64,000 bases of DNA from Tubulanus polymorphus. Its lineage: Eukaryota; Nemertea; Palaeonemertea; Tubulaniformes; Tubulanidae. Within the stretch, counting starts at the first letter, position 1; the number at the start of each line of letters is the position of its first letter. Below the pieces are notes generated by a model, which did not search any database, was not told where the DNA came from, and saw only the letters and a list, made by a program, of their open reading frames with translations. The position numbers and the translations under genes were made by a program. The stretch lies in assembly GCF_964204645.1 (NCBI RefSeq), contig NC_134027.1:11582485-11646484 (forward strand), written 5' to 3'. This document shows, in pieces, positions 1 through 64,000 of the stretch.

Positions 1-468
1 TTAGATGATAACGGTATTGTGTGTATGGCAAAACCGTACGAGGTGATCGTCAGCACCCGCTCTTAATTTGATTAACTATGATGACAAGATTGACATATAT
101 TTTAGACGTAATTGGATTTGTTTCTTTGAAGTAGTAAATTATCTCCCGTTGCAGGAACAACGCGGTCAACTGCTATTTTGTTGTCTATTTGTACAATATC
201 AATCATCAAACTACACGCAACACCAAAATATTCTCTCAACAATTTAAAGAATCTTATTATATAATACTAACGAATCCAATCTATGTGCTGAACGCAGCTG
301 ACCTACTTCTTCCACTTACATATACACAGTGTCCCAAAATATGTCCCTATTTTCATCTGGAAAAAAAATTGTTGTAAGATTTGATTCTGACAAATGTGCA
401 CGAATTTAAAGCACAAACCTAGGAGTTTTTGGTTCGATGATCATTTCTTACCTCTTCATAGTTTTGCG
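1..468. other. no gene seen
   Basis: I find no supported gene here. The only open frames are short and unlike known proteins. The minus-strand LINE endonuclease described next loses its family pattern near position 510, so its 3' side may be truncated at or before this stretch. Confidence 0.4.
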
Positions 469-499
469 CTAGGAAAATCGGTGAAGTGTGTACCAGCCA

Positions 500-981
500 T
501 CCTGAGCACGAAATAATGCGTATAGATTAGTCATCCTGGTGGGTTGATTGATAAGGGAGACAAATGAATTTGAAATAATATTACATGTATTTATAAATGT
601 ATCACATTGTGAATTATGACCATTATTACCGAAATCGATATCAAAATCACCTAGAATTACAACGTTCAGTTTTTCAGTATTTACCTGTGCTGAGAATTTA
701 GAAAATTCCTCAATAAAGTTTTGAACTTTTTCGCTTGGAGTACGATAAATACAACCTATCACAAATTTTTTTCGTGTGATAACCGTTTCGATAAATATAC
801 TTTCTCCCAGACATAAATCGTGTCTTATTTTGAAAGGAATGGAGTTGTGAATAAGTATACCGACGCCGCCACCTCCTTTATTAGTGCTACTTTTAAAAAC
901 ACTAGTATAGTTAGGTATATTGTATAAAGATTCATTTGGATGATTACTATCCGTCCAAGTCTCTGATAAACCGATTACAGA
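500..981 (-). pseudogene. LINE endonuclease fragment, central part
   Basis: Minus-strand reading gives a stop-free stretch with typical apurinic-like endonuclease sequence of a Jockey/CR1/L2-group non-LTR retrotransposon. It contains VIGLSETWT, then GGGVGILI, then IGCIYRTPS, VVILGDFDIDF (the GDFN-type catalytic block) and INQPTRMTN. The frame is still open past position 762 up to about 980, beyond the first start-like codon. After the PTRMTN block the similarity fades and a stop follows at 469. The missing N-terminal part of this endonuclease lies at 2832-3003 in the same orientation. That indicates the plus-strand reverse-transcriptase copy at 982-2830 was inserted into it. No reverse-transcriptase half is visible further toward position 1. 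Confidence 0.8.
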
Positions 982-2830
982 AAATGCATGGTTTTAGCTG
1001 ACCTAAATCGGGGAATCACATTACTGAGTTGTATTAGTAAGTTATTCACAAGTATATTAAACGATCGTCTCCATGAATTTCTTGAATCAAATGAACTCCT
1101 GAATAGAAATCAAGCCGGATTTCGAAAAAATCATAGCATTTTGGATCACATTTTCACCCTTCACTCAGTAATTGACACCCTTTTTAGAAAGAAGCGAAAG
1201 CTCTATTGTATTTTTATTGACTACCAAAAGGCATTTGATACAATATGGCGAAAGGCACTGTGGCACAAACTTATCTCAACAGGTATCACCGGAAATATCC
1301 TAAACGTAATTCATAATATGTATAAACATATCAAATCCATAGTTCACGTGCAGGGTCAATCCTCAGGTTGTTTTCTTAGTAACATAGGATTGAGACAAGG
1401 GGAAAATTTATCGCCAGTGCTTTTTTCTATATTTGTCAATGACCTTGAGGCTTCATTAATTGAAAGTGGTTGTCAAGGGATTTCATCTCCCTTCGAAAAC
1501 GAAGATCTATGGGTTCAGCTACTAGTTCTTCTGTACGCAGATGATACGATCTTATTGGCCGATAGTGCAAGTGCACTTCAGAAAAACCTCGATATGTTGG
1601 TCGCTTATTGTAAAAGGTGGAAATTAGTAATCAATATTAGTAAAACTAAAGCTATTGTATTCGAAAAAAGGAAGTCTATTAGACAACCCGTATTTAATAT
1701 CGATGGAGTATTAATCGAAACTGTATCTGAATTTAAATATTTAGGTGTGCTTTTTAATTATACAGGAAACTTTGCAAAATGTAAAAAGCTGACTTGTGAA
1801 CACGCAAAGAAGGCGCTTATATTTGTTCTTAAGAAAGTTCAACATTTTTCTCTTGACTTTGATACTGCTTTCCAAGTCTTTGACGCAATGGTTGGATCGA
1901 TTTTAACATTTGGTTGTGAGGTGTGGGGCTTTGGAAATTTTGATGTTATTGAAAAAATTCATTTAACATTTTGTAAATATCTGCTAAGCCTCAAGAGGTC
2001 AACACCAAATTTGATGATATACGGTGAGACAGGAAGGTTTCCATTTGAAATTCGTATCAAAGTTCGTATGGTAAAATTTTGGGGACACTTGATCCTGCAT
2101 GAAGAGACATACTCTGGTAAAATGTACCGCATTCTTTATAATAGTCATTTAAATGGTTCGCAAAGTAAATGGATATCCTGTATCAAATCAATCTTACAGA
2201 ATTGTGGTCTTGGTAATATATGGTTGGAACAAACTTTTCCGAATATTCCCTACCTTGGGGAACTCGTAAAACTTAGATTAGAAGATCAATTTAAACAGAC
2301 ATGGCATGGATCGATGGTACTATCCTCTAAATTAGATACGTATAGAATATTTAAAACTGATTGGGGACAAGAAAAATATCTTTCATCACTACCACGAAGT
2401 TTAAGAATCTCACTATGTAGATTTAGATGTTCCAACCATAAATTACCAATAGAGACTGGTAGATATGAAAACAAACCACGGAACGAACGAGTTTGTAATA
2501 AATGTAACGAGAATACTATTGGGGACGAATATCATTTCATACTGAAGTGCGAATTTTTCAACGCTTTTAGAATTTTGTATATACCTAACAGATATAGAAT
2601 TGGCGCAAATCATTATAAATTCAAGCAATTGCTCAGTAATGAAAACCTGTATTACAGTCTATCTAAATACATTACGACTGCTACACGGTTGTTATAGCTA
2701 GGGCTATGAATATGTATAAATTTGCCAGCTTTTATATTTATACTATTCATACTATTTTGTTATGCTCGGAAAAATTGTATATCTTTTTTGGAGCAATAAA
2801 CTAAACTAAACTAAAAACTAAACTAATAAA
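982..2830 (+). mobile_element. 5'-truncated non-LTR retrotransposon, reverse transcriptase plus 3' end
   Basis: The open frame 988-2697 encodes most of a reverse transcriptase and C-terminal region without a stop. Visible blocks are RGITLLSCISKLFTSILNDRL, NRNQAGFRKNHS, FIDYQKAFDTIW, GLRQGENLSPVLF and the catalytic LLYADDTILL (near nt 1530-1560). A CxxC-H-C knuckle (CNKC...H...C) lies near 2490-2550, as in the Jockey/CR1/L2 group. The endonuclease and the first RT motifs are absent, so the copy is 5'-truncated at about 982-1005. The 3' end shows AATAAA at 2795 followed by a short (CTAAA)n-type tail to about 2828, the simple-repeat end typical of such LINEs. The frame is intact over 569 codons, so the insertion is fairly young compared with the second LINE at 7.1-11 kb. 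Confidence 0.85.
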
Positions 2831-2831
2831 C

Positions 2832-3003
2832 TTAAATAATCAATAAAGCTATCGAAATTTTTGGTGACACTCCTGATATTAGCATGGATAAGACTTAAAG
2901 ATTTGGATTCTCTTGATATGAACACATGGGAATCGAAATTTGACGAAAGATAATACTTACAATCAATCCTTCCTGAGTTATCCATGTCCATATCATTATA
3001 CAT
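2832..3003 (-). pseudogene. LINE endonuclease fragment, N-terminal part
   Basis: Minus-strand reading gives a CKYY...SLSLIHANIRSVTKNFDSF pattern followed by IDYLSLL. This is the usual start of the endonuclease domain in CR1/L2-like LINEs (consensus SL.H.NIRSL.KNFD). In an intact element the next residues would be FSVIGLSETW, and exactly that sequence begins at about 980 on the same strand. The two pieces are therefore halves of one minus-strand endonuclease split by the 1.85-kb plus-strand insertion at 982-2830. Confidence 0.7.
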
Positions 3004-3160
3004 AAACTTAGATAACGATAGAATAGTACATAATATGGAAAGGATCTACTTTGTTTGTGGCAACTGTTATGAAAACATTCGCTTAAAGTTTCGGCCATCT
3101 ATAATTATACATGTACCCTTTTTATCTTTTTATTCTGCTTAAGTTTTCCTCGTAAATGTA

Positions 3161-3337
3161 CAGTGGAACCTCGTTATAACGAATCCAGATAAAACGATTC
3201 ATCGGATACAACTAAAAAAATATGAAATTTCGTCCCAACTATAGACTATTTGATTAATTCAATACTGGATATAACGAACTATCGGTGGTTATCCTATTTT
3301 CTGGTTCCGTGAAGTTCGCTGTAACGAGGTTCTTCTG
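3161..3337. mobile_element. pogo/Tigger-like MITE, family A copy 1
   Basis: The 177-bp element has inverted ends: CAGTGGAACCTCGTTATAAC on the left and, read inward from the right, CAGAAGAACCTCGTTACAGC. It is flanked by TA on both sides (3159-3160 and 3338-3339). The TA duplication and the CAGTGGAACCTCG start match pogo/Tigger-type mariner elements. Two more copies lie at 48016-48183 and 62325-62477. No transposase is present. Confidence 0.75.
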
Positions 3338-3339
3338 TA

Positions 3340-5860
3340 TTACGCCCTAATTGTAATTGCCAGAGTTTATCGGAAATAAAGTAAAGTAAAGTAGAATTCA
3401 CAAATCATATGGCGGTTGTTTACTTGGTTGACGGTATCTGTGTGCCTGAGGTCATTGTAACGCGGACTACCACATCCACTCCACTGTAATGGTACTTAAC
3501 AATCTCTGTACCACTTGATATTCCTCTAGATTCTCCACCAGTTGTGTCACGAAGTTCTCAACCAGTGCTGTGTCCCCGGACTCTCCTCTATCGTTGTTCT
3601 TTCTGCTGTACCGCAGGATCTTCCTCTTTTTTCAAGAAGATATATGAAGTGCTAACAAGTCATTCTTGTATGATGATCGCACTGCTTCTTTATTTTCTTC
3701 TCAGCGTCACATTTCTTTCTGTTTTATCTCCCAACTCCTTTGTACTCCCCCTGAACCAAAAACCTAAGACTTATATACTAATGTGTACATTTTTCACATT
3801 CCCAAACCATGACCTCACCCGCTTCTATCTATCCTTACCCTATTTGGTATGATCAATCCCTGCTACTTCCATTCTACTCCCCCCTGAACTAGGCTAACTA
3901 TCCCTCAAAAGTCCTTATATTTTAGATATAGCAACTAAATGCTCTTCTCAACAAACTCACACCTTGTAATCCGAGCCATTTGCCTTCAGTGTGCGTACCA
4001 GCACACATCTAGTGTGCGCAATCGTGCACACTGACACACCTATCTTTTCCCATAAAACCCTATAACTGTTGCCTCTACGTCATCCTCAAAGAAATACAGA
4101 CTAATCATCATTACCGTGTATCGTGTTATTATATTACGATAATATTACGGGTATTACAACTCTCAGGCCTCAGGAACAAGAAAATTGGCATAAGTTACAA
4201 TTCCAAAATATCAGCTCCAGAAAGGAATTTCAAAATAGTTAAATTTTTGGGACACCCGATGCAAAGCAGCTTTTCGTACCTGCGGCGGTGCGATCTGGCA
4301 TTGACACAAAATCTCGCAGATACAGTATCCTTATTCTTTTAACCGTTAGCACGGTACCAGAACATGTACTTGCAAATTTTAACGTGTTGCTTTGAAGCTA
4401 TTGGCCGATGTCGGTGGGCAGTGTTTCTCGAAACTCTTCAATTTTCATATTCTTTTCCTCTGACTGGTGCACCCGCTTTATGTTAAATAAATTTCCTTGT
4501 CTGGGTTGGAACCGACGCGCCCTCGCTTGCCCGAGTCTGATTGCCGCCCGTTGGGGCTCACGGGCTAACTTCTCAATGAACTCCCACCTTGTCAGTGATG
4601 ATGAAATCATTAACGTAAGAGAGAGACTATTTCATCATTGATTTCAAACTCAAATCTTTATTTTATCGTATTAAATTAAGCACACATTTCCAACAGAATT
4701 ATATAAATGCACATATAAAGAGAATTTCATGTACAAATATTTTGCATCGTGTAAACAAATGAATCACACTTAAATAATATTCACTGCAAGTAGTATACAG
4801 TATATAAGATCATATATGATACACTACAAGAAGACTTTTTAACAAAAGCTCAGTAGTAATAACTATAGGTACGAATAGGCTTCGCCGTGTGCGCCAAAGT
4901 TAAAGGATATTCGGAGATTCGTAAAACCAATTCATACGTGATAGCTCCAATGTATAGGTAAATATTCAAGATGACAATATAATACAATCTTGTTTGTATA
5001 TAATTTGCACATAATCCTAAGAGAACACTACAATGTATTATTATGAATATATTTTTGTTAAGAAACCCAAGGGACATTACAGCAAAGGGACAAATATTTT
5101 ATCCATCGCCTTCTAAAATTCATCGCTCAGACGTACTAAATCGTACTGTAACAGCGATATCGATTTTTCTTATGAATTTTACACAAAGTTTTGCGAATCG
5201 TTGCGTCATTCGATATTTTACCGATAATGTCTCTCTCGGCTCAAAGCTACTAAATTTCTTTTCCAAGATCAATCAACGCAATTTTGTAATGACCGTTTTC
5301 GTACGTACGCACTCTACATCCATTCGACGAATATGAACGTCGTTCATTTCAAAACTCTTAGAAAGAATACTCATTTCTAAAATCTGAATCTGAGAGTGGA
5401 ATTTGCACAAATATACAGGCATATAGCCCATATATATTGAGTCGAAAACCTGACGTAAAAAATCTCCAGTATACATTTTAATATTAACTCCGGTCGCACG
5501 TACAATTTGAAACTTAAGATTATGCATCCTGATATAGAAACCTGGATCGATGAAATTATCGTAACTTTCGATCTACACATCGAATTTCACTAAATTGGCA
5601 CAAGAACTATCAAGAAAGCGGTCATTAGCTTTTATCGTCTCGTTTGTGGGAAGTAGAAAGTTGGCCTAAGAGCCATAGAATGGTCTGTGATCAGAAGCAA
5701 GTTAAGAGAGAAAGAGAGGGAGGGAATGCTTCAGATTTTCATGGGCAGGAGATTTCGAAAAATGGGAGCAAACATTTTACTCAAACATGCCTTCAATTTT
5801 GAACTATTCACGAATAACCAAAATGATATATAAATTACATCAATTCAACGGTTATTTATC
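3340..5860. other. mostly featureless stretch with one unplaced ORF
   Basis: I see no gene I can support. A 70-codon minus-strand frame at 4398-4610 (with LTRWEFIEKLAREPQRAAIR) lies in a locally GC-richer patch. It faintly recalls the C-terminal part of piggyBac-derived transposases, but this is a weak impression. The rest is AT-rich with only short open frames. Confidence 0.3.
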
Positions 5861-5864
5861 TATA

Positions 5865-6060
5865 TAGTGGCTGATTCGGAACGTGTCAATATCCTACACG
5901 AAAACGCGCAAAAAACAAACTTTTAACGCGCAAAAACGAAATATTTGGTTTTTGCGCGTTAAAAGTTTGTTTTTGCGCGGTAAGATTTTGGGTAAGATTT
6001 GTTTTGCGCGTTTTCGTGGGGGATGAAAAAAAATATTGACATGTTTCGAATCAGCCACCA
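5865..6060. mobile_element. TA-flanked MITE with GGCTGATTCGG ends
   Basis: The 196-bp element begins TAGTGGCTGATTCGGAAC and ends with the inverse of TGGTGGCTGATTCGAAACAT; TA flanks both ends (5863-5864, 6061-6062). Inside, a second inverted repeat built on GCGCGTTAAAAGTTTGTTTT and GCGCGTTTTCGTG lets the whole element fold. The outermost 14 bases match the ends of the much larger element at 10973-12358, so both probably use the same, absent, Tc1/mariner-type transposase. It sits about 235 bp downstream of the distal Rho terminal exon. Confidence 0.75.
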
Positions 6061-6296
6061 TAGTAATTCTATCATGAAGAATTTTTTTTTAATTTTCGAT
6101 CGATACAATGTAGTAGTATATAGTGCATTTAATGAAAGCCGTGGAATATACAGAGGTATATATACTTTCGTTCACGTCTCATCTTGTTCAGCCAATCGCG
6201 ATTCAACATGAGTGTCATTATTTCTGTTTTCTTTTTTTACAATTCGCATCGAAAATCATCATCATCAATCATCAGCCAAATTTACACCCATTTTAT

Positions 6297-6719
6297 TTAA
6301 AGAATTAAACAACCGCCTTTCTTTTTCTTCTTGGTCTGCAAGGCGGCCCGCGTAGCCGTTTCGAACACTCCGCGTACGCCCTCTTTTGTTTTGGCCGAAC
6401 ACTCCAGATAGCCGAAGGCGTTGATCTTCTCCGCCATAGCCCGACCTTCCTCCGGGCGAACAGGTTCTTGTTTCATTTTCATCAGCTCTCGTTTCGTGTT
6501 TTCGTCGTTGCGCAGATCTTTCTTGTTGCCGACCAGAATAATGGGCACATTCGGACAAAAGTGTCGCACCTCCGGGGTCCATTTCTCGGGGATGTTCTCT
6601 AAACTGTCGGGACTGTCAATCGAGAAACACATTAAAATCACGTCGGTATCCGGATACGAGAGCGGTCTCAAGCGGTCGTAGTCTTCTTGCCCGGCCGTAT
6701 CCCATAGAGCCAACTCGAC
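6297..6719 (-). CDS. Rho1: RhoA-type small GTPase, distal alternative terminal exon
   Basis: This exon encodes residues 53-192 of a Rho-subfamily GTPase. It opens after a minus-strand acceptor (TTTTAG at 6720-6725) with [17 protein letters not shown], which contains the switch II glutamine Q63. It continues with GNKKDL (guanine specificity), the Rho insert helix ([22 protein letters not shown]), [10 protein letters not shown], a lysine-rich stretch and the CaaX box CLIL (geranylgeranyl type). It is phase 0 and 423 nt long, the same as the proximal exon at 16767-17189, and joins exactly to the N-terminal exon at 23073-23228. The result is a 192-residue protein, close to RhoA's usual 193. No N-terminal exon of its own was found between here and 16767. 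It therefore works either as an alternative last exon of one gene or belongs to a partial duplicate. The insert region and tail are closer to vertebrate RhoA than those of the proximal exon. Confidence 0.85.
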
Positions 6720-7099
6720 CTAAAACCGATTTAGAATTCTTAAATTACCAGAACCGATATATATAGTGTGTATACATTAGACAATTATACGCCATTTATG
6801 ACATTTTGAGTATCTCAAGTATTAACGACGCATTTTTGAGTATCAATGACGCGATTGTGCCGTCTAATTAGCATTTGCATTTATTGTTGGGAGAGGGTCA
6901 GAGAAACCCAAAGAAAGGCAGTTCTATTGATATAACAATATTTGCAAAATGGCCACTTTTCCGAAAAGTATGGGGACGGGTGGTTTGTCGGTAAAACTAT
7001 GTTTTCGGGGAGTTTGTTTGGCACTCTCTTCACGCCCAAAATCGTTCTGCACCGATGTGGGTGGTATATCGGGGGTTGATTGTATGTCAAATAACACAT
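6720..7099. other. intronic DNA between Rho exon and LINE
   Basis: Nothing coding was identified. The start is the acceptor and polypyrimidine side of the Rho intron; the LINE remnant begins near 7100. Confidence 0.4.
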
Positions 7100-8173
7100 A
7101 AACTTCTAGAGAGCAGCTGCTCTAAATACCATAAACGCGGTGATGTAATGATTATAGGTGACCTTAATGCCCGGACCGCAGCAGCTAATGTTATACATAA
7201 AACAGATGAGGATGACTTCGCTTTTCTACCAAATATTCAGAAGCTTGTCTCCAAAAATGGCTATATGCCAAACAGGAGAAGCAAGGATAAAACCATTAAT
7301 AAAATGGGGAGAAATATGCTTGAAATGTGTGATACTGCCAATTTATGTATTATAAGCGGCAGAAGCCCCGGTGACTTTTTGGGCAGGTACACTTGTCATC
7401 AGTATAATGGTAGTAGCACTCCCGACCTTTGTATAGTAAACCAAGACCTGCATCATAATGTCAAATATCTCCACGTCCATGACCTAAGTGAGCTGTCTGA
7501 TCACTGTCCAATTGCCGTAGGCATAAACTTCGAAAACCAGGTACCAGCTAAAAATCATTCTAGTTTTAAAAAGAAACGTCTTGAAAACAAGCATTTCAAA
7601 AACTACAAATCACCGTCCGATATTCAAAACCTGCTGTCAAACCCAGAAACTATACAAAAATTGCAGGATCTTAACAACAGTAACAGATTGACATCAGACA
7701 GCCCAACTCAGGAGTCAGTTGACCAGGTAGTAGATGATTTTGTTAATATTTTGAAGAATGATTGCCGAAAGCCAAGGGTAACCAAAGTACGCAAATCCTG
7801 TAAGAAATGGTTTTATAATCAATGCCACCAAAAAAAGAACCGAATCCGTAAATGAGGCAGACTTATCAGTGAATTCCCCTCAGATGATGCCAGAGCTGAT
7901 TACTTTAAAGCCAAAAAGGCATACAAAAAGCTTATCAAATCAAAGAAACTAAAATTCAAACAGGCTCAACTTGATAAACTTAACCAGCCAAATCTACCAC
8001 CCAAGACATTCTGGAACGCATTCACTAATCTTGCACCTGGTGGTGATAAGAATAAAACTTATGAAGGCCCAAATGCGGAAGATCTACTACAGCATTTTAT
8101 TAATATCAGTAAAGGGGAAAATTATACTGAAAATCAAATAGATACCAATACAGGCAATAACCCAATCATCCCT

Positions 8174-8393
8174 GGCTAAACAAAAATGATACCTTGTTTC
8201 TCCGCAGCGGCCGGGTCATTTTTGTAAAATATGATAATATTTGTAAACAGTTCATTTCTATAGCGGCCGGGTCTGTTATGGTAAAATTGATCACGATTTA
8301 AAAAAAAGTAATGTATAGGGTAGATAGGCGGCCGGCCGGGTCAACATTTAAGCTCAGCAGAGCGGAGAAACAAGGTATCAATTTTTTTTAGCC
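8174..8393. mobile_element. MITE with ACCTTGTTTCTCC ends, copy 1
   Basis: The 220-bp element has inverted ends. The left begins GGCTAAACAAAAATGATACC and continues CTTGTTTCTCCGC. The right is GCGGAGAAACAAGGTATCA followed by a T-run and AGCC. It has interior GCGGCCGG-rich blocks. Removing it restores the LINE reading frame across the insertion site, showing it inserted after the LINE. The target-site duplication is unclear (at most 1-3 bases). A second copy is at 17292-17498. Confidence 0.8.
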
Positions 8394-10249
8394 TAATACT
8401 CAAATATTCCATGAACTTGACTACAGAATAACTGAACGCGAAATAATCGAAGCAATCAATAAACTTAAGAATAACAAATCCCCGGGGTTAGATAGCATCA
8501 CCAACGAATTACTAAAATTTCGACAAGAGGCAATTTCAAAAAGCTTACTACAAATCTTTAACCAAATCTACAGTAATGGCATCTTCCCAAGTTCTTGGGC
8601 CCAAGGAATAATAACACCCATCCATAAAGGGGGCGCGCCCAATAACCCGGATAACTATAGAGGTATAACGCTGAACAGTTGTCTAGGAAAGCTATTCTCC
8701 TCCATAATCAATAACAGACTTGTCTTTTTAAATATCTATGCAATAATAAAATTATCAATAAAAACCAGATAGGATTCATGCCAAATGGCAACACCTCTGA
8801 CCATATATTTACGCTAAAGACCATCATTGACAAGAAATTGCTGAAATCATAAAAGCTATAACATGTTTTATTGATTTAAAACGAGCATTTGATTCCGACT
8901 GGCACGAGGGACTTATGCATAAGCTAAACGATCTTAATCTTGGGCAACACTTTCAAAACATAGTATCTAGCATGTACTCAAAAACAACCTGGTGCCTAAA
9001 AATTGGTACCAATATAACGTCTGAAATGTATCCCTCAAATGTGGGAGTAAAGCAAGGTGACATACTTAGCCCTATCCTCTTTAATATTTTCATAAATGAT
9101 GTGATCGATATATTTGATGAGTTGTGTGACCCTGTTCAATTACATAACTACCTCATAAATTGCTTATTATACGCTGACGATATCGCTTTGATATCTGAGT
9201 CCTAAAAAGGACTCCAACGTTGTCTGGATAAACTATATACATATTTTCAGAGGTGGAAACTTGAAGTTAACATTAATAAAAGTAAGGTCATAGTATCTAG
9301 TCGAAAGGGTAACATTCAAGTGACCCTAGACTTTAAGTACGGCAATCTAGCATTAGACATTGTGAAGGAATACAAGTACCTCGTTATAATTTTTTCATCA
9401 GACGGTGTTTTTAACAAAGCAAAGGTCCACCTGGTAAATAATGCTAAAAGAGCCATGTTCTCAATCCAAAAACTTATCGGTGCGGGTAACTGCACCCCAG
9501 AAGTATGTGTAAAACTTTTCGATAATTTGGTACACCAATTTTATTGTACAGCTGTGAAATTTGGGTCCCCTCAAAGCAACTCCTTAGGAAAATCTCAAAA
9601 ACGGATGTCTTTAATATTGAATTAGCGTTTGAAAAAGATGACCACCTTCAGAAACTATTTACTTCCTTTTGTAAATATATACTTAATGTTACACGTCGAG
9701 CAACGAACATGGCTGTAATTGGTGAACTCGGTAAATACCCACTCTATATAGCTGCTTGTGTGAGACTCCTGAAATTCTGGCATGCTGTGCACCAGAAACA
9801 AGACAAATTGGTGTACCAAGCCATGCAAGAGTCAATCCTGTTAAACTCTACTTGGTATAACTTCCTCGCAAAATTTGCTAGCATCCTTAACCATTCAGAA
9901 CTGATAAAGAATCCATCTAATTTTAAATCTTTTACCCGAGCTAAACATACATTACAGGAGAGTTATAAATTTTTTTGGCACAAATGGATATCAAATTCCC
10001 CAAAACTAGACTGCTACAAAAATCTAAATCCTGAATTTACCATGACGCCATTCTTAATGGATCCTATACTACCAAAACTGTTTAGAACCAACATTTGTAA
10101 ATTAAGGATAAGTAATCATCGTCTTTTGATATGCTAACGAGGAAGATATGCTAATTTGCCGAGAGAGAATAGACTGTGCCAACACTGTAATGCCATTGAA
10201 AATGAGTTTCATTTTATAATAGAATGCTCTCGACTAAACGAAATAAAGC

Positions 10250-10708
10250 TAAGCATACATCGACAAAGCGACTGGAGACAACTAGTTGCTAGTGAGCGAG
10301 TACCCCGCTCAGATCGAAAATTTAATGAAAAACAGCAACTGCGTGGCTCATGCCGGTCGCTAGGTCGATAGCGCACACATCGACAGCAACTGATATGTGT
10401 TTTAGCAAATATTTTTGAGGGCATGACAAGTCACGTGACAAATAGCTTTGTTTAAGTCAGTTACAACCATGTGTTGTTGATTATGGAGCGCTCACATCGA
10501 CGGATATGAGAGCAACTGAGTACAACTAGTTGCTCAAAAGTAGAACATGAGCAACTGGGTAGAACTGGAGATAGATGGACGCTAACCAATCGTAAGCTAG
10601 CTCACATCGACAAATTCGAGCAACTGATTGTATCCAGCCAGTTGCTCTCATGCGCCGAAGACTGCCCGGCAACTAGTTGTCTCCAATCGCAGTGTCGATG
10701 TGCGCTAG
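10250..10708. mobile_element. TIR element with ACATCGAC / ACAACTAGTTGC ends inside LINE
   Basis: The left end reads ACATCGACAAAGCGACTGGA then GACAACTAGTTGC. The right end is its inverse (GCAACTAGTTGTCTCCAATC, then GCAGTGTCGATGT). Variants of the same motif (CACATCGAC...GAGCAACTG) recur several times in the interior in both orientations, giving it a composite, sub-repetitive structure. It interrupts the C-terminal domain of the LINE at 7100-10970. No transposase frame is present. Confidence 0.7.
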
Positions 10709-10972
10709 CCTAAACAGAGCAGTGAGCTGTATATACCCAGATGCCCCAAATTGGGAGGACCAAACCAAATTCAAAAAACTTCTTACGGATAAAAAACTAC
10801 ATGGTCCAATTGGGGAATACATCTCTAAAGGCTTTGAAATCCTAAACTCTGGTAATTAACATGGAACTGCTGTTATTCTTCTTATTGTCATATTAATGTA
10901 AAATGTTTATGTTTTGTAAATACTACTTGTAAATATCACTCTGTACATCTCGACCCGAAAGGATGTAATCTA

Positions 10973-12358
10973 TGGTGGCTGATTCGGGCCATACTAAAAA
11001 ACTTTTCTGTACGGCTAAAGCACCGATAAAAAATTTTTCACATTGGCCCGTGTTTTGGTTTTCTTGCGCGAGAATTCAAAATTTTTTAGATTTTTCTCGT
11101 GCAAGAAAACCAAAATGTTTTGTTTTCTCGCGCGAGAAAACCAAAAGTTTTGAATCCTCGCGCGAGAAAACCAAACTAGGGGTCCAGGGACACCATGCCC
11201 ACTTGGGAAGTGGTTTCAAATGCTCAACAATCTAACAATTTCAATATTCAACGCCCCCTGGTGACCATTTACAAAAACCAATGACCTTGAAACTCACCAC
11301 AATCATAGAACATGTCATAAACTACAACTTTGCAATTGATCATGGTAACAAAATATGCCTAGGTACCAATATAATAAGGAAATACTAAGTTATTCTACTA
11401 TTCAACGCCCCCTGGTGACCATATAGAAAAACTTATGTCCTTAAAACTCGCAACAATCATAGATGATGTCATGAGCTACAACTTTCCAATTGATTGTAGT
11501 TACAAAATATGCATAGGTACGAATATAATAGAGAAATGCTAAGATATTATATTATTCAACGCCCCCTGGTGGCCATATACGAAATCCAATTAGACCTACC
11601 TTGAAACTCACCACAATCATAGAACACGTTATGAGCTACAACTTTCTAATTTATTGTGGTAGCAAAATACGCTTAGGTATCAATATAATGTGGAAAAACT
11701 TTTTCCCACTTACGAATGAGTACTGGTGACACCAAGATGGCCGCCAATTGCGTCATAATTGGCTAATGAAAAATACCTGTCTCAGGTATAAAACATCCCT
11801 TTCCAAAGAATACCTATCACGAATTGTAATGAGAAATGGCAAACCAGTAGGAAGCTACAGGACTCGGGCCAAAATTAACATTTTTGGGCACTAAAAAGGT
11901 CATAGGACGGCCATCTTGAGTCCGACCGACCCAATTTTTGTTATGTTGATGGGCCCTAGGGGGATTCACATATATCCGAAAGATCAAGGTAATTGATCAA
12001 AGCGTCTTCAAAATTTCCTTCAAAAAGTTCAAAAATGTGTAAAAAGTGCTGATTTTGGCGAACAACAATGGTTGCCAGTCGGCCATCTTGATTCTGACAG
12101 GGCCAGTTTTTGGGCTGAAGATGTGTCTAGGGTAGATACATGTGTAACCCAAATATCAAGAAGTTACCTTGAAGCGTCTTCAAAACTTCCCAAAATAACT
12201 GGATTCCGTCTACGGACGGACGACGGACGAAAAGTGAACGCAATAGCCCGCTGGGACTAAAGTCCCAAGTGGGCTAAAAACGGGCCAATGTGAAAAATTT
12301 TTTATCGGTGCTTTAGCCGTACAGAAAGATTTTTTAGTATGGCCCGAATCAGCCACCA
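10973..12358. mobile_element. 1.39-kb TA-flanked TIR element, non-coding
   Basis: The ends are 78-bp inverted repeats that I read as differing at only about two positions. They start TGGTGGCTGATTCGGGCCAT and include CTGTACGGCTAAAGCACCG. TA lies outside both ends (10971-10972, 12359-12360), as for Tc1/mariner-type insertion. There is no transposase frame. The interior holds three 154-bp tandem repeats (11246-11707) and a 3' segment (about 11880-12285) with ATTCCGTCTACGGACGGACG and AGTCCCAAGTGGGCTAAA. Diverged relatives of that segment occur at 38000-38260 and 54165-54355. It is inserted near the 3' end of the LINE at 7100-10970. Confidence 0.8.
11246..11707. repeat. three tandem 154-bp repeats
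   Basis: The units start at 11246, 11400 and 11554, each with ATTCAACGCCCCCTGGTG. Each runs through a CTTGAAACTC/CACAATCATAGA block and a TACAACTTT...TTGAT block to a GGTA(C/T)CAATATAAT block. Spacing is exactly 154 bp twice. The copies differ by scattered substitutions, so the array is not very recent. The array is the interior of the 10973-12358 element. Confidence 0.85.
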
Positions 12359-12360
12359 TA

Positions 12361-13655
12361 GTAATCAGTATGATAAAGAGTTTATTGAATTAACATAAAA
12401 CTCTTAGGATTCCCCGACAGTCCTGCTTCTTCTTTGTGTAAATCTTCCTTTGTAAAAATGTCTGTCGATATGAATGAAAATGATGCCAAGCTTCGGCGGG
12501 AGGCAATCGTAAGCCATGGCAAGCGAAGGAAAAATACCTCCTAAAATCCATGGAACCAGTATGAAAGACCACACTCCGCCCTGAATCACAGCCAATCTAC
12601 ACCACAATTAATTCACGACCGTCCAATATTGACTGGGCCGTTCGGAGGAAGGGTCGGTTGTGAGGTTGGGTTCGTGCATTCGAAGTGGTCTTCATTATAC
12701 AAGCGATGTGGCGGCGGAAACCATAACTCAGATATATTCCTATAGACCACGTCTGGACTGAAGTCACGACTGCGCCACTGGGCCCCCTATTCAGACACTA
12801 TTCTTTAGACCCTATACCCCAGCTGACTTTTCTCAGATACTGTAGAGTGAAACTATCCTGATTGCAGATCAGAGTCTATCGCAATAACAACGTCACCCAA
12901 AAAAGTACAACAATATTCATATATATAAATTCTTTTTGTTTAAAACGCGAATGTTTTATTTTTAAGAAAAGCTTCAGTTCATATGATGATTCACTAAAAT
13001 TTACGTATTCATCTATATATAATATGTATGATGTATATATCAATGTTTGACGATTTTAGCCACATCTCGCAGGATAGAGAGCAAATTAAATCATATTCAT
13101 ATTCAGATTCATTGAACATATCCTTACTTCTTAACCATCAAAGGGAGATTTATAGATTTATAACATATAGTTCATTCCAGCTATTTACTAGTTTTTTTCT
13201 TAACAAACATCAGCTATATCTTATCTATATACATAGCAAAATTTGTAACTACGTTTGAATCGATTTGACGATGTTTAGAGACATGATTTAGCTAAGATTT
13301 GTTCAGAAAAAAAAACCCCGGTAAATCGCTTTGCTATACATGCATCTAACGAGAGATGCTACCGTTTAATCTTGGATTAATCAATGATTACTCCAAGGTT
13401 TAACACAACCAAACTCGGTCGACACAATTAAATACGAACACGTATTCCCAATTCAATCTACTAAGTGCGAGGCATTATTCGGCGAGAAGTTTAACACATT
13501 TATCCCAGCTACGATTACTTAAACAGCGTTGTTTATATAATAAAGCCATTCGATATATAGGTTTTTCAGATTTGGTCGTTTTCGTTCACAGGTACCACTG
13601 TTAAAAGCACCACGTCAAACTATCCCACCAAGTTACCGAAAGCCAATCGAAATTG
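12361..13655. other. no gene seen
   Basis: This is AT-rich intronic DNA of the Rho locus. Short open frames on both strands show no recognisable protein. I looked here for a second Rho N-terminal exon (GDGACGKT coding) on the minus strand and did not see one. Confidence 0.4.
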
Positions 13656-13826
13656 CAGTCAAAACCGCTTAATCCGGACCGGCTTCATCTGGATTTTGGT
13701 CTAATCCAGAGAACATTTGCAGTCCATTTGTTCATCAATATACCAGATAATGTCTTTATCCGGATTTCCCGTAAATCGGATGAATTCTGTCGGTCCAAAA
13801 TGATCCGAATTTAGCGGATTCTACTG
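13656..13826. mobile_element. pogo-like MITE, family B copy 1
   Basis: Its ends are CAGTCAAAACCGCTTAATCC and the inverse of CAGTAGAATCCGCTAAATTC. It is an inverted relative of the copy at 36842-36998, sharing interior words such as GGACTGCAAATG and GATTAGACCAAAATCC when reverse-complemented. It is about 171 bp with no coding content. Confidence 0.7.
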
Positions 13827-14317
13827 GTATTCTCTTATCAGGAAGACACGAAGGAATGTTTTTTTTCACCACGTTAAGCCGAGAGAGCAACTAAATTCTA
13901 TTTTCACAGGGTCTAAAAAATACTATCGAGACAAATTTCGATTTGCTTCGTACTATCAAACTAAAGCGTAAAGCCAATAATCTGAAGAAATACTGAGTTA
14001 GCGAACAAAATATCCTCAAGGCACACACTACTAGTCTTCCATCTTTAGACCGGGTTAGGACCAGTTTTATCGATTTGGTTTTCAATTTTAACCCAGGCAT
14101 CCACTCACTTTATCATGGGCATCACCAAAGAGGGTGGATGGGGTGTGGATGACCCCCCTTTTTTAAAACCAATGTTCCGCATTTTGTTTTTTTCACAATC
14201 TGGTAATTTCTTAAACATTTTACCTTAAAAGGTCTAAAAAACTTCGAATTTCAAAAATGAAGACTATTTCAGAAAATTCAAGCAATTTCAAGAATTCAGA
14301 AATGCTCATTTGACATC

Positions 14318-14468
14318 GGGGTCCAGTTCCACAGTTCCGAGTTAAGATTTAACTCCGAGTTAACTCATCGAAAATGAACTAACTTTAACTCTCAGAGTTA
14401 ACTCATTGAAAATGAACTTACTTTAACCCAGAGTTAACTCTCTAACCCACAACTGTGGCACTGGGTCC
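14318..14468. mobile_element. MITE, family C (CCAGTTCCACAG ends) copy 1
   Basis: The left end GGGTCCAGTTCCACAGTT is mirrored on the right by AACTGTGGCACTGGGTCC. The interior is made of repeated GAGTTAACTC and GAAAATGAACT words in both orientations. Further copies or fragments lie at 22581-22672, 23564-23675, 53425-53637 and 53741-53832. Confidence 0.75.
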
Positions 14469-15754
14469 AGCGCTCGAGTGGATACGGTGCAAAGTGGTGG
14501 CATATAGTTCCGCTTGTATCAATTCTGACCCCCTGTTCGTACAGCAGACTGATCGCCGTGGATCTCGTAGGATGGATATATTTCTTCTGGGGCTAGTGAC
14601 TTCCGGGAAAGTCGGGGCGACAACAACGGTCATCCAAGGCACGCAGTTATCCGAGACAATCGACTCTTAAGCGAGGAGAGTCTACAGCAATAAGCGGTTA
14701 AGCCTACACGCGGGTAAAAGTTAAAATAAGTCGATCACAAAACCGGACCCCGGCGATCTCTTCTCAAGACTCGACAACTCAATCAACTACACGTTTCGTT
14801 GAAATTAAGAGAAGATTAACATCTTTATTTCGTTAGGCAACATTTTCAGGCTAAACATCAAATCGGTAGGAGATGCCATTTACTAAGTATTATTAGGGTC
14901 AATCATAAAAAACGCGTACGCCCCCGAACGGCTTGCGTCCATTTCCGAAGAGATGCGATAAGAAATTCAAAATACCAGTCGCTCAAAAGCTGGTTAAACA
15001 TAACCGGCCGTTAAACACTAGTAGCAAGGAACTTTTAATTGTCACTATGTCGACCATCAACGGGTTAACGCTAACCAACTTCTCAGCGACTGGCCCCAGG
15101 TTCTTAATATAATTAGCTACTAATCGAACCATGAAATATTCTTTTAACTTCGGGGCCCAGTCCACTGCAGTGAAATATAACATGCATAGCCGATATACGG
15201 GGGGAGGGGGGGCACAATTATGATAAAATACAATATAGGTTTTGGCTATTCAGCAGTGACTCTCGACATCTGAGTGAACATCCAATATCTCTATGATTTT
15301 TTTTTCTCTATTCTACCATCAGAAGACGAGGACTCGTTAAGAAAACACACGCACAATATTCATCATTGATTACGATCGAGCGATTCTTCGAATATATATT
15401 TCGACAGAAAATCTTCCGCCCAAGGCATTTTTTCCGTCTATGTCCGAGGAGAAAGAATCTCGATACTCGGAATATCGTCGCTCGAATTTTTGTACGACAG
15501 TTTACCCCGGATTAATTTTTTCGAAATTTCTCGCTTACGGGGACCCCCGCCCCGTCCCGAGCGTCCACCCACCCGAAATAACCCACTTGTTTAAAAAAAA
15601 AACGCTTTAGATACAAAAATAAGATACCGACGACGAACGTGCGTACAATCTCTTGACCGATAATTCAATTAAAAATTAATCAATACGATATACGTCGAGG
15701 CTCAGTTCATTCGAACAGATGATGAAAACAAGAGGTCACACACGACATTTTCCA

Positions 15755-15757
<3 letters not shown>
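14469..15757. other. no gene seen
   Basis: Short open frames only. A fragment near 15038-15100 (CACTATGTCGACCATCAACG ... GACTGGCCCC) resembles fragments at 21245-21290 and 33010-33076, so it belongs to another dispersed repeat family. Confidence 0.35.
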
Positions 15758-15829
<72 letters not shown>

Positions 15830-15843
15830 GTATATATATATAT
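15758..15843. repeat. (TA)n microsatellite
   Basis: A nearly pure run of TA dinucleotides of about 85 bp, broken only by single TTT steps at the edges. It lies in the likely 3' UTR or downstream region of the proximal Rho terminal exon. Confidence 0.95.
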
Positions 15844-16766
15844 TCAATATTAGATCTTCCGTATATTCTAAATCGTGATGAGTAAATTTTTGAACGCGTC
15901 AAAAACCAACAACTATTGAATCTAATAATGAGAATTTGACTTATCCATCTTCGACGAGCTTTTACATTACGGTCGCTTGTTTTTGCAACCTTATTATTAT
16001 TTTCTTTATTAAACAGTTTCATCATTCGTCTTTCATTTAACATTACATTTATTTATTCCCTGCGAGTTGTAGATTATTTTGTAGAATTATTTTCAAATCA
16101 TCCTATCCTCAGTTCAAGGGCTACTCTTGGATATTCATGAATAATCGATTTACACATTGAGGGTACACGTGTTATCTTACGCATGGTAGAAGTGGATAAT
16201 CATTCGTGTTTTTTTTTCCAAACCCGTCGGACGAGGAGCGCTCTACCGCCGGTTTTTTAAGCCCAGATCGCGCTGCGATCTCGATTCGGCCCCTGTGCCC
16301 TCGACACAAATTTCGTCCATGCCTAGAAAATCAATCGACCAAATGAAAAATAAAATGCTTTCGAAACGCAGCAACGGCGACAAGCGCGGCGAATCACTTC
16401 CCGAACTGGAGTAATTCGACCCGCGATGGTCCGACGCTTTTGCTCGTCTAAACTGAGGGCATGTGCCTTTTCAGCACCGGTGCGAATCAAATTTGATCCG
16501 CATCGGGAAAAATGCTCGTGCGATCGAGACTTATAATCGTACCGGCGTGTACAGAGTTACCCATCCGTGTTATTATTTCATTCAATATCATAGAATATAA
16601 TGTTTATAATAATAGTAATAATAATAATATCAACACATGCATTTAATTCATCCAAAATTTCAGATTTCAACACGATATAATATAAATGTTTGTCGTCGTT
16701 CTTTTGTTTCATCTTCATTTGAAGGGATGATTATTTTTCATTGAAGGCGCGAGCCGCGTGAAATCA

Positions 16767-17189
16767 TTACAAAATGGCACACTTCTTGCCTTTTTTCTTT
16801 TTCATTTGCAGCGCCGCCTTTGTAGCCGTTTCGAAAACCTCGCGCACGCCCTCTTTGGTTTTCGCCGAGCACTCGAGGTAATCGTACGCCGAAATGCGGT
16901 CCTTCATGCCGCGGCCCTCGTCGAATTTCACCGTCTCCTGTTTCATCTTCGCCAGCTCGCGTCGCGTGTTCTCGTCGTTGCGTAGATCTTTCTTGTTGCC
17001 GACCAGTATGATCGGAACGTTCGGACAAAAGTGTTTCACTTCGGGAGTCCATTTCTCGGGGATGTTCTCTAAACTGTCGGGACTGTCAATCGAGAAACAC
17101 ATTAAAATCACGTCGGTATCCGGATACGAGAGCGGTCTCAAGCGGTCGTAGTCTTCTTGCCCGGCCGTATCCCATAGGGCCAACTCAAC
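16767..17189 (-). CDS. Rho1: RhoA-type small GTPase, proximal terminal exon
   Basis: This exon encodes residues 53-192 and follows a clear minus-strand acceptor (TTTTCGCAG ending at 17190). It starts [17 protein letters not shown] (Q63), then GNKKDL, the insert helix [30 protein letters not shown], a lysine-rich stretch (MKKKKGKK) and the CaaX box CAIL. The length of 423 nt is identical to the distal exon at 6297-6719. Phase 0 joins it to the N-terminal exon 23073-23228, 5.9 kb upstream, giving a 192-aa Rho. The first 140 nt are nearly identical in DNA to the distal exon. The later half differs at many sites, including [10 protein letters not shown] in place of [10 protein letters not shown], and in the CaaX box. 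Rho GTPases cycle between GDP and GTP states on the plasma membrane and drive actomyosin contractility through ROCK and formins. The GC-balanced sequence downstream (16050-16740) is probably 3' UTR. Confidence 0.88.
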
Positions 17190-17291
17190 CTGCGAAAATA
17201 GAACGATAAATATGCGTCAAACAATCGGTCAAAAAAACCCAACCAGCTTTTAGTATTTTTTCCTGGTACAGTCAATTTGGTCCGTAGCTGG

Positions 17292-17498
17292 GGTGACTAA
17301 AATGAAATGAAACCTTGTTTCTCCTAAATTGTCACTATAGTAAACTGCAACAAAATTTGCAATCAGTTCATTTCTATAACTGCTGGGTCTGCAATGGTTT
17401 GCTGGATAAGGATTTTTTAAAAGTAATTTACAGGTGGCCGGCCGGGCCAACTTTTAAGCTGAGCAGAAATGAGAAACAAGGTATCCATTTTTTTAGCC
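17292..17498. mobile_element. MITE with ACCTTGTTTCTCC ends, copy 2
   Basis: This has the same inverted ends as 8174-8393 (AACCTTGTTTCTCC on the left; GAGAAACAAGGTATCCATTT then AGCC on the right). It also shares interior words (CAGTTCATTTCTATA, GGCCGGCCGGG, ACTTTTAAGCT). It lies in the Rho intron just upstream of the proximal terminal exon. Confidence 0.78.
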
Positions 17499-18549
17499 TT
17501 ACGTTAAGGACTTTATCCAAATGTCGACTTACACTTAGCAGAACAAATTGGAAAGACAAAACGTAACTCGAATATGGTGACAACTGAAAGTGATATGACC
17601 ACTAATAAAAGTTTGACTGTACATGTACATTGAATATAACAAGTTGCGAAAAACTTTTGAATACCGAGTTAGTTGCAATAACACTGCGTACATGCTGTTT
17701 TTTCTATTTTTCTAATAAAAAAATAATCGTAAAATTTCCAATCGAAACTTTTCATCATGCCGCCACTATGCAAATATAAATCTGCAAACTCAGATCGGAA
17801 TCTTATTATCACTAGAAAAAACATGGTTCCCACAGTTAAATCAATTAAAAATTCCCAGGTTTTTCCCAAGTATTTCACGGGTGATTTTTCGATCTCCCCA
17901 AATGAACAGACACCATCGTGCTTCAGTCAACATTTTAGTGGTGACCGGTTGATTAAAAGGCGATTTTCAAGGGAGATCGCTGATGAAAGTTGCCCTTGGC
18001 AAATGCAATACATGTACGTGAAATTTTATCAATTTCCCAAATTTGAGGAAAATTTTTCTAATTCTCCAATATTTCTAAACTGGGAATTATCATTTCAAAA
18101 TTTCAAGAGTTTTTCTCGATTCCCTGTTCGGTGGGAACGATGAGATACGGTCGATTAGAGATACGATACATCACCGCCCTAGCAAAGAATATCGAAATAC
18201 TAAAAGTACATAGCAGACGAGCCGCATTTTTTTCTCAAGACTTGATTAAAATGGTACTGTGCTAGCAGCAGCATCTCGTTGCCGCACCCCCCCTGGTCGA
18301 GTCGGATTTTTTCCCACGTCGAAACCCTTTGAAGCTACGGGAAAAATATCCTCCCGCCGGGCCCCGCTTTCACAAAGCAAAATTAATGGAATTAATTACT
18401 ATCGTCGAGTTCAATCGAAATGGAAAAAGGTCGTCATTAGTAGCAAATTTATAATCGCCATAATTTCGTCTCGTGAAATTTGGCCGACTTTTGCTACGTA
18501 TTACGGTACACTTCCTCAACACGAGGATCAAACGGCGATGAAACGAATC
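17499..18549. other. Rho intron, no gene seen
   Basis: Open frames at 17757-18143 and 18259-18615 show no known protein pattern. Segment 17820-18143 has weak inverted ends (GGTTCCCAC and GTGGGAAC) and is probably an old TIR fragment. Confidence 0.3.
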
Positions 18550-19002
18550 CAGGGTTTCCGGTGGTATGGCCACGATAAAAAGAAGTACTACGAAGGACCT
18601 TTTCGACAATCTTAGCCCCAAAAGGAGGGACTTTTTGATTCGGAAAGAAACAGTTTCCAGTAAAATGAGGGCCCATAAGGAAGCATTTTCGCAATGCCTT
18701 TCACCGGAATACTATAGTCATGAAAGCCAGTCATACATCTCAAGGTAATTCCAGAACACTTTCCTGTATTATCAATCATACCAAAAATACATCCTCTTTA
18801 TATATTTTTGATCTTACTGATAATTGAATTACCAGGCCCTATTACTTCTTCAACAGTCAAATTTGGGACAAAATTGTGCGTGAAAAATACATAAAAATCA
18901 AATTTGGAAGTACTTTTTCATCAAAAGGAAGGATTAAAATGTGAAAAAGAAGTACTTGACTTTGTTCAAAATAAGCACTTAGAAGGACCGCTGGAAACCC
19001 TG
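18550..19002. mobile_element. hAT-like TIR element
   Basis: The ends are CAGGGTTTCCGGTGGT and ACCGCTGGAAACCCTG, about 453 bp apart, with internal GAAGTACT repeats. The CAGGG start is typical of hAT elements, but I could not read an 8-bp target duplication. No transposase is visible. Confidence 0.5.
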
Positions 19003-20956
19003 AAATCATGAGAGCAATCATTGAATATAAAAATCAATAACATTAATGAGTGTGCCATACGCTTGGTGCATGACGTTACGGAAAAACATTTATCCATATA
19101 TAACCTCAATAGAATCAAAAAGGTCGGCATTCACCTTTAAAATTTTATATAACCATCCACCGAAATAACTGAGCAACCAAAAGGTAAAAAAAATAACACG
19201 ATGATTCATAGTAGGTCTACTGGACGCTGAGATTGGAAAAATATATCCTTCCACCAAACGAATCTTCAAAAGAAATAACGAAAAAAGGGTTCAAACATTC
19301 TTTTTTTTCTACCGTAATTCTGCATGATCTGTTGAAGAAGTAAGGTAGACTTATAATCAACGCCATAATGCAGTTGAAATTGTTTAAACGCGTCAAGTCG
19401 AATATGAAGATCGGACTATAACCGACGAAGCAAATAGATGGCGCGACTGACGAACGGTCTCACTTGCGTACACGATGGGTCCTCGTAGTCGAAAATTAAT
19501 TCATTTTCGATCCAATTTTTATTGATGCCGATTCCAAGCCTCCGCGGCAAGAACTTTAAATAAACGAATTTTCAAAATAATTGATTTTGAATCGAATTGA
19601 ACCGAGCAATAAGCAAACCTCATGGGCGCTAACTTGCCGCGTATGTTATCGGAATCACAAGAGGTCTCCCGATTCCTACTGTCTTAACCGTTTGAACCCG
19701 AAGCTCCACTAACTGGGCTTTTAAGCCGAATAACTACAATTCAAACCCCGAAAATACAGTTAGTCTTGTACGTTATCATTACGGGGCCTAACGTTTACAA
19801 TAATCAAAATCATCAGTTTAATTGTAATTGTCTAGATGTTATCTAACCATCTTTTCAACGGCATTTTCATTTTTTTCTTGCCATTATTTCCGATCAAATT
19901 CAAAAGCCCCGAAATTCAGATAAACTGGTTAAACCAGCTTTTTACAATGCAGAAGTCAAAATTGTTACGATCGGTCGCTACGGACGAAGTTTCGCATGTC
20001 CAAGCATGCAATGGCTGGAAAAGTGGTCAGTTCGCTTATTCACAATTTCCAGGTAATATTCTCACTCGAAAAGCCACGGATAAACCAGGTCCAGAGGGTT
20101 AAATGGAATACCGGTAACTCGAACTGCGAAAAGGTTTAGTACATACTCACTCACTACGCTATACATGCGATCATTAGTTTTTAGTAATAAATTAGTGTCG
20201 AAAAAAAACAAAACATAAATAACTCATCGAATACAGCATTCAGCATTTTCCCGTTGAAAGCTTCAATTAGAATTTTTAATTGGCAAAAACAACGACGACA
20301 AAACAAGAAACAAAACAACTATGAAAATGTGAGATATGAATAAGAAAATATGCGAAACAAAAATGATAAAACGAAAAGAGAAATAATTTCTAGACCTTCC
20401 CGAATAGGTAAGTAGTAAGTTTAGGTAGGGGGCGCTCAATCTATAAATTCTTTAATACGCCTCTCCCAACAACCAAGACGGCGCAATGATCAACGAGTGA
20501 CTCGAGCAATTCGAATGTTATTAAACGAAGGGGAAGAAGGAAGCAACGGGAAGAACCGCGGTGAAACAAATAAATATATATATATATATATATAAACAGA
20601 CACACACATGCGGAGACCCAAATACACTCACCGAAAGAACTAAAAATATTCACTTCACGACGACGACGACAAGACTTTCGGCGAAGGAACAGCCGCGATG
20701 ATATTTTGGCCGAGTACAAAAAGCGGTGGGTGGTGCTCCGATGTTGATGATTATTTTGATTATGATTATACGAAACTAAATGAAATAATACGCACCGCCC
20801 GCTACTAAAAAAGCAGTGATCCCATGGCCTATACGACGACGCTGATGCCTCTTACAAATCCGACCGCAACTGTTTTTGTTTTTCAACTTCGGAGATTCAG
20901 AAAAAATGAAATCGCCGTTTCCAAACCGAGGAAGATTGTAACAATAGTAGTAGAAG
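19003..20956. other. Rho intron, no gene seen
   Basis: Short frames only. A short (TA)n run is at 20575-20594 and an (ACG)n tract is near 20657-20670. Confidence 0.35.
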
Positions 20957-21075
20957 CATCCTCGCTTGCCAGGGTTCGATTGTCGATATAATAGACCGAT
21001 GAAAGGTTTGCGGCCAGCGTTTGTAATGGTAATGAGCTCCAGCGGGCGACAATCAAACCCTGGCAAGCGAGGATG
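20957..21075. mobile_element. 119-bp fold-back MITE
   Basis: The ends are CATCCTCGCTTGCCAGGGTT with CGATTGTCG, and the exact type of inverse ending AACCCTGGCAAGCGAGGATG. TAGTAG-like sequence flanks both sides. A one-sided relative occurs at 40376-40400. The element contains B-box-like GGTTCGAT, but I see no full tRNA-like structure. Confidence 0.7.
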
Positions 21076-22580
21076 TAGTAGTAGTGGTAGGCACCGAAGA
21101 AGCAGTGATCAATACACGTGTACACACTGCTACTATCTAACTACTATACCAGAACTTTGGGCATATCGATGTGAACATCTGGAGCGTGCTGCTCGAAAGT
21201 TAGTTCAAGATAAATAAATGCCATAGAAACCGATGGACTATTGATTGTCACTACGTCAACTCTTGTACCGACTTTTGAGCAACTGGCCCCGGTATCGTAG
21301 ATTGCGCCAAATACAGTAAACCATGTGTAGGTGACTTACGACTTAGTCGGATAAACGCTCGGGTCAAAAGGAAAATTTGGGATCCCAGGATGTTTCTTTT
21401 CCGTCAGAAGTGATTTTACGGTTCAAACGACTAGCTATCCATCCTATCGATGACTCGCCGTAAAGCCTAACTCAGATCGAATCGGATCTTGGTGCCACCA
21501 GAGGTAGGCTTTTTGTCGGACGCGGAAGCTTAAACACGCTATGGTATTTCATTGAACCGAACCACTAGAGGTTGACATACAGAACGTGCTAGCATAGGCA
21601 AACATACGCCGGTACGTGTAGGCCGTAACCTATGCTAGCGATAACAAGATTGAGTAGTATGTCCCAACTGCCTTCGAACCTGGTGGCATCGCGTGACTCT
21701 TTCTCCGTACAAAACCTTGCCTTATGATCTTGAGTGCGCAGCTACTTGCTATGGTGATTATACAGTTCAGCCTATCTGATCGGGGAAGCACATTTTCATG
21801 TGACTAAGGTTTACAACTATAATATGCACGGATTGGAGCTTCACGCCGTTGCAGTCTTGCGATGCCATCAGATTCGAATACCTGCTGAAGAGCAAGGACA
21901 AACTTTTTGCATATACCAAATTTCCATTCGAAAGGTTTGAATAAATATCCAACTTTCTCATATTATATTTGGAGTTTTTCGCGAAGACGTAGAAAATCTT
22001 CCAGGTCCCGTGAAACATCTGACTTGAAACTCATGGTATACTGTACGAATCCATCGACAAGGCGGCGATTCACGACCAGTAGTACTAGTAATAATGTGGT
22101 GCACGAAACTGAAATAACCCGCTGTCGCTAAACTAAATACATCAATATACGCCGTGAATATATCTATATCACAAGTTTACATCAGGTAAAAAAATAAAGG
22201 TACACATATAACCGGTATACGGAATAAATAAAAAAGGACGATCAGACAAAATACACATTTACCGTAAATCTATCGACTGATTTCAATTTCCACGTCGAAT
22301 CGGTGGAACTTACGTGCATTTTTATCATAAATCGACTTGAAGTAGACTCCTCAAAACTTAGATTATTTGGAACTAGTGATTCTTGCTTAGAGCTACTCGG
22401 CGGAAATTCAATCGATATACTCCATAGGATCGGTTCTTGGAATTGATTCGAGTCGGAGGAGAGTCTAACGCTGTATGTACTGAGACACTGATGATTTGCA
22501 CCAAAACGCCTTATAGGCTAGGAGATTCTATTCCCAATTCCCAACCAGTTCCAGGCATAGGCTAATCCGAATACTGGCCA
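21076..22580. other. Rho intron, no gene seen
   Basis: No protein pattern recognised. A dispersed-repeat fragment (CACTACGTCAACTC ... GAGCAACTGGCCCC) is at 21245-21290. Confidence 0.35.
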
Positions 22581-22672
22581 GGATCCAGTTCCACAGTCAT
22601 GACTTCAGGTTTGACTCGAGAGTTAAAACATTGAAAATGAGAGTGCTAACTCACAACCCTGGAACTTGGTCC
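22581..22672. mobile_element. MITE family C, copy 2
   Basis: The left end GGATCCAGTTCCACAGT and right end CCTGGAACTTGGTCC are inverted. The interior has GAGTTAAAAC and GAAAATGAGA words, as in the copy at 14318-14468. Confidence 0.6.
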
Positions 22673-22976
22673 TGATGTTTTGGTAAAACTAGTACTAGGC
22701 TTCCATTTAATCCATCAAAAGCAGGCCGAGTACTAAATGACGTAGGTAGCGATTTTATTTTCAATAAGTGTTCGAAAAGTGACATGATACTGCTGCTGAC
22801 GAAATACTTATCACAGCCTGTACGGCATTATGCCAGGAAAAGTTAGCTCGTCAAGATACATTTACGATCCGGCAATAACTAAACTAAAGATCATCTGGCA
22901 ATACGGAGTGGAGAAAAAATCATTTACGGCTGTACCTTAAGTTTGGTGCACACTAGATTTTCAAAAAATAGGATTA

Positions 22977-23300
<324 letters not shown>

Positions 23301-23563
23301 TTAACGTAGCGTAGCAAAGATCTTCCAACCATCGTAGAGGTCTGGGGCCAGTCACTCTGAAGTTTAAGTTAGAGTTAACCAGTGGATAGTAAATAAAGTA
23401 ACAATCAAAAAATCATCGTTAATATGGTATTCAACCGTTGATTATCTTAAACCAATCTTTGAGCAACCGTTGTAGGAGTCTGGTTCATACTCAAATGACA
23501 CTGCCAAAATATGAAACCCTGTCTCTTTAGCCTATGATTTCATAGTGAATGATTTAGAAGAGC

Positions 23564-23675
23564 AGGATCCATTTCCACAGATTTTTGCTAGAGTCAATTA
23601 ATGAGATGAGATAAGTTCATTTTTAATGTTCGGGAGTCAATTAAACTAGCCTAACTAACAACCGTGGAACTACCA
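23564..23675. mobile_element. MITE family C, copy 3 (decayed)
   Basis: It starts GGATCCATTTCCACAG and ends with the inverse-like CAACCGTGGAAC. The interior is AGTCAATTAA-type repeats. Boundaries are approximate. Confidence 0.5.
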
Positions 23676-25020
23676 ACCACCAGGAAAATATCATCAACCT
23701 TTCCATTCCGATTCCCTAACGAAAGTGTTAATTGCTGGGGTAAATGTTGTTATTCAAACCCTATTGAGCTTTTATTGGTTTATCAACACAAATCAAGCAG
23801 GTTTACGTCACGATGTTCGTCCTCACACGTACCCGGCCTCATCTGTCGTGGATTTTGAGGTTTTAGTAGGTCAGTGACTCACGGATTCCTCACCAGGTAG
23901 CAGGATCAGGGAAGGAGACAAAGGAAAAGCTGATTTTCTAACCTCTGCTAACTTAAAAGGTATCCGTATATCGAGTTCCTTAGATAGATTGAATCTTACG
24001 AGAGATTCGTGAGATTCAATCATAACCCGGAAATGAAAATATTTTGACAACAAACAAACAAAAATTTTCATCAAATCTCCGTCGATATCAAGCCTTAAAT
24101 GTCATCAATTCAACGCTGAAGAACGAATGCAGGAAACCTGAAGCTTTCGAGAATGTTACAGAGCGATTTAAACTCACCAATTTAGCCCCTAGAAAGGCTT
24201 TAGTTACTCGTTTCAACGCACAAAATATCAACAGACCAAGTCTGACCACACCTCAATTCAGCCTAGAGGGGGATATATCAAAATGGCTGATCTACGTCCG
24301 ATTGCGTCACTTCCGCTTCCAGGGAATGGTAGCTTAACTGGGCCACGCCCGGAAATCGAAAGCAACAATTAGTCATCGACAAAAACAAACTAATTGCACT
24401 ATGACACAAATTAACTCGAGGTCATATGGTATATTTTTTGGGGGAAATAGCAAACGAAATATATTGTCGCATAAAATCACATCGTCTTACACGGCCATGC
24501 AATTATTCGAATTCGGGTTCGGACCCCATGCAGGCTATCTTTCCGACTTCCGGTAAAATTTCATTTTTGAAAATTGAAACGTAATTACATGGTCATTCAT
24601 TCGAAAATTATAAGACAAGAAATTATTTCCCGTTTTATTTCTTTTTAGGGCTCCCATCAATTTCCATATAAACTTAATTGATCCTAATTTCCAAATTTAA
24701 TATGTTGATGTAGTCTATTGCCAGATCATCGGCATATCGACATTTTGCAACAATAAGAATCTTACCGTCAATGTGATCTCTTGTCCAACAACCAAAAAAT
24801 GACAATAATCCAGACATGTAATTCTACCACGGCTATTTGAGAAAAAAAAAAAAATCCTTTATCCGGCAGTGACCTGATGGGAGAGAACGCATTTAATTAT
24901 AAATATTTCTTAATTTTATGCCACTTTTGGTTTGTACATTTCGAGATGATATTACATGTCGCGCATATGCACAGAAATTGATTACTAAAATTGTAGGGAA
25001 TTACTTATATACAATTCTAA
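23676..25020. other. no gene seen upstream of Rho exon 1
   Basis: Short frames without recognisable domains. It may include Rho 5' UTR exons, which cannot be told from sequence alone. Confidence 0.3.
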
Positions 25021-25027
25021 CCGAGCG

Positions 25028-25037
25028 CTATAAATAG
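25028..25037 (+). promoter_or_regulatory. TATA box-like site
   Basis: CTATAAATAG is a near-perfect TATA box. It is followed about 20 bp later by a GC-rich CGCGCG tract at 25052-25070, a plausible core promoter for plus-strand transcription. The nearest plus-strand gene is CRELD (ATG at 27265), which would need a 5' UTR intron. Nothing else ties the two, so this is suggestive only. Confidence 0.35.
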
Positions 25038-25189
25038 ACGGCTCTCTGAAGCGGCGCGCGCGCGCGTCGCTGTAATCCAGTCATCGTTCATAAATAACCG
25101 GTATGAACTGCTCATTGTCTTTCTGCGCTAACGAAAATGTATTTTGTTAAAATTACTATTTGTGTAATTCAAATATTCAAATCTTTATT

Positions 25190-25830
25190 CAAAAAAGATA
25201 CTTAGTGAAAATAATCAACAAGAAAACTGCGAAAGGAAATTTAGTTGGGTATGTTCCGGCGCAGCTATAGGAGCCGGGAAAATTTGACGCGAGAACTTGT
25301 CGGAGTCCAAACTCGCTGCTGAATCGCAAAAATGCCATTTTCTCGCACGCAATGCCTCGTGGGCCATCGGGCTCGGGAAGTGTCAAGCAACAACTTTCAG
25401 CGATATTTCCTGTAGAGATTCGATGTATCTGCACGGTCCCGCGGCATCTCAATCCAGGCAGCTGGCCACTCACCGCGAACTTCGCCCTCGGGAGACCGGC
25501 CTGGTGTCGATGGCTTCGTTTAATTCCCGAACTCGACACTTGGAGTCCCTGGGGTACTATACCCAGGGTTCGAAGTTACTCTGCGGTTCATGGACCTTCA
25601 TGAGTTCGCCGGGCTTGGAAACGGCACGGCCGGCGACCCGGTGCTGCGGCGCAGCAGCCGGATTTTGACGCCGTCAACGAGGAATTTCGGATTAAAGTTT
25701 GCAGGATTTTGGACCAGGTGACAGTGAGCTTGACTCGTGGTGCCATCAAGACACCACGAAGGGAAGAGCACTCTCGGGCGGGTGTCGGTTTTCGGCTTGC
25801 AACTTAAACTTTAGTATGTCTTTTAATTTC
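25190..25830. other. GC-rich block of unknown nature
   Basis: This patch is clearly GC-richer than its surroundings, with long open frames on both strands (25297-25668 plus, 25189-25539 minus). Neither frame looks like a known protein. A minus-strand AATAAA (TTTATT at 25186-25191) lies at one edge, compatible with a minus-strand transcript or a retroposed fragment. One minus-frame stretch near 25620-25700 (NFNPKFLVDGVKIRL) is protein-like but I cannot name it. Confidence 0.3.
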
Positions 25831-26019
25831 CCTGGCGTTGCAGACATGTTACTCTAATTTCTGTTAGCACCGGTTCCCCAAAAGTCTGATTTGGAGAATA
25901 TAAATGATTACTTGATGATCATCTTTGGTTATTTCAATTTATGTTATTGGGTTTTTGTGAAATAAAGAAATTAATTGAATTGGCCATAGAAGTAATGATA
26001 CTCCGATACATTTGGAGTC

Positions 26020-26090
26020 ATCCTTTACCCTAGCCGTGAGGAAGACAGTAGAATATTCCATCAGGTTCGAATCCTGCGTGAGACAAAAAC
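26020..26090 (+). repeat. tRNA-like SINE head
   Basis: An A-box-like TAGCCGTGAGG (26031-26041) and a B-box GGTTCGAATCC (26064-26074) are spaced as in a tRNA gene. Stems around them are imperfect, so it is better read as the Pol III promoter of a tRNA-derived SINE than as a working tRNA. Confidence 0.45.
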
Positions 26091-27264
26091 TAACTGATGA
26101 TTATGATTAAAACCCCTGCTATATTCTATCAAGATTAGTGGAAATGATTGATGATTAACTAACAAAATCTAATTGTCAATAGGCGTTCAGTATTTAATAA
26201 TATGGAGTATTTTAATTTCGACCGAACACGGTCATGTGATCGTGGCCAGCGCTGATTGGTCGGTGACTTTTCAGTTCGCTTACACTTGCTTCCTGGTTCG
26301 CGATGTTGTCCTTAGGTTTTTAAGCATTTTAGACAGATTCGCAGCAGGTAACCGCGATTTTCTGGCATTTTCTTTAAAGGAAAATGATGCTCGTGTTTTG
26401 ATCAGTCGCTTTGTTTTGTTCATTCGGACAGATGATGCGAAAATTTGCCATAAATAGATGACGTGTACTAATTTTCAATTCAATTAAAGTAATTTTATTG
26501 TTGCAAATCGTTCTCCTGAATTATCTAGGTAGCGTCTTTTGGCTGATTGCACCTGAATTTTCTATATTACTGTTTTAACTGTTAGCAGCATTATTTCTAC
26601 AATGAATTTAAACCTTATTTCGAAAACCGTAGGCATAGCCAGGCCTACTTCATTTATTATTATTAATTATTGGGTAGATGTTAGGTAAGGTCCTCTTAAC
26701 CGACTCATATTGACTGCCTTGACTTAGAAAACTATTGAAAAATAACTAAAAAATCTGAATTCTCAAATGAGAGTGTACGCGTAATGCTTTCCCACAGTGC
26801 TAGTGTTGCTAGCTCCTGAAACAACTGATTTTATATAGGCCTAACTACATGTAGCTTTTCCCTAAGCTACCTTATAGTAATAAACCGTAAAGCCTCACCT
26901 AACCCTAAACCCTCTTGATACTAACCCTTCTGATCTTCAGACTTATTTTCATTGGTTGAAAAAGCCGCCATTTTGTGTATGACTCAGTTATAGGATCTAA
27001 CATTTAGGCCTACCCATTTATTGCACAGCCACTGCACAGCGCAGGGACTTGTCAGAATTGATAGTGAATGAATAAAACCAGTATTAACGACCAACTCCAG
27101 TATGGGTGTATAGAGCCTATGCAATTGCAGGGATACTGGTACCCCTATCATTGGTCTCGTACATTAGCAAGCATGACAAGTCCATGTGATTTATTGAAGC
27201 CTAAATCATTTATAAATATGTCTTGACTTGTTTGGTTTATGCCTTAGGTAACCAGTGAAAAACC

Positions 27265-30200
27265 ATGAACTACCAGACATTACCAGCTTTATTACTGCTT
27301 TTGTTTGTATGCACCGGATTCAGTGAAGACGCCGTCATTAAGAAATGCGAAGTATGCAAAGAATTGGTGAAGAATTTCAAGGCGGTGAGTAGACATAATG
27401 CGAAGCTTATTCTATCAAATATGTTAGCGAACATATCAATTTTCATGTTTTCAAATATTTGCCAAATCAATTCCCTTAACCAGGCCACCCAATAGAAGCT
27501 GATAGGCTACACAATTTTATTTTCAGGCATTAACATATAATTTGATAATGGCAGAAATTTTACTATAGTAAAGGGTCTATATAAATGGGCTTTGTAATTC
27601 TTTTTAAAGATATGCTCTGCATCTTTTCATATCGGCCTATAGCTTTGTATTCTTAGCTGAGGTATTAATTGACGCCTTATAAAACGTTATAATTATGAAA
27701 CCTTAACAATGTTAACCATTCAGCGTCATTTTACAAACGACAACTGTAAATCGATGTGCAAAATGTCACAGGTCTGTGTGTACACATACAAGCTATTTGG
27801 CAAAATATTATTGACAAATATGTAGAATGTCTTCCTGTGATTATATAATGAGCCCCATTTGAACGTCGAAATGTCATATTGCATTGAATATCATTAGAAG
27901 ACGTTTTGTAATAGTAAAGGATGTATGATTATATCAGAAGCGGCAGGCATAAATAGAAATAAATGAAGAAATCCCACACTTCGAATTTAAAGTTATACGA
28001 TCAAATCTATTATTATGCAACCACAACGTTTCAGCTGTTGACTAACAGCCATGATCAGGTGGATTTCACTTCCATTTCATCATTCCACCTGATGATGGCC
28101 GTTAGTCAACAGCCGAAACGTTGTGGTTTCATGATAATAAATTTGATCGTATAATTCTAAGTGTGGGATTCTTTGACTCAATCTTGGGTCATTTGACAAA
28201 CATGTGAAGTAAAAATTATATGAGAATTCAGTCAGATAAAAACCTGTCACAATTCCTTTAAATTCGAAGTGTGGGATTTCTTCATTTATCTACAGTATAC
28301 ACGGATTATAGTGTCTATTCGAATACTAATAAATAAAAATGATAAGTAAATCGGATTATTCGGTTAAAATGGCGGATGTTTACATGATTTTGAAGTCTGA
28401 TATAAATGTTAAACCCTGACATGGGGATGCTGGTAGAATGACGAAGCTATCTACGAGCTGTGTAGGGCCGGCGTGAATTTTATCGGCGACTACAAGCGGT
28501 CAATATAAAAATGTGTTACATGTGATTTCAATATTCAAATGTTTTAGAAAATATGTTCAATATTAGGGGTATGCAGGTTTCTTGAGATTAGCAATTTATG
28601 ATAGCATAGCTATGATAATAGTATAGGCCTCTGGTCAAAGCCTAATAGCCTATAGAGCTGTGGATTTAACCCCCTGTCGCACTGGGTGGGGCCTTTATTA
28701 AGGATCAGGCAAATTAAGTATAGATTTTCCCCGGCATGCAGCCAGTAAGTTACATAGCTATTCTTGGATTTGATCCCTTATATCCCATTGATCATTGGGT
28801 CATTGGATAAAGGAAGCATAATACCGGTAATGAAGTTAAAGAGTAACAAAGTTAACATAACACAGCACTGCTGTGTCAGCTGAAATGTTGTTTGTTTAAA
28901 GATGTTTTAGTTTGGACTCTGGACGATTCTTAGGGTACCGGTATATCAGACTAATTATAACCATAATCTATGACTAGATTTGTTTGTTGAATGCAGAATG
29001 ATATTCTTGCAGGGTCTACAGCGAACATCCAAGTCTAATTTTGGAGGCGGTAATACTGACTGGGAGGAAAATAGATTGGGTAGCTTTGCCACCAGGTAAG
29101 AATGTGAAAATAATGGGATACTGGCAAGGCTACTGCGGGAAGTGAGGGAATCCGCAAGGATTGCTAGTGGCACTGTGGGCTGGCCCTTCTATTTCATTTA
29201 CATTTCATTTAAATTCGAGTCAAATTTTCCGATGGTAAATCAATTTTCAGTGAAATCAAAACCATACGCTGAATGAGAAAGGCAATCTTACCGGTATATC
29301 TATCCAATAATTTGCTTGATAATTTTTGCATTTGCAAGCCTTAAAATTCAAGTTCAAAATTAATCGAAAATGAACTGATTTTCACTATATGAGTAACCCA
29401 GTGTTTTGTTGCGCCATCTGGTGTTGCTGGTATCCTATTGAGCGTAAAAGTAATCACAAACTGTTGTTTAGATGAATACATTTTATTCAAACATTTTTCG
29501 TTTTTTTTTCAGCGAGACTCGATTGATAGAAATTACGGAAAATATATGCAGTGGTACGACAGATGAAAAGAAGGCACGTATCGGTTAAACTTTGAATGAT
29601 CGAATTCACTTTCGCGGTCAATTTTTGTGTCGAGTTGAAAGAGGAAGTTGGCGTATTTGACATACTCGGGGATTGAAAGATATTTAGAAGTATATGCGCG
29701 CATAAACCAATAATCCCAATAGTGGGTGATGTCATTATAAGCCAATCAGATTTGCGTTTCAGAGTGCCTGGTTCATATCTGTCCAAGAATTTGCCCATGC
29801 GACCTGATTGGGAGAGGGCCAAAAAAAGTTTCTGCAAACAAGCTGTGCAAACAACAAAGCTTCGATAACGTAATAATTATCATTCAGATAAGACAAAGAG
29901 GCTGCTGATAGTTTATGTGGTTTTATTAGTAAAAACTAAAATGTTTCAATTAGCTAGGCAACTATCTTAACTTTGACGATTTCATAACAAAAAAGTCTTA
30001 GCGCTCATCCTCTAAGAATGGGCTAGACGCTAAGCAAGAACCAAAAAGTTTTCCGAGTCTCCCATTTCTAACGCACATGCATGAGGAAGTGCTGGAAAAT
30101 TCGCTAAGCCCCGAGAAAACAGTAGTGCGCAGGCGTCACTACATGTGGGCCCTACGTGTGAACTTTGTTGAGTCCAGCACTTACTAATGCGAATGCATTA

Positions 30201-33200
30201 GAGACAGAAACTCCGGAAACTATGGTTTTTGCAGACACTAAGTCAAATTATGGCTCCTTGCCAAGTGTCTGATGATGATGAAAAAATAGCTTCATAGCTG
30301 ACGTTACAGGCCTACGGCTAGGGGTTCATGCCACGGCAGAGATTCACTGTACAAGGGTGGATGGATACCAGTGAACTCCACTCAAGTTGAGAAATTTGTG
30401 TCCTTCTTAAGTGTTCCGAGTTGATTTGATGCAACTGGAGCTGAGTCCACTCTTAAGGGATGAATGACCCCTTATCAAACTGAATAATTTTTTGTGTATG
30501 TCTGTTTGTTTTAGTGTCACCATATGATGGAAAACGAGGAGGAAAAAATTGAAGACTGGTGGAGAAGAGAATTTTCTAAGAAAAAAGATGCAGTCGACAA
30601 TTTTGAAAAGTGGCTGTGCCAGGATGAATTGAAATGTAAGTCATTTACCAGTAATTCGACACATATGCTGCCAGTTCTGAGTCGTCTTTATACTTCTGCC
30701 AATGTTGGTGGGTTCTTTATGGGCATCAAAAGCAGTGAAAATAACAGTGCGTTGTAAAAGCTTTTAAAGGCTTTGAAAAGCAGTGAATATGGTACGTGAA
30801 AAACCTCACATTCATTATGCATTCAACCCTTAAGCAAATAGTGGAGGACTCCTGTTATATATTGAATTAACCGAATTGCAGAGCTCATTCGTTGTTGAGT
30901 TAATAAAGTCGCTAAACGAAAGGCCGATCTCCCTAATGAATGCTGCTATTGTGTCATGAATGGGTTAAGATATTAGTTAGATTTAGGAACAATTGATGTC
31001 GGTTATAGAAATCCGATGAAGTCCATTGGCTTCTTTACAGACTGTTGCCCTGATAATCATTTCGGACCCGATTGTGGGCCGTGTATTGGAGGAGTCGCGA
31101 GGCTTTGTAACGACAATGGTAAATGCGACGGCGGTGGAACGCGATCCGGTTCTGGTAAATGCAAGTGCGATTCGGGTTACAAAGGCGATATGTGCAACGA
31201 GTGTAAAGATGGTTATTACGAAGAAAGCAAAAACGATACGCATATATCATGCAAAGGTTAGTTCGAAAGTCCCACGATTAATGATATTTATGATTCACGA
31301 TTATCTGATGGTTTCACGATTTACCTATCGAAATCCTATGATATGTAATCCCAAGACCATTAGATAATTCACTATGAATATCATCAAAAATACATTAACC
31401 ACTTATTAATAAAAGCCTGTAAACCACCCATCTTTGGTGGCAAATAGCACACAAATGAATAGTCGTAAAAATATGATCTTGGTAACACTGGTTTCGGCTG
31501 GCTTTCCTCTATTGAATCATTAACTTAATAAAACTTTTTATGCATAGTATTCCTGTCCTCTTTATGTATTTTTGATATCATCAATTGTGAGAATTTCATT
31601 TGTCAGTACATGTCATTCAGGGTCCCTATGACTCCTTGATTCCTTAAAGAAAACTCCTCCTAAACACGAAATGCTTTTAAAGGTGCTTGAAACTCTTTTA
31701 ATTCGAGAAAATTGATCTTCAAAAGTTCTTGAAAACTCCTTCAATTTCGAGAAATAGGCAATTCAAAATTTTTGTCTAGTTTGTAGTTGGACAATAAACT
31801 ATGCCAAAATCAGTACAGGCAGGATTTGTGTTCACCCAGTAAGGCGGTTACCGAATTAGAAATCGAGTTTAGGAAGTATGAAGGATAAAATTGTTTTATG
31901 AAACTATCGAAATTGTGGTTTACCGAGATAAACAATACCGATATAGGAGGAGTCTACGAGAATATGAAATATTCGAAATTTTCTCCTTCAAAACTCCTTA
32001 TACCCAGGAATGACTGATCCTGTAGGGATCCTGCTATTATATGGCTTTTGTGGGGTTTTTCTTGTGTCATAAACATTACCTTCGTATCTCAATTGTCTTT
32101 TATTGATGTAAATGGTGTATTAGCTGTTTATGCCATTCATTTGGTTTCAGTTTGTCATTTATCCTGTAAAAACACGTGTTCAACCGATGGTCCAAAGGGA
32201 TGTGACGACTGTCGCGACGGTTACGTGAAATCGGAAGCCGAAGGCTGTTCAGGTAACGACTCTACACACAAAAGCATAATCTGATATGCCATTGACAGTT
32301 TTTGTAGCGTTTTCAAGGTGTGAATTTCCTTTTGCTTTACAGATATCGATGAATGCAAATTACAAAATCCGTGCAAACCGAATCAATATTGCAGTAATAC
32401 AGTTGGGTCATACGTATGCATGAGTATGTATATTTTGAAGCGCCATGGAAGAAAATCCCTTCTTAAAATATTTTTCATTATACATGTATTTGTTCGCTGT
32501 TTATTGTTTCACGTAGGTTGCGACAAAGCTTGTGAAACGTGTTTGGGCAGTGGCGCGGAAAGTTGTGTGAAATGCAAAGTAGGCTATACTATGGAAAATA
32601 ATACATGCGTTGGTATGTATTTATTATTGCATTTGAGGTCTCTACAGCACCCTGGGGTTGGATGCTCAAAAGTTGGTTGACAACACGGCGAGTGCCAGCT
32701 GCGAATTAACCCATACTTCCGTTTCTGTCACCGGTGCCGGCTACGAATGTATTTGTAGAGATTCTTCATATTTACAATAAGATATTTGCACTTGTGTACA
32801 CGGGAATGACACAGTTCCTGATTGGCTGGTGATATGAACAAACTCTGTTCATTGGTAAATTTTGAGCAAAGGCTGACTATATAACAGCTCCAGTGCCAAG
32901 CAACAAGTATATTTGTGTTGCACTAGGGGGGCAGCACCGTATAATCAAGCCGACAGGCAATGTGTTATAGATAACTGGCAGATAAATACCATAGCAACAA
33001 TGAACATTGCATTGTCACTGTGTCAACTATCCAGTGGTTAAGTCCAACCAACTTTTGAGCAACTGACCCCTTGTGGTCAGTTTACCAGGTCTAGTATGCA
33101 GACCTAGTATTCGGTAATATTGTGATATTCTTCTTATTTCATAGATGTAGATGAATGTAAACTGGGAACGTATACATGTACCATGGAGCATACAGTTTGT

Positions 33201-34421
33201 TCGAATAAGCCTGGCTCCTATACTTGCAAATGCGAATCGGGCTATGAATTTATCGGGGATAAATGCGTTTCGAGGGATCTAAGTAAGTAAATCATTGATC
33301 AGTGGTTTGGTAATGAATGAGAGCGAATGCGAACTTAAGTGCCCCGTGTTCCATGCCCTGAAACCCTGTTTGATAAAATTTGATGTCAATACCAACAGTT
33401 GCAAGTTAGATTTCACTACGGGAGGTTAAAATCATTAGCAGAACTCTCCGTTCCGGGCAACCTTGTTACTGCACATTAAAAAAGCTGAAATAAAAAAGGA
33501 TTGCTTACTATCAAATAACAGTTGACATTGCGTACCTGAGATCCCTAGAAAAAAATTTATGACCTCTTCGTTTTATCGTTGTATACAACTTCCGAGTCAG
33601 ATGAATGGCAATTTTTGGATTATGAATGAACTGATTTAGAAAAAGATTTTCTGGCTTCTTAGGTAAAGTTCGAATGAGGCAATCAATATGTCATTGCATA
33701 TGGTTCTTAAGTATGCAGTATGCAGCGTTGACTGTAGAAGTTTTTTCGCTGTTTCGATAGTAAAATTGTCTTTTTAGGGCCCCTACGACTTCTTGATTCC
33801 TTAAAAACTCCTAATCGGAAAATGCTTTTTAAAGGTGATTGAAACTCCTTTAATTTGAGCAAAATGCCAGAAACTCCTTGAAAACTCCTTCAATTTTGAG
33901 AAATAGGCATATTATAAATTTATAAATCTAGTTTGTAGTTAGTTGTACAGTAAACTATGCCTAAATCGGTACAGTTGGGACCAGGATTTGTTTTTACCCA
34001 ATTAAGGGGAGATAACAGAACCGATTTAGAAGGAGTCTACAGTAACTAGGATATGAAAGTGATGCAGACGCTTCCTCGAAATTTGAAATTTTCTCCCACT
34101 CCTCATATCCTGGAATGACTGACCCTGTTATGTATATTGTTATTTTTTCGCTGATTGGTTGTCTATGATTGTCCCATTCGTTTCACAGTAGCGAACGCTG
34201 ACCAGATCGGCAAACAGCCGGGAAAATCTTCACAGCAAGCGAAGAGGAAGAAAAAGAAGTCGGATAAAGAAGTTCCACCTTATACAATGCATAAATACGC
34301 GGCCGCGATAGTGCTATTCGGATTGACAGGAAAATTTTTGAACGGACACCTCGTAGGCTCATCTTTACTATGTTTGACAATGGCCTTTTTTATCTATAGA
34401 ATTGGTTCCTATTACGGTTGA
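27265..34421 (+). CDS. CRELD: CRELD, cysteine-rich protein with EGF-like domains, membrane isoform
   Basis: Exons by splice signals and phase: 27265-27384, 29013-29095, 29513-29573, 30515-30635, 31041-31256, 32151-32252, 32343-32423, 32517-32612, 33145-33282, 34189-34421. The joined frame gives 416 aa, near human CRELD1 (about 420). The N-terminus is a signal peptide (residues 1-20) followed by a CxxC pair (KKCEVCKEL, C28/C31). Next come the family's GGGNTDWEE block, IEDWW, and CCPDNHFGPDC, then furin/EGF-type cysteine repeats. Two calcium-binding EGF starts, DIDEC (exon 7) and DVDEC (exon 9), follow. Exon 10 adds a lysine-rich linker and two hydrophobic segments (YAAAIVLFGLTG, SSLLCLTMAFFIY), as in CRELD1. 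The family acts in the ER as a chaperone or disulfide-handling factor, for example in acetylcholine-receptor assembly. Intron 3 appears to use a GC donor (AAG then GCACGT). AATAAA at 34717 suits a 3' end for this form. An alternative last exon lies at 36493-36581. Confidence 0.9.
27957..28291. mobile_element. fold-back element in CRELD intron 1
   Basis: The outer inverted ends are AATGAAGAAATCCCACACTT and its inverse near 28258-28288. Nested inside is a long hairpin with arms at about 27975-28068 and 28084-28168, containing CACAACGTTTCAGCTGTTGA and CAGCCGAAACGTTGTGG. The ACGTTTCGGC/CATCATCAGG pattern is shared with the fold-back insertion at 49507-49786. It is non-coding. Confidence 0.7.
31618..32022 (+). 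mobile_element. TIR repeat with CAGGGTCC ends, copy 1 (CRELD intron 5)
   Basis: It begins CAGGGTCCCTATGACTCCTT and ends GGAATGACTGATCCTG, short inverted ends enclosing about 405 bp. The interior has AAACTCCTTCAATTTCGAGA and GGAGTCTACGAGAATATGAA. A direct copy is in CRELD intron 9 (33776-34127) and an inverted, interrupted copy is in an Sfmbt intron (49423-49860). Confidence 0.65.
33776..34127 (+). mobile_element. TIR repeat with CAGGGTCC ends, copy 2 (CRELD intron 9)
   Basis: Same orientation and order of blocks as 31618-32022: AGGGCCCCTACGACTTCTTG, AAACTCCTTCAATTTTGAGA, CCGATTTAGAAGGAGTCTAC, ending GGAATGACTGACCCTG. It ends about 60 bp before the acceptor of the membrane-type last exon. Confidence 0.65.
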
Positions 34422-36492
34422 TTCGGTGTTGATATTTATACCGGTGAATCTAGTCAGTACTGAATTGTTATTTTCTTCTCCGAACTTTAGCGATAAAGTT
34501 TTGTGAAAAAAGAAGCACAAGCATTGTCGTTTCGATTTCGAATTTTGTGACTGGAGAGATAAACGATATCCAATGAATGACCAAAAGACATGTGTCTTCG
34601 TTTAGGTCATACACCTGGTACGATGGGATTCTGATTTATTGCTTGTATCAGTTTTTTTCCGACCGAGAAAATTTGTCTTACTTCAGTAACCGTATATCTA
34701 AATTCGTACTGTGTAAAATAAAAGTCTTCAATTGAGTGGGAAAAATATTTGAACAAATATCATCTCAATTGGTCAGATCTTACTTTGGTCAGAGGGGGTC
34801 ACCTGTATATTCATGTGTTTTATACTGTTTTGATTATGCTATTTACCTTAGAATTATGCTGGTATGACTCGTACATGTGTAAATGTGTGTGATTAGAATT
34901 GTCTTCCTCCAGACCGTAATGTACATGATTGTCGAATTTAGGCCCAACCGTAGTTTTTGGGAGGATTTTGTTAGTGAATCATGTACTGATCATCACCGAT
35001 AACCAACCTTGTATCAAACATACTGCTGACCTTATGTACGTATTATCAGCTTGTGTGTATTGTTTGATACGAGTTGGACATATACAGTGTACAAATTGAT
35101 CGCCTGCTAGCAACAAGGCAAAAATTTACTGCTTTAAATCATAGATTTTGTTCTCTACAACTCCTTTTTGGGATTTTCAATTTATAAACATTGCAAACTC
35201 TTTGCTTTTTTATGCCCCACTCCCCCTTGTTCACATTGTACTAAACGCTTGCAGTCCAGAAACATAGTCAATTTATTTGCTGGATGTGCTAAAACAACAA
35301 TGGTGTTTAATTCATTGAAGTTCAGTCCAATGAGAACCTTAGTCTAGTGTGCCACTAACGGTAGTCAATGGTTCACACAAGCTCTCCAGTGCTGCATACC
35401 AGTGGCGCTACTTTCACGATTTTATTGCATCATTAGTTTAGCTAGTTTATCTATAGTTGGAGTATGCGTAACCCCTTTCAAAGGCCACTTGCGAGGTCTT
35501 CCACCATTGGTAAAAGATACTTTGAAAAATGGATCCGAAAGATGCAATTTGTGAGAAGATTATTGTCAGATTTGCAGGTTTTAACGAAATCTGTCCTGAT
35601 AAAAAAGGGCAACCTTCATGCTAAGGCAGTGTTCCGGACCCCACCCCCTTAATCCACCCCTGCTACAGCTGCTTAGTACTGGCATTGGACCCCATAGGAA
35701 GCCTTGAATTGTGAGCGCATTTGTCATCACAAGGCAACGTTTTTACCTTCAAGCGTCGTTTCCAAAAAGGTCCGGGTTTTCAGGAAATTGAAATGCCCAT
35801 AAATTCAGTCATGCTACAGGCCTGTATTTCATAGCTTTACACGAACAAAAAAAAAACAATTAAATCTAATTGAAAATCTAATAATTGAACTGGCTTTTCT
35901 GTATAAAATCCAAATCGGTAGGGGTGGAACAAAACGGTCTGTTTGTCCATAGGTTAGTTAGGAAAATGTGAGAATAGAACAGAGTATGTATTAGCAGTTT
36001 GAACGTAAATCATATCATATCAATCATTCAAAAGGAGAATCTCTCATTAGTTTTCTTTATCTGTGCGATTTTTATACTGATATACGCAATAAAAGAAATT
36101 TTTCTAAAAAAATTCATTTTGTTTTTTGTACATGGCTGGCCTGAAGAATGTTCTATTCTATTTCTTTCACAGTGTTTTCCATAGTATTGTATTGATTTAT
36201 TTTGGGATGATTTTGCATGATTTGGGGGTGTGTAATTTTTGTTTGTTTTGATTATATTTACAATTTTTTTTAAACGAATGAAGAGATTAGAATAAACATT
36301 CCTTTACATTCAAAGAGGGTACTAAGTCCCATTAATCCTGATCAAATCTATCGAGTTCAAATCTTTCTAGTTAGCTTATGAAAAGTGAAAAGATCCAATT
36401 TGAAGCCAAATCATGTAAAATAGATTCCAGTGAAAGAATGAGACAATAAGTTGTGAAGGAATGTTTATTTCTGATTTCTTTTCTGTTTGCAG
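34422..36492. other. between the two alternative CRELD last exons
   Basis: It contains the 3' UTR of the membrane form with AATAAA at 34717. The remainder would be intron for the KEEL form. No other gene seen. Confidence 0.5.
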
Positions 36493-36581
36493 ATGAAACT
36501 GAGGAAAAAAATAATACAAAGAAAGAAAGAAAAGCAGAGAATTTCGAGGAAGAGAATAAAACAATGAAAGAAGAATTATGA
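36493..36581 (+). CDS. CRELD: CRELD alternative terminal exon with KEEL C-terminus
   Basis: An acceptor with a strong pyrimidine tract (TTTCTTTTCTGTTTGCAG, ending 36492) opens an exon whose phase exactly matches exon 9 (one leftover base). Joined to 33145-33282 it reads DL-NETEEKNN, a Lys/Glu-rich tail, and stops right after KEEL. That is an HDEL/KDEL-like ER-retrieval signal in the place where vertebrate CRELD2 has REDL. The joined protein would be 368 aa, near CRELD2 (about 350), and lacks the membrane segments. Seen: acceptor, phase, stop and tail. Known: CRELD1 is membrane-bound and CRELD2 is luminal, and worm crld-1 is reported to make both types by splicing. Inferred: this locus makes both forms from one gene. 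The reading is only 29 codons, so chance cannot be excluded without transcripts. Confidence 0.72.
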
Positions 36582-36841
36582 CGATTGGCCGTTGATATTT
36601 TCATTAACTTCATTTAATAAGAAAGAGAGTATGAAGGGTCACATCCGTTGTTAGTATATACTTAAATTGAAAGCATTTCAAATGAAGAACTTGGATTTTT
36701 AAGCAGTTAGATCTACCGGGTATTTTGAATCCCATGTATCAAAGTATGTCTTTCAAGTTCATCAAGACAATAGACTTCAGTATGTTGTAACCCTGTTAAA
36801 ATTTGTTCTCAATTGAGCTGCGATATCTGTGTTCGATGGTA

Positions 36842-36998
36842 CAGTAGAACCCGCTTAATTCGGATCATTTTGGACCAAACAAATTAATCTTATTTAAGGG
36901 AGATCCGCATTAAAAGTCATTTTCTTGTATATTAATGAAGAAATGGACTGCAAATCATGCCCTAATTAGACCAAAATCCGGATTAGCGGGTTTGACTG
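36842..36998. mobile_element. pogo-like MITE, family B copy 2
   Basis: The 157-bp element has ends CAGTAGAACCCGCTTAATTC and the inverse-type GATTAGCGGGTTTGACTG. TA flanks both sides (36840-36841, 36999-37000). Related to 13656-13826. Confidence 0.78.
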
Positions 36999-37000
36999 TA

Positions 37001-38000
37001 ATAACGAAGTAATGAGAACCAATTTTCAACAAATACTGAAATTCATCAGTTATATATTGCATCAATGGAATATACAATTTTGATCTCACGATGTACCTAT
37101 GAAGTATTTATTAAGTCTGCATCTCTTGGTCACATGTCAGTGAGTTAATACAGTAGACACTTCAATTTTATCTGGAATTTGATCTAATCAGATAATTTGT
37201 ATTACAGTAGACTCTGCTTGCCTCAGATCTCGCTCGACCAACTTATTCTCTGAAGTAAGCGAATTCTGGAGCAGGGGATGCTCGAGGCTACAGCTCTTAG
37301 GGGCTGGCTGCAGGTTACAGATTATCTGAAGGGGTGTTTCCGGGCTACATACGGTAAAACCAGAGGTAATGGGTTCTTGCCGCATGAATTAGTGTTTTAA
37401 GTAATTTTTCTGGGACATGTGATCAATGACTGCGTGGCTAGCAGAGTCTACTATATATTTATGGTCCACCTACAGTTAACATCAATGTTGGTAATATGTG
37501 ATGTTTAATGCGATTTCTTATGAACCGAATAAATTTCAACGATCCTAGTCCTGTCTACACTAAATTTTCGAAGTTTTCTTAGAAGCCGAATTTTATACCA
37601 TTTAAAAAAGAATATCTCTAATTCAAATTAGGTGTTGATTCGAGTAAGACAATGAAAACTTAGTTCATATTCTGTTGCAATGATTCTGAGATTTGTGATA
37701 GATCCCCTTAATCTAGACGAGGCATAATTAATTCATTGCTCATGAAAACTATTGTCTTCATTTCATCCCCGATTTCATCTTGTGCTATATTTATCTAGGC
37801 TGCTGTGCTCATCTGTTATTTTTCTAGTCTTTACATCATCAATGATTGCGCAACATCCGAATAAATCTGCAATATATATTTTAAATCGAAGTAGTTGTTG
37901 TCATTTATCAGTAGTTTCGGCATTAGAGTCAAGGTCACTTAAGTGTACCTATCTTGAATTTCAATGAAATACGATTAGGATGCTACAGGAGTCGTGACTT
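37001..38000. other. no gene seen
   Basis: Short open frames only. AATAAA near 37529 could be a late polyadenylation signal for the KEEL-type CRELD transcript, but this is not supported by anything else. Confidence 0.3.
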
Positions 38001-38260
38001 TTCAATTCTGAGAAGATGGCCATCTTGAGTTCTATCGACCCAATTATTCTTACGATGATTGGCCCTACGCTAGGATCGACAAATATGAAACATCAAGAAA
38101 ATCTTAATTCTGATGGCCCCAATTATTTTGGAGGTGGATACAATTACATGATTAAACAAGATATCAAAATCCATTGAAGCATCTTCAAAGCTTCCCCAAA
38201 TTATTATATTCCATCTATGGATAGACGCACAGGCGACACCTGAAAGCAGTAGTTAAGTAA
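38000..38260 (+). repeat. diverged copy of the 'CTACGGACGG' dispersed repeat
   Basis: The words GGCCATCTTGAGTTCTATCG, AAGCATCTTCAAAGCTTCCC and ATTCCATCTATGGATAGACG follow the same order as in the 3' part of the 10973-12358 element. They are heavily substituted. Confidence 0.55.
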
Positions 38261-39560
38261 TGCAGGTGGGATTTCTGTTGGCTGCAATGATAATTTGATT
38301 CGAGAAATAATCGAGCATTTACTGGGGAATTTTCATGCAATTACTAGGTAAGCGTCTTGTCCCATATATTTTCAATTTGATAAAATGTAGCGTTCAAATG
38401 TAGTACTTCGTATTTCCCTTTCATTCGTACAAAAATTGTTGGTCCTTATTGATATGAATTAAAGAAACTTGACTATAACCATTTGTGAGGTGTATTTGTT
38501 TGAAATAAACGTCGGATTTCGATTATCAAAATCACGGCAGATGACAACTGCCAGCTTGATTGAATTGGTTCACTATAGCAAACTGCTAATCAGTTTATCC
38601 GAAACAAACAAATGTACTTGTATGAGCAAATCGGTTCATAAACCGGTCTAAAGAAATACTAAAATACTATAGATACTCTGATCTCAGCAGATCTTCCGTC
38701 ACTGTCTTCAAGGTTATCGTTGCTGTGATCACTGGTCAATACAGAACTGTTGAAGCCTGCACAGATTGCGTTCATCGTATTCAAACAAAACAAAACATCA
38801 CGATTTATAGAGAAAATAACATACTAATTTTATTTTCTGCTATTTAACAATTGAGACATTGAAATCGATCAAAATGGAGTAAACATTAATGGGAAGATTT
38901 GCATAGCTGTGGAAAATGAAGAAAAAATTTCCATCGAATGAAATAAATGAATAGCCTTCATAAATTCCCTCTATGGATTCCAGGGGCATTCTTGGGGTCA
39001 AAGTTGAAACTGGTCTACGAAATGGGGCCCTTGAGACTCAGCCAGGTAATGACGAAAGAGCGAAAAGATTCGGAAAAGTTTAGCGTTTTTTGCCACACGA
39101 AACTGAACCGAACCAGATTTCAACTGAAACGAGAGATTTGCTGATTTCATCCGTACCAGGTTGGGAAGAGTCTACAGTAATACTGTTATCGGATCTATGG
39201 CTGCACCGGCCCCCCTCAGACATTTGATCATCCGATTTATAATTGCCCATGCTTCTGTGATCAGGACCACGCTGAAGGTGGGTGTATGCCAAATCGGTGA
39301 AATTGTGCGGCAAAGGTCATTGACCTATGTGCCCTTATGACTGCCATCGATGCTAGTCATACATGTTCTACTTCCTGAGACGCGATGCAACTCCCTCCCA
39401 GTCGCAAATGACCATGGGACAGACAGAAATTAGTCACACACTGTCGCTAATGATCGCAGTCCAAATAGCAATGAATATCCGAAGAGGTTTGCGTCTGGCT
39501 GCAGATTGATATCTGCGTAGCTAATTAGATATAGGTTTAAACTTGAATAGGTGAAGAGGA
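38261..39560. other. no gene seen
   Basis: Several short open frames without recognisable domains; no clear repeats. Confidence 0.3.
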
Positions 39561-39562
39561 TA

Positions 39563-39825
39563 CTGGGGCGGATCTAGGAATATAACAAGGCTCAGATCCA
39601 GAAGGTATTCCTCGGTCAGAGCAGCCATGCCAAAGATGGGGTCCCATCTAGGGTTAGACATTTTTGAAGAAATATCCATTCTAATAGATGCAATTTTCAA
39701 CACGATAAGTGTCAGATTTGTAGGTTTCTACAGTTATCTGTTTTGATGAAAAGGATAACCTTGATGGGAAATGGGAAGGCAGGAGTCCAGAATCCCCGAG
39801 GCCAGCCCCTAAATTCGCCCCTGGG
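39563..39825. mobile_element. hAT-like MITE (GGGGCGGATC ends), copy 1
   Basis: It starts CTGGGGCGGATCTAGG and ends AAATTCGCCCCTGG. Related elements with the same ends are at 46293-46642 and 47613-47846, and decayed ones at about 46785-46980 and 63705-63960. The CAGGGGCGG start suits hAT-type non-autonomous elements. Confidence 0.55.
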
Positions 39826-40231
39826 ATATCAAAGTAAGTACGGTAATCAATTAAAATCATAATTCCACATACCAAGAGACGAAGAAACATTTCTTTAACG
39901 ATAACAAGTACTTGAAATGACACTTTGGGAAGATTGATTAACATAAATTCATGCGAAAGTATGAATCAGCGAGACAGTGAAGAATTTTCAGGGATTTCAC
40001 TCTGAAAAATTTCATTCATTTCATCCCAAGTGAAGAAATCCTTTAAGATATAATAATAACAGTTTTCCAGATAAAAAATATTACGACAATTCTATATTCT
40101 TCAGTCGTATTTCGCGTTATTAATGCCCCAAGCAGTTCCGTGCATTTCATGCCACAAATTGTAAAACGTATCTCAAATAAATGCTAAATAAGAATACAAA
40201 ATGTAAGGTTAAGTAGCGTAAGCAAATCGTA

Positions 40232-40839
40232 CAGGCAAGCCCGCTTAATCGTGATGGATATCAAGGATCCTCTGACGATTGTAAAATACAAACTGAACTT
40301 AACAAATACACAACATATTACAGTTGAAAATCAAGTTGTCAGGGATAAGCTGTAAACCTTAACCCCAGGGCTAACATCCTCGCTTGCCAGGGGTCCAGTA
40401 TCACTCCCAAACTCGCTTCCACCAGCCCCCTGGCCTCACGAAGCGTGATTTCATTACTGGCGCTCTTGCGCATGACGTCATATATCGATTTGCGAAATAC
40501 ATCCTTGTTCAGTAAAACGTTCGCTGATTGGTCCATTTAACGGGAAAACCAATAGAAGCCTAAAGTCGTTTGTTACAAGCGCTGTAATTGGTACGACCGG
40601 CTTCTGGTCGACTAGGAACGACTCCAACGACTCGTGAGGTCAAGGGGTTCGGCGAACAGCTTTAGCCTAGTGGGTTCGAATCCCTTGACGGGTGAAGATG
40701 CAGGGCTAACAAAGAGTTAATGCCCATCGATAAAATTGGTCCCTAAGGGTCTGTTTGATCTTCACTTGATTACACTAATTGAGTCAACAAGGTTTAAAGA
40801 TGAACTCGAAAAACTTTGTTCAGATTAAGCAGGCTTGAC
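40232..40839. mobile_element. composite TIR element with AAGC(C/T)(C/T)GCTTAATC ends
   Basis: The left end CAGGCAAGCCCGCTTAATC and right end GATTAAGCAGGCTTGACG are inverted and related to pogo-like family B. Inside lie a piece of the 20957-21075 family (CATCCTCGCTTGCCAGGGG at 40376) and a tRNA-like B-box GGGTTCGAATCCC near 40673. A 65-codon minus frame at 40339-40536 (with LREARGLVEASLGVILDP) is also inside. That frame looks protein-like but I do not recognise it. Confidence 0.45.
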
Positions 40840-40983
40840 GGTTTCGTTAAATGTTCAAATTTTCTATACCAGGATGTGCTAACATATGAAAGTAGCTAAA
40901 TTTGCCTGTGGAATCTTTACTGCCCAATTTCAACCCCACCTATATCTACATTTCAGTGTTTCACATTAAAAATTTAAAACCAA

Positions 40984-41129
40984 GGCGCCAGTTGCACCGT
41001 CATAGCTTACCCGGTAAGTTTAAGACCTGTCTAAACCATCCTGGTTCTATGGACGATCTAACAAGCTAAGAAGAGTCTTATGATTTAAGACCACATTTGC
41101 ACGTAAATCATGACCGAGCAACTGGCTCC
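40984..41129. mobile_element. MITE with GCCAGTTGC ends
   Basis: The left end GGCGCCAGTTGCACCGTCAT and right end ATGACCGAGCAACTGGCTCC are inverted over about 146 bp. The interior has two opposed AAGACC/GGTCTTA-type words. A likely relative is at 59890-60046 in STIMATE intron 2. Confidence 0.6.
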
Positions 41130-41594
41130 AGAACACTAAACGAAAAATCTTTTGTTCAGTTGTTCAATTTTAGAAAGATTTAGATTTTTCCACTGAAGTT
41201 TTATACCCGATAATGATGATTTGGAGCGAAACAAGGTGGCGACGAGCCAGCTTGATACGATGCTCTCACGATCAACCATTTGTATCCTACTCACGGCTAC
41301 TGCTCGTAAACGCGACAAACGTCTGTTCGCGGCTCCGTGAGTTTTCAAACGCTAACTAAATCTGTAAACCTAACCTTTTTAGCGGTCAAACAAGAAACCG
41401 TTCGACTAACGATAATATCATGGCGCTGCCACGTCAACGTTACGTTTCGAAAAAATCTTCGTATTCAACTATTTCAACAATTACCGTATTTACAGATAAC
41501 GTATCAACTCTTAAACTCAACAAAATCTTTAAATATCTATCTCTATATCACAATGATTGCTTGTTTACGATTCGATAATCAGACGATCGATATT

Positions 41595-44500
41595 TCATTT
41601 GGCGAATTGTTCGTAAAATGCGATTTTCACGCGTTCGACTTGATGGCAAAGCTTGATCGCTGGTCCCAGTTTTAAGTCCATGTGCTCTTGAACTGTCGGC
41701 AACGTTAACAGCAACAAGGCTTGGCCGTCGATTTCCTATAGAGATAAATGATAATTTTTCTTCATCAAATACATTCGGATGCTCTAAAGTGCAATTGTAT
41801 CGGGCTTCTTGGAGTGTAGCTGTGGCAAGGTGGATGCATCAGGTTCGGCTTGCGCACTTCTATTTTCTTCTACTGTTTCAATCAAAATCGAAAGATCTTA
41901 ACTAGCAAGTGAATCGATGCAAGGCTAATCAATGAGAGCCCCAAGGGGCACTATGGCCAGCCTGTCGGCTATTTATAAATAGCAAATGAGGCAATGTGGG
42001 TTATATTTGTCAAAAGATACTCTCCCCGCTCAATATAATTTACACAGTTCAACAAAACAATACCTAACACCAATTAGAAAATTTAATTTCATATCTTTTT
42101 GGTGGCTCATATGTTGATATTTAGATCAGAGCCCAAAAAATCCAGTTGAAAGATGAGTTTGACGACGTAAAAGACCCAACCGATCGGGAGAGCTGGACAC
42201 GCAGGACACCATTTGTCCGAGTGAAATCAAACTTACATGTTCCTTGAAAAGTCTCGCGAAGTTAGCACAATCGGTTCCTTTAACGAATTGTATCACGTCT
42301 TGAACGCTCCATTCCAACGGATTTGTTTCTAAATACAGCATATCTTCGGGTTTCACCGGCTGGACATAGAACGGAAGAAAACAATACTAAACATATAGAC
42401 CTACAAATTTTCAATAGCCCACTGAGACTAGATGGACTAAAAAAGAGAAAGGTTTCCTCGATTAAGTAATAAATTTCAATGTTATGACATTATCCTGAAA
42501 ATCTTTATCAGACAATCAGAAATACTGGCAGAACTGGTAGATACTTAATAATGCGGAAGATAGCTACAAGAAGAAAACTATAGTCATAACTTAGAAATAA
42601 ATCATTAACTCAAGGCAACTTTTCAGACACTCCTTTCATTCCAAGTGCAGTATTGTTTACATTTCTATGATTTTTCAATTAAATATCATACATCATTTTG
42701 CCCTCAATTATCTGATCAATCGAATAAGTCATCAGTGCCAAAAACAGCCGATAATCAAGCGTGCACGAAAATACACATACTTTATAAGACTGACTAGTCG
42801 ACGGAGACTTAGGCGGTGGAATATCATTTTTCGTCAGCATGATCTTCTTATGCGTGCGGCGCTCGAACGAGAATTTCGGCAGTTTCGCACCGCGCGTTTT
42901 CACACCCGACGGCGGCGATGGCAGCGAGCGCAGGTAGCGGCGTTTCTTGCGCTTTTTCACGGCGGCCGCCGCGCCGCGTATGTCCGAACTGTTCGATTGT
43001 TTGCTCTCCGTGCTCTTGTTGTCGTCGTCGTCGTTGGCCTCTTGCGGCGTGCCGTCACTGTCGGCCGACGGTCGCTTCTTACGAAACAGCAGGTTCACGC
43101 GGCGCCGACGTTTGCCCGGTTTTTTCGGCCCATTTTCCAGGTTCGTGTGACCGCCCGGCGGCCGACCGATTTTCCTCTTTTTCTTCTTGCCGTAATAGTA
43201 CGCTGTGTATACAACAAAATACGAAATTGTACGAATCAAAAACATTTGGTGAACTAGATGGGCAGATTTTTTGGGGTTCGGAAGGTGCAAGTGATATAAC
43301 AACCTTATTCTGGCAACAAAGCCAGGAATCAGAAGGGCAACAATCTAGACCAGGCTAGGTTATCATACCTCTGATTGTAGTAGTTCTCACCAAAAATATC
43401 AGGAATTTGACAAAACGGTAGTTCAATTGAAAATGAAATAGATATGAACTAAAAATTTTATTGGTTTTGAGAGAATTTTGATACTGGGGTAGTTGAACTC
43501 TTAGAAAGAAAAGAAACTACTCTCAAATAGAAATCATAATCAAATCTGAATTTTCATTTTCATGCAATCTAAGGGCATTTTAAGCTAAACTATCTGAGGA
43601 ATAATTCGATCAACTCGTTTGTTTTTTCATCGCAATTTTCAGTAGGGCATTTTCAGCTGAACTCCCCCGAACACCAGCACCTTGGATCCACCACTGGGAG
43701 CAGACGTGGCCTTCCTCAGAAAATTTGCAAGAATTCAAGCACATTCTGAGATCATTTCCTCACATAAAATATAACTATATTCAGGGGGTGTTCTAAACTG
43801 TAATTGAACGTACTGTATTTGGTTTTAGTGAGCTGTGAGCAGTTTTCCGGGCATTCGCTGCCGACGTAATGAGGACCGAACATGTTTGGACAACATTCCA
43901 ATTTGATGCACATTTGTCGACAGAATTCCTCGATTTGTCCCGCGCTACGACATATTTCAACAATGGCGCGATAACTTTTGCCTTTATACCTGTGAATGCG
44001 AATCAGAAGAAATTACCTCGATAATACGATCAGTTCATGATAATTCAGACTTGATTTTCAACGATCTAATTATTTGCGAAAGGTTAGATTTTTCGTTTCT
44101 CCCATCGTTTGAATTCAAATCAATACGATCTTTACTTTTTATTTCTTCAGTACTTTCAAGATTTCATCCAGAAAATACTTGAATCAAAAAAAATTTAATT
44201 TTCATTTTTCTGTTTCCATTTTAAAATGTTTTTTACTTTTTCTGTTTCCCTGTTCCCATCCACTTTAAAATTTCCGTGGAAGTAAAAAAAAATTTCATTC
44301 TATATTTTTCCTAAAAAAAACCTGTATTCCAAAGACCAGTAGTTATACAAAGCCCTAAAACGTGTACACAGTATCCAGCAAGCACGTACTTCGCCTTCAA
44401 CATCTGCTGAAGCATCCGCGGATTCGGTTCGCCTTCGAGCTGTATCTCTCTAAGCACGCGACTCGACTTGTACGCGACGTTGATCAACATCGACAACACC

Positions 44501-47500
44501 TCTTTCATCACCAGTATAACCGGACCGGGCCCGACGCACTTCGGCAGCTCGGCGATACGACCTTTGCTGAGGAACGGTCCCGAAAAGCAACGATGGTTGA
44601 AATAGATTTTCGGACACCAAGCTCCGGTTTCACCTGAAAACGACACGGATCGGTTTACGGGTTGTAGTTGCGATGAACACCGCACGGAAACCGGTAACGA
44701 AATACGTACCACTATCGCCGTCCTTCATGATGTTAAAAGCCGTGTTTCTGAAGTCTTCTGGAGTGCAATGGTCACCTAATGAGCGCCTACAATGTAGGAT
44801 ACATTCTTCTAATTGAATACTTCAAATGAGTTTTTATTACATTATTACATCGATGTTCGCGATACCTATCATGATTTCTGGATTAAAGATCGAAAGGGAA
44901 AGGACAACTAATATGTTAAAACGCTCGCAACCTCTTAAGTCATGTACTATAAGGTTCAAATTTGTCAATTAACTTCTTGACACAAACGCCAACCTCTATG
45001 GGAAGACAGAGGTCTAGAGAATCCCACATTGATCGGCCCCTCACTATTTCACCATCGCACCGATTAGAGAGGGTCATGAAGTGGTTTTTGAGATATGGTT
45101 CAAGGTCATTTTTATAACCAACCACACCTTATTTTAATAATAATTTTGCATTCTTTAATTACGTCAAAAATAACACTTTGAATTACTGATTCATTCAATA
45201 AGAAAGTATGACCTCATTCTATTGTTATTTTATGTTACTAACGATGAATTTCTAGTTTAGATTAAACAAAGATGCTTTATAATTAATTATATGACTTGTT
45301 TATGTCTTCTGAAAAATATCGTGATGGAACAATGGCCACCGTGGCATTCTGAGACCCACTTATAAATATGACTTGAAGAGATTTTACGTACTCTGGTTGA
45401 ACGACAGCAATCTTCCGCCTGCGGAATCCTGCTTTTTTAGGTGGCCTCAACGGGTAGCCATTGCTTTCACACCAGCCGACTGGGAATATATCGTGCGAAT
45501 CGACGTCGACTATGTGCGTCGAGATCAGCTTCGACGAATTATCCAAGTGAATCCACATCAGTTGTCCGACGATTTTCGTAATCGTCGCCGCGCAAATCTG
45601 ATACGGCTGAGCCGGGTTGACGCTTTCTAATTTCATACCGCGTTTAAACTCGTGTTCGGTAATCTCCTACAAAAACACCCAAAAAAAGTCTCGGTCTTAG
45701 TTTTTTCGATCGACGTTAGAAAAATGGCAGAACGGGCGTAACTAATTTACCAAATTGAAGGCATCCTTCGGTGCTATATCCGCCTTACAATTCTGAATGT
45801 ATTCGTTCCAGTCGAAGTCCGAGTCCGGGCATCCTAAATCGAGTGAAACACGAAACACTTACTAAATAAATAACACATCCAGGGTGGAAGCTATTGGCTG
45901 TTTGTGCTGGCTCTTCTAACTTGTAATTGGATAACGAAAAATTCCACAATCATTAAAAGTGTATTCATTGAAATCGAATCCCATCTTTATAGAAACAGTA
46001 AACATTCATTACTATCTCTTCATAGAAACAGTAAACATTCATTCGGTTTCTTCATAGAAACAGTAAACATTCATTCTGTTTCTTCATAGAAACAGTAAAA
46101 ATTCATTCTGTTTCTTCATAGAAACAGTAAACATTCATTGTTTCTTCATAGAAACAGTGAACATTCATTACTGTTTCTTCGTTGAAACAGTAAACATTCC
46201 TGCTTTTTTTCATAGAAACAGTGAACATTCATTTCTGTTTCTCCCACCATGGGGTAAGATAAATCTTGAAACTGTCAGAAAAATATAATTTACAGGGGCG
46301 GATCTAGAGCTCAATTTTGGGGGGGGGCACCTAATAAATGTAGCTATGATGATACTGTATTGACACAAAGCGGCGTAGGCGCGAGACGTTCCTACGCTTT
46401 GCGCCTGCGGCGCGAAGCCCCTGCGGTGGTCTGGGGGTCCTTCTCACAGAAAATTTTTGAAATTTAACTTTGTTTTGGGGCCATTTCCTGCATTCTGAGG
46501 CAAGAATTCATGACGAATACTTTCCCCTTATTAAACTCTATGATAGCGTGGCGTTTATATTAAGCGAGTGGCGGGAGGTCGGTCGAAAAAAAACGATCTT
46601 CAAGTATTTTCTTCACGGGCCCCCTCCCTAGATCCGCGCCTGCTTTAAAGGTCAATGGAAGTACCCAATGGGCCTAAGGGATTTGACGCATTACAGCAAG
46701 ATTTGATGAGCTATTTAAATTCTGGATACAAAGAACAAAATGGTCATTACAAACAGTTTTTCCGATTCCCCAAGTTCATTGGAACAACAGGCCTGGATCC
46801 ACGGGGACGCTTTGGGTGCTAGAGTTCAAACATTTCTAAGTACATGTACTAGGATACGAGATGATCAAGCAGCACCAAAAAGCGCTCAGAATAAATGAAA
46901 ATTGGACTCATTTTTCACCATTTTCTTGGGGATGACTGGTTAAGACATCCCCACTTTGAAAATCCTGGATCCGCCCTTGAAAAAGGTTTACGAACCTTTA
47001 GGTGGCGTTATACGAATGCCTTTTTGATAGGCCCAGTTGACGGGGAATATGATCGGCGAATTCGCATGGCAGCAGATCCGTAACGGTTTGATGTCAGGTG
47101 TTAAATCGTCGATTTCGATTATGAAATAGATGTCGTTGATCACTTCCTTCACGGTGCCGGGGCAGATCTGATTGCGATTGATCGGGTGAATCACTTCGAG
47201 CTTCACCCCCGCCTTGAATTTATGGGGCTCCAGTTCATCCTGGTCCTGAACATAGAAGACATATATAATTATCATCGAGCGTGATTCAAATCAAGATTGT
47301 CGATGTAGCATTCAAAACTCGTAGAAGAACAAAATACAACAATAACCCGCTTAAAATACCGATCAGTACCGACCGATGAAATCTACCTAGAAATCCAAAT
47401 CGAGCATCGTTTTCTATAATTGGGCCTATTGGTAAGAACAGACTGTAATCAAGTGTGACATGTTGACTGTAATAATTTCAAGATGGGTAAGAATCAGCAT

Positions 47501-50500
47501 AAAACCAATTCATATTATCCTTGGATACCCCTTACCGCATTCCTGCGGTCACTATAGCTGAAGTACCTACAGCATACTGCTTTAGCCGCTTATACCTAAT
47601 GCACTGCGTAGAGGGGCGTATCCAGGGGGGTTTCAAGGGTTCTAGAATACTGTCAAGCTTTGTCTGTGCCCCTAGAGAGCCCTCGTTTGGCATGATTTGG
47701 CATAGTAAGTGCCCCTGAAAACCACAAGTTTGATGTAAAGTGCCCTTTTTTGCCGTAATTTGACATAGAAAGAGCCCTCCCCCATAGTAGTGAGTGTCCT
47801 TATACAATTCAGAATCCTCTCGAGATAGGGCCCTGGATCCGCCCCTGGCATGCATACGTAATTATGAAATATTGATTCAGTGCAGGAGTTCTCCATGAGT
47901 GTCATTGTACAAGAGCCCCAGAGGGTGCGACAACCAATTTTTGTCATTTTTTCGCTTTTCATGAAAAGATTACGATTCATTGGACTTAGAAACTTCAAAG
48001 GCCAAATGCATCATACAGTGGAACCTCGTTATAACGAACTCGGATATAACGATTCATCGGATCAATAGAATTTAGTCCTCAGTAAGACAATTTGCTTAAT
48101 TTCATACTGGATATAACGAACTATCGGTTATAACAAACAGATTTTGTTTGTCCCCTGAAGTTCGTTGTAACGAGGTTCCGCTGTATTTCTACCCACTTAG
48201 ACTAAACTCTACCATTTCCGTACTGTCAGGTCACAGAGGTCCAGTACTCAAAGAGGTTTACGCCCTTTTGGTTTCATATCACAACACTATTGATTGTCAA
48301 GCCATTTCGCTAACCTTGAACACGTCCAGTGGTGGCTTGAGATTTTCTGATTCTTTCAGTCCGTTCTGTAATATCTTCGCCCATTCATTGTAATTATCGT
48401 GATCAGCCTGGATTTCTGTGAATACGAAAAAAGAACCCGTAATTGATCCTTCAGATGAATTGTGTTGGTTAACCCTTTCAGTGCAGGCTAATTAATACCC
48501 TATAGTGCTGAAGATAATTTGAAAATTCTGAAAAATTCCACCCTAGTGTGTTGACTAACGGAAATAGCACTATAGTGTGTCTAAACCCTGGCGCGGTATC
48601 TCGTTAGTTACTAATATTTCACTATGTTTGACAGGTGCTGCCATCTTTCAAGAGAGATAATTAGTAATTACTAATTAAACCAATACACCGCAATGCGGTG
48701 TACAGTGTACTAGCAAAATCCAGCACTGATTCGTACACCGCACCGCCGTGTAGACACACTGAAAGGGTTAAATTTTAACTACAACTTCAAATGGGCAAAA
48801 AAGCTTAATCCGGATCAGATTGATTAACATTTCGATGTAATCTGGACAATATTTACAGTCAACCCAAATATGTAAATGTTTGATGATGATATATATGTAT
48901 GTATGTACGACGAGTAACTTGTAAATCCTTTTCAACCGTACTCAGACATGTACCACAAAAACCAACCGAGCTAGGCCACCGGATGTCCTCTCAAGCAAAC
49001 TTGAAATAGACATAAGTCGGAAACGTACGTACCGTCCGGACGTCTGTAAATGCAATTGTTTTCCTGCGACCACCCGATCGGATGAAGCCTCGGGTTCAAG
49101 TAGAACATCCAGAAATCGTGCGCTGCCGAATTGCTGCCTTCGTAGCGCAACAGCAAACGGCCGCCGACGTTCTCGAGAATTTTCACGATCCACACGCACT
49201 GCGGTACGAGCGCGTGTTGACATTCTAAACACATACCCTGTTTGATTTGATCGACGGGAGTCGTACCGGTTTTCTACAATTCGATATCGAACAAATCATC
49301 AATGAAATTCATACATTGTCTAATACTACATTCATCCCTGTGATCTACAAGATATCTCGTGCGTAGTTGACGTTCCAAATTGATTGATAAGCATCGACGA
49401 GCTTATGTGTACAATGTGACCACAGGGTGCCCACAGATCAGTCATTCCTGGATATAAGGAGTTTTCAATGAGTTTCATGGAGAAAATTTCATATTACCAG
49501 GAAGTGAGACAAGAAGATACACAATATCCGTGTAAGATGATAACGAGAGAAATCCCACAATAAATTCTGCCAAAACGAGAAACTGAAAAGAAGAGTACAT
49601 ATACTTGCGCAACGTTTCGGCCAAAGACTATTAGCCATCATCCGGCGTACTGACGTACATCATCAGTACGCCTGATGATGGCTAATAGTCTTTAGTCCGA
49701 AACGTTGTGCAAATATATATATATATATATACTCTTCTATTCAGTTTCTCGTTTTGGCTGAATTTATTGCAGGATTTCTCTCGTTTCCAGGAAGTGTTCG
49801 CATCACTTTCATATCCCAATTACTGTAGACTCCTCCCAAATCGGTACCTCCTACACTGCCCCTGGATCCGTCCCTGTCCCTTGGCACTGTAGGTGAATTT
49901 ACTCAGCGAATCGCTGTCATGCAATGCAAATATCTTAGCCGGAGAAATTGTGTCGCAAGCTTCAGGTGGCAGAACTGGGTGTATATATACGAGATATCTT
50001 GAAGTTGGCAGACGGGAGACGTTCGAATACGTTACACGTCAAATTATCGAAATCGATTGAAACTTACGCCATCCAGCAAATAGGAAGGGGCTGTTCGCGC
50101 ACCGGTCAATGTGTTCACTAAAAATTCCTTCCAATTATCGTACTTATGCTTGATATCTGAAAAACAACAGAAGACATCGGTTAATTCGACGATATGTTTG
50201 TACGATTTACATCATAATTTGAATAAGCATTGGAAATTAAATTGATACAGGGCTGCCAACCACTACGGAAAGCGCTATCAGTAACAAATTGAATTTTTTT
50301 CATTGAAATATGAAAGAAAATGTTCAAATCAATCAGTAATCAACAGTAAGATCCTCAGAAACATCTTTCATATGTCTGTATGCATGAAAAAAATCATATC
50401 AGTATTTCTCGTAGTTGGCAGCGGACGTGTTAAAATGTTAAACCACCAAAAATATTAATAGTCATTTAATCGAAACGAAGAAATATAAATCATTCTGATT

Positions 50501-53500
50501 TTGAGATAATTGATATTCTCTTTCTAGAGTAATTGAGGTTTCAAATGTCAAGCAGTAGCAACGGCAGACAGGTTCTGTTGTAAAATTCTATGTCCTCGTC
50601 TCACCTTCAGGAGGTTGCAAGCGTTTACTGTTCACCGCGCACCACCCAATCGGATGTATGTCGGCCGACTGGACGTCGCACCAAAAATCCGCGCTGCTCT
50701 CGTCGCCGTAGCCTTCGTAGCGCAACCGCAACAACGGTCCGCACGTCATCACCACCGACGCGACCCAGTACGTGTTCGGGCACGACTTGTTCAACACCTC
50801 CAATTTCATACCTTTCACGAAACCGCTCTGGAGACTACACTCCACCTGAATTACGCGAAGAAAAGTCAGCAGACGCCACGATTAGAGGCGTTACAATATA
50901 TAGAGTGTGTTAAGATATCAGTACCAACAAACGAGGCCTTCTCATGAGATGAATGGATTACTTTCATGCTAATTAGTTCAATTTAGTCAGCACAGACGAA
51001 TAAACGATTGCTTTTTTTTACTGAGATATGGAATCTCCCTTGTTCAGTCAAACCTTGGAGTAATCATTTCAAATGATTACTCCAAGGTCAAACAGAGCTG
51101 CCAATCTCTGAAAAATGCTATCAGTAACATAATGAATTTGTTTCAGCAACATTTCATTGAAATATGGGAGAAAATGTTCATATTAATTAGTAATCAATGG
51201 TAAAATCCTCAGTAACATCTTTCGCATTTCAACGCGCATCGAATGAATCAAATCAGTATTTCATGTCATAGAATAGTAACAAATACTGTAAATCAAGAAT
51301 AATTGGAAGCCTCGGTCAAATCAAGCCGTTAAACCCAGAGCACATATTAAAAATGTGTTACTATGGTAACAAATACGGAAGCTTCTTCAAAATTCATGTG
51401 TGAATATCATGATTAGTTTAAAATCCTTTAAAATAGGTTATGGTGAATAAATTTGCCAAGGCCGCATAAATTTCCCATCTCATATTAAGGCTGGCTTATG
51501 TCGACAAGCAACACAACGCCTACCAACTCCTACCGACGTACTGAGAGCAACCGCGATCGCAGCCCAGCTTATGTCGATTGCACTCCGATTTGCATTAACC
51601 GAGTAGCAGAATATGAGATCCTCCCAGTTGCTTCCCTGCTTTTATTGGTTGCGATTACTAGCAACTGCAACGGCTCCAATGGTCAGGTGATAAGCATTTT
51701 GAGAATAAATTTGAATTATTAGGAAATATACTTCTATTAGAAAAGCTATTTCTTTAAGACTTTGATCTTTCTGATTCTGTTTCGAATACAACGTGCTAGC
51801 TACATCATATAAGATCTAGAAGCAAAATTGGTAGAATTATGGTGTGAGCGGCCATCTTTATATGATGTCGCTGGCTCATTGCATTCAAAACAGAATCAGA
51901 AAGATAAAGATCTTAAAGAAATAGCTTTTCTTATAGAAATATATTTCCCATTTATTCAAAATAAATCAAATTTATTCTCAAAATCCTTATCACGTGACCA
52001 TCTGAGCCGTTGCAGTTGCCAGTAATCGTAACCGACATAAGCAGGAAAGCAACTGGGAGGATCTCGTATCCCGATAGTCAGCCTCAGTTGCTGCAAATCG
52101 GAGCGCGGTCGTCAAAGCTGGACTGCGATCGCGGTTGCTCTCAGTTGCGTCGGTAGGCGTCGGTAGGCGTCGTGTTGCTCGTCGACATAAGCCAGCCTTT
52201 AAATTGCCACTAAGGAAAATTTTAGCAGATTTTCTTAAAAATCGATAATATATTCAATCCACCAACGCAGATTATGCCAATTACGGACGAATGAAACGAG
52301 AAATTACTAAATCATAGCTACCATAAATCTTATCGTCTCACCGAAAAATTACCGAAGACTTACATGTTTGAAAGATGTCGGAGGAGCGGCGACTGCTCCG
52401 GTCTCCTCCAGGTATTCTTCCCATACGAAATCCGGTTCGTCGTATTCTATAGGGACACCGTCTTCATCTGTAAATGAGGACACCGATGACTACATTTTAG
52501 ACAAATCTTTAAAAATTCATCCCGATTCGACGTTCATGAAAGAATTTTCAAGCATAAAATCATAGGAAATATTGAAATATGAAGTAACCGAAAGAAACTC
52601 AACCGAAACGAACCTCTTTCAAGGAAAAAGACTGAGGTGAATCTCGGTAAAGTTTTGGTTTCGGCTCTTAGGGAAAAAATTTCCGAATAACCGTTGATAA
52701 AACGCTATATCCGTGTTGCGACGATCATACCGTAAACCTCGCCATACTCGGATACGGCCAAGCCGGACTTCTGACTAACTCAGAAAAAAATGAAACCACT
52801 TTTCTGACTTCCTAACATTTTTCTGACTTTCCTATCCTTAACTCGGAAATCGGTAACCTCAGACCTATTTTGCCGCTCCCAGTTTGTCAGAGTTAGGTTA
52901 ACCGTATTATATATCAAGAACCCCACAGTATTAACGAAAATAATATAAAGTATGAAAATTTTTCGTTGAGATTTATTCTACATTTATCCTAATTATTAGG
53001 ATAAACGTAGCTAATTATTAGGATAATCGTAGAATGAATTACTTGCTCAATTCTATATTAAATATAGAATTTCCGGCCCGGGTTTTATAAACAGGTATTA
53101 TCTTCAGCCCTGGAGTTAACTCAAATGAATATGCATTAAATAAGCCCCCACATTAAAGTGAATACCAGTCTATAAAACCGGGATTGAAGATTACTATTAG
53201 GACAAAGTCGAAACGCTGAATAAACTACTAGCTCGAGGAAACATTTTCGGTTTTAATACTCTTTTTCGTCGTTTTGGTGGGTTTAAATAAAATTTTCTTA
53301 TGTAATTTTAACCCTTGAGTCAATTTTTTGCCACAACCCTATAGAACACGGTTCTGGGATCAACTCATTAATTTGGATGTCAAGTTGAATTAACACAAAG
53401 GGACAAATTTCACTGAGCTAATCAGGGTCCATTTCAACTGCAGATTTCAGGTGTCATAATAGCACCTAATCAGTAATCTTCGTTCACGAAATTGGATACC

Positions 53501-55651
53501 TTAAACATAATCCAGAGTAACTTAAACGCAGATTTGAGTAAAACATGTCAATTTCAGAGGCCAGTTTTAAAAGAGATCTGTGTTATAACGCATTGAAGGT
53601 GCACCAATTTTTCTCATAAACCGTGGAACTGGATCCAGGGACATGTTTCACAAGAAAGATTAACCCCTCAACTAATTTCTAAAACAAGCTGAATTTCTTA
53701 CAAAATCAAACCAATTTAAGTTTCTGAACAAGAAAATACAGGGATCCAGTTCCACAGTGAGTTAGAGTGAAAAATGGTTCATTTCAATGAGTCAACTCTC
53801 GAGTCAACTCTTAACTCATAACAGTGGAACTGTCTTTTAATGGTGATATCCGAAATGTCTTGTACATTGCCAGAATCATTGTAATTTCCAGCAACCCAAC
53901 AAAAAACTATAGTTCCCACGGGACAACTAGGATAGGCCTACTGCCAAAATCAAGCACCGACTCTTGATTGGTTACTTTGCGCATAAAATTCAAGAAAGGA
54001 TCATCTAGAATAATTAGTGAAAATTGAGATTTGAACCCACCAGTGCTGGTGCATTGTTCTACCAGGTGTGACTAGGGGCCTAATGGCTCGAAAAAAATTC
54101 TTAGTATTTATAGCCCTCAACCTAAGCAATTCTTAACCCTAATACCTTACTTAGAATCTAACTATATTTAGGGACACCATGCCCACTTGATGAAATTGCT
54201 TGACAATCCAACAGGGTGACAAACAAAATATCAAGTTTTTGTATTTGCTTTCAAAGACATCTTTTTCGACTGAAGAATCTTCAAAACTTTCCGAAATAAC
54301 TGGATTCCGTCTACGGATGAACGGATGGAAGACAGCTGAATAGCCCACTGAGGCTCTACCATATAAGGGAGCTGAAAATTCCGAGAACCTCCCTAAATAC
54401 AGGCTCGTGTATGCTCTGTCTGATAACAAACTTACCATCAATTTCTTGTTTCGCGAGGTCCATAACATCGGTCGATATTTCCGGATGCGGGTCGCTTTTA
54501 TTCTCCTGACTAGACAGCAATGACAATCCGGGCATCATCTCGTCGATCGGCTCGCGATGTTTAGCCGCCGAATTCGATACGTCCATCGCTAAAACGCTGC
54601 TGCCCGGTACGTGCATCAAACCGGGCATCGACCGCGGGATACCGCGTATCGTCGGCGTCTGCAGCGACGACGGGATGCCGGCCATGTTTTTACCGTCCAA
54701 CGACGTCGGCGAGGAGAACGGCAGGGCGTTACTCGTTACGAGCGGAAACGCTCGCGCCACGGCGGTACCGCCGATATTATGCGCGTGCGGAGGCGTTATA
54801 CCGGGCGATCGGTTGCGCGCTCCATTTGCGCCGGCCGCTGCAGACGACGACGATCGCTGGTGGTTCAGCGACACTTTCGGAACGTTGATGATTGGAAGTC
54901 TGGCACGCGCCACCGTCGCGTTCGCTTGTTGTTGTTGCCCGCACGTAACGTTCGGAACTTTCAACGGCTGAATCGGCGAGGTCGCCGCCGCCAGCACCTG
55001 TGCGCCCTGCTGCGTGTTCTGCAATATCACAGTGCCCGGCTGAAACTGTCCCGGCTGAGCGGGAATGAATTGAAAGCGCGGTTGCTGGTGCGCGCCGCCA
55101 CCACCGGCCACCGGACTTTGTTGCGGAATCGCTGTCAAGAACGTCGGGAACTGTCCGGTAATAACTTGCGTCGGAAAGCCGCTGTTTCCGCAACTAGTTT
55201 GGTGTATTCCCGACAACTGGTTAAATGCTTGCATTTGACTAGCGGTCTGCATAGTTTTCATGGGTACTTGACCGTGCGCGGTTGGTATTTGTAGATTGAC
55301 GCCGGCCATCGCGAACGGCGACGTCGTCGTCATGCGATGACTGACGAGGTTTTGAATGGGTACTCCTTGTTGTTGAACGGCGCTCGAAACCGGGAACGGT
55401 TGGCTAGCCGAAATCGGACTGGGATTCGCGCGCGGCGAGTTAGCCGATGAACCTCCCGCCGTGCTATTCGTAACGAGGCCGCTCGACGATAGGCTGATGT
55501 TGATACCGTGTTTCAGCGCCGATTGCGAGGAGGCTGGCGGCAACGGTGGCGGCACGGCGGGCAAAATAGGTCGAGTAAAGTCCGTTGCGATAAACTCCGG
55601 GTTTGAGCTACTGCCCTGAGCGCTTGAGGGTAGCCCTTTCTTTTTATCCAT
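41595..55651 (-). CDS. Sfmbt: Sfmbt, four-MBT-repeat Polycomb group protein
   Basis: Fifteen exons join in phase: 55651-54436, 52467-52364, 50845-50605, 50156-50068, 49273-49033, 48415-48315, 47245-46996, 45833-45751, 45666-45392, 44786-44710, 44633-44390, 43989-43814, 43202-42781, 42359-42237, 41735-41595. Product 1260 aa. Order: low-complexity Q/P/S-rich N-terminus (1-405); MBT1 (from [15 protein letters not shown] to [13 protein letters not shown], 420-525); MBT2 ([13 protein letters not shown], 525-635); MBT3 (640-750); MBT4 to KIAVVQPE (755-866). Then come the SLED domain ([16 protein letters not shown], 890-1030), a basic [15 protein letters not shown] motif and a C-terminal SAM domain ([20 protein letters not shown] to FYEQFAK). 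Overall closest to SFMBT1/2. Sfmbt binds mono/dimethyl-lysine histone tails through MBT repeats and partners the YY1-type protein Pho in PhoRC. The start is the first ATG after an acceptor (TTTTTCAG near 55685), so a 5' UTR exon lies upstream. I see no FCS zinc finger such as fly Sfmbt has. Introns hold many MITEs. Confidence 0.93.
45985..46248. repeat. minisatellite, about eight 29-36-bp units
   Basis: Eight units share TTCATAGAAACAGTAAACAT followed by a TTCATTCTGTTTC-like linker of variable length. They are direct head-to-tail copies with small substitutions. It lies in the Sfmbt intron between exons 7 and 8 (47245-46996 and 45833-45751). Confidence 0.85.
46293..46642. mobile_element. hAT-like MITE (GGGGCGGATC ends), copy 2
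   Basis: It starts CAGGGGCGGATCTAG and ends CTAGATCCGCGCCTG, an almost perfect inverted match across 350 bp. It has an internal G-run at 46318-46328. Located in the Sfmbt intron right beside the minisatellite. Confidence 0.68.
47613..47846. mobile_element. hAT-like MITE (GGGGCGGATC ends), copy 3
   Basis: It begins GGGGCGTATCCAGGGGGG and ends CCCTGGATCCGCCCCTG. The interior repeats words such as TTTGGCAT and GTGCCC. Located in the Sfmbt intron between exons 6 and 7. Confidence 0.62.
48016..48183. mobile_element. pogo/Tigger-like MITE, family A copy 2
   Basis: The ends are CAGTGGAACCTCGTTATAAC and the inverse of CAGCGGAACCTCGTTACAAC, flanked by TA at 48014-48015 and 48184-48185. The interior GGATATAACGAACTATCGG is shared with copy 1 at 3161-3337. 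Confidence 0.82.
48473..48767. mobile_element. piggyBac-like MITE, copy 1
   Basis: The 295-bp element has ends CCCTTTCAGTG and CACTGAAAGGG, flanked on both sides by TTAA (48469-48472 and 48768-48771), the hallmark of piggyBac-type insertion. The interior contains opposed GTACACCGCA/TGCGGTGTAC motifs. A reverse-oriented copy is at 58500-58764. Located in the Sfmbt intron between exons 5 and 6. Confidence 0.82.
49423..49860 (-). mobile_element. CAGGGTCC-type repeat, copy 3, interrupted
   Basis: This is an inverted relative of the CRELD-intron repeats. It reads CAGGGTGCCCACAGATCAGT, CCTGGATATAAGGAGTTTTC up to 49506, then resumes at 49787 with TCACTTTCATATCCCAATTA and TGTAGACTCCTCCCAAATCG. The break is the fold-back insertion at 49507-49786. 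Confidence 0.6.
49507..49786. mobile_element. fold-back insertion with 10-bp target duplication
   Basis: The 280-bp insertion is flanked by CCAGGAAGTG on both sides (49497-49506 and 49787-49796). Most of it forms one long hairpin. The arms contain GAGAGAAATCC, AACGAGAAACTGAA, GCAACGTTTCGGCC and GACTATTAGCCATCATC, with their inverses on the other side of an ACGTACATCAT loop near 49650. One arm carries a (TA)n run. Related in motif to 27957-28291. Confidence 0.75.
50252..50422. mobile_element. MITE with GCTGCCAAC ends
   Basis: The ends GCTGCCAAC and GTTGGCAGC are inverted over 171 bp. The interior (GCTATCAGTAACA, ATTGAAATATG, AAATGTTCA, AACATCTTTC, ATCAGTATTTC) recurs in the same order at 51095-51270, a second copy missing clean ends. 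Both are in the Sfmbt intron between exons 3 and 4 or 2 and 3. Confidence 0.6.
51052..51088. repeat. perfect 37-nt palindrome
   Basis: Two 18-nt arms are exactly inverse around a single central C at 51070; each arm is ACCTTGGAGTAATCATTT. A partial relative (TTGATTACTCCAAGGTTTAA-like) occurs near 13385-13405. It lies in the Sfmbt intron between exons 2 and 3, just before a copy of the repeat seen at 50252-50422. Confidence 0.85.
51488..52198. mobile_element. 711-bp fold-back element, TTA target duplication
   Basis: The two arms (about 51488-51815 and 51852-52198) are inverted copies along essentially their full length, leaving a loop of roughly 35 nt. The ends are AGGCTGGCTTATGTCGAC and its inverse. 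TTA stands directly outside both ends (51485-51487, 52199-52201), the size and sequence expected for PIF/Harbinger-type insertion. Open frames inside (51498-51722, 51828-52025) are mirror images of the arms rather than genes. Located in the Sfmbt intron between exons 2 and 3. Confidence 0.85.
52468..53424. other. Sfmbt intron 1, no further feature
   Basis: AT-rich intronic sequence. A short direct repeat (ATTATTAGGATAA) is seen at 52991-53025. Confidence 0.35.
53425..53637. mobile_element. MITE family C, copy 4
   Basis: The ends AGGGTCCATTTCAACTG and CCGTGGAACTGGATCC are inverted. The interior is diverged. In Sfmbt intron 1. Confidence 0.55.
53741..53832. mobile_element. MITE family C, copy 5
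   Basis: It begins GGGATCCAGTTCCACAGTGA and ends with the inverse-type AACAGTGGAACTG. Interior GAGTCAACTC words. In Sfmbt intron 1, only 100 bp from copy 4. Confidence 0.6.
54023..54080 (-). repeat. tRNA-like SINE head
   Basis: On the minus strand, TAGTCACACCTGGTAGAAC (A-box-like) is followed at tRNA spacing by GGTGGGTTCAAATCTC (B-box). Stems are imperfect, so it is read as a SINE promoter rather than a functional tRNA. Confidence 0.5.
54165..54355 (+). repeat. copy of the 'CTACGGACGG' dispersed repeat
   Basis: It shares AGGGACACCATGCCCACTTG with 11180-11205, and TGGATTCCGTCTACGGA and AATAGCCCACTG with the 3' part of the 10973-12358 element. The middle of that element is missing here. It lies just downstream of the first Sfmbt coding exon's donor. 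Confidence 0.65.
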
Positions 55652-56880
55652 TCTATCTATTCATGTCACTTTACGGAAAAACACCTGAAAAACAATCAGA
55701 AATGATCAATGCTGATCTTGAAATTTCAGTGCAAAGAATATGACAGTTGACATAAACTGTATAATTAGCCTGATTCAATTAGCCTAATTAAACAGCTCAA
55801 TAGCAGCCTGATTAGGGATGATGCTAGGGTCTTTTTCCGTGAAAATTTTCATGCATCACAAATTATGGTTAGATTCTCAAAATCTTTTGCCCCATTGCCC
55901 AAAATATTTGTCCTTTTGAATGAAAAAAAATTTGAGTCATTTCATGCCTAATTTCAAATAGCAACTAAAATACAAAATTTTAGTTTCAACTTTTTTATTT
56001 AACTGCGCCCAGAGTTAGAACTACACAACTGTGTAACTACATCCTGCTAGCGATGGGTTTAAACCCCAATTTTAGCCCTAATTATTTGAAAGGCTAGTTG
56101 AAATCTTCCTCTAATCTGTGCCAAATGGTCAAATAGGTGAAAGATGCATTAAGAAAAGCAAAATTCATAGCCCTTATCTAACGGCCTTTTCATTTTTATA
56201 ATACCTACATCAATTAAAATTCATGTCATTGAAAATTAACTAACAAATTTGAGTTAGGTCTACCGGTAATCATGTTCAAGTAGGCAACCAAAGCCCCTTT
56301 TTGACAGAAAAATATCTTTTTCCACAAGGCCAGGCCTAATTTGGATCATAGAAAAAAGTTAAACTACAATTCAAGATAAACTCAATTAATGAAGAAATCA
56401 GATGGATTAAACTTTTTTGTGAAATTGGACTCTACCCAAAAATTGGACCCTATTGTGAAATTGATTTAGGTATGCACAAAAAGTGCTCATTTTTCAGATT
56501 TTGTTGTTGCTGACATTATTAACTGTCAAAGTAAATGGGGCAAATTTTCATGTTTTTACATAAGTCTCACATAAAGTGGTCCAGTATATGCAAAAAGTAA
56601 AGAACACTTTCGATCATTCATGAAGTTGTTGATTCATATTTTCTACGTATCCGCATTTACATAAATCTCAACTCAACTATCGAAAAGCCTACGCAATGTA
56701 AAACTACTAAATTTTCAACACAAAATTCACCTACAAAACAAAAAAGCAAAACCGAAAAAAATATACCACGGCGTCGACAAGGTCCAGTTCTAACAAGCGA
56801 CATAAAGCAAATCTTACCGACTATTTTTGTTTCGTTGATAATTTGCGGTATTTTTGCGCTGAAATATTCTCAAAATTCTT

Positions 56881-56920
56881 CTTCCAAAATGGCAGCGAAT
56901 AATGCACTGCGCATGCGCAC
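56881..56920. promoter_or_regulatory. candidate Sfmbt promoter motifs (NRF1-like and YY1-like)
   Basis: A perfect 12-bp palindrome TGCGCATGCGCA (56908-56919) matches the NRF1 consensus. Just before it, CCAAAATGGCAGC (56883-56895) resembles the YY1/Pho core (ATGGC). Such pairs are common at TATA-less animal promoters. Position fits a start for Sfmbt (minus, coding start 55651) with a 5' UTR intron; a bidirectional role with STIMATE is possible but unproven. Confidence 0.5.
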
Positions 56921-56999
56921 GACGATAAATCAGAAAGTTCATATTTTTAATATCATAAAATTATAGCAATGATTTCCATCCTGGTTCCATCCTTGTAAT

Positions 57000-57480
57000 C
57001 TGTTCGAGGACCTTGGTAGCTTTAGATCAAGACGTCCATCTTATTAAATTTAGAATTGCCCATAAAAACGCTTTACATCTCTCCCTTTAGACCCTAAAAG
57101 TCAGATTTCGTTTTTAGTGAATTTTCATCATCAATCTTCATTGCCTCCGTTAGTTTTTACTTTTTAAATCAATTTGTATTGTTTTTGTACCCCGTCGATA
57201 AATCTCTTAGTTATCAAGCTTTTGGACAACATTTGTTTATACGCTGGGAATGGGAAACGCGGCGGATCAATAAAGGTGAACATTGATTTGAATTGTTATC
57301 GCAAATGTAGTTTGAATTTTTTATTTGATATTTACTTATGTTATTCCCTCTGGTTCATGTAAAATAGTGTGGTTTATGTGTTGAATATAATGTTTCGATC
57401 GATTGGTCTTGTGCGTTTCGTGCTATGTGGATTTAAAATCCAAAAGAAGTAAATAAAAGGTTTTTGAATTGAATTGAAAC
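57000..57480 (+). other. possible LINE 3' tail between Sfmbt and STIMATE
   Basis: The stretch ends AAATAAAAGG then TTTTTGAATTGAATTGAAAC, a simple-repeat tail of the kind seen at LINE 3' ends. No coding remnant precedes it, so the call is weak. Otherwise this intergenic segment holds only short frames. Confidence 0.35.
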
Positions 57481-57788
57481 TAATGTAAAAATAAATCACT
57501 TCCGGGTTGTAAAATGTCAAAAATGGAGAGAATGCGGTGAATTTTTGAGAACTAACTGGACTTTAGTCGGTAATTCTCGTGTTTATTCTTTACGGAAGAA
57601 TGTTAATACAGAGGACTACTGCAGTATACGTCGTTTTCAGTTCGGAAAAATCGGTGTAGCATTAAAATCAAGAAGAAAAGTTACCTTCAAAAAGTTCGTT
57701 TTATTTGTTTACTAACTACATACAACATACAGTAATTTACAGTCGACAGTCGTTGACAAGGAAAGGGGGAAGGCGTCGACGACTCAAA

Positions 57789-60700
57789 ATGAGTAAACCT
57801 ACAACGAACAGTCCCAGTGATGTCAGTGTTGTAAAGTTGAATATTACGGATGGACTGGCCGGTTTACACTGCGGGCCTGGTGCCCTGACTGGCGGCCTCG
57901 GACTTTTTGTCCAGGCAGTATTAGCTTTTATTGCATTTACAACGCTTATCGGTAAGTTGTGGCATAAGAGATGAAAATTTAGTTCATTCAGCGATCGGAC
58001 CATGGTTTGATTTCATAATATTTTCATAAATCTGTAATCTGATCTCTGCTCTGGGCCCAGTTTCGTTGAAAACTCAAATGTTCGGTTTATTAGTTACTTA
58101 TCGGCAGCTTCAATGATGACATCAATTCACCACACTTAATTTCAAACCTGTTGTCAGTTCACACACCTCAGGATGTCCGACGGATATTCACCACTTTCCC
58201 AAAACATGTTCACCCAGGTGTTGCCATCCTCTCTGGCAGTACCCAAGACATTTTTCTTTGAAAATGAATTAATAATGTCATGTCTGAAGCATCAATTTTA
58301 GACAGACATTCGCCATTTGTTCAAAATATGTTCACCATTCTTAGGTGATCGTCTGAGCGGATGGGTACAGACAGCAGATCGATCGATGCAGATTAGGTGT
58401 AGCTGTTATAAATTTTTCATGAAACTTGACTCAGGTCCATAGACATTCCCAGGAATGCTAGATACTAAATTTTTACCTTCCTGTCATTACCCTATCTGAC
58501 CTTTCAGTGCGTCTACACCACAATGCGGTGTATGAATCGGTGATGGATTTTGCTATTACACTGCACTGTGGTGCATTGATGTAATTAGTTTTTATCTCTA
58601 TACAAAGATGACAGCACCCGTCAAAAATAGTGAAATATTAGTACCTAACGATACTGCGGTGTAGACACATTGAAGTGCTATTCCTGTTATTCAATGCACT
58701 AGGGTGGAATTTTCCCAAATTTTCTTCAGCACAATAGGGTATTAATTAGTCAGCACTGAAAGGGTTAAGAAGCTCTAACCCTAATTGATTCTAAAATCTT
58801 ATGATATTAGACTTACCTCACATGACTTACCTCACACTTACCTCAACCTTATTCTTTTATAGCATTTTAAAATGCTCTGGCGTAATATGACCACAATTTC
58901 TGTCTTTGTATATGATTGTGTAAGTTAGGCGTTTGCTTCGTTAACTGGGGTGTGTGCAGGGAAGGGGTAAAATTCTGAAAAAGTTCCATAATCTCCAATG
59001 CAAATTCTGTTTACCTACAGCATTTCAATATGCACACAAAAATTGCAAATACCGGGCACTGGTAATATTATTTATTGATAGACTAGATGTGAATTTTAAA
59101 ACTTTGCCTAAAAAGGCCAGGGTTTTTTTTGCAAACAACGCAACAATTCTAGCTGAGTAGGTTCTTGGCTTATAGGTTGCATTCAGAATACTTGCAGTCT
59201 GATAGATTTATTCCCAACATTGTCTAAAAGATGATTGTTTTTCTACAGCTAAAAGATTTTGTGAACCTAAGTACGAACGAAGGCCGTGGTTGATATGGTT
59301 CTTCGACACATCTAAACAAGGTTTTGGTGCAACTGTGATTCATTTTTCAAATGTTTTCCTCGCTGATATGTTCCAAGGTGATCCGTGCACTTGGTGAGTT
59401 GGAATGCAATCGACATGTCGAAATATGCTTAGGCTAATATACAGCTTATGAATTGGATTTGATGTTTCATTGTTAACATTACATCGTCAATGCTGACAAA
59501 ATAGTCCGCGGCATTTCCGCGGCATTTTCATTTAAGTAACTCGCACATGTAGTCATCATATTGCCAGCTATTCTACCATACCCTATAATGCTCTGCTCAT
59601 TTATCAACCGGTTAGATGAGTTACCAACATGATTATCACAGGAAACCACCTCAACGAAGCGAGTTGGATTGAGTTTCGAAATGGCAGCTTTGTGGATCCA
59701 CATCCATGGGCACCATTGCAGCAACACTCTATTTTTAAGGCGACTCTTTCAACTGTCTAATGCAAGTGTTTACAGAGTTTATTTAGATAAAAACGGTTTT
59801 TGTATCGGGTTTTTCGGTAATCATAGATTACGGATAGATTATGGATTTATTTCAGTACCGCTAAATTGCTTATTCCCTCAGTAGGGATTTGAATCTGATG
59901 GCACTATGGAGGACCAAAGTCAGTCATGACTTTAGCCCAGAAGTGGTCTTTAATCTTAAGATCTGCCTTTAATTGTTAAGTTTGGTATAGATATAAGATG
60001 GTCGTAGACTGGTCTTAATTCAAACCATGACTGTGCGACTGGGCCTTGTTTTACAGTTGTAACTTGGTGGTCATGATGATGCCACATTCCGATACACAGG
60101 ATGCCCGCTGTACAGCCAGTCTACTTAGGGCTGCATTTTGAAACTATGAGCATCTCGTGGTGCCATCAGTTTTCGAATCCTTGCTAAGTAAGAATCTTAA
60201 TTTGACTAATGATAAGTGATAAATGTTTGACAGGTACGTCGTGAGCTTCCTCTTAGATTCGACTATTGGACTGCTGGTTATATACATCGGGCTCAAGATA
60301 GCTACGTATATCGTGACGAAAAAAGGCTGTGAATCGTTGAAATTCGGAGAATACGGTTAGAAAATTTTCACACTGTTTTTTTCCTCTCGAGGGGTAATAG
60401 GTTCATTTAGTTCCAAAAAAAAATTTGTTGAGAGGTGTTCATTGTAAAGAGGTTCTCTCACTTGAAAATGAGCTAAGATAATGTTGGTTCAAAATCATTT
60501 GGAAAAAGAGCATTTGTTATGATATGAGAGGTATTCATTATGGGAGATTTTACTGTACATGTATTACCTTAATTGGACCACTGGGAAAAATTACTCGTAG
60601 CCAACCAGTACTTACCCCATTCAGACATTCTACTTCTACATGTGAATTATGATCAATCCCCATTTTCTCATAACTTCTAATAGGCCATAACTGCTTGATT

Positions 60701-62113
60701 ACAAAATGTGGGGGTCAGGACGCCCCCCCCCCCAAAACCTTGAGGTCCCTTGAAAATTCCATCTCCAAAAGTGCCGGACTGAATGTTTTTTGGAAGATAT
60801 GTCAAAATGAAGCTTTAACAACTGAGAAGAATATCAAAATTTTCTAGTGGCAATTAGTTAAAGAAGTTCTAACAACTCGTAGTTAGTGTTATGTGAGCCA
60901 CGAAATCGCCGCTAAGCTTGGAAAAAGGCCTTAAATTTCAAAAGTGTACACCCCTTCTGTTGATGATGGATCCGCGTAATAAAAAGTCAGATATCTTTCT
61001 CATGGCTCGTATATTTCTTGCTATTTTGAGTCAGGTGCCTTGAGAATGAATAGAAAATTTACTAATTAAAACCTGATGATCTTTCGGGTACACTTTATAG
61101 AATAACCTTATTTTGAGAGCTACCTTAGTAACCTGTTGTCTAAAGCTCGTTAAGTGCTTATAACTGTAAGATTATGATAAAATCTCTGTATCATTGCAGG
61201 TAGTCCTCCTCAATGTAGTGCTTGGATAGGTCAGTGTGGTCTTTATATTTTAGTCATGCTAGTCGAGAAGATCCTTATGACTCTTCTTGTCCAATTCAGT
61301 TTCTGGAAAAAGGTATGATCTTAAAATGAAATGTTTAACTCGAAATACCTCTTTAAGTCAGCTCTGTGAATCTCGGAGATATTTTGGAGCTTCAGTTCTT
61401 CAAGCAATTTGTTATTTTTTATATCTTCCTAGTTTCGCAAATTTATCATGTCACCAATCAAAAATCCAAAGTTAGAACTGGTCATCGTGATGTTTATTGT
61501 GCCTCTTATTGTAAATGTAAGTACCATTGATAGTCAGAGTGGCTGGGAGGTTGAAGCATCAGTCCGTATAAATTACTATAAGCCTAAATCAATTATTGAA
61601 TGAATATTTGGTCAAATTATGGTAAGTAATGGGGAATTGCCAATATTTGTCGGGTAAAATAATGGAAAATCACTGGAATTTGATATGGATTGTCATTTAA
61701 ATGGACTAGGACGCCTGGATAGGTTGAGGGATATAAAGAAAAAGGAAAAGTTTGAAAACTGCTACTAAAAATTAAAAATGCTCTTTATTATTGTGTATAT
61801 TCTATGTAACTAAGATATCAATCAATCAATCAAAAATAATTTTCGCGTTTTCCAGGCGATTATATTCTGGGTCATCGACAACTTCCTCATGAAAAAAGTC
61901 AAGCAACGCCTTTCGAAATCGAACAAAAACGACGCATCGTCGAAAGTGAAATATTACAAGGCGGCCGACAAAGTGAAATGCTACGACAAAACGGACAAAG
62001 TCGAGGACTCCGACTCGGATGTCCTGCTCTCCGTCGACGAGGACAATCACGCGAGCGTCGATTCCCGATCGTCCGATCGGTACCAGCTACTTCAAAATTT
62101 GGCCATATCTTAA
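57789..62113 (+). CDS. STIMATE: STIMATE (TMEM110), ER regulator of store-operated Ca2+ entry
   Basis: Six exons join in phase: 57789-57951, 59249-59393, 60234-60355, 61200-61312, 61433-61516, 61856-62113. The product is 294 aa, the length I recall for the human protein. Family blocks in order: LHCGPGALTGGLGLFVQAV (TM1, about 30-52), [51 protein letters not shown] (TM), FGEYG, QCSAWIGQCGLYILVMLVEK (TM), NPKLELVIVMFIVPLIVNA, IFWVIDNFLMKK (TM). A charged Ser/Asp-rich cytosolic tail (EDSDSDVLLSVDEDN) follows. Known role: a multi-pass ER protein that helps STIM1 move to ER-plasma membrane junctions and open Orai channels. An AATAAA at 62144, 31 bp after the stop, suggests a very short 3' UTR. The ATG at 57789 is preceded by AAA and follows stops in frame. 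The gene is divergent from Sfmbt, 2.1 kb between start codons. Confidence 0.93.
58500..58764. mobile_element. piggyBac-like MITE, copy 2 (STIMATE intron 1)
   Basis: Reverse orientation relative to 48473-48767. The right end CACTGAAAGGG is followed by TTAA (58765-58768). The left end CTTTCAGTGCG has lost its first bases and TTAA. The interior CACCACAATGCGGTGTA and CACTAGGGTGGAATTTT match copy 1. Confidence 0.75.
59890..60046. mobile_element. old TIR element in STIMATE intron 2
   Basis: The left GACCAAAGTCAGTCATGACT and right ACCATGACTGTGCGACTGGG are partly inverted. Opposed TGGTCTT/AAGACCA-type words lie inside. Probably related to 40984-41129. Confidence 0.45.
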
Positions 62114-62324
62114 TTGCTCATTTGACTATTGAGCCCGATTAATAATAAACGCTCTCGGGCGTTCAATCATATCGAAGGGAAGTTATCGATTAACCGATGC
62201 ATGATACGAATATTTTAGATTGAAATGTTTAAATTATATGCATGATTATTCTTAGATATAGTATACCGGTAATCTTTTATGCGGTTGATCGACGAGTGAT
62301 TTTTGGGCCCAATTTCATAAAGTA

Positions 62325-62477
62325 GTGGAACCACTTTATAACAAACATGGACGTGATGATGAAACTAAGAATTTTGTCTCATTCAAGCAATTAGACACGT
62401 GATTCCACCAACTATCGGTGACAAAAAGGCATGGATTAATCCGGTCCCCTGTAGTTCGTTGTAACAAGGTTCTATTG
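62325..62477. mobile_element. pogo/Tigger-like MITE, family A copy 3 (decayed)
   Basis: The left GTGGAACCACTTTATAAC and right GTAGTTCGTTGTAACAAGGT then TCTATTG align with copies 1 and 2, with more substitutions. TA flanks both sides. Confidence 0.65.
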
Positions 62478-62479
62478 TA

Positions 62480-64000
62480 GATTTTTTTATCGAAAAAATC
62501 CATAGAGATAAATTTTTTTTTACCTAAGTGACAACTGTATTGAAATACCAATGTGAAATCTGATCGACGCAGATAGCGATTATTGTTGAAATATTTTCCT
62601 GGCCTGTTTGGCCGATACAGTCAAACTTATGATCACAAATTGGGACTTAGAAGTAATGACTTCTTAGATGTGACAACTTAACCAAGTTTTGCTGTATAAG
62701 GTTTATCTGACAAATTTTAATGGTCCTAAAATATCATATTTGACTCTGGTTTTCTGTTGTTGAGACATGGTAAGATGGTACCTAGTGGTTTCAAGTATTA
62801 TTTGTTGGTTTACGATCAAGCTTTTGAGTGAGCTTGAAATATTTGCAGTTCTGGTAATGTATGTCAAAAGTCAAAAGTTTTGTTTGTTTATCGGCCTAAG
62901 TATGTAGTCACATAGTGAAATTTGCTCAGGGATTTCATTTGATCTTAGGTGATGAACCTTCGACTCAAGTCGATGCTTTACACCTCATAAAATGAGCCAA
63001 AATCGTGTCTGTAATGGTCATGAATTCTACCATATATTTTTCAATATTGTCTGCTTCAGTGCTGCTGCAATTTTAAAAGAATGTGATCGTTCTCGTTACG
63101 TTCATTATGCTTATTGTGAACGCAGTTATGGAATGCTGCCTACACGGCGTACAATGAAAAATAATGGAATTCTTTGAAGCGGCTCAATTTGCTACCTAAG
63201 ATACCACACCGTATTACCCTTTCGATCTTGCCATATCCTTATGAGAATGAATGGTGTTTATATATGGTGGCATGCGTTTGGGAACTAATTCTCTCTAATT
63301 GTAATGATTCCACGAAACAAACCAAGACCCTAGTTTTTTACAACGTCTGTAAGAATCAAACATCCTTATTCTTATATTTTATCCTTGCGGTTCGCCTAAT
63401 GGTAGTAGTTTTGTCCGGAAAAAGATTGAAGATTTCTGCCTGGCTTTAGGATTAACGCTTTATCGTAAGTGATTCCTTTAACCTTACTAGTTTTTTACCG
63501 TGCCATGAAAAAAAACTGGAAATATCTGGCTGGCTTTGTTATTCTTTCTCACAGCTGTGTGTAGCATGAATGTAAGTATCACTCCTCATTTATTGTCACT
63601 GATTATACCAATAATGTTATTGTTTGGTTTAAGTGCATATGTTACGTCTTAGGTTGTCGCCCTTTGGTTACAATGTAAAAACTCAAGCCCGAGATAAAAA
63701 ACTACAGGCGCGTTTCCAAGGGGAGGTGCAGGGGGATGTGCACCCATCCTAAAGATGCCGGATTACCTGAATTTTTTCAGGAAAAGGAATAATAACAAAA
63801 TGATACCTTAAAGTATAAGTTGATTAGGCTAGGTTGTTCTCTGAATTTCTATGAATGAGTTTATATTTTCTGATGAGCTTTCTTTCCGAGTGCCCTTTTA
63901 ATTATATGATATGCCCTATTTCGTGGTTGTGCCCCTGCCTGAATCACACCCCAGATCCATCCCTGAATTTGGCTGAACCTGTACATAATTAAATTAAAAC
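62480..64000. other. no gene seen downstream of STIMATE
   Basis: Open frames at 62992-63177 and 63174-63449 have no recognisable domain. About 63705-63960 carries worn GGGG...ATCCATCCCTG-type ends of the hAT-like MITE family. Confidence 0.35.

Follow-up and report, generated by a model that had tools for sequence, protein, structure and literature searches.

Vertebrates encode the membrane-anchored CRELD1 and the soluble CRELD2 in separate genes, and the locus described here, in a 64-kb stretch of Tubulanus polymorphus DNA (the window), raises the question of whether one invertebrate gene can supply both. The sequence-only reading had proposed that a single CRELD gene encodes both a membrane form like CRELD1 and a luminal form like CRELD2. 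The sequence supports this proposal well, and searches of the assembly found no second CRELD gene. We put the probability at about 0.86 that this gene, the only CRELD gene found in the assembly, gives rise to two ER proteins through alternative last exons. Common to every transcript would be a signal peptide, the WE (DUF3456) domain, which carries a CXXC motif, and domains of the cysteine-rich and EGF types. With both junctions in use, the exchange of last exons would yield either a membrane-anchored protein or a soluble one, the latter presumably retrieved by the KDEL receptor. At the level of sequence, the gene model, the phases, the splice sites, the KEEL end, the upstream ER stress response element (ERSE) and the lack of a detected second copy are evident.

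The window carries a CRELD gene, as judged from its translated exons (Table 1), which encode WE (DUF3456), CXXC, cysteine-rich and EGF domains. DUF3456 matched the protein at residues 27–83 with an E value of 3.6e-10 and 40.8 bits, compared with a cut-off of 21.1. CEVC lies at the start of this domain and the N-terminus is hydrophobic (both by eye), as in the CRELD family. Pfam also identified EGF_CA in two stretches (2.2e-13; the position in Table 1 is that of the best one only) and EGF_laminin (2.3e-4). A search of solved structures gave six matches at E ≤ 1e-5, every one in the EGF part, and an Rfam scan of the 64-kb window gave no match. The CXXC motif on which a putative PDI-like isomerase activity would depend is present.

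Table 1. Features of the CRELD locus, in window coordinates.
Feature	Position	Strand	Basis
Exact ERSE, CGTGG-N9-ATTGG	26241..26259	+	pattern scan
Inferred non-coding first exon, start arbitrary	26266..26347	+	splice consensus only
Short upstream ORF (MLSLGF) in inferred 5′ leader	26303..26323	+	translation
Coding exon 1, hydrophobic N-terminus (signal peptide by eye), CEVC (CXXC)	27265..27384	+	translation
Coding exon 2, WE domain	29013..29095	+	translation; Pfam DUF3456 residues 27–83
Coding exon 3, WE domain, GC donor (gcacgt)	29513..29573	+	translation, splice letters
Coding exon 4, W/E-rich (EDWWRREF, KWLCQDELK)	30515..30635	+	translation
Coding exon 5, laminin-type EGF	31041..31256	+	Pfam EGF_laminin residues 151–195
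Coding exon 6, cysteine-rich	32151..32252	+	translation
Coding exon 7, DIDEC..., calcium-binding EGF by eye	32343..32423	+	translation
Coding exon 8, cysteine-rich	32517..32612	+	translation
Coding exon 9, final shared exon, calcium-binding EGF, donor gtaagt, phase 1	33145..33282	+	EGF_CA residues 294–334
Alternative last exon A, basic linker and two hydrophobic segments, CRELD1-like end, 77 residues	34189..34421	+	translation, hydropathy
AATAAA, likely poly(A) signal of membrane form	34717..34722	+	consensus only
Alternative last exon B, K/E-rich, 29 residues, KEEL-stop, CRELD2-like end	36493..36581	+	translation, scans

The coordinates previously given for exon 9 and the two last exons proved exact to the base. 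Exon 9 ends ...GAT CTA A, followed by gtaagt, leaving one base over, and exons A and B both continue its frame in phase 1. They had been said to accept this phase behind good acceptors, and this was borne out: at each acceptor, 13 of the 16 bases between −20 and −5 are pyrimidines, a count at least equal to that of seven of the eight other acceptors in the gene. Exon A is preceded by ...tttcacag and reads IANADQIG...YRIGSYYG-stop. Both of the hydrophobic segments attributed to it are present, the second clear (Kyte–Doolittle mean 1.73 over 17 residues) and the first weak (maximum 1.40 over 19 residues). When exon A was searched against the assembly, the single match was to itself.

Translation of exon B, whose acceptor side reads ...ttttctgtttgcag, gave NETEEKNNTKKERKAENFEEENKTMKEEL-stop (NETEE...MKEEL-stop), the Lys/Glu-rich tail ending in KEEL that had been described, with three N-glycosylation sequons. 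It has no transmembrane segment, and its end fits [KRHQSA][DENQ]EL, the PROSITE PS00014 pattern, as in a CRELD2-type isoform. Past the KEEL stop, an ATTAAA occurs at 36909 and the nearest AATAAA at 37528, 947 bases away; exon B itself contains a further AATAAA, at 36555. Reading past exon 9 into intron 9 gives LSK and then a stop (...VSRDLSK), and read-through was rejected as a source of the soluble form because this end carries no signal. Membership of the KEEL exon in another plus-strand gene was set aside, as inspection by eye showed no long plus-strand frame of any recognisable gene from there to the minus-strand frames at 42682–45666. A plus-strand gene of short exons would still fit.

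No separate CRELD2 gene, or any second CRELD gene, was found when the 268-Mb assembly, which is possibly gapped, was searched with DUF3456, the shared part and exon A, and in this respect the locus corresponds to the single-gene type of worm and fly. The DUF3456 search gave eight matches, of which six exceeded the cut-off and fell at two loci with the appearance of canopy genes; below cut-off were the CRELD gene (18.9 bits) and C6:4094707 (17.1 bits). Since the known CRELD gene itself scores below cut-off, this search is weak for CRELD. The shared-part protein search gave 25 matches, eight of them at the CRELD gene; the 17 at other places all fell within the EGF part (query 195–267).

The ERSE is the sole exact match in the 64-kb window, where 0.12 would be expected. 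It lies 1,024 bases upstream of the ATG (start to start) and ends 88 bases 5′ of the donor of the inferred leader, for which consensus places the donor (CAG/gtaacc) at 26347/26348 and the acceptor at 27247/27248. A position near the inferred transcription start is, at this level, that of a CRELD2-type promoter, and the orientation matches that given for mouse Creld2. An ERSE of this form in the vertebrate CRELD2 promoter is acted on by ATF6; as with mouse Creld2, ATF6 and NF-Y would raise expression of the Tubulanus gene under ER stress. Exact ERSEs were also found ≈145 bases before the calreticulin ATG and ≈140 bases before the GRP94 ATG of the same genome, and one with a single mismatch upstream of BiP, so that two of these three luminal chaperones have an exact element and the third a near match; GRP94 was not a blind choice, having been picked after a nearby ERSE was noticed among 100 of 170 genome sites listed. 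Calnexin, two canopy genes and two other HSP70 genes had no ERSE at up to one mismatch in the stretches examined (0 of 5), outside of which the true promoter may fall for some of them. This gene set was small and hand-picked, further HSP70 and HSP90 matches being left out, and the identities come from the finding search and from frames read by eye.

Exon B might be a chance frame in purine-rich intergenic DNA, in which case the gene would give the membrane form only, or additionally a short form ending in ...VSRDLSK by reading into intron 9, where a stop does follow after LSK. The exon is 60% A and 81% purine, and such DNA readily yields K/E-rich peptides; this bias toward K/E codons counts against our preferred reading, as do the distance from the KEEL stop to the nearest AATAAA and the weak first segment of exon A. 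However, the flanks are 51–52% purine, so the purine richness is confined to exon B, and the same arrangement is known in worm and fly. In a scan of both strands of the window for acceptors with at least 8 pyrimidines leading into a phase-1 frame that is 10 or more amino acids long and ends in [KRHQSA][DENQ]EL, one of 1,320 acceptor-like sites qualified, and this was exon B. Markov simulation under two models, 6 Mb each, with the same lax acceptor produced 6 and 3 matches (0.0033 and 0.0017 per 3.3 kb), or 13 and 9 (0.0072 and 0.0050) with a wider motif admitting xxDL ends, and none at the real acceptor score of 13 pyrimidines. A genome scan covering 148,105 bases, both strands and three phases, gave seven matches at four places, namely exon B and three gene ends, those of BiP (KDEL), calreticulin (HDEL) and one canopy gene (KDEL), with none elsewhere. 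The 148,105-base background includes overlapping loci (L003, L004 and L006 with L013; L005 with L014) and excludes L001, which is inside the window. The scan detects strict-pattern ends only; the KKTEL end of one canopy gene falls outside, and the GRP94 tail had no fitting end in the stretch examined. The single window site, the low expected rate and the restriction of the other genome matches to ER-protein ends make a chance origin unlikely.

Two further explanations are compatible with the two-exon layout. One concerns only the fate of the product: the KEEL form might exist but be mainly secreted, KEEL being weak or context-dependent; the protein would then be secreted as an inducible factor instead of residing in the ER. 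In Drosophila, addition of KEEL was insufficient to hold secBirA in the ER, which also weighs against our preferred reading, as does the different end of vertebrate CRELD2, (R/H)EDL. Mammalian CRELD2 is both ER-resident and secreted, and more is secreted under ER stress. On the other hand, Drosophila Windbeutel requires KEEL for ER retention in S2 cells and goes to the medium without it, and KEEL has been named as a putative mammalian ER signal (PMC8276033). In salivary glands mutant for the KDEL receptor, Windbeutel kept its location, so this receptor may not be the sole basis of its retention. We regard a mainly secreted product as rather doubtful. The other explanation is that the ERSE is a chance match, or serves not CRELD but the upstream neighbor, a divergent gene that by eye is Rho-type GTPase-like, with an exon at 22974–23300. 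Genome-wide, exact ERSEs are not enriched (170 in 268 Mb versus 174 for a reversed control pattern), and the neighbor is transcribed in the opposite direction. Against this stand the uniqueness of the site in the window, its closeness to the inferred leader donor, and the exact sites before calreticulin and GRP94, and we consider it unlikely that the element is unrelated to CRELD.

A single gene with two alternative endings has precedents. A likeness to worm crld-1 had been suggested and is correct: in C. elegans, one gene produces crld-1a and crld-1b by using either 9a or 9b as its last exon, and one product ends with two predicted transmembrane domains, the other with a short KDEL-terminated tail (PMC6245729). 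The isoform-specific ends are 70 and 25 amino acids in the worm, compared with 77 and 29 in Tubulanus, where the tetrapeptide is KEEL. Drosophila Creld (PA/PB) likewise makes forms with and without transmembrane domains from one gene by alternative last exons (PMC12448699). With worm crld-1 and fly Creld already reported, the two-ending Tubulanus gene is not a first. What seems to be newly described here, from sequence, is the combination of an exact ERSE with a CRELD1-type anchor and a CRELD2-type tail in one gene.

Vertebrate CRELD1 shares with the Tubulanus gene the WE domain, the EGF domains and, putatively, two C-terminal transmembrane segments, but is encoded separately from the luminal form. 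CRELD2 resembles the KEEL form in its soluble type, KDEL-like end and form of ERSE, but differs in its (R/H)EDL terminus and separate gene. In addition, mouse Creld2 is head-to-head with ALG12, whereas the Tubulanus gene has the Rho-type neighbor. In the open-licence literature, crld-1 with the unfolded protein response led only to PMC6245729, CRELD in molluscs, oysters, annelids, planarians and sea urchins had no mention among the matches listed, and nothing was found for CRELD2 with subfunctionalisation. Within the parts available, the word CRELD1 is absent from PMC6093884 and PMC3842181, consulted for its stress induction, and nothing on fly Creld was found in PMC4790953.

It is reasonable to infer subfunctionalisation behind the vertebrate CRELD1/CRELD2 split, and the ERSE found in the CRELD promoter adds weight to this view. 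More tentatively, a pre-vertebrate CRELD gene may have combined anchor and ER-retrieval exons with an ATF6-type promoter, duplication then dividing both ends and regulation. CRELD2 would have retained the retrieval tail and the ERSE, which in mouse Creld2 has the same form and orientation as in Tubulanus, and CRELD1 the anchor; in the single gene, the choice of last exon would set how a stress-induced foldase is shared between ER membrane and lumen. With the ERSE added, the vertebrate split can be framed as a concrete model open to testing, in which splicing and promoter were divided between the copies. Tubulanus adds another animal to the one-gene, two-ending layout of worm and fly, and if it lies outside their groups, the case for common ancestry of the layout is easier to make. 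Because CRELD1 variants cause human developmental disease and ER stress leads to induction and secretion of CRELD2, it is useful to know how the two roles were once linked.

According to PMC12448699, human CRELD1 has one EGF and one cbEGF domain that are missing from worm and fly CRELD. In the Tubulanus protein, a laminin-type EGF accompanies two EGF_CA stretches, so that by domain counts, unaligned, its domain set may be nearer to the human CRELD1 set than those of worm and fly.

The CRELD gene was modeled with nine coding exons common to two predicted products, which differ in their last exon: exon A, encoding a membrane end, or exon B, encoding an end in KEEL. All introns were GT–AG, with the single exception of a GC–AG intron at the exon 3 donor (AAG/gcacgt); by eye, use of the GT four bases further would disrupt the frame. 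From exon 4 onward, each shared exon ended in phase 1. Pfam analysis of the protein identified DUF3456 (the WE domain), EGF_laminin and two EGF_CA stretches, and a CXXC motif (CEVC) directly followed the hydrophobic N-terminus. In worm CRLD-1 and mammalian CRELD2, PDI activity has been assigned to the conserved amino-terminal CXXC of the WE domain (PMC6245729).

Features of the CRELD gene and its surroundings (window positions)
Feature	Position	Strand	Remark
Reverse-transcriptase-like open frames	970-2694, 8392-9622	+	by eye
Rho-type GTPase exon matches	6300-6719, 16770-17216, 22974-23300	-	by eye
Exact ERSE	26241-26259		CGTGG-N9-ATTGG
Upstream ORF	26303-26323		MLSLGF, six codons
CRELD leader, inferred	donor 26347/26348, acceptor 27247/27248	+
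Common coding part	ATG 27265 to 33282	+	nine coding exons
Inverted repeat	27987-28160		intron 1
GC donor	29573/29574		closes exon 3
Direct repeat	31722-31772, 33871-33921		introns 5 and 9
Exon A	34189-34421		AATAAA downstream at 34717
Exon B	36493-36581		AATAAA within, at 36555; nearest downstream signals ATTAAA 36909, AATAAA 37528

The donor of exon 9 could be joined through an intron of 906 nt to exon A or through one of 3,210 nt to exon B. The former adds 77 residues that include a basic linker and a pair of hydrophobic segments, for a predicted protein of 416 aa; the latter adds 29 residues, NETEEKNNTKKERKAENFEEENKTMKEEL, 17 of them charged, for a predicted protein of 368 aa. Three N-glycosylation sequons (NET, NNT and NKT) are found in this tail, and the last Asn occupies position eight counting back from the C-terminus.

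Could an exon like B arise by chance? The two strands of the window together hold 1,320 acceptor-like sites, and just one of these, at 36493, is followed by a phase-1 frame that runs for 10 residues or more and closes with [KRHQSA][DENQ]EL. In 6 Mb of simulated sequence from each of two Markov models, order 5 (window) and order 2 (local), the laxest acceptor threshold gave six and three matches, respectively, or 0.0033 and 0.0017 per 3.3 kb, and with a wider motif the counts rose to 13 and 9. With the strict motif, one and zero matches were left at 11 upstream pyrimidines, and none in either 6 Mb simulation at 13, the score of the real exon B acceptor. A three-phase scan of 148,105 bases of the genome, a total that includes overlapping loci, found 3,129 acceptor-like sites and seven matches at four places, of which one was exon B and the other three were the ends of the BiP and calreticulin genes and of a canopy gene. 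The purine share was 81% within exon B versus 51–52% in its flanks.

A DUF3456 search of the assembly gave eight matches, six of them above the cut-off, at two canopy-like loci; the CRELD gene itself fell below it, and there was one further weak match. The two canopy-type genes (L013 and L014) end in KKTEL and NKDEL. The shared part of the CRELD protein gave 25 matches, 8 at the CRELD gene and 17 elsewhere, all 17 in the EGF part, and exon A matched only itself. No second CRELD appeared in these searches, so that a CRELD2-like product, if made, should derive from this gene, subject to assembly gaps and search sensitivity.

The sequence-only reading had likened this arrangement to worm crld-1, and the literature bears this out. 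C. elegans crld-1 is reported to produce transmembrane and KDEL-ended forms via alternative last exons, a layout that Drosophila likely shares, with the two forms encoded separately by Creld1 and Creld2 in vertebrates (D'Alessandro et al. 2018, PMC6245729); a 2025 paper states the layout for worm and fly alike (PMC12448699). The one-gene, two-ending layout is therefore already known, and the gene described here is a further case. Evidence that KEEL can act as a signal comes from Windbeutel in S2 cells, although this protein also kept its location when the glands were mutant for the KDEL receptor (PMC3799842); secBirA puts such a role in question (PMC6816556).

Upstream of CRELD lies the sole exact ER stress response element (ERSE) in the 64 kb, where 0.12 were expected. 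Genome-wide, exact matches numbered 170, versus 174 for a reversed control pattern. Since the element is rare and shows no genome-wide excess, it is the location of the CRELD site that constitutes the evidence. The mouse Creld2 element is written identically (PMC10018036); it is reported to contain NF-Y and ATF6 sites and to mediate the response (PMC3091781). Exact elements in the same orientation as that of CRELD were found at L012:4021, ≈145 bases before the ATG of calreticulin, and at position 1724 of the reverse complement of L015, ≈140 bases before that of GRP94, and BiP had a one-mismatch element (L008:5038) in the opposite orientation, 393 bases upstream. The examined stretches of five comparison genes (calnexin, two canopies and two other HSP70s) contained no such element. 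This distribution points to use of a vertebrate-type ERSE in the animal, with CRELD as a candidate for control by it. The inferred leader also carries a short upstream ORF, which might add translational control under stress.

The proposal that the vertebrate pair arose by subfunctionalisation is consistent with what has been reported for worm and fly, and with the present gene. The ERSE adds that regulation, besides coding ends, may have been divided between the vertebrate copies. A search of the open-licence literature found no paper combining CRELD2 with "subfunctionali".

The inverted repeat in intron 1 has 77-nt arms, 90% complementary and 20 nt apart, and looks like a small foldback element. 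The copies of the direct repeat (51 nt, 84% identity) sit, by eye, inside longer similar stretches. The three Rho-type GTPase matches are perhaps a tandem array adjoining CRELD, and the reverse-transcriptase-like frames are probably LINE remnants.
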